A DNA stretch of 41,937 nt from a bacterium. GTDB taxonomy: Bacteria; Patescibacteriota; Minisyncoccia; Phycocordibacterales; UBA2100. The position numbers were made by a program, and so were the translations under genes. The DNA lies in NCBI GenBank assembly GCA_030674455.1, contig JAUSGQ010000027.1, forward strand, positions 82,786 through 124,722. The letters run 5' to 3'. The notes under the pieces are model-generated. The model searched no databases. It was not told where the DNA came from and saw only the letters and a program-made list of their open reading frames with translations. This document shows positions 1 through 41,937 of the stretch, one piece after another. Each line of letters begins with the position of its first letter. The first letter of the stretch is position 1.

Positions 1-388
1 ATTGGTGTGCGCTCGTAATGTTTCCGCCGACTACATCTATTGAATATGCCCTGCACTCTCGCGTGATTCCGCGATAAACCCTCTCGACATAATTATCCGC
101 AATATTTTTCGGAAGAAACAAGGATACGAGGCAATGCTTCGGCGTGCCTCCCATAGCGGCGATGTCGCTAATGGAGACTGCGACCGCTTTTTGGCCGATG
201 CGCTCCGGCGGGGTTTCGGGAAGAAAATGAACACCTGCCACTTGAGCATCGACTGTCGCGAGAATATATCGGGAGCTACTGCTCTTGATAACGGCGCAAT
301 CGTCGCCCACGCCGACTACGACATCCTTGTTCTTTATGGAAAAAGAAGATGTCAATTTCCGAATCAATTCAAATTCTCCGGAGCGCAT
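1..388 (-). CDS. thiL: Thiamine-monophosphate kinase ThiL, N-terminal part (continues beyond window start)
   Basis: Manual minus-strand translation from ATG at 388: MRSGEFELIRKLTSSFSIKNKDVVVGVGDDCAVIKSSSSRYILATVDAQVAGVHFLPETPPERIGQKAVAVSISDIAAMGGTPKHCLVSLFLPKN...VVGGNITSAHQ; VGDDCAV and ISDIAAMGG are ThiL/PurM-type motifs. Missing from the ORF track because it runs off the edge. Confidence 0.9.
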   Translation of the reverse strand, partial: MRSGEFELIRKLTSSFSIKNKDVVVGVGDDCAVIKSSSSRYILATVDAQVAGVHFLPETPPERIGQKAVAVSISDIAAMGGTPKHCLVSLFLPKNIADNYVERVYRGITRECRAYSIDVVGGNITSAHQ

Positions 389-390
389 AC

Positions 391-1194
391 CTACTTGACT
401 CTTGTAACTCGCGCGCCTGTAAGAACGGTTTCAGGCTTTAAATTGGCAACGGCATCGAGGAGCGCGACCCTAAAGCTTGCCGGCCCTGCAGCGGTTCTTG
501 CCGCGATCTCACCCGCAAGTCCGAAACACGCAAGAGCCGCGGCGCTCGCTAAGCAAAAATCTTTTTCGACGCCAGCAAAAGCCCCGACCATCGTTGTAGA
601 CATGCATCCGGTGCCGGTAATTTCCGCCATCCGCTCATGTCCGTTGTCTACATAATAGAGCGAATCTGCGCCCGCAATAATGTCGCGTTTGCCCGTGATT
701 GCGACGACAGCGCCGTATTTTTTTGCGAACTCGGCAGCGACCGATTCAATATTTGCGACATCGCCGATGCTTTCAACGCCTTTTACTTTTCCACCCGCTC
801 CCGCGAGCGCACCAATCTCCCCCTGATTTCCGCGTAGAACGGCGATTCGCAAATTCTGCAAAAAATCCAAATTTGTTGTTGTTCGATACGAAGTGGCGCC
901 CGCGCCCACGGGGTCTAGCACCACGGGTATGCCGAGTGCGTTCGCTTTTTTTCCTGCAATGTTCATTGATTGCACCCACTGCACATCAAGCGTTCCCGGG
1001 TTCAATATTAAACAATTGGCAATCGTCACCATTTCTTCCACTTCTTCTTTTGCATGAGCCATGACCGGGAGTGCGCCGATGTGTAGCGAGAGATTCGCCG
1101 TGTCATTCATAACTACGAAATTTGTTATGTGATGAAGCAGGGGTTTTGTTGCCCGCACTCGTTCCAGAAGTTCTGCTACTTTTTTATTTTCCAT
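391..1194 (-). CDS. thiM: Hydroxyethylthiazole kinase ThiM
   Basis: HHITNFVVMNDTANLSLHIGALPVMAHAKEE, LDPVGAGATSYRT and ITGTGCMSTTMVGAFAG motifs; adjacent to thiE. Confidence 0.93.
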   Translation of the reverse strand: MENKKVAELLERVRATKPLLHHITNFVVMNDTANLSLHIGALPVMAHAKEEVEEMVTIANCLILNPGTLDVQWVQSMNIAGKKANALGIPVVLDPVGAGATSYRTTTNLDFLQNLRIAVLRGNQGEIGALAGAGGKVKGVESIGDVANIESVAAEFAKKYGAVVAITGKRDIIAGADSLYYVDNGHERMAEITGTGCMSTTMVGAFAGVEKDFCLASAAALACFGLAGEIAARTAAGPASFRVALLDAVANLKPETVLTGARVTRVK

Positions 1195-1198
1195 AAAA

Positions 1199-1861
1199 TT
1201 ATTTGTTTAATGAAGTATCTACAATAGACCTCAACTCATTTGCCGCTTTTTCCGGCTCTCGCGCGAGAACGATAGCAGAAATAACGGCTATGCCCCGCGC
1301 TCCCGCCGCAATTGCCTCCGCAGCGTTTTTTGCGGAAATTCCCCCGATTCCCACGACGGGAATGCTCACCGCGCGCGCAATGCGCCGAATCGCCTCCGAT
1401 CCTATCGGCTTTCCAGCATCATCTTTGCTCCGTGTTCCAAAAATATCACCGACGCCAAGATAATCCGCTCCATCGTTTTGCGCACGTAGAGCTTCGGCAG
1501 GCGTTTTAGCCGAGACACCGAGGATTTTTTTTGGGCCGAGCAACTCTCGCGCCAGCTTTGCAGGCATGTCGCTTTGTCCAACGTGCGCTCCATCGGCGTC
1601 TATCGCGAGCGCGATGTCTACTCTGTCGTTGATTATCAGCGGCACCTTGGCTCTGCGCGTTATTTTCTGAATCTTTTTCGCAACAGAAATAAAATCTTTT
1701 GCGCCGGATTCTTTTTCCCGCAGCTGCACCAGCGTTACCCCGCCTTGAAGCGCTCGTTCGACGATATCTTCTAGCGGACGTGCAGACCTGCCGACATTTC
1801 TGTCAGCGACAAGATAGAGACTGTAATCCACGCGCTTGCGACTTTTCTTACCAACCCTCAT
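1199..1861 (-). CDS. thiE: Thiamine-phosphate synthase ThiE
   Basis: YLVADRNVGR, VTLVQLREKESGAKDF, LIINDRVDIALAIDADGAHVGQSDMPAKLAR, GVGDIFGTRSKDDAGKPIG and GIGGISAKNAAEAIAAGARGIAVISAI are ThiE signatures. Confidence 0.93.
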   Translation of the reverse strand: MRVGKKSRKRVDYSLYLVADRNVGRSARPLEDIVERALQGGVTLVQLREKESGAKDFISVAKKIQKITRRAKVPLIINDRVDIALAIDADGAHVGQSDMPAKLARELLGPKKILGVSAKTPAEALRAQNDGADYLGVGDIFGTRSKDDAGKPIGSEAIRRIARAVSIPVVGIGGISAKNAAEAIAAGARGIAVISAIVLAREPEKAANELRSIVDTSLNK

Positions 1862-3177
1862 ACATTCACAGCGCTGGTGCGCCCACGAACAGCCTTGATG
1901 CTGAATCGGTAAATGCTATAGACAAGAAATACGCTGATGAACGTCGGCATCGACGCCCCGAATGTCGCGGTGTGTGCGATATATTGGTATATCCCGATGC
2001 CGATAAACCAAATCGCGATCGCGCCCGCGTGTATTCCTTTTTGGAACCAAAATGTCCCGCCGGAGCTGTACAAATCGTCCGTATTAAAAGTCCCTCTCCT
2101 GAAAACAAAATAATCCGCGATGAGAATGGCAAAGAGGGGGATGAATACCGAACCGATGAGATAGAGGAAGCTTTGGTATTGCGTAATATCGATAACAGCG
2201 GCCACGAGAAAGGCGGCAATGCCGAATCCGATTACCGTTTTTTTATAATCAAGGCGGGGGAAAATATTTTGCGTGGAAATCACGGAAGAGTAGAGATTCG
2301 ACCACGCCTCTTTTGTTTCATCGACGAGAAGTATAAGGAGCGCGAGCCAGCCGGTAAGGAGCAAGACGGCGGTAACGAATCCCTGCGTTTCCTGCGTGAT
2401 GCCTGTCGCCAAGAGCAGGAGCGCGCCGACCGCATACATCCACGTATTCGCCAAAAAGTAGCCGATGAATGTTCCGTAAAATGCGGAGCTCGTTTTATTT
2501 GCAAAGCGATTGAAATCGGCGATAAGCGGAAGCCACGAAATCGGCATTGCGATCACGAGGTCGACCGCAGCCCAAAACGAGAGACTGCCGTCGCCTGCCT
2601 TTAGCATAAGAGAAAGTATATTGTCGGTTGAAAGTACCTGATATGTGATGTAGCCCGTGGTTGCAAAAACTATCCAAACCGCGATTTTTCGGAGCCAGTG
2701 CCGTATTATCGCAAGTCCCATGAGTCCCATAAATATGACGATGAGAGCGCACACCGCCGTCGTTAAGACATAGTTGTCGAACGCAAAGAACGTTTTCAGA
2801 ATTGCGTTCGCGGTGTATCCCATGATGACAAGCTCGAACACCGTCCAGCCGAAAAGCTGTACGACATTGAGCACCGACGGCAGATACGAGCCGCGTATGC
2901 CGAGGACCGAACGCAGAAGCACCATCGTCGGCACTTTAAGCTCGCTACCGACTGCGCCTACGGTTGAGAGAAGAAGGCATCCGACTGCCGAGCCGATAAT
3001 GATAGCCGCTCCGGCTTGCAGAAAGCTGAGTCCCGGAACGAGAAAACTTCCCGCAAGCAAAACGAGAAGGCCTATGCCCAAATTTCCCCAAAGTACAAAA
3101 AAGTCGAAAAAGCCGAGCGTTCGGTGTTCAGTTGGAACCGGTTCTACGCCCCACGAGCGAGGCTGTGCATTATTCAT
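1858..3177 (-). CDS. cytX: NCS1-family (cytosine permease-like) transporter, probable hydroxymethylpyrimidine transporter CytX
   Basis: 439 aa polytopic protein; N-terminal LGFFDFFVLWGNLGIGLLVLLAGSFLVPGLSFLQA typical of NCS1; directly downstream of a TPP riboswitch and overlapping thiE. Confidence 0.82.
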   Translation of the reverse strand: MNNAQPRSWGVEPVPTEHRTLGFFDFFVLWGNLGIGLLVLLAGSFLVPGLSFLQAGAAIIIGSAVGCLLLSTVGAVGSELKVPTMVLLRSVLGIRGSYLPSVLNVVQLFGWTVFELVIMGYTANAILKTFFAFDNYVLTTAVCALIVIFMGLMGLAIIRHWLRKIAVWIVFATTGYITYQVLSTDNILSLMLKAGDGSLSFWAAVDLVIAMPISWLPLIADFNRFANKTSSAFYGTFIGYFLANTWMYAVGALLLLATGITQETQGFVTAVLLLTGWLALLILLVDETKEAWSNLYSSVISTQNIFPRLDYKKTVIGFGIAAFLVAAVIDITQYQSFLYLIGSVFIPLFAILIADYFVFRRGTFNTDDLYSSGGTFWFQKGIHAGAIAIWFIGIGIYQYIAHTATFGASMPTFISVFLVYSIYRFSIKAVRGRTSAVNV

Positions 3178-3184
3178 ATATAAA

Positions 3185-3282
3185 TCCCTCCGCGGGTATT
3201 ATCCCGACAGGTTCAATGGGTCTCCCGATACGCATAGCAACCAGTCGGGACTCTCAGCCGGCAACTTCCAGCTCCCCGCACG
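3185..3282 (-). ncRNA. TPP riboswitch (THI element)
   Basis: Minus strand reads GCGGGGAGCTGGAAGTTGCCGGCTGAGAGTCCCGACTGG...GGGAGACCCATTGAACCTGTCGGGATAATACCCGCGGAGGGA: CTGAGA, GAACCTG, GGATAAT and GCGGAGGGA are core THI-box motifs; sits just upstream of cytX. Confidence 0.92.
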
Positions 3283-3322
3283 CATAATAACATCTGCGCC
3301 CGCGTTCGCACAGTGCTTGAAT

Positions 3323-5245
3323 TCATTCAAGTGTACTCGGCACCAACTTCGCAAGTATCTGTTTTAAGGAATATGTCGCCGCGCTGATTACACTGTCGGC
3401 GCCGCCGTAATAAATGATAAGCGTGTCTCCGTGCGCAACCATGCCGCAAGAAAAAACCACGCGCGGAATTTGACCCTCCAACTCGTCTTTTTTTGCGGGC
3501 TCAAGAATAGGTTCAACCGTGCGCGCAATAACTCGGGTCGGATCATTTTTGTCTAACAGCGCCGAGCCGAGCCGATACGTCTTTCTGCCGCTGGATACGC
3601 CATGGTAGATAAAGAGCCATCCTTTATCAGTGAGTATCGGGACTCCGGAAGCGCCAACTTTCAAGTCGTCCCACATACCGCGCCGCGGACCAAAAATCTC
3701 AATACAACGGTCTACGCGGCTTTTTGAAAAGTCCAACGATTTCCTGACGTCTACGCAGATCTGTCCGCCGATACGATGAAAAATATAATAGTTCCCGTCA
3801 ATGACCGTCGGCAAAATGAACATATCTTTATCGTCGATGGTATCCGGCGTTACGAGCTCGGGCATCGAAAAGCGCTCGAACCGTTTCGCGACAAAATCCT
3901 CGACGCGTATCGATGAAAGCGCTGCTCGCGGAGCGTGAACTCCATCATACGATGTGTACCCAATATACAGGATGTCGCCGATGATCGTGATGCGCGGGTC
4001 TTCGCAACCGGAGTTTCCATTACGACTGCCGAGCTTCTGTTCAAATGATGCGCGCGGCACATATACCGGCTCGCTCAAGCGTTCTTCAACTTTGAGACCG
4101 TCTTTCGACATGCGAGCATATCCTAAGACAGAAGTATTATCTCCACCCATGGCTCGATACAGAAGGTATGGAGTGCCGTCGATGTCGACCGCGCCAGCAT
4201 TGAAAGTCGCCTTTTCCTCCCACGAATGTTTTGGGTCCGGCACTATGAGTGGATTGTTGGGCGCCCGCGTCGCGAATCCATCGCGGCGCTCGGGTATCAT
4301 TGCGTCAAGCAAATCAGGGATGTACAGCGACGCAGATGCGCATACCGAATCTGCCGCTCCATAGTAAATTTCCAAGCGGCCGTTTTCATGGAGAAGCGCG
4401 CCGCTAGGGAAGACGATATCTTTAATCAAACCATAACGTTCATATAGTTCTTCAGGCACGAGTATTGGCCCACTCGTTCGGCCGACAATTTTGCGCGGAT
4501 CGTTGAGGTCGAGCAATAAGGCTTCTATGCCAAAGATTCTTTCGCCTCCTCCAAAATAGTTCTGAATATACGAGTAGAGGTGAAGCCATCCGTGTTCTGT
4601 CTTTATCGGCGGCGCGCCCACTTCTGCATGGTCGCGATTGCTGCGCAGCGGATTCAGCACGTTCTGAGGAAGTTCTGCATGCCAGCGTTTCCAAAATGCT
4701 TCGTCCCATAAATCCTCGAGCTTGTCGCACTGCACGACGGCGATGCAGGATGGCGGTTCATCGGTATGAGCCGTGATTATGGCTGTCACTTTTCCGTTCA
4801 CGCGTTCCGGAAAGAGCGCCATCGCTTTTGCATTGAACGGCGTGACAAGATGTTTTTCATGAACGGTTTTTAGATCACGCGAAAGCGCCGCTCCAACTTT
4901 GATGTTGCCGGCGTTAAACGGATACCCGCCAAGCGCGGTGTAGAAAATTACGTACCTATCCTCAAAAAACGTGACACGAGGATCCTCGCAGCCCGCTTTG
5001 TCCCATGGCGCGTCCGGCACAATAAAACGACCGCGCTTCTCAAATTCACCGTTGTTCTCGGAAACGGCTATATTGACAGTGGAGAGGCCGGAGGGCGCCG
5101 AAAGGGGATCGGGATTTCCCACCGCGCGGTACAGAAGATACGTGCTATTGCCGCGTTTCAGCGGACAGCCGTTAAACGCGCCTTGCGCTTCCTCACCATT
5201 AGGAATGAGGATGGGATTTTTAGGATTTCGTTTGACAATGTACAT
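3323..5245 (-). CDS. GH130-like glycosidase/phosphorylase, tandem duplicated (two five-bladed propeller-like halves in one 640 aa chain)
   Basis: Two halves each carry YLLYRA(V/M)G, GCEDPR(V/I)T, (L/I)YHG or LHLYSY and YYGAADSV / YYGGADSV motifs typical of GH130/DUF377. Confidence 0.8.
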   Translation of the reverse strand: MYIVKRNPKNPILIPNGEEAQGAFNGCPLKRGNSTYLLYRAVGNPDPLSAPSGLSTVNIAVSENNGEFEKRGRFIVPDAPWDKAGCEDPRVTFFEDRYVIFYTALGGYPFNAGNIKVGAALSRDLKTVHEKHLVTPFNAKAMALFPERVNGKVTAIITAHTDEPPSCIAVVQCDKLEDLWDEAFWKRWHAELPQNVLNPLRSNRDHAEVGAPPIKTEHGWLHLYSYIQNYFGGGERIFGIEALLLDLNDPRKIVGRTSGPILVPEELYERYGLIKDIVFPSGALLHENGRLEIYYGAADSVCASASLYIPDLLDAMIPERRDGFATRAPNNPLIVPDPKHSWEEKATFNAGAVDIDGTPYLLYRAMGGDNTSVLGYARMSKDGLKVEERLSEPVYVPRASFEQKLGSRNGNSGCEDPRITIIGDILYIGYTSYDGVHAPRAALSSIRVEDFVAKRFERFSMPELVTPDTIDDKDMFILPTVIDGNYYIFHRIGGQICVDVRKSLDFSKSRVDRCIEIFGPRRGMWDDLKVGASGVPILTDKGWLFIYHGVSSGRKTYRLGSALLDKNDPTRVIARTVEPILEPAKKDELEGQIPRVVFSCGMVAHGDTLIIYYGGADSVISAATYSLKQILAKLVPSTLE

Positions 5246-5270
5246 GCAGCAGATAGTACGATAAATAAAA

Positions 5271-6413
5271 TTATGTTGTGCGCACCAATCGCGCTTGCTT
5301 ATCCTCTATGAGCGCGTTCAGAAATATGTCCAACTGCGACGTCGCAACATTTACCCTCTTGTCCCCTCCTCCGTAATAAACAATAAGCGTGCCGTCTTTG
5401 ATTACTGCACCAGAAGCGTACACGACACCCGGCTTCCCATCGTTCTCGTACCATTCTTTCGGCTCAAGAATCGGAGTGTTTGAACGGTAAAGAATTTTCG
5501 TCGGCTCGTTTATGTCGAGAATCATCGCGCCGACTTTATATCCGTGTCCCTCTTTTGGGCTCATGCCGTGGTAGAGCAGCAACCATCCGTACTTCGTTCT
5601 CATCGGGGGCGCCGCGGCACCTCGCACGAATTCATCCCAATATCCGGCGCGACCTCCTCGGTTATTGTTGCTTTTTATGGGTCGCTCTTCCCATTCCCTC
5701 GGAGAATCCGCGTAATCTATCATGAGCTTTGGCGTAAGCGCGTGGAGCAACGCAAACTTGCCGCGGATTTTTTCCGGAAAAAGCACCCAGTTCTTATGCG
5801 TTTCGTTCGGCGGAGATATATATAAATGCGGCGTCCAGCGCCACGTCCTTTTCTCGCAATCGGGCATATCAATTGATGTTAATGCCATTCGAATAGAGTC
5901 CCAGCTTTCAAAAACAGAGAACGTCATATAAAGGCGGCCATCCAATAACACAGCGCGGGGGTCTTCACTGCCGCCCCATCCTCCTCCGGAAGCGTACGCG
6001 TCTGTATCGTAACGGCCGATCCTCGAAAACGGATTCTGGAATTTCGCCGGAGTCTGGGTCTTTACTATAAAAGCCGGATTCTGAAAACGCCTGAAGTGGA
6101 CTCCGTCGTCGCTAACGGCGTAGCCGATGCGCGAAACGCCTTCCGACCCGATTGCGCGATAGAGAAGATGAACTTTCTCTCCGTCATAGCATGCCGCGGG
6201 GTTAAATACAGCGGCATCCTCCCACGAATGCTCCGGGTTGGGGTCAAGAATAGGATTCTCCGCAGAGCGCGTAAGAATTGCGCCCGCCTTTCGCGAAGGG
6301 AGTTGTCGCTTTTTGCTCAAGTGCCTGCTCCAATCAAACAGTACGTATACGATAAGGGCACCGGATAAAAGGGCGATGGCCTTAAGCGCGAATATATAGG
6401 GTACAGTGTTCAT
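5271..6413 (-). CDS. GH130-like glycosidase with N-terminal transmembrane segment
   Basis: N-terminal IFALKAIALLSGALIVYVLFDWS hydrophobic segment, then NPILDPNPEHSWEDAAVFNPA, HLLYRAIG, GGSEDPRAV, LLLYHGMS and YYGGGDKRV motifs. Confidence 0.8.
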   Translation of the reverse strand: MNTVPYIFALKAIALLSGALIVYVLFDWSRHLSKKRQLPSRKAGAILTRSAENPILDPNPEHSWEDAAVFNPAACYDGEKVHLLYRAIGSEGVSRIGYAVSDDGVHFRRFQNPAFIVKTQTPAKFQNPFSRIGRYDTDAYASGGGWGGSEDPRAVLLDGRLYMTFSVFESWDSIRMALTSIDMPDCEKRTWRWTPHLYISPPNETHKNWVLFPEKIRGKFALLHALTPKLMIDYADSPREWEERPIKSNNNRGGRAGYWDEFVRGAAAPPMRTKYGWLLLYHGMSPKEGHGYKVGAMILDINEPTKILYRSNTPILEPKEWYENDGKPGVVYASGAVIKDGTLIVYYGGGDKRVNVATSQLDIFLNALIEDKQARLVRTT

Positions 6414-6417
6414 TCAT

Positions 6418-6777
6418 TCATCTTCTGCCAAAATCGTCTTCGAGACGCGTCTCGTCATGCTCATCAAATGTGCCCATGGAAATCTCAAGAATGCGCATTC
6501 CTTCCTCGCTGGCTTTGGCGCGATGCGCCATGCCGCGGGGCGCATAAAATTCATCTCCCTTTTTCGCCGGATTGCGTTCGTTATCAAGAGTAACTATTCC
6601 TGCGCCGTCCAGAACTCTCCAGAATTCGTCGCGATTAGAATGCTTTTGCAGGCTGAATTCTCTATCCGGCAACAATTCCAAGATTTTTACCGTCGCCTTC
6701 TCGTTCAAAATAAACTGTTCGAACGAACCCCAAGGTCTTTTTTCGATGTAATAACTCGGAAGGATCTTTGTATCCAT
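6418..6777 (-). CDS. Cupin, mannose-6-phosphate isomerase type II-like
   Basis: KRPWGSFEQF, LPDREFSLQKHSNRDEFWRVLDGAGIVTLD and GMAHRAKA match the PMI-II cupin pattern. Confidence 0.85.
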   Translation of the reverse strand: MDTKILPSYYIEKRPWGSFEQFILNEKATVKILELLPDREFSLQKHSNRDEFWRVLDGAGIVTLDNERNPAKKGDEFYAPRGMAHRAKASEEGMRILEISMGTFDEHDETRLEDDFGRR

Positions 6778-6881
6778 ACCGTACAGTATATATTGGAATT
6801 AAGGACGCGTATGGAATAGTAGTGGATAAAGATTCCTCGGGACTTGCAGGTAATCGAAGCTCAAACTGATATAATCGTAGC

Positions 6882-7469
6882 GTGGACATAGAACGGCCAA
6901 AGTCAATTCAGCCGATACCCGCGCACGCAAAGCGGGTCTTTAAAGGGCAGATTTTTGATGTGTATCAATGGGAGCAAGAAATGTTCGACGGCACCATCGA
7001 AACATTTGAAAAGCTGAAACGCCCCGACACCGTCGTCGTATTTCCCGTGCTTCCGGATGGCAAGATTATTTTGACGGAGCAGGAACAGCCGGGCAAGGAG
7101 TCTTTCATTGGTGCCACAGGCGGAAGAGTCGATGAAGGAGAGGGAATACTTGACGCCGCAAAACGGGAGCTTCTTGAAGAAAGCGGATATGAAGCGGAGA
7201 AATATATTTTATGGAAAGCGGAACAACTCGTCGGAAAAATCGATTGGGCAATCTATGTCTTTGTAGCGAAAGGTTTGAAGCAGGTCGCGGAGCTTAATCT
7301 CGACCCCGGTGAAAAAGTAACTCTCAAACCGGTAACATTCGATGAATTTATAGAAATGGGCACGAACGAACGGTTTAGTGAGAAATCAATTGCGCATAAA
7401 CTGCATGAAGCAAAATTATCTCCGGAAAAGAAAGAAGAACTACGAGATTTATTGAGTCCGGAGATTTAG
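6882..7469 (+). CDS. NUDIX hydrolase (ADP-ribose pyrophosphatase-like)
   Basis: Nudix box GGRVDEGEGILDAAKRELLEESG; GTG start with TGATATAAT 6 nt upstream. Confidence 0.85.
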   Translation: MDIERPKSIQPIPAHAKRVFKGQIFDVYQWEQEMFDGTIETFEKLKRPDTVVVFPVLPDGKIILTEQEQPGKESFIGATGGRVDEGEGILDAAKRELLEESGYEAEKYILWKAEQLVGKIDWAIYVFVAKGLKQVAELNLDPGEKVTLKPVTFDEFIEMGTNERFSEKSIAHKLHEAKLSPEKKEELRDLLSPEI

Positions 7470-7483
7470 AACTAGAGGTTTCA

Positions 7484-7527
7484 AGTATTGCTTTAGCAAA
7501 TGCGGCCGCATTTGCTAAAGCAATACT
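7484..7527. repeat. Perfect 44-bp palindrome AGTATTGCTTTAGCAAATGCGG/CCGCATTTGCTAAAGCAATACT, 3' side of PaaX-like gene 1
   Basis: Read directly; 22-nt arms, no mismatch, abuts the stop codon of the 7529-8101 gene. Confidence 0.97.
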
Positions 7528-7528
7528 C

Positions 7529-8101
7529 TTATTCGCGCAACTTAAACAGTTTTTTCAATCGATCTTCATCCTCGATTCGCTCCAAAACTCCGTACAATAT
7601 GTATTGCGAAAGCCGGGATTCCTCTTTGAGTAAACGCACGAGTTCTTCACATTCGTGCGGGAATACCCACACGCTCTGTTGAAGTTGGACAAAACCGGCC
7701 GCCTTAAGAATACCTCTGACTCTATTTCGCAGTGGCGCGTATTTCTCCGGAATATCAAAAATCGCAATTCGCCACTTTCTATCCCATGCACTCGTCTTTA
7801 GTAACTTGAGCGTAGCGAGGGCTATACCGCCGAGGGCGTTATTGCCATAATGCGTGATTGAGAGCCGTTCCCCGCGTTCCTGCACAAAGTTACTCTCTAT
7901 TAATCGCTCTATGGCGATCTTACGCCGATGACGATAACTCGCACGCTCGCGCGCAAGTTTGTAAAAGTGCCTAGTTGATCGGCCCGAGAGAAGGAAACTG
8001 TACAAGAGATCGCCAAACGTCAGTTCGTCCAATATATCCCTTTCTATCGAGCCGAGTCCTCTGGTGCGTTTATGAGGTCGTTTTGCACTGTACTGCGCCA
8101 T
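7529..8101 (-). CDS. PaaX-like / Cas2-like-fold regulator (gene 1)
   Basis: From MAQYSAKRPHKR (ATG at 8101): winged-helix-like N-terminus, then WDRKWRIAIFDIPEKYAPLRNRVRGILKAAGFVQLQQSVWVFPHECEELVRLLKEE typical of the PaaX Cas2-like domain. Confidence 0.8.
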   Translation of the reverse strand: MAQYSAKRPHKRTRGLGSIERDILDELTFGDLLYSFLLSGRSTRHFYKLARERASYRHRRKIAIERLIESNFVQERGERLSITHYGNNALGGIALATLKLLKTSAWDRKWRIAIFDIPEKYAPLRNRVRGILKAAGFVQLQQSVWVFPHECEELVRLLKEESRLSQYILYGVLERIEDEDRLKKLFKLRE

Positions 8102-8110
8102 ATTGATGGT

Positions 8111-8148
8111 ATTACTGTAGCAAATGCGGCCGCATCGGCAAGAGCAAT
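8111..8148. repeat. Imperfect 38-bp palindrome, 5' side of PaaX-like gene 1
   Basis: ATTACTGTAGCAAATGCGG / CCGCATCGGCAAGAGCAAT; left arm matches the 3' palindrome arm (ATTGCTTTAGCAAATGCGG) at 17 of 19 positions. Confidence 0.9.
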
Positions 8149-8212
8149 ATGTACAATTCTGGGAAATAGGAGAAACGGTATCTATCCGGTGCGGAAGTGG
8201 TAATATTTTTGC

Positions 8213-8725
8213 GTGCATCCAATAACAATAATACGGGACGCGGACATCGGGTCGCTTACTCCGCCTCCCAATGCGTACAGAGAGCGCGAATCGGCCCGAG
8301 CCGTTGTTTTTAATGACGATGGCAAAATTGCCATTCTATTTGCATCAAAAAAGAATTATCACAAACTGCCAGGCGGCGGCGTGGAAGAGGGAGAGGATTT
8401 GAATGCCGCGCTGGTCCGCGAGCTTCGCGAAGAAATTGGATGCGCAATCAAGAACCCTAGGGAGTTTGCGATGATTGAAGAGTACCGCAATAAGCAGACA
8501 CTGCATCATATTGCACATTGTTTTCTTGCAGAACTCGAGGGAGAAGTGGGGACTACGCGCATGGATGAAAGTGAGATTGCCGACGGTTTTACCACTGAAT
8601 GGATGAATCTCTCCGATGCCATTGCGAAGATTGCCGGCGAAACGGCCATAGAGAGTTACGAAGGAAAATTCATTCGTCTGCGAGAACTCGCTTTTTTGAA
8701 AGAAGCGGCGCATATAATTGCATAG
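8213..8725 (+). CDS. NUDIX hydrolase
   Basis: Nudix box GGGVEEGEDLNAALVRELREEIG. Confidence 0.88.
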   Translation: MHPITIIRDADIGSLTPPPNAYRERESARAVVFNDDGKIAILFASKKNYHKLPGGGVEEGEDLNAALVRELREEIGCAIKNPREFAMIEEYRNKQTLHHIAHCFLAELEGEVGTTRMDESEIADGFTTEWMNLSDAIAKIAGETAIESYEGKFIRLRELAFLKEAAHIIA

Positions 8726-8727
8726 GT

Positions 8728-9141
8728 ATGAATCGGAACATTAAAGCGGTAGTTTTCGATTATTTTGGAGTGATTGAACTATTTGAAGGAAGTATTAATT
8801 CCGAATTGGTTTCTTATTTTCCTAAACTTAAAGCACTCGGGTTAAAAACCGGGATTTTCAGTAATGCCAATTCATTGCTTCGGACAAGACTCAATGAGTT
8901 CGGTCTGGAAGATTTGCCCGATGCGCTCGTTCTCTCCGGTGAAATCGGATATCAAAAACCGCACAAAGAGGCATTTCGCGTTTTGTTTGAGAAACTCGAG
9001 CTTCGACCCGAAGAGGTTGTATTTATAGATGACTCGGCTGAAAATCTAGCGAAAGCAAATGAAATCGGGTACGTCCCGATTCTATTCAAGGACAATGAGC
9101 AAGTGAAAGGCGAACTACAGAAGCTTGGCATCGTGCTGTAA
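8728..9141 (+). CDS. HAD-superfamily hydrolase, compact (cap region apparently missing)
   Basis: MNRNIKAVVFDYFGVIE motif I, GIFSNA motif II, QKPHKEAF motif III, VVFIDDSAENLAKANEIG motif IV; only about 26 residues between motifs I and II. Confidence 0.8.
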   Translation: MNRNIKAVVFDYFGVIELFEGSINSELVSYFPKLKALGLKTGIFSNANSLLRTRLNEFGLEDLPDALVLSGEIGYQKPHKEAFRVLFEKLELRPEEVVFIDDSAENLAKANEIGYVPILFKDNEQVKGELQKLGIVL

Positions 9142-9224
9142 GAGCTGCGGAAGGCAGATTCACGTTCTATTCATTCCCTTTTGGGAGACTTAATCATTAT
9201 TAATTATTAAATCATATATCACTT

Positions 9225-9377
9225 ATGTTAATGACAATTGCGGCGATACTCATTGTCTTATGGCTTTTGGGTGTAATTACGTCGTACACCATCGGTGGAT
9301 TCATACACATCCTCCTCGTTATTGCTGTCATCCTGTTCCTTGTTCGATTGATACGGGGTGAAAATCCGATTAAATAA
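9225..9377 (+). CDS. Small two-helix membrane protein, lmo0937-like family
   Basis: 50 aa: MLMTIAAILIVLWLLGVITSYTIGGFIHILLVIAVILFLVRLIRGENPIK; absent from the ORF track (under 60 aa). Confidence 0.8.
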   Translation: MLMTIAAILIVLWLLGVITSYTIGGFIHILLVIAVILFLVRLIRGENPIK

Positions 9378-9393
9378 TTTCAATGAGGATGGT

Positions 9394-9573
9394 ATGGCAA
9401 AATATGGAGAAAAAGCGAAAAAGAAAATCACGAAAGTAATGCGGGAATTCTCTCAAGGGAAATTGGAGAGCGGTAAGTCCGGAAGAAAAGTAACAAAACG
9501 GAAGCAAGCAATAGCAATAGGAATTTCCGAAGCTCGTCGCGCGGGAGCAAAAGTACCCAGAAGAAAGAAGTAA
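9394..9573 (+). CDS. Small basic protein, DUF6496-like
   Basis: MAKYGEKAKKKITKVMREFSQGKLESGKSGRKVTKRKQAIAIGISEARRAGAKVPRRKK. Confidence 0.75.
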   Translation: MAKYGEKAKKKITKVMREFSQGKLESGKSGRKVTKRKQAIAIGISEARRAGAKVPRRKK

Positions 9574-9600
9574 AAATAGAGAATTTGCGGATTTTTTATA

Positions 9601-9626
9601 AAAAAAAGGGGCCTACTTGCGGCCCC
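9601..9626 (-). terminator. Rho-independent terminator (GC hairpin plus T-run on minus strand)
   Basis: Minus strand GGGGCC-GCAAGTA-GGCCCC-TTTTTTT. Confidence 0.75.
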
Positions 9627-9783
9627 AAGGGGAGGCGCGGTTAACCACCTCCAGCCATTCCTTTAGCTCTGCGCGCCGCCTTGCTTCTCTCTTGCGTTGA
9701 CGCGCAGAGAGGAGTTCTTCTACAGGATTCTGCCCCGTAGATTCCTGGGTCTTCCGCCCAGTCTTTGCAGATACTTCTTTCAT
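9613..9783 (-). CDS. Small charged protein, function unknown
   Basis: MKEVSAKTGRKTQESTGQNPVEELLSARQRKREARRRAELKEWLEVVNRASPWGRK; followed by the terminator; upstream GGAG-type RBS. Confidence 0.45.
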   Translation of the reverse strand: MKEVSAKTGRKTQESTGQNPVEELLSARQRKREARRRAELKEWLEVVNRASPWGRK

Positions 9784-9847
9784 AGGATTTCTCCTTTCGT
9801 GGCCCCGCACATTTATACCACTAATGCCTAGTGATATACTAGTGCGC

Positions 9848-10918
9848 ATGTTAAAGGCTCCGTTTTATGACCCGAATATAACGTACGAAGAAAATTGGGA
9901 AAAAGGCCCGTTCAATGGATTTGCCGATGGCGTGATTTTGCCCGCAGGAGAACCGCGCTTTGATTTTCTAGTACAGAAGCTCTCTTATCCGTTGGGAATT
10001 CCGGCGGGGCCGCTCTTAAACGGCGAATTCGTGCGCGCCGCACTCGATAAGGGTTTCGACGTGCCGGTTCACAAAACGGTGCGCAGCCGCGTTCGCGCAT
10101 GCAACGAGTGGCCGAACGTTCTGGGAGCAGATATTCCGGGCGACCTCACATTGGAAATGGCACAGAAGCCGATTGTTGTTCGTAACGAATACAAAGAGCC
10201 GCTATCTATCACCAACTCGTTCGGCAATCCCTCGTACGAACCGGATGTCTGGATGGAGGATTTGCGAGAGAGCGTGGCGTATGCGAAACCAGGCCAGCTA
10301 GTGATGTGCAGTTTCGAAGGTACGAAGTGGGGAGGATTTTCTTCAGAAGATTATGTGGGCGATTGGGTGCACGGAGCGGAAATGATAAAAAGCACCGGCG
10401 TAAAAGTTGTCGAGACGAATTTCAGCTGCCCCAACGAGGGCGCGGCACAATTATTGTGTTTTGACATACCGAAAGTGAAGCTCGTTTCGGACGCGATAAA
10501 AAACAAAATTGGCGACACGCCGCTCGTCATCAAAATCGCATATTTCGGCGAACGGGAACTGGAAGAGCTCGTAAAAGAAACAGGCAAAATTGTAGACGGA
10601 TATTCTGCCATCAACACCATTCCCGCGCCGGTCGTAAATCCCGATGGCACGCAGGCTCTCCCTGGCGCGCACCGCGTAAAGAGCGGCATTTGCGGGCACG
10701 CGGTGAAATGGGCGGGGCTCGAAATGACTCGCCGCCTCAAATCGCTTCGCGAAAATCTTGGATTGCGCTATGCGATTATAGGATGCGGAGGGGTTACTGT
10801 TCCGACAGATTTCAGAGAATATCGCGATGCCGGAGCCGATGTCGTTATGACGGCGACTGGCGCCATGTGGAATCCCTACCTCGCAAAAGAAATAAAAGAC
10901 ATGTATCCTGACGCTTAA
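9848..10918 (+). CDS. pyrD: Dihydroorotate dehydrogenase-like flavoprotein
   Basis: ITNSFGNPS, VVETNFSCPN, PLVIKIAYF, YSAINTI and IIGCGGVTVPTDFREYRDAGADVVMTATGAMWNPYL follow the DHODH barrel order. Upstream in-frame ATG at 9824 is possible. Confidence 0.82.
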   Translation: MLKAPFYDPNITYEENWEKGPFNGFADGVILPAGEPRFDFLVQKLSYPLGIPAGPLLNGEFVRAALDKGFDVPVHKTVRSRVRACNEWPNVLGADIPGDLTLEMAQKPIVVRNEYKEPLSITNSFGNPSYEPDVWMEDLRESVAYAKPGQLVMCSFEGTKWGGFSSEDYVGDWVHGAEMIKSTGVKVVETNFSCPNEGAAQLLCFDIPKVKLVSDAIKNKIGDTPLVIKIAYFGERELEELVKETGKIVDGYSAINTIPAPVVNPDGTQALPGAHRVKSGICGHAVKWAGLEMTRRLKSLRENLGLRYAIIGCGGVTVPTDFREYRDAGADVVMTATGAMWNPYLAKEIKDMYPDA

Positions 10919-10919
10919 T

Positions 10920-11873
10920 ATGACAGAAGCATCAAAGAGGAAAATAATCGTGTCCGGTTCGCTTGCGTTCGACCGCATCATGGACTACCACGGGCTTTTC
11001 GGCGAACACTTCATTGCCGATAAACTACACAACATCAACCTAAGCTTTTCCGTCGACAAGCTCTCGGTAGAATTCGGCGGCACTGCCGGCAATCTCGCCT
11101 ACAACTTATCCCTGCTCGGCGAAGCGCCGGAAATAATTTCCACGGCGGGAACCGATTTCGGGCCGTATCGTTCGCACCTGCTTCTTTCCGGTGTTGACCC
11201 GACAAGCATAAAAATAGTGGAAAACGAGCTCACTGCATCGGCTGTCGTTCTTACCGATTCCGCCAACAACCAAATCAGCGCCTTTCACGCGGGTGCAGGC
11301 AAATTCCCATACGACACGCCGGTGGAGACCGAAGGCCGGGCGCTCGCTATTGTCGGCCCCGGAAACATCGATGACATGATGACTTTGATGGCGCTCTATA
11401 GAAGAAAAGGGTTTCGATATCTCTACGACCCCGGCCAGCAAATTACGTCATTGACAGCCGAACAACTCAAGGAAGGCATACAGGGCGCGCACACGCTGTT
11501 TGTCAGCGATTACGAATTCGGTCTTATCGCGCAGAAGACCGGCTGGGTCGCCGGCTCGATTCTTGAGCATGTCACAAATCTAGTCGTTACCTTCGGAGCG
11601 GAAGGCTCGCGCGTATTTACGAAAGAGGCAGAATGGAAAGTAGAAGCGGCGCCGTCGGAAGACGCCGAAGACCCGACGGGCGCGGGCGATGCGTATCGTG
11701 CCGGATTCATCAAAGGCATGCTTCTTGGTTTACCGATGGCGACGTGCGCAAAACTCGGAGGCGTTGTCGCGGCATACGCCGTCGAAACCTACGGAACGCA
11801 GACGCACCGCTTCACATTCCCTGAAGTTGTTGAGAGATACAAGAAATCATTTGGAGAGAAGTTGATGGGATAG
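10920..11873 (+). CDS. PfkB-family carbohydrate/nucleoside kinase (adenosine kinase-like)
   Basis: GGTAGNLAYNLSLLG and C-terminal PTGAGDAYRAGFIKGML PfkB signature. Confidence 0.88.
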   Translation: MTEASKRKIIVSGSLAFDRIMDYHGLFGEHFIADKLHNINLSFSVDKLSVEFGGTAGNLAYNLSLLGEAPEIISTAGTDFGPYRSHLLLSGVDPTSIKIVENELTASAVVLTDSANNQISAFHAGAGKFPYDTPVETEGRALAIVGPGNIDDMMTLMALYRRKGFRYLYDPGQQITSLTAEQLKEGIQGAHTLFVSDYEFGLIAQKTGWVAGSILEHVTNLVVTFGAEGSRVFTKEAEWKVEAAPSEDAEDPTGAGDAYRAGFIKGMLLGLPMATCAKLGGVVAAYAVETYGTQTHRFTFPEVVERYKKSFGEKLMG

Positions 11874-11908
11874 CGATTAGCGACTAGCGTTTAGCGAATA
11901 TAGAATTC

Positions 11909-11984
11909 CCGAGGCCTGCCTGCCTCTGGCAGGTGACTCCTCACCTGCAGGGGAGGTGTCTCCTCGGTCCGCCAGCTGGCGGAT
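11909..11984. repeat. Cluster of REP-like hairpins
   Basis: CCTGCCTCTGGCAGG, CCTCACCTGCAGGGGAGG and TCCGCCAGCTGGCGGA in succession in an intergenic region. Confidence 0.7.
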
Positions 11985-12213
11985 TCGCAGTCATTCGTAA
12001 TTTGGAATTCATTTGTAGATTGGCATTTGCACATTGAAGCAGACGATGCTATTTTGAATTTCTGGTCCTTAGAACATTGATTTTTTGTTCCTTGTCATAA
12101 AAGAGATTGCTGAAGCATAGAGAGCCTGATTTTGTATTCGTTGAATCGGACTTTGCATACTTCAATAATCTTTTTGGTTTTTTTGCCAAACCTTCCTGGA
12201 AAGGGAAAAGATC

Positions 12214-12462
12214 ATGTCACCATGGAAACGGATTGCGATTGTTGGGAAGACGACCGCTGATTGGGCGTCTATATTTGCCTCTCTGAGAGAGGCAGTTTCG
12301 AAAGCAGGTCTAGAGAAAGAGGTATTGATCTGGACATGCAGAGAGCGACCCAAAAACGGGCTTATCGACGGCCATCCTATCGACCACATCGTTGCTTCTG
12401 GCGACGATGTATCGGTAGCCGTTATGGCTATCAAAAACAAGCTCGCCAACGGCAGGAAATAA
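12214..12462 (+). CDS. Hypothetical 82 aa protein
   Basis: RBS-like GGAAAGGG upstream; MSPWKRIAIVGKTTADWASIFASLREAVSKAGLEKEVLIWTC...; followed by hairpin. Confidence 0.5.
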   Translation: MSPWKRIAIVGKTTADWASIFASLREAVSKAGLEKEVLIWTCRERPKNGLIDGHPIDHIVASGDDVSVAVMAIKNKLANGRK

Positions 12463-12468
12463 GGTCGT

Positions 12469-12494
12469 GGGAAAACAGTGTGAGGTACTGTTTT
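12469..12494. terminator. Hairpin GGAAAACAGT-GTGAGGT-ACTGTTTTCC after the 82 aa ORF
   Basis: Direct inverted repeat just after the stop codon. Confidence 0.55.
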
Positions 12495-12511
12495 CCAAAT
12501 CAAAATAGTAG

Positions 12512-13882
<1,371 letters not shown>

Positions 13883-14062
13883 ACAGGTGACAGGAAATAG
13901 GTTATAGGGGATAGGAAATTCAAAAGGTATCCTTCTCACATTTGTATGAAGGTGAGACTTTGAGTCTGCATATATGGCTCTGTTGAGGCACTTTAGGCCA
14001 TTGACAGGGGGGCCTTGATATGTTAGGATTGTAATTGTAGAGGAAGTTCCTCTACACCACAT

Positions 14063-14626
14063 ATGCATTCAATAGTAACTACGGCCTTGGGCCTATTTAT
14101 TTTGTCCGGCACGAGTTCAATAAGCAATCCGGCCAATTTACCAGTCATACCCAAAGATGAAGACAAGATTTACTCCGTTGCGATGACGGGTTATAACGCT
14201 GTCTCGGCACAAACCGACGGCGACCCCACAACTACGGCGAGCGGCGCTTTTTCTAATCCGGATATTGTAGCGGCACGCTCTCTAGACCTTGCGGATGAAC
14301 TGCCTTTCGGAACCGTTATTCAGGTTCTGCCGTCCGCAACATTGACCCCGAACTGCGGACTTTCGAGCGTTGAGCCGTTTCTCGGATTTCGGGTCATCGC
14401 CGATTCCATGCATTCGCGAAAGCGAAACCAAGTTGATATTCTTTTTGATTCAGATGTGTCGATGCGCGTCGGAGGCAAAGCAATGAACCCCGCCGTTACC
14501 CTCGGCAAGTGCGCGGGCGTCAATATCCGTGTCGTCGGGCATATAGACATGAAGAAAATGCCAAAAAGCCAAATTGAACTAATGTCGGCCATAGGATTGG
14601 GTGCGCCTCTCTCCGTCAGGAAATAA
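14063..14626 (+). CDS. Secreted 3D (Asp-Asp-Asp)-domain protein
   Basis: Signal-like N-terminus; TGYNAV...TTTASGAF, ARSLDLADELPFGTVIQV and GFRVIADSMHSRKRNQVDILFDS fit the 3D domain. Confidence 0.75.
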   Translation: MHSIVTTALGLFILSGTSSISNPANLPVIPKDEDKIYSVAMTGYNAVSAQTDGDPTTTASGAFSNPDIVAARSLDLADELPFGTVIQVLPSATLTPNCGLSSVEPFLGFRVIADSMHSRKRNQVDILFDSDVSMRVGGKAMNPAVTLGKCAGVNIRVVGHIDMKKMPKSQIELMSAIGLGAPLSVRK

Positions 14627-14644
14627 TCGCGCTATAATTTTCGT

Positions 14645-15574
14645 ATGAGCGCGTGCGAAACGATAGAAATTGTTACGCCTAAGAAAGTTTTGCTCAATGG
14701 TTTGTGGTTCGGCCCCTCCTTCGCCAAGGCTTCGAAGGGCAAGCCTTCAAAACCGAAGAAGGTTATTATCTGGATACACGGGCTCGGGAGTTCGGCTTTC
14801 AGTAAATTGGCAATAGTAGAGAAATTGAAAGATAAGAATACGGCGGTAATAACTTTTAATAATAGAGGGCATGACAAAGTGAGCAGGATTGCTTTCACGG
14901 ACGAGAAAAGAAGCGCAAATCAGACACTTGGAGGAAGTGCGCATGAAGTATTCGAGGATTGCGTCGACGATATTCAGGGCGCAATTAATTTTCTAAAAAA
15001 GGCAGGAATAAAAAATATTTATCTCGCCGGACATTCGACTGGATGCCAGAAATCAATATATTGGGCGAGCAGGAAAGGGGCTCGGGGCCTGCCTGCGTCG
15101 CGGACGCGACAGGCAGGCGTGAAAGGAATTATTTTACTCGCTCCAATTAGCGACTATTCTGCGGAGATGCATTTGAAAGGTAAGAATGTGATTGCGCGCG
15201 CGGCTGCGGCCGCGCGCGCCCTTCTCGCGCGAAAAAAACCGCGCGCGCTTTTGCCCGAATCTCTGTGGCCTGAACCCATAGATGCGCAGAGATTCATTTC
15301 CCTATACACGCCGGACAGCGCGGAAGAAATGTTCACCTACGCTCAACCTAAGAAAATCCCGCGCTTATTGCAATCGGTCAAACTTCCCATATTTGCGCTT
15401 CTCGCAGATGAAGACGAATTTGCAGACCGGCCGGCGGTTGAAATTGCTGAATGGTTCGAACGGAACACCGACGCGAACCTCGAGACGCTTATCGTCCCAA
15501 GAGCAACCCACGGCTTTCGCGGCAAAGAGCTCCAGGTATCAGACGCGATCAAAACTTGGCTTTCCGAGCGCTAG
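14645..15574 (+). CDS. Alpha/beta hydrolase (serine hydrolase)
   Basis: VIIWIHGLGSSAFSK, NNRGHDKVS, IYLAGHSTGCQKSIYWAS nucleophile elbow, LLADEDEF, ATHGF. Confidence 0.85.
   Translation: MSACETIEIVTPKKVLLNGLWFGPSFAKASKGKPSKPKKVIIWIHGLGSSAFSKLAIVEKLKDKNTAVITFNNRGHDKVSRIAFTDEKRSANQTLGGSAHEVFEDCVDDIQGAINFLKKAGIKNIYLAGHSTGCQKSIYWASRKGARGLPASRTRQAGVKGIILLAPISDYSAEMHLKGKNVIARAAAAARALLARKKPRALLPESLWPEPIDAQRFISLYTPDSAEEMFTYAQPKKIPRLLQSVKLPIFALLADEDEFADRPAVEIAEWFERNTDANLETLIVPRATHGFRGKELQVSDAIKTWLSER
15087..15118. repeat. Palindromic element inserted in frame inside the alpha/beta hydrolase ORF
   Basis: GCCTGCCTG-CGTCGCGGACGCGA-CAGGCAGGC, with inner stem GTCGC/GCGAC. Confidence 0.9.
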
Positions 15575-15653
15575 CAACATGCGTATCAGGGAAGTACTGT
15601 GTCTCATTCACCCGCTTCAATAACAGCCAGCTAGACAAGGACAATGACTGTAC

Positions 15654-15689
15654 TGTACATACTCCACGCGGTCGCGTAAAGTATGTACA
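15654..15689. repeat. Palindrome 5' of PaaX-like gene 2 (centre CGCGGTCGCG)
   Basis: TGTACATACT-CCACGCGGTCGCGTAA-AGTATGTACA; right arm contains the start codon at 15683. Confidence 0.95.
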
Positions 15690-16252
15690 TGGGAAAGTTA
15701 GAGACAGAGAATAGGAAACGGACAAAGAGAGATCGGCTGAAAAGAATAATCCTTGAGACAGCAAAGGCTGCCGGGTTTCTCAGCATGGCTCTGCTTCTTC
15801 CCAACGTTCTCGGAGCGATGATGAAAATGGGACTGGTCGCTTCGCCCCGGCAATTCAATGTAGTTGAAAGAGCCTCTAAGCGCCTCGTTAAAACCGGCTT
15901 ACTGGAATGGAAGAATAGTAAATTAAGATTAACGCAAAAAGGCGAAAGGGAATTGCGCAAACTTACACTTTTTGAAGACGCGCGGAAACGGACTCGAACG
16001 TGGGACAAGAAATGGCGCGTACTCATATTTGACATTCCTGAACGCAGAAAGAACTTGCGTCAGCGGATCCGCTATACTCTTCGCGCCATCGGTTTTGTGA
16101 GATTACAGAATAGCGTGTGGGTATATCCGTACGACTGCGAAGATCTCATCACACTGCTTAAGGCGGATTTTCATGTAGGCGACGACATGCTGTATATGAT
16201 CGTTGATGCTATAGAACGTGATGAAAAAATGCGTATCCATTTTGGCATCTAG
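15683..16252 (+). CDS. PaaX-like / Cas2-like-fold regulator (gene 2)
   Basis: WDKKWRVLIFDIPERRKNLRQRIRYTLRAIGFVRLQNSVWVYPYDCEDLITLLKAD aligns directly with gene 1. Confidence 0.82.
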   Translation: MYMGKLETENRKRTKRDRLKRIILETAKAAGFLSMALLLPNVLGAMMKMGLVASPRQFNVVERASKRLVKTGLLEWKNSKLRLTQKGERELRKLTLFEDARKRTRTWDKKWRVLIFDIPERRKNLRQRIRYTLRAIGFVRLQNSVWVYPYDCEDLITLLKADFHVGDDMLYMIVDAIERDEKMRIHFGI

Positions 16253-16297
16253 ATATGTAAGGGTTTGGGCATTGGGGCGGAACAGCCGCCACCACCT

Positions 16298-16335
16298 CTG
16301 TACATACATCAGGCGACCGCATGAAGTATGTACAG
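16298..16335. repeat. Palindrome 3' of PaaX-like gene 2, copy 1 (centre GGCGACCGCA)
   Basis: CTGTACATACATCA-GGCGACCGCA-TGAAGTATGTACAG, 14-nt arms, one mismatch. Confidence 0.95.
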
Positions 16336-16356
16336 ACAACAGCTGATATACTCTTT

Positions 16357-16390
16357 GTACTTACTTCAAGCGACCGCATGAAGTAAGTAC
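16357..16390. repeat. Palindrome 3' of PaaX-like gene 2, copy 2 (centre AGCGACCGCA)
   Basis: GTACTTACTTCA-AGCGACCGCA-TGAAGTAAGTAC, perfect 12-nt arms. Confidence 0.95.
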
Positions 16391-16484
16391 GGTTCAAGAC
16401 TGTATATTGAGAAGTTCTCACAATTTGCTTATGCCCGACGATTTTTGGAGGGCACATTTTTTGTGCTAATATAGCGCGCAATGG

Positions 16485-16607
16485 ATCCCGTTAGAAGTCG
16501 CGGAAGGTGCAACTGATGCGGAGGTCACATATACAATGCATACGCGTCGAATAATTAACAGCGATAATAGTAGGTCGGAAGCGCAAGCTTCCTACTTCTA
16601 ACGGGAT
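16485..16607 (+). promoter_or_regulatory. Putative structured leader of atpB: 14-bp inverted repeat closing on the atpB start codon
   Basis: ATCCCGTTAGAAGT (16485-16498) and ACTTCTAACGGGAT (16594-16607) are perfect reverse complements; atpB ATG is 16606-16608; inner GGAAGC-GCAA-GCTTCC tetraloop hairpin. Confidence 0.65.
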
Positions 16608-17346
16608 GGAACCATCGGGCATTCATGTCGCGCTTGCGCCGGAAGTAATCGGTAACTTATGGGGGCTTCCCATCACCAACACTCTGCTCATGAGCTGGGC
16701 GGTGATTATTGTGCTCGGAACTCTGGCGTATTTTATGGGGAGGAATGTCAAACTGATACCGAGCCGTTTTCAGACTCTTCTTGAAGGACTTTTCAGCTTC
16801 GTCTACGATTACATCTCGGAAACGCTTGAAAGCAGGGACATGGCGAGAAAATTCTTTCCTCTTCTTCTCACGATATTTCTCTTTGTATTTACTGCTAACA
16901 TGCTGGAATTTACGCCCGGCATCGGAAGCGTTGGCATATATCACGGCGAGGAATTTCTGCCGCTTTTTAGAAGCGCCAACACTGATCTGAACGCGACGCT
17001 CGCGCTGGCGATAATCTCTTTTTTCGTGATTGAAGTAACCGGCATCCTTGCTATCGGATTTTTGAAATACTCGCAGAAATTCTTTAATTTTCATTCAGGG
17101 ATGGGATTTGCCGTCGGCATTATTGAATTCTTTTCAGAATTGGCGCGGCTCGTTTCGTTCTCGTTCCGTCTCTTCGGAAATATTTTTGCGGGCGAAGTGC
17201 TCATTCTCGTCGTGAGTTTCTTCGTGCCGTATTTCTTGCCGGTGCCACTCATGCTGTTCGAGGTATTCGTCGGATTTATTCAGGCCGCGATTTTCGCGCT
17301 GCTGACCCTCTTCTTTATTAAGATCGCTATAATGGAACCGCACTAG
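16606..17346 (+). CDS. atpB: F-type ATP synthase subunit a
   Basis: FSELARLVSFSFRLFGNIFAGEVLILVVSF with the conserved Arg; first gene of ATP synthase operon. Confidence 0.95.
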   Translation: MEPSGIHVALAPEVIGNLWGLPITNTLLMSWAVIIVLGTLAYFMGRNVKLIPSRFQTLLEGLFSFVYDYISETLESRDMARKFFPLLLTIFLFVFTANMLEFTPGIGSVGIYHGEEFLPLFRSANTDLNATLALAIISFFVIEVTGILAIGFLKYSQKFFNFHSGMGFAVGIIEFFSELARLVSFSFRLFGNIFAGEVLILVVSFFVPYFLPVPLMLFEVFVGFIQAAIFALLTLFFIKIAIMEPH

Positions 17347-17427
17347 GAAAAGGTATCTGGTATTTTCTATGAAGTTTGTGGTATAAATACCGGAGAAGTC
17401 AAAAAATTATTATTAATTATTAATTAG

Positions 17428-17664
<237 letters not shown>

Positions 17665-17781
17665 TATAACTTTGAGCGAAGCGAATTAGTTATACTTAAC
17701 CCAGCACCTTCGTTTCTTTATGAAACAAAAGTGCGGGGTCTAAGAATTTCTAGCTTCGCAAGCTCGTCAAGAAATTCTAAG
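17665..17781 (+). repeat. Hairpins between atpE and atpF
   Basis: AGTATAACT...AGTTATACT and CTAAGAATTTCT...AGAAATTCTAAG inverted repeats in the gap. Confidence 0.7.
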
Positions 17782-18225
17782 ATGGAACCACTTCTTTCAG
17801 TCTTCGGCGTCAAATGGCAGCTCCTGCTCGCGCAGGGAATCAACTTCGCCCTGCTTTTGGCGATATTGAGTTATTTTCTCTACAAGCCGGTTTTGCGGAT
17901 GATTGACGAGCGTCGCGCTAAAATCGAAGAGGGTGTTCGCACCGCGGAAGCGGCGGCCGTTAAGCTGGCGGAAGCGCAAAAGAAAGGCGATGGAATTGTC
18001 GGAGATGCTTCGCGCGAAGCGGAGACTCTTGTAAAAACAGCTCGTTCGCGCGCCGAGGAGAAGGGAGCCGAAATTCTGAAATCAGCGGAAGCGCAGGCGC
18101 AAGGAGTGCTTGCGGATGCAGCTAGCCGCGCCGAAGAGGCGAAGCGCCTGGCAATCAAAGAAAGCGAAAAAGAAATTACACGGGCTGCGATGCTTGCCGC
18201 GGAGAAAATACTGCGCACGAAATAG
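17782..18225 (+). CDS. atpF: F-type ATP synthase subunit b
   Basis: WQLLLAQGINFALLLAILSYFLYKPVLRMIDERRAKIEEGVRTAE followed by a long Ala/Glu-rich helix. Confidence 0.94.
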   Translation: MEPLLSVFGVKWQLLLAQGINFALLLAILSYFLYKPVLRMIDERRAKIEEGVRTAEAAAVKLAEAQKKGDGIVGDASREAETLVKTARSRAEEKGAEILKSAEAQAQGVLADAASRAEEAKRLAIKESEKEITRAAMLAAEKILRTK

Positions 18226-18241
18226 GCGAACAGGGAATAAT

Positions 18242-18631
18242 ATGGACAAAGCGTACGCAAAGGCATTGTGGGAAATCGTTGAAGGAGGAATGGCGCCGAA
18301 GGCCGCCGTGAAGCGTTTGTGCGAGGTGCTTGGCGCACGCGGGCGGCTCGGTTTATTGCCCAAAATTGCGCGGTCATTCTCAATCCTTTCCTCGCGAGAT
18401 AGGTCAAAAAATAGCGTTGTCCTGAAAGTCGCACGTTCCTCTGACGCCAAACACGCGCTTAAGGAAGCGGGAACATTTCTTAAAGACGCAGGCATTAAAC
18501 TCGGCGATGTGAGAACGGACGTTGAAGAGTCTCTGATAGGCGGATGGCGTCTTGAAGCAGGAGAGCTTTTACGTGATGCGAGTTATAAACGCAGATTACT
18601 GGATATTTACGAAAATGTTTCAGAAGAGTGA
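18242..18631 (+). CDS. atpH: F-type ATP synthase subunit delta
   Basis: YAKALWEIVEGG start and C-terminal LIGGWRLEAGELLRDASYKRRLLDIYENV; position between b and alpha. Confidence 0.88.
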   Translation: MDKAYAKALWEIVEGGMAPKAAVKRLCEVLGARGRLGLLPKIARSFSILSSRDRSKNSVVLKVARSSDAKHALKEAGTFLKDAGIKLGDVRTDVEESLIGGWRLEAGELLRDASYKRRLLDIYENVSEE

Positions 18632-18676
18632 ACTCGTGATACTATGTGTCATTCTTTTAAATAAAAGACCTAGAAT

Positions 18677-20245
18677 ATGGAACAATCGATAGTACAAAAG
18701 ATAGTGAACGAGATAGAGAAATATGCGCCAAACGCGGACGTGGAGCATGTGGGTCGCGTCACGTCGGTGGGCGACGGCGTTGTCTCAATCGACGGACTCT
18801 CCCGCGCTGTCATGGGTGAAATCATTCAATTTGAAGAAACTGCAGGGCGTTCACTCGCCAAAGGAATGCAATCGTCCGGCGCGCTTTATGGCCTGGTCTT
18901 GAACCTCGAGGAAGATGGCGTGCGTGCGACTATTTTGGGCGATTCGGCGCGCGTGAGCGAAGGGATGACGATAAAGTCCACCGGACGAATTCTTTCCGTG
19001 CCGTCGGGAGACGAACTTTTGGGGCGCGTTGTGAGCGCTCTGGGGGAGCCCCTAGACGGCAAAGGCCAATTTTCAAAGACAACGATGATGCCCGTTGAGA
19101 GGGATTCTTACGGGGTCATAGACAGAAAATCGGTTTCCGTTCCTTTGCAGACCGGCATCAAAGCCATCGACGCGATGATTCCGATAGGCCGCGGACAGCG
19201 CGAGCTCATAATCGGCGACCGCTCGACGGGAAAAACCACCATTGCTATAGACACGATAATCAACCAGAAATACGAACCCGCGGAGAAGCGGCCGATTTGT
19301 ATTTATGTGGCTATCGGGCAAAAGGAATCCAAGACCGCCCGCATCGTAGCCCAGCTTGCAGAAGCGGGAGCGCTGCCATACACAATCATCGTTGACGCTC
19401 CGGCTTCTGCTCCGGCGGCTCTGCAATTCCTCGCACCATACGCGGGCGTCGCGATGGGCGAATACTTTATGGACAAAGGCCGCGACGTTCTCGTAATCTA
19501 TGACGACCTTTCAAAACAGGCGACAGCGTACCGCCAGCTCTCACTCTTGCTGCGCCGACCGCCGGGCCGCGAAGCGTATCCGGGCGACATTTTCTATTTG
19601 CACTCTCGTTTGCTCGAAAGAGCCGCTCGCCTCAGCGAGAATAAGGGCGGCGGTTCGATTACCGCGCTTCCCATCATTGAAACGCAGGACGGCGATGTCG
19701 CGGCGTACATTCCGACGAACGTGATTTCGATTACCGACGGCCAGATATTCTTGGATTCCTCTCTCTTCAACAAAGGCAACCGCCCGGCAATCGACGTCGG
19801 TATTTCCGTCTCCCGCGTTGGTTCATCCGCACAGACAAAAGCGATGAAATCAGTAGCGGGAACGCTGCGCTTGGGCCTCGCGCAATTCCGCGAACTCGAA
19901 GCATTCATGCAATTTGCGCAAGATTTGGACAAAACGACAGCCGATAGAATCGAAACAGGCCGTAGAATGGTAGAGGTGATGAAGCAGAAGAATGGAGCGC
20001 CGATTCCGGTTGAAAAACAGGTCGTTGTTCTTTACGCGACCGACAAGAAATTCTTTGCCGACGTTGCGATTGCGCGCGTGAGCGAAGTTGAATCGCTCTT
20101 GCTTGAATTCGTTGATGGACAATACTCCAAAGAACTTGCGGAGATAAAAAAGACCGGCGTCATTTCGGATGAGCTGAAAACGAAATTAGACCGCGCACTT
20201 GAGGAATTCCGTCTTGCTCACAGGGAATTGTTTGCTAAGTCTTGA
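18677..20245 (+). CDS. atpA: F-type ATP synthase subunit alpha
   Basis: GDRSTGKT P-loop, [42 protein letters not shown]. Confidence 0.98.
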
Positions 20246-20247
20246 CT

Positions 20248-20616
20248 ATGTTTGAAGGAATCAAAGAGGCTTTCGATACCAGATTCAGATCGGCCGTTGC
20301 CGCTTACGAATCAGAACTTAGGAAGCGTTTGGCGAATGAGCAAGCTGCTCTTACTAATGCCAAGTTGCGTGGCGCTGCTGACTTTCTTACAAAGGAGGCG
20401 TTTCGAAGTGGCGATATTGAACAGATCAAATCCGCGCAGGATATAGCCCAAGAAGCAGGTAAGGTATTGGATACTGATGAACGCAGCGTTGAAGAAATTC
20501 AGCAGGCCATTAAGCTAATGACCCTTATTCTCGGAAACAAACAGCGAATTCGTGAGCTTGTTAGAGATAAGTTGGACGGTGAAAAAAGAAGACAACGTAA
20601 TGATAGTAAGAAATAG
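20248..20616 (+). CDS. Hypothetical coiled-coil protein inserted between atpA and atpG
   Basis: MFEGIKEAFDTRFRSAVAAYESELRKRLANEQAALTNAKLRG...; tightly spaced with both neighbours. Confidence 0.75.
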   Translation: MFEGIKEAFDTRFRSAVAAYESELRKRLANEQAALTNAKLRGAADFLTKEAFRSGDIEQIKSAQDIAQEAGKVLDTDERSVEEIQQAIKLMTLILGNKQRIRELVRDKLDGEKRRQRNDSKK

Positions 20617-20618
20617 TT

Positions 20619-21539
20619 ATGGCCTCCCTAAAAAGTCTCAAAGTAAAAATCTATTCCTACAAGAAAACCGGCACCGTTACAAAAGCGATGCAGGCGGTTT
20701 CGGCGGTCAAGATGCGCAAGGCGCAGGAGCGCGCGCTTTCCGGCCGGGCATACGCGGCTACTTCGCTCTCAATTCTTCAGCGCCTCTCGGGAACTTCGGA
20801 TGTGAAGCGGCACGCGCTTTTGCAAACGAGAACGGGGAAGACATGTCTTGTCATCGTCACGAGCGATAAGGGACTCGCAGGTTCCTTGAATAGCGCCGTA
20901 ATACGCAAGGCTGAAGCCGAAATATTGAGGTTAAACCTCAAGAAAGAGGATGTCATCATCATTGGGGTTGGGCGTCGGGGAGCGGAATATTTTGCTTCTC
21001 GCGGCTACGACGTGAAATTAAAGTTTGAGAACATTGCCGACGGCGTTTCAGAGGATGAAATGCGCATGGTTACCGATAAGGTCTTGAACTGGCACGAAGA
21101 AGGTGAGGTCTCCGCATGCATTGTCGCGTACACCAATTTTATTTCTACGTTCGAGCAGGAGCCGGTTGTTCGCCAAATTGTCCCGATAGACCCGGAGATG
21201 TTCGCGCTTATGGTCGCCCGCATCAGGCCAGCTAAAGGAAAATATTCTCCTGTGCCAGCGGATGAAAAAGCTGTTGCGCCAAGCGTGTACACGATAGAAC
21301 CGGATGCGGACAGCGTCTTGCGGGTACTTCTTCCGAAATTATTGAACATCGCGGTATTTCACGCGCACATTGAATCGAAAGCATCCGAACATTCCGCGCG
21401 CATGGTGGCGATGAAGAGCGCGACGGACAAGGCAAACGAAATGGCGAGCTCTTTCACGCGCACGTTTAACAAGGTGCGCCAAGCGGCCATCACGCGCGAA
21501 GTCTCCGAAATTACAAGCGGCATGGAGGCGATGAAATAA
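20619..21539 (+). CDS. atpG: F-type ATP synthase subunit gamma
   Basis: TKAMQAVSAVKMRKAQ, VTSDKGLAGSLNSAV and C-terminal ASEHSARMVAMKSATDKANEM...REVSEITSGMEAM. Confidence 0.95.
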   Translation: MASLKSLKVKIYSYKKTGTVTKAMQAVSAVKMRKAQERALSGRAYAATSLSILQRLSGTSDVKRHALLQTRTGKTCLVIVTSDKGLAGSLNSAVIRKAEAEILRLNLKKEDVIIIGVGRRGAEYFASRGYDVKLKFENIADGVSEDEMRMVTDKVLNWHEEGEVSACIVAYTNFISTFEQEPVVRQIVPIDPEMFALMVARIRPAKGKYSPVPADEKAVAPSVYTIEPDADSVLRVLLPKLLNIAVFHAHIESKASEHSARMVAMKSATDKANEMASSFTRTFNKVRQAAITREVSEITSGMEAMK

Positions 21540-21578
21540 ATTAGCTTCTAGCGACTAGCTGCTAGCTTCTAGAAAAAA

Positions 21579-21998
21579 ATGAATACAACTCAAACACGGC
21601 CGGGCGTAGGGGTAGGAGTTTGTGTTCGGAAAGACGGCAAGGTGCTTATGGGCAAACGCAAGGGCGGGCTTATGCCCGGAACATGGGCTTTTCCGGGCGG
21701 GAAATTGGACATGAACGAGGAATTGGAAGCGTGCGCTGCTCGGGAAATAAGAGAAGAGACTGGAATAGAAATCGAAAACATCCGGTTCGCCGCTTTCACA
21801 AATGACATCGCCAAGGAGGCCGGGATGCATTACCTCACATTATTTTATGTTGCCGATTGGAAAGCCGGTGAGCCGCAGGTGTTAGAGCCGGATAAATGCG
21901 AGGAGTGGAAGTGGTCTAATTGGAACGAGCTACCGCAACCGTTATTTATCTCCACTAGAAATTTAATAGATAGCGGGTATAATCCTTTTAAGATATGA
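21579..21998 (+). CDS. NUDIX hydrolase (MutT-like) inserted between atpG and atpD
   Basis: GGKLDMNEELEACAAREIREETGIE Nudix box. Confidence 0.9.
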   Translation: MNTTQTRPGVGVGVCVRKDGKVLMGKRKGGLMPGTWAFPGGKLDMNEELEACAAREIREETGIEIENIRFAAFTNDIAKEAGMHYLTLFYVADWKAGEPQVLEPDKCEEWKWSNWNELPQPLFISTRNLIDSGYNPFKI

Positions 21999-22396
21999 AC
22001 ACCGTCGCCAGATCAGTGATATATATTTTGGCTGTGATATGTGGCGATGCAATCGCTATTTATTTCTTCCCAGATCTTGCAGACCCCAGTCGGTGGATTA
22101 TAGATATATTTCTAATAATAGTATTGGAATTACTTATTTTCCCTAACAATTCCTTGTTTAAGCGCATTTTCTCCGGCAATATCTCCAATGTAAAGATGTC
22201 TGGAATAGGACAGATGTCCATTACACCGGTCATGGGAATTTCTGTGGTCGCCGCAATTCTATCGGGAGTGATAATTCAGATTAATCTTTTTCCAGAAATC
22301 GCTAATCTTCCAGGACTATTGGGCAATTTGGGCGCTCTCGCACTTCCTTTGGTGTTTTTGAGTGTCGTTCTAACTTATTATCAAAAGAAACAATAG
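21995..22396 (+). CDS. Hypothetical multi-pass membrane protein
   Basis: Several hydrophobic stretches; overlaps the NUDIX stop by 4 nt; immediately upstream of atpD. Confidence 0.7.
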   Translation: MNTVARSVIYILAVICGDAIAIYFFPDLADPSRWIIDIFLIIVLELLIFPNNSLFKRIFSGNISNVKMSGIGQMSITPVMGISVVAAILSGVIIQINLFPEIANLPGLLGNLGALALPLVFLSVVLTYYQKKQ

Positions 22397-23767
<1,371 letters not shown>

Positions 23768-23768
23768 G

Positions 23769-24228
23769 TCCCAATCTGCAAATGATGCGAATGCTACGAA
23801 TGGCTACGAATATACGAGATTGCTCATTTGTAGTTATTTGTAGATTGGAATAAATTCGTAGATTGGAACACATATATGAGCGAAAAGACTTTTCATCTCA
23901 TCATCTCAAGCGTGGGCGAGACGCATTTTGACGGCGAGGCAGTTTCGGCGACTGTGCCCGGCTCGGAGGGAGAGCTTACCGTGCTTGCGCATCATGAACC
24001 GTTCGTCACCGCTCTGCGAACCGGCTCCATTGTCGTGCGTCTTCCGGGCGGAGAAACAAAAAAATTTCCAAATTCAAACGGCATTCTTGAATTTTCCGGC
24101 AACAAGGCAGTCGTACTACTGTAGAGTCCCAATCTGCAAATACATCCCAATCTACAAATATCTACGAATAAGGGATTCTTACATTTGTAGACATTCGTAG
24201 CATTCGTATCATTTGCAGATTGGAACTT
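23769..24228. repeat. Inverted AATCTGCAAATGAT/ATTTGTAGATTGG-type repeats bracketing atpC
   Basis: CAATCTGCAAATGATGCGAATGCTACGAATG near 23771 is the near reverse complement of CATTCGTAGCATTCGTATCATTTGCAGATTG near 24191-24221; additional partial copies at both sides. Confidence 0.8.
23876..24124 (+). CDS. atpC: F-type ATP synthase subunit epsilon, beta-sandwich domain only
   Basis: FHLIISSVGETHFDGEAVSATVPGSEGELTVLAHHEPFVTALRTGSIVVR...; 82 aa, no C-terminal helical domain. Confidence 0.9.
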   Translation: MSEKTFHLIISSVGETHFDGEAVSATVPGSEGELTVLAHHEPFVTALRTGSIVVRLPGGETKKFPNSNGILEFSGNKAVVLL

Positions 24229-24552
24229 ATGAAAAGATTTCAGAGGAAAATAGAAGATTTTACATGCGAACATTGTGGTGAAAAGATTATAGGCGATGGT
24301 TACACCAACCATTGCCCGCATTGTCTCTGGAGCAAGCATGTCGACGTAAATCCGGGCGACAGAGGAAGTGCATGCGGCGGCATGATGAAGCCGGTGCGTA
24401 TTGAAGGCACGGTTGCCGCATATTTCATCATTCATAAATGCATTAAATGCGGAGTTGAGCGCCGGAACATCTTTGGTAAGAAAGACAGTATTGAAGCGAT
24501 GCTTGATATTGCAAAAAATTCTGCTGACGAAATTGCGAAACGAGCGACATGA
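24229..24552 (+). CDS. RNHCP-domain zinc-ribbon protein
   Basis: FTCEHCGEKI...YTNHCPHCLWSKHVDVNPGDRGSACGGMMKPV and HKCIKCGVERRN. Confidence 0.85.
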   Translation: MKRFQRKIEDFTCEHCGEKIIGDGYTNHCPHCLWSKHVDVNPGDRGSACGGMMKPVRIEGTVAAYFIIHKCIKCGVERRNIFGKKDSIEAMLDIAKNSADEIAKRAT

Positions 24553-24599
24553 AAAAATCGTTTGCGCGAAGGTGATGCTTATGCCATCATTATCTTTGT

Positions 24600-25229
24600 A
24601 TGGCAAATGGAAAAGGCGGGAATGGATTACGAGGCGGGCACGTGCCGTATGGCGACAGATATGGATATCAGACAAACGGAGAAACAATCTCGCACTATTA
24701 CGGTGATTTTGTGAGGGACCTGTTCCTCGGGGCTGCAGTAGTGATGCTTTTTGCATCGCCGTTTTATGCCGATTCCATCGAAGACCAATTCGCGTACGTT
24801 GTCATGGGCGCGCTCGTTCTCGTTTGCCTCGCTGCTCTCACGAACCCGTGGAAACGCTCGATAATGATTGCAAACGGAATAGCCTCCGGTGCCGGCATGT
24901 TTATTTACCAAATGTGGGCTCTCGGCGGCTACGGAACGATCAGCCCCATCGCTTTCGTTCTGCGGGAAGCCATTTCCATAATCTTTATATTCGCCCTTTA
25001 CTTCAGTATGAAAACCATTCGTGCAATGTTTTTGCATCAGATAGGGAAGCGTGCTTCGCCAGACGAGTTTAGAGATGCCGAAGATATAGCCAGAGTATCG
25101 AGCGACTCGGAAATCGCAGAGCCTGAAGACACGGTATCGAAATTAAAGCATGCGTTCGACGAGGGGCAAATCGATGATGACGACGAAACGCCCCCGCATC
25201 GGCCCACATTCTGGGAAAAAACCGGCTAG
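24600..25229 (+). CDS. Hypothetical membrane protein with acidic C-terminal tail
   Basis: Four to five hydrophobic segments then acidic tail EPEDTVSKLKHAFDEGQIDDDDE. Confidence 0.65.
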   Translation: MANGKGGNGLRGGHVPYGDRYGYQTNGETISHYYGDFVRDLFLGAAVVMLFASPFYADSIEDQFAYVVMGALVLVCLAALTNPWKRSIMIANGIASGAGMFIYQMWALGGYGTISPIAFVLREAISIIFIFALYFSMKTIRAMFLHQIGKRASPDEFRDAEDIARVSSDSEIAEPEDTVSKLKHAFDEGQIDDDDETPPHRPTFWEKTG

Positions 25230-25244
25230 TATGCCTAAAAACCC

Positions 25245-25289
25245 CACGATATCTACTCCAAGGGTAGTCCTTGGAGTAGATAATCGTGT
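25245..25289. repeat. REP-like hairpin 5' of the RAYT gene (loop GTAGT)
   Basis: CACGATATCTACTCCAAGG-GTAGT-CCTTGGAGTAGATAATCGTG, one bulged base. Confidence 0.95.
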
Positions 25290-25301
25290 ATTATAAAAGC
25301 G

Positions 25302-25973
25302 ATGCAAAGAAAATTTGACTTTGAGGTAGGTGAGTGCTACCACATTTTCAATCGAGGGGTAGAAAAACGGGCAATATTCCAGCAAGACAGTGACTGGGTT
25401 CGATTTCAGGATTTGTTATATCTCGCAAACGGAGATAAGCCGCTGATATTCAAACTGTTCCAAGGACTACCCTTGGAACAGGAGAGAGGGAACATGCATG
25501 CGAGCATTATTGCTTACTCGCTTATGCCGAATCATTTTCACATGATTGGACGGGAGGATAAAGAAGCTGGACTTAGTAGGTTGATGGGTAAACTATCAAC
25601 ATCGTACTCCATGTATTTCAATGTGAAGTATGAAAGAAGCGGGCATCTATTATGTCACCCCTTCCGCGCGCGGCACATAGACAGCGACGACTATTTGCGT
25701 TGGGTGTTATCGTATGTGCATCTGAATCCGCTCGATATCATGGATCCAGGATGGTTGAAGAGGGGGAGCATTGACTGCAACAAGGCCGTGAAATTTCTTC
25801 AATCCTTCGCGTTCTCAAGTTATCCCGATTATTTTCTCGAGGAACGAAAAGTTACGAAAATCATTAATAAAAGTGCATTACCGATAGAAATAGATGAGTT
25901 AGAAAGTGTCGAGGAAATGCTAAAGGAGCTAAGGGATCCGCCGGAAAGCTCCCCACTAACATTCCAAGGGTAG
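25302..25973 (+). mobile_element. REP-associated tyrosine transposase (RAYT, Y1/HUH family)
   Basis: YHIFNRGVEKRAIFQ, SLMPNHFHMIGRE (HUH-like), YVHLNPLDI; flanked by REP-like palindromes. Confidence 0.9.
25455..25481. repeat. REP-like palindrome inside the RAYT coding sequence (loop ACTAC)
   Basis: CTGTTCCAAGG-ACTAC-CCTTGGAACAG, perfect 11-nt arms. Confidence 0.95.
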
Positions 25974-26003
25974 TCCTTGGAGTCCAAGGACTACCCTTGG
26001 AAT
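25961..26003. repeat. Double inverted REP-like unit (BIME-like) at RAYT 3' end
   Basis: ATTCCAAGGGTAGTCCTTGG-AGT-CCAAGGACTACCCTTGGAAT: perfect 20-nt arms, each arm itself a mini hairpin; contains the RAYT stop codon. Confidence 0.95.
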
Positions 26004-26137
26004 TGACATATAGACTCGGAGCCGTCTTCATGATGTTTCCATGATTCATCGAATTTAAAGGGTCACAATGCTTAACTTTACAGGTGTCTCCGTGTAGTCA
26101 ACGGTGGCACGATTAATGGATAACCACTTAAACATTT

Positions 26138-27508
26138 ATGAGAATAGGAACAATTAACGCGCGTACCTTTGCGGCGCTTACGTTGGCATTTTTTGCGGCG
26201 GCAGCGGCAATAGGGTACAGCTCATTTGTCTCTGCGGCAGCCGGTGGTCCTACGGTTGTACTTTCGAGTACAAGCGCAACGACAACAAACGCAGCTGCGA
26301 TTGCGGTCACAGCTTCGTTTTCGGAACCCGTCAGCGGATTTGCGACGACAAGCGTCAGCGCTACTAACGCGACCGTCACCAATCTAGCAGGAACAAGCAC
26401 GAGCTTCACCTTCGATGTGAACCCCACGGCTGATGGTGCAGTGACAGTGCAAATCCCGGCAGATGCGGTGATGTCGGTTGCAACCAGTACCGGTAATCAG
26501 GCGTCTAACATCCTCTCGTTCACTTCCGACATGGCTGCGCCGATAATTTCGAGCGTGGGAGTAGTGGCGAATGCCACTTCAACGACCATCACTTGGAATA
26601 CGAACGAGCCGGCAACGGACCAAGTTGCCTATGGCACAACAGCGAGCTATACGGCTTCTTCCACATTGGTAAGCACTACAAGCACCTCGCATTCTGCAAC
26701 GCTTATCGGACTCTCGGCATCCACGACGTATCACTACCAGATACAGTCGGCGGACGCCGCGGGCAACATGGCAACGACATCGGACTCGACATTCACAACT
26801 GCCGCTCCGGCAGCTGTGGCGCCCGTAATTACAAATGTGTCGGCAACTGCGACCGGCACTACGACAGCTACGGTAACGTGGAACACCGATGTTGCGGCGA
26901 CAAGCCGGGTATACTACGGCACATCGGCTGCTCTCGGGTCTGTAACGGCGCTTAGTACTTCTGCCACCACATCGCACTCGGTAGGTCTAACGGGACTTAC
27001 TGAAGCCACGCTCTACCACTACAAGGTGGAATCAATCGGCGCGGGCGGCACGGCAACTTCATCGGACAATGTGTTCACAAGCGGCTCGACTGCAAGTTCA
27101 ACTCCTCTCGCTGTGACCAGCGTTGATACCGTGAGTTCGACCGCTACCGCGGACGGCACGTTCGCGAATGGCTGGACATGGGTCCTGCACTTCGTCGTCC
27201 CGTCCAATGAACCCTTCTTGCGACTGAAGTTTGCGGACTTCACGACGACATCTTCTTCAAGCACTATTCCGATAGCGAATAACGTGCGCTACTTCTCTCC
27301 GCAATCCTCGAACGCAGCATCGAGCGCCTCGGCAATAGTTGAGACCAACAACAACTACGGAACAGCTCTCATCCTTACGGGCGACACCTCGACTTCTACA
27401 GCGGGACTGCAAATAGATGTGACGGTTCAAGCGGCGGTGCCGGTGAGAACGACTCCCGGAGTCTACAGCACCATCTTTGGTGCGCTTTCAACCACAACGG
27501 CACAGTAG
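26138..27508 (+). CDS. Secreted surface protein with repeated Fn3/PAP-like domains
   Basis: Signal-like N-terminus; two repeats of PVI(T/S)(N/S)V...A(T/S)(G/S)TT..(V/I)TWNT(D/N)...YGT...LTGLT..T.YHY(K/Q). Confidence 0.8.
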   Translation: MRIGTINARTFAALTLAFFAAAAAIGYSSFVSAAAGGPTVVLSSTSATTTNAAAIAVTASFSEPVSGFATTSVSATNATVTNLAGTSTSFTFDVNPTADGAVTVQIPADAVMSVATSTGNQASNILSFTSDMAAPIISSVGVVANATSTTITWNTNEPATDQVAYGTTASYTASSTLVSTTSTSHSATLIGLSASTTYHYQIQSADAAGNMATTSDSTFTTAAPAAVAPVITNVSATATGTTTATVTWNTDVAATSRVYYGTSAALGSVTALSTSATTSHSVGLTGLTEATLYHYKVESIGAGGTATSSDNVFTSGSTASSTPLAVTSVDTVSSTATADGTFANGWTWVLHFVVPSNEPFLRLKFADFTTTSSSSTIPIANNVRYFSPQSSNAASSASAIVETNNNYGTALILTGDTSTSTAGLQIDVTVQAAVPVRTTPGVYSTIFGALSTTTAQ

Positions 27509-27542
27509 GCCGATTATCAACCGTAAGTAAAAACACATCACC

Positions 27543-28226
27543 ATGAATTCTAAATTACTCATTCCTACAGTCGCGATGACGCTGGCACTCGCCACAACGG
27601 CATTCGCTGCGGAAATAACGGGAACGCTTACGGCTGGTGCGGGAACAAGCTCCGTGGGAGGGACAGTTACTGCCCCTCCCACGGCCTCTCCTGCTCCCGG
27701 CACGTACTCAAACTTCATTTCCGTGACCCTTACATCGCCCGGTTCCTCATCAATTCGGTACACGATCAATGGGTCAACACCGACATGCGCGGGCGGTGGA
27801 TTGCTCTACACTAGTCCTGTTGCAGTCATACAGACGCTCACCATGCAGGCAGTCTCCTGCTACTCAAGCGGAGCCAGTTCTAACGTCGGCTTATCCGCAT
27901 ACGTAATCAACGCCGGCTCTCTTGGCGGCACAGTTGTTGCGCCTGCAACTGGAGGCGGTAGTACTGGCGGCACCGGCGGTACTGGTGGCGGAGGTGGCGG
28001 AGGTGCAGGCAGCTACTTGAACAGCAGCATGACTGGCGCAGGTACCGTTACGGGCGGAACGCCTTCTGGCGGCGGTGCAGTGCTTGGTACTACAACCGCG
28101 ACACCGAACCTTCCGAGTACCGGCGAGGGAGGTAACGTACATGAGAATTTGCTCATCCTAACCCTTGCCGCACTGGCAGCTCTCGGTGGAGCAATAGGAT
28201 ACCGCAGGTATCGCGCTTCTGTTTGA
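27543..28226 (+). CDS. LPSTG-anchored surface protein with chitobiase C-terminal-like domain and Gly-rich linker
   Basis: Signal peptide; PAPGTYSNFISVTLTSPGSSSIRYTINGSTPTC...LLYTSPVAVIQTLTMQAVS; PNLPSTGEGG then TM and RRYRASV tail. Confidence 0.85.
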   Translation: MNSKLLIPTVAMTLALATTAFAAEITGTLTAGAGTSSVGGTVTAPPTASPAPGTYSNFISVTLTSPGSSSIRYTINGSTPTCAGGGLLYTSPVAVIQTLTMQAVSCYSSGASSNVGLSAYVINAGSLGGTVVAPATGGGSTGGTGGTGGGGGGGAGSYLNSSMTGAGTVTGGTPSGGGAVLGTTTATPNLPSTGEGGNVHENLLILTLAALAALGGAIGYRRYRASV

Positions 28227-28293
28227 CTGAAGTCAAACAAGCGTTAGGAATTAAAAAACCAAAATGCGATGAGGCGTCGCCTCATCGCATTTT
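28221..28293. terminator. Strong bidirectional hairpins between convergent genes
   Basis: GTTTGACT-GA-AGTCAAAC and AAAATGCGATGAGGCG-T-CGCCTCATCGCATTTT. Confidence 0.85.
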
Positions 28294-28304
28294 GCTGGTA
28301 CAGA

Positions 28305-28922
28305 TTAGGGCTTCCCGGTAGCGGCAATCGGAGCTTTTGCCTTGGGACGCGACGTAACAACCTTCTTCGACGGAACGTTCTTCTTTGCAACTGTTGGCGC
28401 GGGCGCGGCAAAGAACTGGACCACGAACGTCGTCGATTTCCCGTTGTAGATTCCCTGTGCGATGCCGATGCCCATTTTGGTATATTTTGTATTCAGAAGA
28501 TTCTTTCGGTGCGAAGGAGAATTCATCCAGGCGCGCTCAATGCTGTCTGCGCTGTTAAAATCCATTGCGAGATTCTCTCCTGCGCTCGTATAGTAATATC
28601 CAGCGGAAGTGAACCATTTCCACGGCTGCGACCCATCAGGAGCGGTATGTGAGAAATATCCGCGAGCCGCCATGTCATCTGCTTTCTTCTGCGCGGCAAG
28701 GTTTAGCAAAGCGTCTTCGGCGACCGGTTTTGCTCCGTTTCCAGCGCGGTCTGCGTTAACCAAAGCGATGAATTCAGATGTGCGCAGTGGGGAATTGATG
28801 GTCTGCGCCGCCCCATACAGAGGCGCGCAGAGGGTGATAATAAAAAAAATCGCCAGTGCGATTGGAGCGAGAAGGGAAGATATGTCCCTTGTCTTTCTTA
28901 ATGCCATCTTCACACAGTCCAC
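28305..28922 (-). CDS. CAP (SCP/PR1-like) domain secreted protein
   Basis: FIALVNADRAGNGAKPVAEDALLNLAAQKKADDMAARGYFSHTAPDG...AGENLAMDFNSADSIERAWMNSPSHRKNLLNTKYTKMGIGIAQG. Confidence 0.9.
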   Translation of the reverse strand: MDCVKMALRKTRDISSLLAPIALAIFFIITLCAPLYGAAQTINSPLRTSEFIALVNADRAGNGAKPVAEDALLNLAAQKKADDMAARGYFSHTAPDGSQPWKWFTSAGYYYTSAGENLAMDFNSADSIERAWMNSPSHRKNLLNTKYTKMGIGIAQGIYNGKSTTFVVQFFAAPAPTVAKKNVPSKKVVTSRPKAKAPIAATGKP

Positions 28923-28968
28923 TCTACAGGACTATGGCGCGAGGGGAGGTGTGGAAAACTCTTTTAAT

Positions 28969-29589
28969 TCATGAAGACTCTACATATTTTGTATAGACGA
29001 CGATGCGCAGACTGTAGGTGCGCTTGCTTTTTATCCAGTCTCCGGAGCAGGTAATTAGATTTAGCCAAGCCGCGTCTTCTCGTTCAAATACGAGCTCCTT
29101 CGGAGCTTCCTCGTACGGGTACGAACGAACGTCTACAACGACAAAACGAAGCCGCGCGCCGTCCTTTGTCGTTACGAATACATCCGCTCCCGTCTTGATT
29201 TCTCCCAATCGATTAAAAACTGCCGGAAGTCCTAATCCATTGTCCACATGCCCGTCAATGACGGCGCTTCCGCGCTGCCCCGGTACGGGACCGTATTTAT
29301 ACCAACCCACATCGCGAAAATTGCTCGGTACGGCCATTTCTTTTCGTCCGTTGATGCCCACATATTGGACTTTTGCATCAATTCCAAGTGAAGGGATTTC
29401 CAGGTGTACCGGCTTCTCGGCAGTAGATGCTACGGCTATCTCCGGCAATGAGCCCATAGCGACAAGATCGGGGGAATAATAAACGGCGCGAACTACTGTG
29501 TATGCAAAAATCGCCGCTCCAAATACGGCTACCATCGCGAACGCACTTGTTATAAAACGCGAACGCATAAATCGTGTTGGTTTCGGCAA
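28969..29589 (-). CDS. Sortase (class D/E/F-like)
   Basis: LEIPSLGIDAKVQYVGIN, GSAVIDGHVDN (catalytic His region), LNLITCSGDW (catalytic Cys), SLRIVVYTKYV (Arg). Confidence 0.88.
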   Translation of the reverse strand: MPKPTRFMRSRFITSAFAMVAVFGAAIFAYTVVRAVYYSPDLVAMGSLPEIAVASTAEKPVHLEIPSLGIDAKVQYVGINGRKEMAVPSNFRDVGWYKYGPVPGQRGSAVIDGHVDNGLGLPAVFNRLGEIKTGADVFVTTKDGARLRFVVVDVRSYPYEEAPKELVFEREDAAWLNLITCSGDWIKSKRTYSLRIVVYTKYVESS

Positions 29590-29624
29590 TCCCCGGCTAG
29601 ACGACCTAGCCGGGGTAGGAATTA

Positions 29625-29774
29625 TTAACCGCTTACTGGGATGTTGGCCTCTTTGGTCTTTGCATCCTGCGAACCGGGTTTATTCTCCGGCTTGCGATCA
29701 TTCCCTTTATCTTCTTGGCGATCGTCCTTTCGTTCAATGTCTTTCTTGTCGCCATCTCCATATTCTTGGTTCAT
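29625..29774 (-). CDS. Small highly charged hypothetical protein
   Basis: MNQEYGDGDKKDIERKDDRQEDKGNDRKPENKPGSQDAKTKEANIPVSG; low-complexity, so uncertain. Confidence 0.35.
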   Translation of the reverse strand: MNQEYGDGDKKDIERKDDRQEDKGNDRKPENKPGSQDAKTKEANIPVSG

Positions 29775-29877
29775 AAGCCTTTGTTTTGTTGTGAATAATG
29801 CGGATAATGATCGACCAATGTAGAAGTTTAAATCGGATGAGATGAAAATTGGCTGAATACTCGCCCTAGATGAACCG

Positions 29878-30393
29878 TTAGCGCAGAGAAATAAGGACAT
29901 TTTTGAAAAGGTCGGAAATCATGCCTGGTATCCCAAAGAGCCATGAAAATGCCGGGGAGCGTTGAATCGGAACCGAAAGCGCGGTTGAAGTTGATAGCGG
30001 CAGTGTAACGATTCGCGTTTGCCCGATACTGGCATTGACACTGACCATGGTGGCGGCTCTCGTTCTTGACGTACCAGTGGCCAAACGGGATGAACTGGAC
30101 GTGGCTACTTCTACGAAAATAGAACCGGAGACAGGAATGTCATAGTGCCGCGTTTCAGTTTGGCGAACGCCATTTTGTTCAGTCGAAACTCTCACGTCTA
30201 CCGAGCCGCCGTTCGATGTGCCTCGTATAACCGTTCGCACTTCTGCCGAACTATCTCCGGTACGTATTACGGTTTCGCCCGCTCTCGCGCTCACTCCGCC
30301 GGTCTCGCTCACGGATGAATTCTCGGTGCTATATGCGTACGCGAGAAGAGGGAGACATAAAGCAATGAGTACTGTGGATAGTATTTTTTTCAT
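29878..30393 (-). CDS. Hypothetical secreted protein
   Basis: MKKILSTVLIALCLPLLAYAYS signal peptide; overlaps start of next minus-strand gene product end by 4 nt. Confidence 0.65.
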   Translation of the reverse strand: MKKILSTVLIALCLPLLAYAYSTENSSVSETGGVSARAGETVIRTGDSSAEVRTVIRGTSNGGSVDVRVSTEQNGVRQTETRHYDIPVSGSIFVEVATSSSSRLATGTSRTRAATMVSVNASIGQTRIVTLPLSTSTALSVPIQRSPAFSWLFGIPGMISDLFKNVLISLR

Positions 30394-33300
30394 TGGTTAA
30401 CGGCGCGCAACTGCCTGCCAGAGAGTCCTGCTATGAGTACCGAAGGAAGCTGGCGCAATCGCCATATCCAGCTGGTGTTCGCGGACCCAGCAAGAGGTTG
30501 TGCGACTTCCGGTTTCGTTTCTGCCACAGTGATTACAGGCGCTTCAGCCGCAACTTTTGTTTTAACGGGCGCCTTGGGTTTGGTGGCCTTAAATTTCGTC
30601 ACCATGCCTGCGGTCGAGGGCTTGCTTGCCGATGTGTTTACCGGTTTTGCGGCTTTCTGCGCGACCGCGGCATTACCGCAGTTGAGCTGGTTGACTTTTA
30701 ACTGTGTCAACGAAAGCACATTTCCGTTTGCCTTCTTAAGATTTACAGGCGTAAGTATCTCCGATGCATATTTGGTTTGGAACCGCTTTACCGCAGATAT
30801 CGTCGAGAGGTTATACGTGCTGGTCAGCTTCAACTTCTCGCCCTCTTTGCTGTTGAGGAATTTCTGCAGTTTCAACACATCGCCAGCACTGTTTTTCTTG
30901 GAGCCGTTCCGTATGAACGAGAAAAGAAGCGGTGAGCAATATTGAGACGGCGTCTCTGCTTGCGCAAGCGGACTTGTGGATGCCAATAACGTATCGAGAG
31001 TTTCGAGAGCGAGAAGTGCCGTAGACGTGGCAACAGACAATGAAGAAGTCGCAATCAAAGGAAGCAAGTTGCTCTCATCTGTGCTGGCGCCCAATACTGA
31101 ACCGCTCGAAAAGAATTCAACGTCTTTTGAAGCGGTTGCCAGTGTAATCGGCGTGTTTCCAGGGAAGTTCGCTTGCCCCGTGATGCTCGCGACATTGTGG
31201 TAGATGCCGGGGAGCGTGCTCGTGGCATAGGCGACCGTGTATGTCAATTGTATCTCCTCGTCGGGATTAATGTTTTGTAGGTCCCATGAACGCGTATACA
31301 TGACCTTGCCAAAGGGGTCATACAATGTATCCGTGAGGATGCTGTTGTAGATTGTATTTGCAAAGTCCGCACTATTGATAATTACTTCGTAGTCGATCGA
31401 TGCCGGAGCTTTGGCTTTGTCCGAACTTACCGACTTGGTTGTGGAAATTCCGTGGCTTGTGAATTGCGACAAGTTTCCCGAGAAGGCAAGTGGCCCGCTG
31501 GCGCCACCACCACCACCTCCGCCACCTCCTCCTCCACCTCCGTTATTAGAGTTTCCTCCGCCATTATTGCCAGTGCCTGCTCCAGTGTCTGCAGCTGCTG
31601 GAGATGAAACCACGATGGTCACATCTTCTGTCGTTTGCGTTGAAGCTTCGGCGTTATTGCTTGCGCGGACCGATGCCGTAAGCGGTATTGTCACACTTGT
31701 GCCGGCGGGGATGGGGCGCACATGCGCACTAAAGTCAAACGCGCGCGTGCCGTTCGCCGGTATCATCCCAAGATTCCAAGTTCTTCCAGTATCGGTCGTA
31801 TTTCCCGTATACGCTGCGTCCTCCTCGAACGTAAGCAAATTTGTGTCAAATTCGGCATTCAGGACGACATTGGAAGCATCAACCCTGCCATGATTGGCGA
31901 CAGTAAAGTTGTAGACGACGTCGGAATCCGGCGGCGTCGGGTTCGGCGTTTGCGCGACAGCGCCTACCCACAAAAGCGGTTTGCCGAACTCTATATTGCC
32001 GCTCCAGTCGCCGAAAATGTTGAATATCGCAAATATCCAATTTCGCCCGATGACATTCGTGTTCACGAGGTTCACGACATTGGCCGCCGCATATGCGTTT
32101 CCAGTTTGAATGCGAGATGTTCCATCTGTGGATGTCGCAAGGTTCTCGCCGGTCAGGGCATACACATGCACGTTGTTTTCGAGCGTTGCGTTATTGGTGG
32201 AAGATGCGGTGAATGAAGATGAGTTATAGCAGGGGCCTCCTTCAAGCGTGTGGTTAACATAGCTGCACGAACTGTCAGACGCCGCTCCTCCCGTACCCGT
32301 TGATGTGGCATTGTCGCTTAAGAGCATGATGCCATCGGGAGTCTGCGCCCACGACATGCCCGCGGGCAAACCTTGTATCGAGCCGGTCCAGTTTCCCCAT
32401 ACGCGGAACAGCATAAAGACGGATGCTCCGCCGAGCATGGTAGTGTTCTGTTGGTTGAACGTGTTTGAGGATGCATATGCGTTTCCTGTTGTTATTTGGC
32501 CCGAGGTAGTAGCCGTTGCCGCGATGTTATCGCCTGTTGCCGCATCGGCCGTTGTGGAAGCATTAGTTGTACCGTTGTTATTGACGTCGGCAGCATACGT
32601 ACTGGAATTCATTTGCGGCAAAGCGCCGCCACCTCCAAGCAGAGCGTCAAAGAACGTGCCGTCCGGCAGCGTGATGTTCTCGCTCAAACTCCCGAAATTG
32701 TTAAACGATACAAGAAGGTAGCTGGAATTGATGAGATTGGTGTTGACGAGGTTGAGGACATTGGCCGCTGCATATGCATTTCCGGTCGTTATCAAAGCGG
32801 AATCCGTCGAAGATGCCGCATTCTCTCCTGTCGCGGCGCGCACAATGACCGAGTTTGTAACCGCTGCTGTGTTGTCGTCTATTACATTCACCTGGCTGCT
32901 GTTGAGGCATGTGAGGATGGTGCATCGCGGCGTTGTCGTTCCGTATGCGGATTCGGGGCTCGCTCCAGGACCTCCGCTAAAGAAGTACGAGAGGTCGTAT
33001 GCGCTAAGGTCAATGCCGCCGCCGAAGAGCTGGTTAAGAAACAATATAAGTCCGTCAGAATTAAAAATATTCGTATTTACGACGTTGATGACGTTGGCGG
33101 TCGCAACTGCGTCGCCTGTATTTATCGTGTTGGCGCCGCCGCCGCCTATAACAAAGTTCTCGCCTGTGGAGGCCGACGATGTAGCGGCGCTCTCAAGAAC
33201 TCCGTCATTAGTGGTTGATGCGGTAAGAGAGGAAGAATTCAATTCACCCGGCTCGTCGGGATTAGCGATGTTCGTATTAAGTTCATTATTTATCGTCGTA

Positions 33301-33716
33301 GTTGCTGTCGCGTCTCCCGTGTCTATCGTTCCGCCGGTGGTATTTGAAAGTCCGCCTGTGCCGTCAGTCGAGGTTGCCGTCTGTGTTTGCGGAGCGGGGT
33401 TTTCCAAAGAAGCAGAAACGGGGTCGGTACTGCTTGCAGCCGTATCAGTTGTCGTATCAATAGGCGTAGGGTTTGCCTCAGGGGTGGATGTGCTTGTGCC
33501 GGTATCGGCACTCTGCGTGTCGCTTGTGGTTGTACCTCCGGTAGTCGTCGTGTCAGATGGCGGAGTACTTGAGGCCGCACTCGTGTCGAGCGCCGTATCA
33601 TCCGCATGAGTTATGTAGTAGTCGGTGAATCCGATACCAACTACCAAAATCGGCATCACCATGAGCATCGTTACGCACAAAGAACCCGCCAAACGTAGCA
33701 CGCCTTTCCATTTCAT
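30390..33716 (-). CDS. Large repetitive surface protein with DUF11-like region, Gly-rich linker and C-terminal peptidoglycan-binding-like domain
   Basis: Repeated TGNAYAAANV(L/V)NLVNTN(L/V)I units; PNPTPPDSDVVYNFTVANHGRVDASNVVL; C-terminal GDVLKLQKFLNSKEGEKLKLTSTYNLSTISAVKRFQTKY. Confidence 0.82.
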   Translation of the reverse strand: MKWKGVLRLAGSLCVTMLMVMPILVVGIGFTDYYITHADDTALDTSAASSTPPSDTTTTGGTTTSDTQSADTGTSTSTPEANPTPIDTTTDTAASSTDPVSASLENPAPQTQTATSTDGTGGLSNTTGGTIDTGDATATTTINNELNTNIANPDEPGELNSSSLTASTTNDGVLESAATSSASTGENFVIGGGGANTINTGDAVATANVINVVNTNIFNSDGLILFLNQLFGGGIDLSAYDLSYFFSGGPGASPESAYGTTTPRCTILTCLNSSQVNVIDDNTAAVTNSVIVRAATGENAASSTDSALITTGNAYAAANVLNLVNTNLINSSYLLVSFNNFGSLSENITLPDGTFFDALLGGGGALPQMNSSTYAADVNNNGTTNASTTADAATGDNIAATATTSGQITTGNAYASSNTFNQQNTTMLGGASVFMLFRVWGNWTGSIQGLPAGMSWAQTPDGIMLLSDNATSTGTGGAASDSSCSYVNHTLEGGPCYNSSSFTASSTNNATLENNVHVYALTGENLATSTDGTSRIQTGNAYAAANVVNLVNTNVIGRNWIFAIFNIFGDWSGNIEFGKPLLWVGAVAQTPNPTPPDSDVVYNFTVANHGRVDASNVVLNAEFDTNLLTFEEDAAYTGNTTDTGRTWNLGMIPANGTRAFDFSAHVRPIPAGTSVTIPLTASVRASNNAEASTQTTEDVTIVVSSPAAADTGAGTGNNGGGNSNNGGGGGGGGGGGGGASGPLAFSGNLSQFTSHGISTTKSVSSDKAKAPASIDYEVIINSADFANTIYNSILTDTLYDPFGKVMYTRSWDLQNINPDEEIQLTYTVAYATSTLPGIYHNVASITGQANFPGNTPITLATASKDVEFFSSGSVLGASTDESNLLPLIATSSLSVATSTALLALETLDTLLASTSPLAQAETPSQYCSPLLFSFIRNGSKKNSAGDVLKLQKFLNSKEGEKLKLTSTYNLSTISAVKRFQTKYASEILTPVNLKKANGNVLSLTQLKVNQLNCGNAAVAQKAAKPVNTSASKPSTAGMVTKFKATKPKAPVKTKVAAEAPVITVAETKPEVAQPLAGSANTSWIWRLRQLPSVLIAGLSGRQLRAVNQ

Positions 33717-33916
33717 AATTCCAGCTGTTAATTATTAAGTTGAAGTTTTAATATTCGATTGCTGATGACGTTGAATAAAAATGCCGCCTTTACAGAATTT
33801 CTATTTACTCAAAAGTCAAAGTAATCATTTCCTCGATGAAAGGTTCAAACCATAGGACAAAATCCTGTATCCGCGGCAAGCCGCGAGGTTTTCACCTTTG
33901 CTGTCTGCGTCGCTCG

Positions 33917-34022
33917 GAAGTGAAAGAGAGTACTCTTTCACTTCACTCGCTATCCTCGACAGATAAAGAACTCTCTTGAGGGAGGGAGTTCCCGATAGAC
34001 TGGGAACCCCTGTCCCTCAAAG
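33917..34022 (-). terminator. Structured intergenic region: two strong hairpins
   Basis: GAAGTGAAAGAG-AGTA-CTCTTTCACTTC (33917-33944) and CTTGAGGGA...GGGAGTTCCC-GATAGACT-GGGAAC...TCCCTCAAAG (33974-34022). Confidence 0.65.
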
Positions 34023-34031
34023 AGCGAAAAA

Positions 34032-34730
34032 CTAGTGACGAACGCGAACGATGTTCGAGTTCAAGATGTTGATGGTGCCGGATGTCGCTGTAGACCCTCC
34101 GGTCACGATCGTGCCGCCCAAGTCACCTTCACCTCCCGTACCGCCGTCGCCGCCTACGGCGCCGCCGTTATTGTTGTTGCCGTTGCCGCCGTCAATTACT
34201 CCGCCATCGCCGCCCGAACCGCCAAAGCTGCCGTCTGCATCATTGCCGCCTGTGCGAGCGCGTGCGCGCGTGTCGTTGTTGATTGAGCTCGGCTGGTTAT
34301 CCAGTGCGACATCGATGCTGGAGCTGTTCAGGTTGCCGTCGCCGCTCACGCCAACAATGTTGGTGTTGAGAGCGTTTGCCGAGCCTGCATCCGCTGTCGC
34401 GTCACCGGTTTCAACCATTCCTCCCTCGCCTGCATTGCCGCCATTGCCGCCCCAGCCGGCCGCTGCACCGCCGTTGTTGTTGTCACCGTCTGAAGTGACA
34501 TCACCGCCAGTGCCTCCGGACCCGCCAAAGCTTCCGCCGGCGGTATTTCCGCCTGTGGATGCTGAAGCTGTCGTGGTGTTATTCATGGAACCCGCGTTTG
34601 AGACGCTTATCGAGATAGAACTCGAGTTCACATCGGCAAACGCGACAGTTGACGCGAGCGCCAATGTTGCGAGCGAAGTAGCTGCAACAGTAGCAACCGC
34701 CGCGGCCTTATTGAAGATAGTACTTTTCAT
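34032..34730 (-). CDS. Secreted Gly/Asn-rich repeat protein
   Basis: Signal peptide; SSSISISVSNAGSMNNTTTASASTGGNTAGGSFGGSGGTGGD and ETGDATADAGSANALNTNIVG repeats. Confidence 0.75.
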   Translation of the reverse strand: MKSTIFNKAAAVATVAATSLATLALASTVAFADVNSSSISISVSNAGSMNNTTTASASTGGNTAGGSFGGSGGTGGDVTSDGDNNNGGAAAGWGGNGGNAGEGGMVETGDATADAGSANALNTNIVGVSGDGNLNSSSIDVALDNQPSSINNDTRARARTGGNDADGSFGGSGGDGGVIDGGNGNNNNGGAVGGDGGTGGEGDLGGTIVTGGSTATSGTINILNSNIVRVRH

Positions 34731-35070
34731 ACTTTTATCATTCTATAGTTCTGCTAATTTCTTTTAATCTACTGTCTACGCAACTTTGCATTGCCGACAG
34801 GTATCGACCTGTTCATCGCTAGTCCATCGTTTTGTCACGATGAAGTACGAATGATGCAAAACAGGCAGTGAATTTAAAATGAAAAATAATTTACAGCGAT
34901 AAAAATAATTCTATTTTTGGAAGCATTGCATAAGAAAAATCTATGACAATTATGTCTGCGTGAATGAAAAGCATTCACGATGTTTTCACGCAAACATTCA
35001 TATTATTTGCGTTGCATTGTGTAGCGGGTCATTACGTAACCTTATTAAATAGACTATTAATAAAATTGAT

Positions 35071-36066
35071 ATGAGAAATAGAACTTTGTTTGCGGAACGA
35101 ATTGCCGGCGCATTTCTTTCGGTTCTTTTTATACTTGCGCTTGCTTTTATAGGCAGTCGTAATTTGGCTTCCGCACAGGTTGTTCCTCCGAACTTGGGGA
35201 GTCAGATAGTCTGTTTTGTTTATAGCAATCTCAATATGTTTGGTTCGCCCATTCCGCAGCTTGACGCAAGCAACTGTCCGGCTGCGCCGGCGGGTTCGGG
35301 GTCGCTCATAGTTACAAAGACAGTGTCCGGCGGTACGGCCTCATCCTCAGATTTTTCAGTGCATGTCAAAAGCGGGGGAGTTGATATTTCCGGCAGTCCG
35401 CAACCCGGTTCGGCAACTGGTATCTCATACATCGGCTTAGCCCCGGGCAATTTCACGGTGAGTGAATCCGGAGGGCCTGCGAACTACACGATGTCTTTTA
35501 GCGGCGCGTGCAATAGCAGCGGTGTTGTTTCAGTATCTGCTGGCGCAACGTCCACGTGTGCGATAACAAATACATTCACCGGTAGCGGTGGAGGCGGCGG
35601 CGGAGGAGGAGCTGGAAGCGGCAGCACTATTAGCGGCACGCTTTCTGGTTCTCTTGGAACGGGCGGTACGCTTTCCGGAACAGTTGGAGGAACTGGCGGT
35701 TCGTTATCTGGAACAGTAGTTCCACCGGGAGGTGGGTCTCTATCGGGAACAGTTGTGGCACCTGCTAGCGGCGGCGGAGGCACAGGCGGCGGAGGTGGTG
35801 GCGGTGGAGGCGGCGGTGGAGGCGGCGCCGGCAGCTATTTGCCCACGTCAAGCGGCGGTGGTGGAGGTGGTGGCGGAACCGGCAGCGGAGGAACCGGCGG
35901 TGGCGGCGGCACGCCAGACTCGGTTCTCGGCGCGGCAACCGACGCACCCAATTTGCCCTCAACCGGTTCAGGAGGCGATGCGACACAGACAATCATCACG
36001 TTAATACTCTCGGCACTGGCTTCGATTATCGGATTTGGTTACATCGCGAACAGAGTACGTCAGTAA
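35071..36066 (+). CDS. LPSTG-anchored surface protein with prealbumin-like repeat and Gly-rich stalk
   Basis: Signal peptide; LIVTKTVSGGTASSSDFSVHV...GLAPGNFTVSESGGPANYTMSFSGACN; GTLSGSLGTGGTLSGTVGGTGGSLSGTV repeats; PNLPSTGSGG, TM, RVRQ. Confidence 0.85.
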   Translation: MRNRTLFAERIAGAFLSVLFILALAFIGSRNLASAQVVPPNLGSQIVCFVYSNLNMFGSPIPQLDASNCPAAPAGSGSLIVTKTVSGGTASSSDFSVHVKSGGVDISGSPQPGSATGISYIGLAPGNFTVSESGGPANYTMSFSGACNSSGVVSVSAGATSTCAITNTFTGSGGGGGGGGAGSGSTISGTLSGSLGTGGTLSGTVGGTGGSLSGTVVPPGGGSLSGTVVAPASGGGGTGGGGGGGGGGGGGGAGSYLPTSSGGGGGGGGTGSGGTGGGGGTPDSVLGAATDAPNLPSTGSGGDATQTIITLILSALASIIGFGYIANRVRQ

Positions 36067-36242
36067 ATTTGCTCGTCGTAATGATTGGCTCGTCTGCTTT
36101 TATCAACTCATAATTCAAGGTCCTTTTTTGATTTTTTGAATTTGCGAGTTGAATAAGCAGGAGAACCACAAGGGCTTTTTTCAGAATTGCTCGCTCTAGG
36201 ACGGCAATACGTTTCTAGCGAGAAATTAAAGGAGAGCAAAAA

Positions 36243-36548
36243 ATGTCGTGTCTTCTTATAGCTGGACAGAATATCGCAGTCTACGACAACATTCGTGACG
36301 CCATGTTAGTCCGCGCGAGTACTAACAATTTCAACGTTCGTCTAGTCTTGTGGCACTGCTCTACCGAGAAGCTGCGAGATGCTCGATGCTCGAGCATTAA
36401 CACTTGGCAGCAACTATCGGAAGTATTGGGAGTTTCTGTGCCACGTGCAAAGTTCTTTATGTGGGCATGGAATGCGAAGGTTGCAGCGCAATTAGACATG
36501 CGCTGCCTCTCGCCAAAAGTCGCCAGCCAGCAAATGGAGGCGGCTTAA
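36243..36548 (+). CDS. Hypothetical 101 aa protein
   Basis: AAAGGAGAG RBS 5 nt before ATG; no recognised domain. Confidence 0.55.
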   Translation: MSCLLIAGQNIAVYDNIRDAMLVRASTNNFNVRLVLWHCSTEKLRDARCSSINTWQQLSEVLGVSVPRAKFFMWAWNAKVAAQLDMRCLSPKVASQQMEAA

Positions 36549-36633
36549 GGTCTTTTTTCGGTCTTTCAGGTCTTTTTTACGGGTGAGGCGTTAGCGCGCG
36601 TCTCGCCCTTAAAAATATTAACTTGGGAAGACA

Positions 36634-36677
36634 TTTACATAGGAGAGTCCTTTGTACAAAGGACTCTCCTATGTAAA
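36634..36677. repeat. Perfect 44-bp palindrome upstream of AbiE pair 1
   Basis: TTTACATAGGAGAGTCCTTTGT/ACAAAGGACTCTCCTATGTAAA, 22-nt arms, no mismatch. Confidence 0.97.
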
Positions 36678-36705
36678 GATTGGCATTAAGTGGCGCTCGG
36701 GGGTC

Positions 36706-36740
36706 TTGACAGTGTATTTCAGTTGTAATACACTATTGTC
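36706..36740 (+). promoter_or_regulatory. Promoter with overlapping operator-like inverted repeat for AbiE pair 1
   Basis: TTGACA (36706-36711), 17 nt, TACACT (36729-36734); inverted repeat AGTGTATT-TCAGTTGT-AATACACT fills the spacer. Confidence 0.75.
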
Positions 36741-36746
36741 ACATAT

Positions 36747-37370
36747 ATGAAAAGCAAGAAGAATCTATTGGAACAGCTAGATATTTTGCCCCACTTTACT
36801 AAGAGCACAATATATCAGCTTGGCAGCCAGTTGGGACTTAAAGAAAGCACGATTAATACTTACATTAGCCGCTTTTTAATGCGCAAGGAAATTCTACCTC
36901 TGAAAAGAGGTTTGTACATATCGGCGAAATTTTTCGAGAAAAACAAGAGCGATATATCATATTCCTTTTACCTCGCGAACGTGCTCCGCACGCCATCGTA
37001 TGTTAGCTCTTGGACCGCACTCCAGTATTACAATCTTACAACGGAAAAGATTCCTTGGCAGCTTATTTCAATAACACCAAAAGTTACAAGAAAATATGAA
37101 GTAAGAGGGGTTAGCACGTTTTCGTATCAGTCAATCAAGAAAGAGCTTTTTTCCGATTATTTGCTTGTAAATGGCAAATTCGATTTCTTTATTGCATCGC
37201 CATCGAAAGCGTTGTTCGATCTTCTATATTTTAGGACGCGCCAGTTTCGAGGCGTTCGTTTTGAAGACATCACGAAAATGGTAGAGGAATTACGAATAGA
37301 TATTGACGAAATGGACGAAGCGGAGCGAAACAAATTTTATGAAAAGGTAAAATCATTTCACCATGAGTGA
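36747..37370 (+). CDS. AbiEi-family antitoxin (type IV TA)
   Basis: N-terminal wHTH, then RGLYISAKFFEKNKSDISYSFYLANVLRTPSYVSSWTALQYYNLTTE...ISPTKV-like and IASPSKALFDLLYFR; overlaps an AbiEii gene. Confidence 0.85.
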   Translation: MKSKKNLLEQLDILPHFTKSTIYQLGSQLGLKESTINTYISRFLMRKEILPLKRGLYISAKFFEKNKSDISYSFYLANVLRTPSYVSSWTALQYYNLTTEKIPWQLISITPKVTRKYEVRGVSTFSYQSIKKELFSDYLLVNGKFDFFIASPSKALFDLLYFRTRQFRGVRFEDITKMVEELRIDIDEMDEAERNKFYEKVKSFHHE

Positions 37371-38655
37371 CCAGATACTAACAGTTCTGAAAAGTAGACT
37401 TGACGGCCTTTTGTCATACGGCTTTCGCATTACTGACCCGGAAACACGGCTTAACGCCCTGAAAGAGGAACTGCAGTTTTACGTCCTCGACTTCATCTAT
37501 CATCATACGGAATACAGCAAATGGATAATGTATGGCGGCTCGGCGCTTCGTATTTGTTATGACCTTGACCGCATGTCAGTTGATTTGGATTTCGAGGTAA
37601 GCAATGAAATTAATAACGACTTTCTAAACGAACTTAAGAGGGAGGCGGAAAAACATTTCTCAAAAGTGTACGATGTTGACTCTGGATTTTTGAGAGTCAC
37701 CATCACCAATAATAGAGGCATAACGCTTAAATTTCGAGTTGGTAGTTTGATTCAGGGTTACGCTTCCGAATGGGTCCATGTGAAAGTTGATATCAACCAG
37801 TTTGCACCGCCCGTCGGCGTTGTGACGGAGAGAGTGCCGCAGAATCATGGGCAGTTGTCATTCGTAATTCGGACATACAACCTCTCTTCTCTTATGGCCA
37901 GCAAGATTGCCGCGATCTTTTTGCGTGGGGCACGAGGCGTCGGCGAAGCTGTCTACGAAGAAAAGGGACGCGATATTTACGATTTGCTCTGGTACATGAG
38001 CAAAAAAATCGTACCCGACCTCGACTATCTCAAGGCAAAAAATGTAGAAGAAGCAAAAGATTACCACACTCTTTTTGCAAAGCTTTCTGTAAAAATGAGC
38101 AACGCGAACGAAAAAAATCTCAAAAATGACCTTTCGCCGCTCTTTCTTGACCCTCGGTATGTAACTAACTGGCTTACAGGCTGGCGCGAGGCTTTCCTTC
38201 AGTTGCGAGATGCGTATAAAATCAGCACTGTCTCAAAGTTTGAGAAGGTGCGCGTGTTTGAGGATTTTCGCACCGATGTTTTTTCTTTTATTTTTGAATA
38301 CAGCACGAAAGAGGACGACCATGTGCGGATTATCTGCAATTTAAGCGAGTACTGGTTCCTCTTTAAGGATATTGAAGTCTCGTTTCCAATTGACAATGAG
38401 GTGGCTAGCAACATCGAGTTTTCAGCGAACGGCTCTAGTAGTCGTTCGACATCAAAGGAAAAACAGACAGAATATGCCTCATTATTCCGCAAGAAAATCG
38501 AGGCATACTTGAAGAAAGTTAATTACGAGCTTGTTGGCGATACGCTGACGACAAAGCTTATTCGCGTGACCGCTGACAAATTGAATCAGAAGGAGCAGAT
38601 TGTACTTAGAAAAGAGGATTTGATTAGTTGCGATTTTGACGATTTATTGAAATAA
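37363..38655 (+). CDS. AbiEii-family nucleotidyltransferase toxin
   Basis: WIMYGGSALRICYDLDRMSVDLDFEV (GGxALRI...R.S.DLDF). Confidence 0.88.
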   Translation: MSDQILTVLKSRLDGLLSYGFRITDPETRLNALKEELQFYVLDFIYHHTEYSKWIMYGGSALRICYDLDRMSVDLDFEVSNEINNDFLNELKREAEKHFSKVYDVDSGFLRVTITNNRGITLKFRVGSLIQGYASEWVHVKVDINQFAPPVGVVTERVPQNHGQLSFVIRTYNLSSLMASKIAAIFLRGARGVGEAVYEEKGRDIYDLLWYMSKKIVPDLDYLKAKNVEEAKDYHTLFAKLSVKMSNANEKNLKNDLSPLFLDPRYVTNWLTGWREAFLQLRDAYKISTVSKFEKVRVFEDFRTDVFSFIFEYSTKEDDHVRIICNLSEYWFLFKDIEVSFPIDNEVASNIEFSANGSSSRSTSKEKQTEYASLFRKKIEAYLKKVNYELVGDTLTTKLIRVTADKLNQKEQIVLRKEDLISCDFDDLLK

Positions 38656-38672
38656 GAATTTATGAAGAATGT

Positions 38673-38963
38673 ATGAAGTTACAACTGGAAAAGTTTGGCA
38701 AAACATTATTATCGCGGGAATTGGGCAGTGAAGCTTTCAAGGCATTTCAATCAACTCTGCGCGGGCTTTCTAAGGATGAAGGTCTGGAAATAGATTTTTC
38801 CGGCGTGTTAACGCTAACTCCCTCGTGGGCCGATGAGTTTTTAAGTCCCTTGCTGAGCCAATTGGGCGATCGCCTGGTGCTTTTGCCGAGTGACAATCTT
38901 TCAGTGCATGCGACACTGAAAATTCTTCGAGAAGCTAATAAGCGGAGTTTTAAAATGAAGTAA
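38673..38963 (+). CDS. STAS-like protein (DUF4325-type)
   Basis: EGLEIDFSGVLTLTPSWADEFLSPLLSQLGDRLVL. Confidence 0.75.
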   Translation: MKLQLEKFGKTLLSRELGSEAFKAFQSTLRGLSKDEGLEIDFSGVLTLTPSWADEFLSPLLSQLGDRLVLLPSDNLSVHATLKILREANKRSFKMK

Positions 38964-38992
38964 CACTGTGAACGAATCAGCACGGGGGAGCA

Positions 38993-39014
38993 GGAGGAGG
39001 CGTCAGGAACCTTT
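38993..39014. repeat. Direct repeat A, copy 1
   Basis: GGAGGAGGCGTCAGGAACCTTT, identical to 39888-39909. Confidence 0.95.
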
Positions 39015-39176
39015 ACTCGGCGTAAATAAACTCACCATGGAGAGCTTTTGGCTTTGAAATGCCCTAGGGGATTTTTGCTTATTCAGATGCTCCGTATAAC
39101 TATATAAACAGTAGTTCTTTTGACAAACTATATAGTTCGGCGTGGTCGAGAACACCGAATATGGTATAATTCATTC

Positions 39177-39389
39177 ATGAGCCGAAATATAACGGGAGAC
39201 ATAGATAATCTTGCAAATATCATCGACGAGTCCCACGAGAATAAGTGGGTAGCAATTGCAGCAGATTATTCGAAGGTAATCGCGACTGCAACTACTTTAC
39301 GTGAAATCATGAGTATGGTATCAGACCCCGATGCGATATTTCACAGGGTATTGCCTCGCGGCGTTAGTTTTGTCGGACCATCTTGGTAA
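39177..39389 (+). CDS. DUF5678-like small protein
   Basis: MSRNITGDIDNLANIIDESHENKWVAIAADYSKVIATATTLREIMSMVSDPDAIFHRVLPRGVSFVGPSW; TATAAT 6 nt before ATG. Confidence 0.7.
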   Translation: MSRNITGDIDNLANIIDESHENKWVAIAADYSKVIATATTLREIMSMVSDPDAIFHRVLPRGVSFVGPSW

Positions 39390-39390
39390 T

Positions 39391-39814
39391 GTGAAATACG
39401 TCTACACAACCATTCCGGGCGAGAAAGACGTCAATGGCCGCCCCACGAAACGTCCTATTTTGAAGGTAGACCTTATTAAAGGAAGGAGACATTAAACGAA
39501 CATTCTTCGCGTTGATAGATTCAGGTGCGGATCAGATAACGATGCCCGCTTATATAGCGGAACTCTTTCGAATAGAAAAACAACGTGCGGACTCACGGCC
39601 CATGATGGGGATTTCCATGGAGCCCATTGCCGGATTCGTGGGTGAATTAACCATTCGTATCCGCGGGCAAGCCGAAACATTTGTAGCGCCAGTTGTTTTT
39701 GTCGACACGGAAATGCCAATCGTTTTGGGGCGCGAAGGATTCTTCGATAAATACAGAATAAAGTTTGAACAAGACCACGACACGTTCGAGATTACACCAG
39801 TATCGAAGCGGTGA
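39391..39814 (+). pseudogene. Retropepsin-like aspartyl protease, apparently frameshifted near 39480
   Basis: GTG-start frame: VKYVYTTIPGEKDVNGRPTKRPILKVDLIK, then the +1 frame: EGDIKRTFFALIDSGADQITMPAYIAELF...MPIVLGREGFFDKYRI. ALIDSGAD is the catalytic motif. Confidence 0.7.
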
Positions 39815-39862
39815 GAAACGTTTTGTAGTTGCTCAACAATATTGCTCTGTTGCGATAAAAAT

Positions 39863-39909
39863 CAGCAGGGGAGGAGATGTCAGCAGGGGAGGAGGCGTCA
39901 GGAACCTTT
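39863..39909. repeat. Direct repeat A, copy 2, preceded by an imperfect 18-bp tandem duplication
   Basis: CAGCAGGGGAGGAGATGT/CAGCAGGGGAGGAGGCGT then CAGGAACCTTT. Confidence 0.93.
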
Positions 39910-39914
39910 TCTCC

Positions 39915-39977
39915 ATATAGTTCGGCTACACGCCAATCGTAGGCACTCGATATCCACATTTTCTGCACAGGAAATCC
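39915..39977. repeat. Direct repeat B, copy 1
   Basis: ATATAGTTCGGCTACACGCCAATCGTAGGCACTCGATATCCACATTTTCTGCACAGGAAATCC, identical to 41361-41423. Confidence 0.97.
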
Positions 39978-40065
39978 TCCTTCTTGACGTGTTCTTGCTA
40001 TTTTTGGGCTTTAGTGCAGAATGTGGACTGGATACTAGGTTTAAGCTAGTTTCCGGTTCAATTAT

Positions 40066-40651
40066 GGAAAAAGGTGACTACATGGAGTTGTTGTTACGCT
40101 CCGCAAATACCGTCTTTAGCGCCGGTGAGATTCTTTTATTGTGGGGACAGCCAGATAGCAAAGCTGCTCGCGCACGGATTAATTACTATGCAAAAAAAGG
40201 GAAACTCTATCGGGTTCGCAGAGGTCTCTACGCGAAAGATAAGAATTACAACAAGTTCGAGTTGGCTACGAAGATATTTACGCCGTCATACGTAAGCTTC
40301 GAAACTGTTCTCTTACAGGCGGGCATGATTTTCCAGTTCTACGGGCCTACCACGTTCGTCGCGTCGTACCTGAAGCGGGTGATTGAAGCTGACGGCACTT
40401 CCTACTCATATCGGAAGATAAAGAACGATATCCTCACTAATCACGCCGGAATCGAATTCAAGGATGGCTACTCGATCGCAACTCCGGAGCGTGCCTTTCT
40501 GGACATTCTGTACGCTTATAAAGATTATCACTTCGATAACCTGAACCCGCTTAATTGGGAAAAGGTACAGAGCCTCCTGCCAATCTATGGCGGTAACAAG
40601 CGTATGGAGAAGTTAGTGAAACGCCACCGTGAGTCAGCGAGCAAAACATAA
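40066..40651 (+). CDS. AbiEi-family antitoxin, second pair
   Basis: From MEKGDYMELLLRSANTVFSAGEILLLWGQPDSKAARARINYYAKKGKLYRVRRGLYAKDKNYNKFELATKIFTPSYVSFETVLLQAG...YSIATPERAFLDILY. Confidence 0.87.
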
Positions 40652-40653
40652 TT

Positions 40654-41343
40654 ATGTCACTTGATACCGCGGCACATAGAAATATATTGCTACAAATCCT
40701 AAAGGATATTTATACCGATAGCACCATCGGTCCTATCCTCGGCTTCAAAGGCGGGACGGCGGCGTATCTTTTCTACACGCTAAACCGTTTCTCGATGGAC
40801 CTCGATTTTGACTTGTTGGATATTGGGAAGCAGGACTATGTATTCGAGCGTGTAAAGAAAATCCTTGCGGCTTACGGTGAGCTGAAACAACTCGACAAGA
40901 AGCATCACACGCTCTTTTATCTTCTCTCTTACGAACACAAAATCGCCGGGGCTAGGAATATAAAAATCGAGATAAATCTTCGCGATTTCGGTTCGAAATA
41001 CGAGGTTCGGCCGCCATATCTCGGTATTTCAATGAAAGTCATGACTCCGGCAGACATGTTCGCCCACAAGCTGGTGGCAATGACCGAGCGTACTACTAAC
41101 CGCGATGTATTCGACGTGCATTTCTTTCTCAAGAACAACTGGCCTATCAACGAAGAAATAATAAAGCTGCGCACAGAGATGTCGCTAAAAGATTTTCTCA
41201 AGAAATGCGTTCAGGATCTCGAGGCACGGGAACACGACGACATGCTCGGCGGCATGGGAGAGCTGCTTGATGAGAAGCAAAAAGCATGGGTGAAAACCAA
41301 TTTGAGAACTGACACGATTTTTTTGCTCAAGCTTAGACTGTAG
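40654..41343 (+). CDS. AbiEii-family nucleotidyltransferase toxin, second pair
   Basis: LGFKGGTAAYLFYTLNRFSMDLDFDLL; 2 nt after AbiEi stop. Confidence 0.9.
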   Translation: MSLDTAAHRNILLQILKDIYTDSTIGPILGFKGGTAAYLFYTLNRFSMDLDFDLLDIGKQDYVFERVKKILAAYGELKQLDKKHHTLFYLLSYEHKIAGARNIKIEINLRDFGSKYEVRPPYLGISMKVMTPADMFAHKLVAMTERTTNRDVFDVHFFLKNNWPINEEIIKLRTEMSLKDFLKKCVQDLEAREHDDMLGGMGELLDEKQKAWVKTNLRTDTIFLLKLRL

Positions 41344-41360
41344 CTCTTTGGACAAACTAT

Positions 41361-41423
41361 ATATAGTTCGGCTACACGCCAATCGTAGGCACTCGATATC
41401 CACATTTTCTGCACAGGAAATCC
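41361..41423. repeat. Direct repeat B, copy 2
   Basis: 63 nt identical to 39915-39977. Confidence 0.97.
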
Positions 41424-41651
41424 CCCCTTCATGATGCTTGACAGAGAATTAGGGAAGCGTATGTTTCGAACTGGCCTAGCCGTCTACAGGCGAATCAGCA
41501 GATTTCGTGGCTTGGCCTGCCGATGCCAAACTCATCGGCCTCTCTCCGCCAGGCCAACCATAAAAATCGTACGTATTGGCTTGTCGAGGTCCGTTTATCA
41601 ATTATCAAGTGTTTCCCTAATTAATAAAAGGTTTTAATAATCAAAATTTGT

Positions 41652-41937
41652 ATGCAAAATCTCCTCTCTCTCTCTCTTAAAGGAAATTAGAACACCGGTT
41701 TTTGTATTTGTAGCCGCAACGTTTATCGTCAGCGGTTTTTTTGTCGCTCCGAGCATGGCGTTAGCGGCGCATACGGCGACAGTGTCAGTTGCTCCAACAT
41801 TGGTGAAAGGAAATCAAAGTAGTACCTACACGTTTAATATTACCAACAATGGTGCGGATGCAATTTATAGAGCCATTGTAACGATACCGAGTGGGTTCAC
41901 CAGTGTCGCAAGTGCATCTTGCCCCACAGGGATGACA
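41652..41937 (+). CDS. Secreted protein, start out of frame across a (CT)7 tract; continues past window end
   Basis: Frame without a usable start encodes KEIRTPVFVFVAATFIVSGFFVAPSMALAAHTATVSVAPTLVKGNQSSTYTFNITNNGADAIYRAIVTIPSGFTSVASASCPTGMT; ATG at 41652 is out of frame (MQNLLSLSLKGN stop). Confidence 0.7.

Follow-up and report, generated by a model that had tools for sequence, protein, structure and literature searches.

A small gene for a PaaX-like protein that lies between two copies of one long palindrome raises the question of whether it is an ordinary autoregulated repressor gene or a mobile unit made up of the gene and its palindromes. We addressed this question in a stretch of 41,937 nucleotides of a Patescibacteria genome (hereafter the window), which contains two such units. 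The host genome measures 1.25 Mb, and its named relatives are Candidatus Kaiserbacteria. All genomes used here are metagenome assemblies, one per species, and start codons were set by alignment to homologues.

Table 1 Positions of the two units and of their neighbouring genes in the window (G008 is Candidatus Kaiserbacteria RIFCSPHIGHO2_02_FULL_49_16).
Feature	Position	Strand	Remark
Unit 1, whole element, palindrome to palindrome	7484..8149	-	Aligns with its paralogue L002 only inside
Unit 1 gene (P0001), winged-helix + Cas2-like (PaaX_M)	7529..8101	-	190 aa
Unit 1, 3′ palindrome	7484..7527		Perfect, 44 bp
Unit 1, 5′ palindrome	8109..8149		Imperfect copy close to the start codon
Left neighbour of unit 1, Nudix-type gene	6882..7469	+	5 bp from right neighbour in G008
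Right neighbour of unit 1, Nudix-type gene	8213..8725	+	
Unit 2, whole element	15653..16390	+	Three palindromes
Unit 2 gene	15689..16252	+	187 aa from conserved MGxxE start; alternative ATG 15683 = P0002
Unit 2, 5′ palindrome	15654..15689		Ends on the start codon
Unit 2, 3′ palindrome	16297..16336		
Unit 2, extra tandem copy of the palindrome	16357..16390		
Left neighbour of unit 2, alpha/beta hydrolase-like gene	14645..15574	+	
Right neighbour of unit 2, ATP synthase subunit a (atpB)	16606..17346	+	

The initial annotation, made from the letters alone, had described unit 1 as a 190-codon PaaX-like gene with a perfect 44-bp palindrome one base past its stop codon and a degenerate copy of this palindrome upstream of its ATG, and each of these elements was recovered. 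The gene reads along the minus strand from 8101 to 7529. The two arms of the 3′ palindrome (7484–7505 and 7506–7527) are 22 nt each and 100% complementary, and the 5′ palindrome, which is 85% identical to the 3′ copy and 78% self-complementary, has its inner edge 7–8 bp upstream of the ATG. When the 20-nt core of the palindrome was searched for with up to 3 mismatches, only the 5′ and 3′ copies were found in the window and none in 100 shuffles. Unit 2, whose protein is 38% identical to that of unit 1, is laid out in the same way, its palindrome having another sequence, and a third palindrome lies ~60 bp beyond its 3′ palindrome.

Other repeats are present in the window. A segment of ~470 bp at 23762–24232 resembles a further repeat element that is not related to the units; it encloses an 82-aa ORF, and its 56-nt inverted ends (88%) consist of short CTACGAAT/CAAATCTAC words. 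A tandem duplication at 39105–41426 can be recognised from a direct repeat of 66 bp (98%) and from a promoter-like repeat of 30 bp.

The host genome encodes 14 homologous genes, and the number of copies per genome ranged from 0 to 14 among 52 congeneric genomes. From 123 loci we drew 107 distinct units, 94 of which had matched 5′ and 3′ palindromes above the 99th percentile of the controls (795 other ORFs of the same loci), with weaker pairs in most of the remaining units. The same kind of pair was found in 9 of 11 loci of other Patescibacteria families, and the protein is present in 48 of the 146 Patescibacteria genomes sampled over the phylum. No unit was found in collections of viral contigs, phages and plasmids.

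The palindromes of the units are loop-free dyads of ~38–46 bp that are alike within a unit and different between units. Over 120 units, the 5′ and 3′ palindromes of one unit had 31.9 of their 40 central nucleotides in common, as against 15.8 of 40 with those of other units and a permutation maximum of 17.1 of 40. Self-complementarity reaches ~19 nt either side of the centre, with peaks in the core (±4) and in the outer arms (12–19 nt). The similarity of the palindromes also followed that of the proteins (Mantel r 0.53, permutation maximum 0.11). Two tests proposed in the initial annotation, on palindromes at both sides of homologues and on their agreement with the protein clade, thus came out in favour of its reading in the congeneric units and, for the first, in the distant families.

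The closest relative of unit 1 (L002) lies in the same genome between unrelated flanks and encodes a protein of 79% amino acid identity. The DNA of the two units can be aligned from −43 of the ATG to +38 past the stop codon, the alignment ending inside both palindromes. Similarly, in 141 pairs of units without a nucleotide-level match of their flanks, identity was 0.35–0.71 inside the palindromes and 0.26–0.31, which is the random level, more than ~22 nt outward of the palindrome centres. As read from these alignments, the unit ends at its palindromes.

Empty sites, which the initial annotation had proposed to look for, are present in relatives for both units of the window. The Nudix pair flanking unit 1 is 743 bp apart in the window and 5 bp apart in G008, a genome assigned to its named Kaiserbacteria entry through the identical flanks of L016 and L045. 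For unit 2, the order of ahcY, the hydrolase gene and atpB is kept in the fetched relatives, and among those keeping both the hydrolase gene and atpB, only the host and G008 have a unit between them; the longer hydrolase–atpB gaps examined in five other genomes contain unrelated ORFs. A further site, between rpsG and the next gene (gene names inferred from the translated ends), is occupied by a unit in some Kaiserbacteria and by none in other genomes. Units are gained or lost between conserved genes, and what marks a mobile element, namely presence or absence at orthologous sites together with copies at unrelated loci, was observed.

Species that are 75–85% alike have several units in common positions, which implies that movement is rare and that vertical inheritance has kept some units in place for a long time. 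As judged from the occupied and empty sites compared here, movement is real over this time scale and not frequent. The flanks were compared between species 70–85% alike, so that the junctions are not base-precise, and no base-precise empty site was obtained among the compared relatives. No signal of a target-site duplication was seen (own 3.17 versus other 2.86 nt).

Two arrangements between species were noted in passing. One intergenic slot holds units of different clades (L012 and L095) in two species, and the two units point in opposite directions. In the genome G043, the left flank of a unit (L152) is common to one unit of the host genome (G000) and its right flank to another (L009, L010), which suggests that units may act as recombination sites.

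The palindromes also occur without the gene. Pattern searches, which give minimum numbers, detected at least 12 solo palindromes in intergenic DNA of the host genome, seven of which are of the unit-1 type. The core of the unit-1 palindrome is found at 11 places of this genome, four in the two related units L001 and L002 and seven alone, where the reversed-pattern control gave 0. All seven solo copies are intergenic, 36–48 bp long and mostly perfect, and none has a homologous gene nearby. The other solo copies, likewise intergenic, belong to unit 2 (one) and L014 (one), with further ones for L004 and L005. A palindrome scan of a 302-kb genome sample that included the window returned 43 palindromes versus 1 in shuffles. 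A four-copy match to the core in genome G007 was discarded as part of a longer unrelated repeat, and a base-precise empty site sought for the solo palindrome at the gene end in L190 was abandoned because relatives of ~80% identity could not be aligned past the stop codon. In G008, the slot of a solo unit-1 palindrome of the host holds a different perfect palindrome, ACTCATACTTATAATGCCCGACCGGGCATTATAAGTATGAGT (L211).

The protein of unit 1 matches the Cas2-like domain PaaX_M (PF20803, E=3e-18), as the initial annotation had proposed (the two scores of this search were 66 and 74 bits, against a cut-off of 24), and misses the full-length PaaX equivalog TIGR02277 (26 bits for unit 1, and 34, versus 264.55). 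The AlphaFold2 monomer consists of a winged helix and a ferredoxin-like domain (pLDDT 80.5, pTM 0.54). Among solved structures, E. coli PaaX and Rv0674 come closest to it in fold, followed by a halophilic RosR regulator and Cas2 proteins. No Pfam match to the Y1/HuH transposase domain PF01797 was obtained, and an HuH motif was found in 0 of 131 units (best His column 34%).

Nuclease activity varies among Cas2-fold proteins. In the 131 units, D116, R125, G136, S143 and P148 are conserved at 100% and Q141 at 99%. D116 aligns with the Cas2 Asp, and D116, Q141 and S143 fall on the YDIT and QYSVF motifs of Sso Cas2, the Cas2-type Asp not being conserved in two solved PaaX-type proteins. This Asp has been reported as important for catalysis in Cas2/VapD proteins, where an Asp pair is the proposed catalytic site (PMC10491678). 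Its invariance makes a nuclease activity of the unit proteins plausible. Cas1 is absent from the host genome and was found in 2 of the 52 genomes of the genus.

These proteins might still be ordinary autoregulated PaaX-type repressors, an explanation that we regard as unlikely. The palindromes would then be operators, the 3′ copy serving for looping or to block read-through, the solo copies would make up a small regulon, and the genes would have spread by duplication. The pair of a winged helix and a Cas2-like domain is indeed common to PaaX repressors, the 5′ palindrome is most often centred 17–18 nt ahead of the start codon, and 103 of 123 units have a TANNNT element at −20 to −2, versus 58 of 123 in the 3′ counterpart. 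The initial annotation had held that autoregulation fits the upstream site and not the 3′ copy; the first part probably stands, as the start region lies inside the 5′ palindrome. Autoregulation by the 5′ palindrome is thus probably real too, to judge from the position of this copy, and the constraint of promoter and start would make it the less perfect one, whereas the 3′ and solo copies, which lack the start-region constraint, are more often perfect. The repressor explanation accounts poorly for the solo copies, most of which, like the 3′ copy, are near-perfect, and which are placed unlike the unit's own operator: they lie ~48–378 bp from start codons, with one 4 bp from a stop codon and one between convergent genes, and the last two are unexplained by a regulon. 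Copies of the gene at unrelated loci whose likeness stops at the palindromes, the variation from 0 to 14 copies per genome with empty sites, and the invariant Cas2-type Asp also argue against it.

A more doubtful possibility is that Y1/RAYT transposases mobilise the units in trans, the PaaX-like gene being a passenger or a repressor of mobility. The host genome contains 16 Y1_Tnp genes, several of which are bracketed by palindromes, and the numbers of units and Y1_Tnp genes per genome are moderately correlated (rho 0.46), which makes an enzyme acting in trans possible. However, the palindromes of the RAYT-like genes match none of the host unit palindromes (20/40 or less), those of the units covary with the PaaX-like protein and show no enrichment of a GT(A/G)G head, and in two of the genomes that contain units no Y1 gene was detected. 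Two weak palindrome matches (24/40) were seen near an IS200-type gene. Several of the RAYT-like genes (~230 aa) have short hairpins of their own on either side, and these Y1_Tnp genes with flanking hairpins (L233–L245 in the host genome, G000) belong to several families. REP-like palindromes of many families are thus present in this small genome. At one of these loci (L245, G000:C19, near 52870), two solo palindromes of unit style with other cores lie beside an IS200-type transposase gene.

It is very improbable that the palindromes serve a regulator gene as bidirectional transcription terminators or insulators. They can form RNA stem-loops and sit at gene borders, but the 5′ copy covers the start region, each unit has its own sequence with 5′ and 3′ copies that match, and T runs are absent beyond the 3′ palindrome. 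A match to an ordinary terminator alone would, by the initial annotation, have spoken against a mobile unit; positions 7400–8300 contain no terminator-like site.

A selfish unit is the most economical way to account at once for the bracketing, the matching within each unit, the empty sites and the solo copies. We therefore lean towards a REP-like selfish element with a single gene, which codes for a winged-helix and Cas2-like protein, and we infer that the units transpose. In such an element, a dimer in which two winged helices are joined by the Cas2-like ferredoxin domain would recognise the core and the outer arms of the palindrome. At the 5′ copy, the dimer would repress its own promoter inside the palindrome, from which a leaderless mRNA would probably be made. 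At both copies and at the solo copies, the protein may mark or cut the DNA via its invariant Cas2-type Asp, and the unit or a lone palindrome would be copied into new intergenic places, in all likelihood seldom and by means of host repair or replication enzymes.

A wider proposal, which we put forward tentatively, is that these units represent mobile elements of a new class, whose winged-helix/Cas2-like protein would itself be the enzyme that recognises and processes the long dyad palindromes and copies its own gene and the solo palindromes. This would be an HuH-independent REP system across Patescibacteria and possibly a relative of the state ancestral to CRISPR Cas2 or to PaaX repressors.

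The current view ties REP palindromes to HuH/Y1 enzymes, and here the same genomic pattern is built on an unrelated Cas2-fold protein. The units offer a testable non-CRISPR role for Cas2-like proteins and explain why Cas2 or PaaX genes may be auto-annotated in genomes of this group that have no CRISPR. They also point to a widespread repeat system that shapes the intergenic DNA of very small genomes. The protein of this REP-like element is unrelated to RAYT and apparently undescribed: no description of such PaaX/Cas2-like units was found in the open-access papers searched, a set that leaves out most subscription journals and preprints.

Among known systems, the IS200/IS605 elements are likewise small, with one gene, palindromes close to either end and no long target duplication, but their protein belongs to another superfamily, and the palindromes of the units are outer borders that are the same at both ends. 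PaaX (E. coli PaaX, 8a39; TIGR02277) has the same order of a winged helix followed by PaaX_M and is the best fold match, and operator binding is likely for the units as well. Unlike PaaX, the unit proteins are shorter (190 versus ~300 aa), score far below the equivalog cut-off and keep the Cas2-type Asp, and their genes are palindrome-bracketed and multicopy. With the Cas2/VapD-like nucleases (Sso Cas2, BPSL1038) they have in common the invariant Asp after strand 1 and the QxS motif, and Cas2 structures are among the top fold matches; they differ in being fused to a winged helix and in residing in a genome without Cas1.

The likeness in layout proposed by the initial annotation, that to RAYT/REP, was supported by the solo palindromes and further strengthened by the true RAYTs of the same genome, which carry different palindromes. 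As the RAYT unit, or REPtron (RAYT/TnpA-REP), is defined (PMC2817692, PMC8266576), one gene stands between two cognate palindromes, and solo palindromes of several families per genome are scattered in intergenic DNA, as is the case here. In contrast, RAYTs are HuH/Y1 proteins (PF01797) and the unit proteins combine a winged helix with a Cas2-like domain, the solo copies number around ten here instead of hundreds, and REPs have a GT(A/G)G head that the unit palindromes lack (no enrichment, with 3 and 11 of 123 versus 16 in the control stretches). With neither this head nor an HuH motif, the units have the architecture of RAYT/REP but not its protein.
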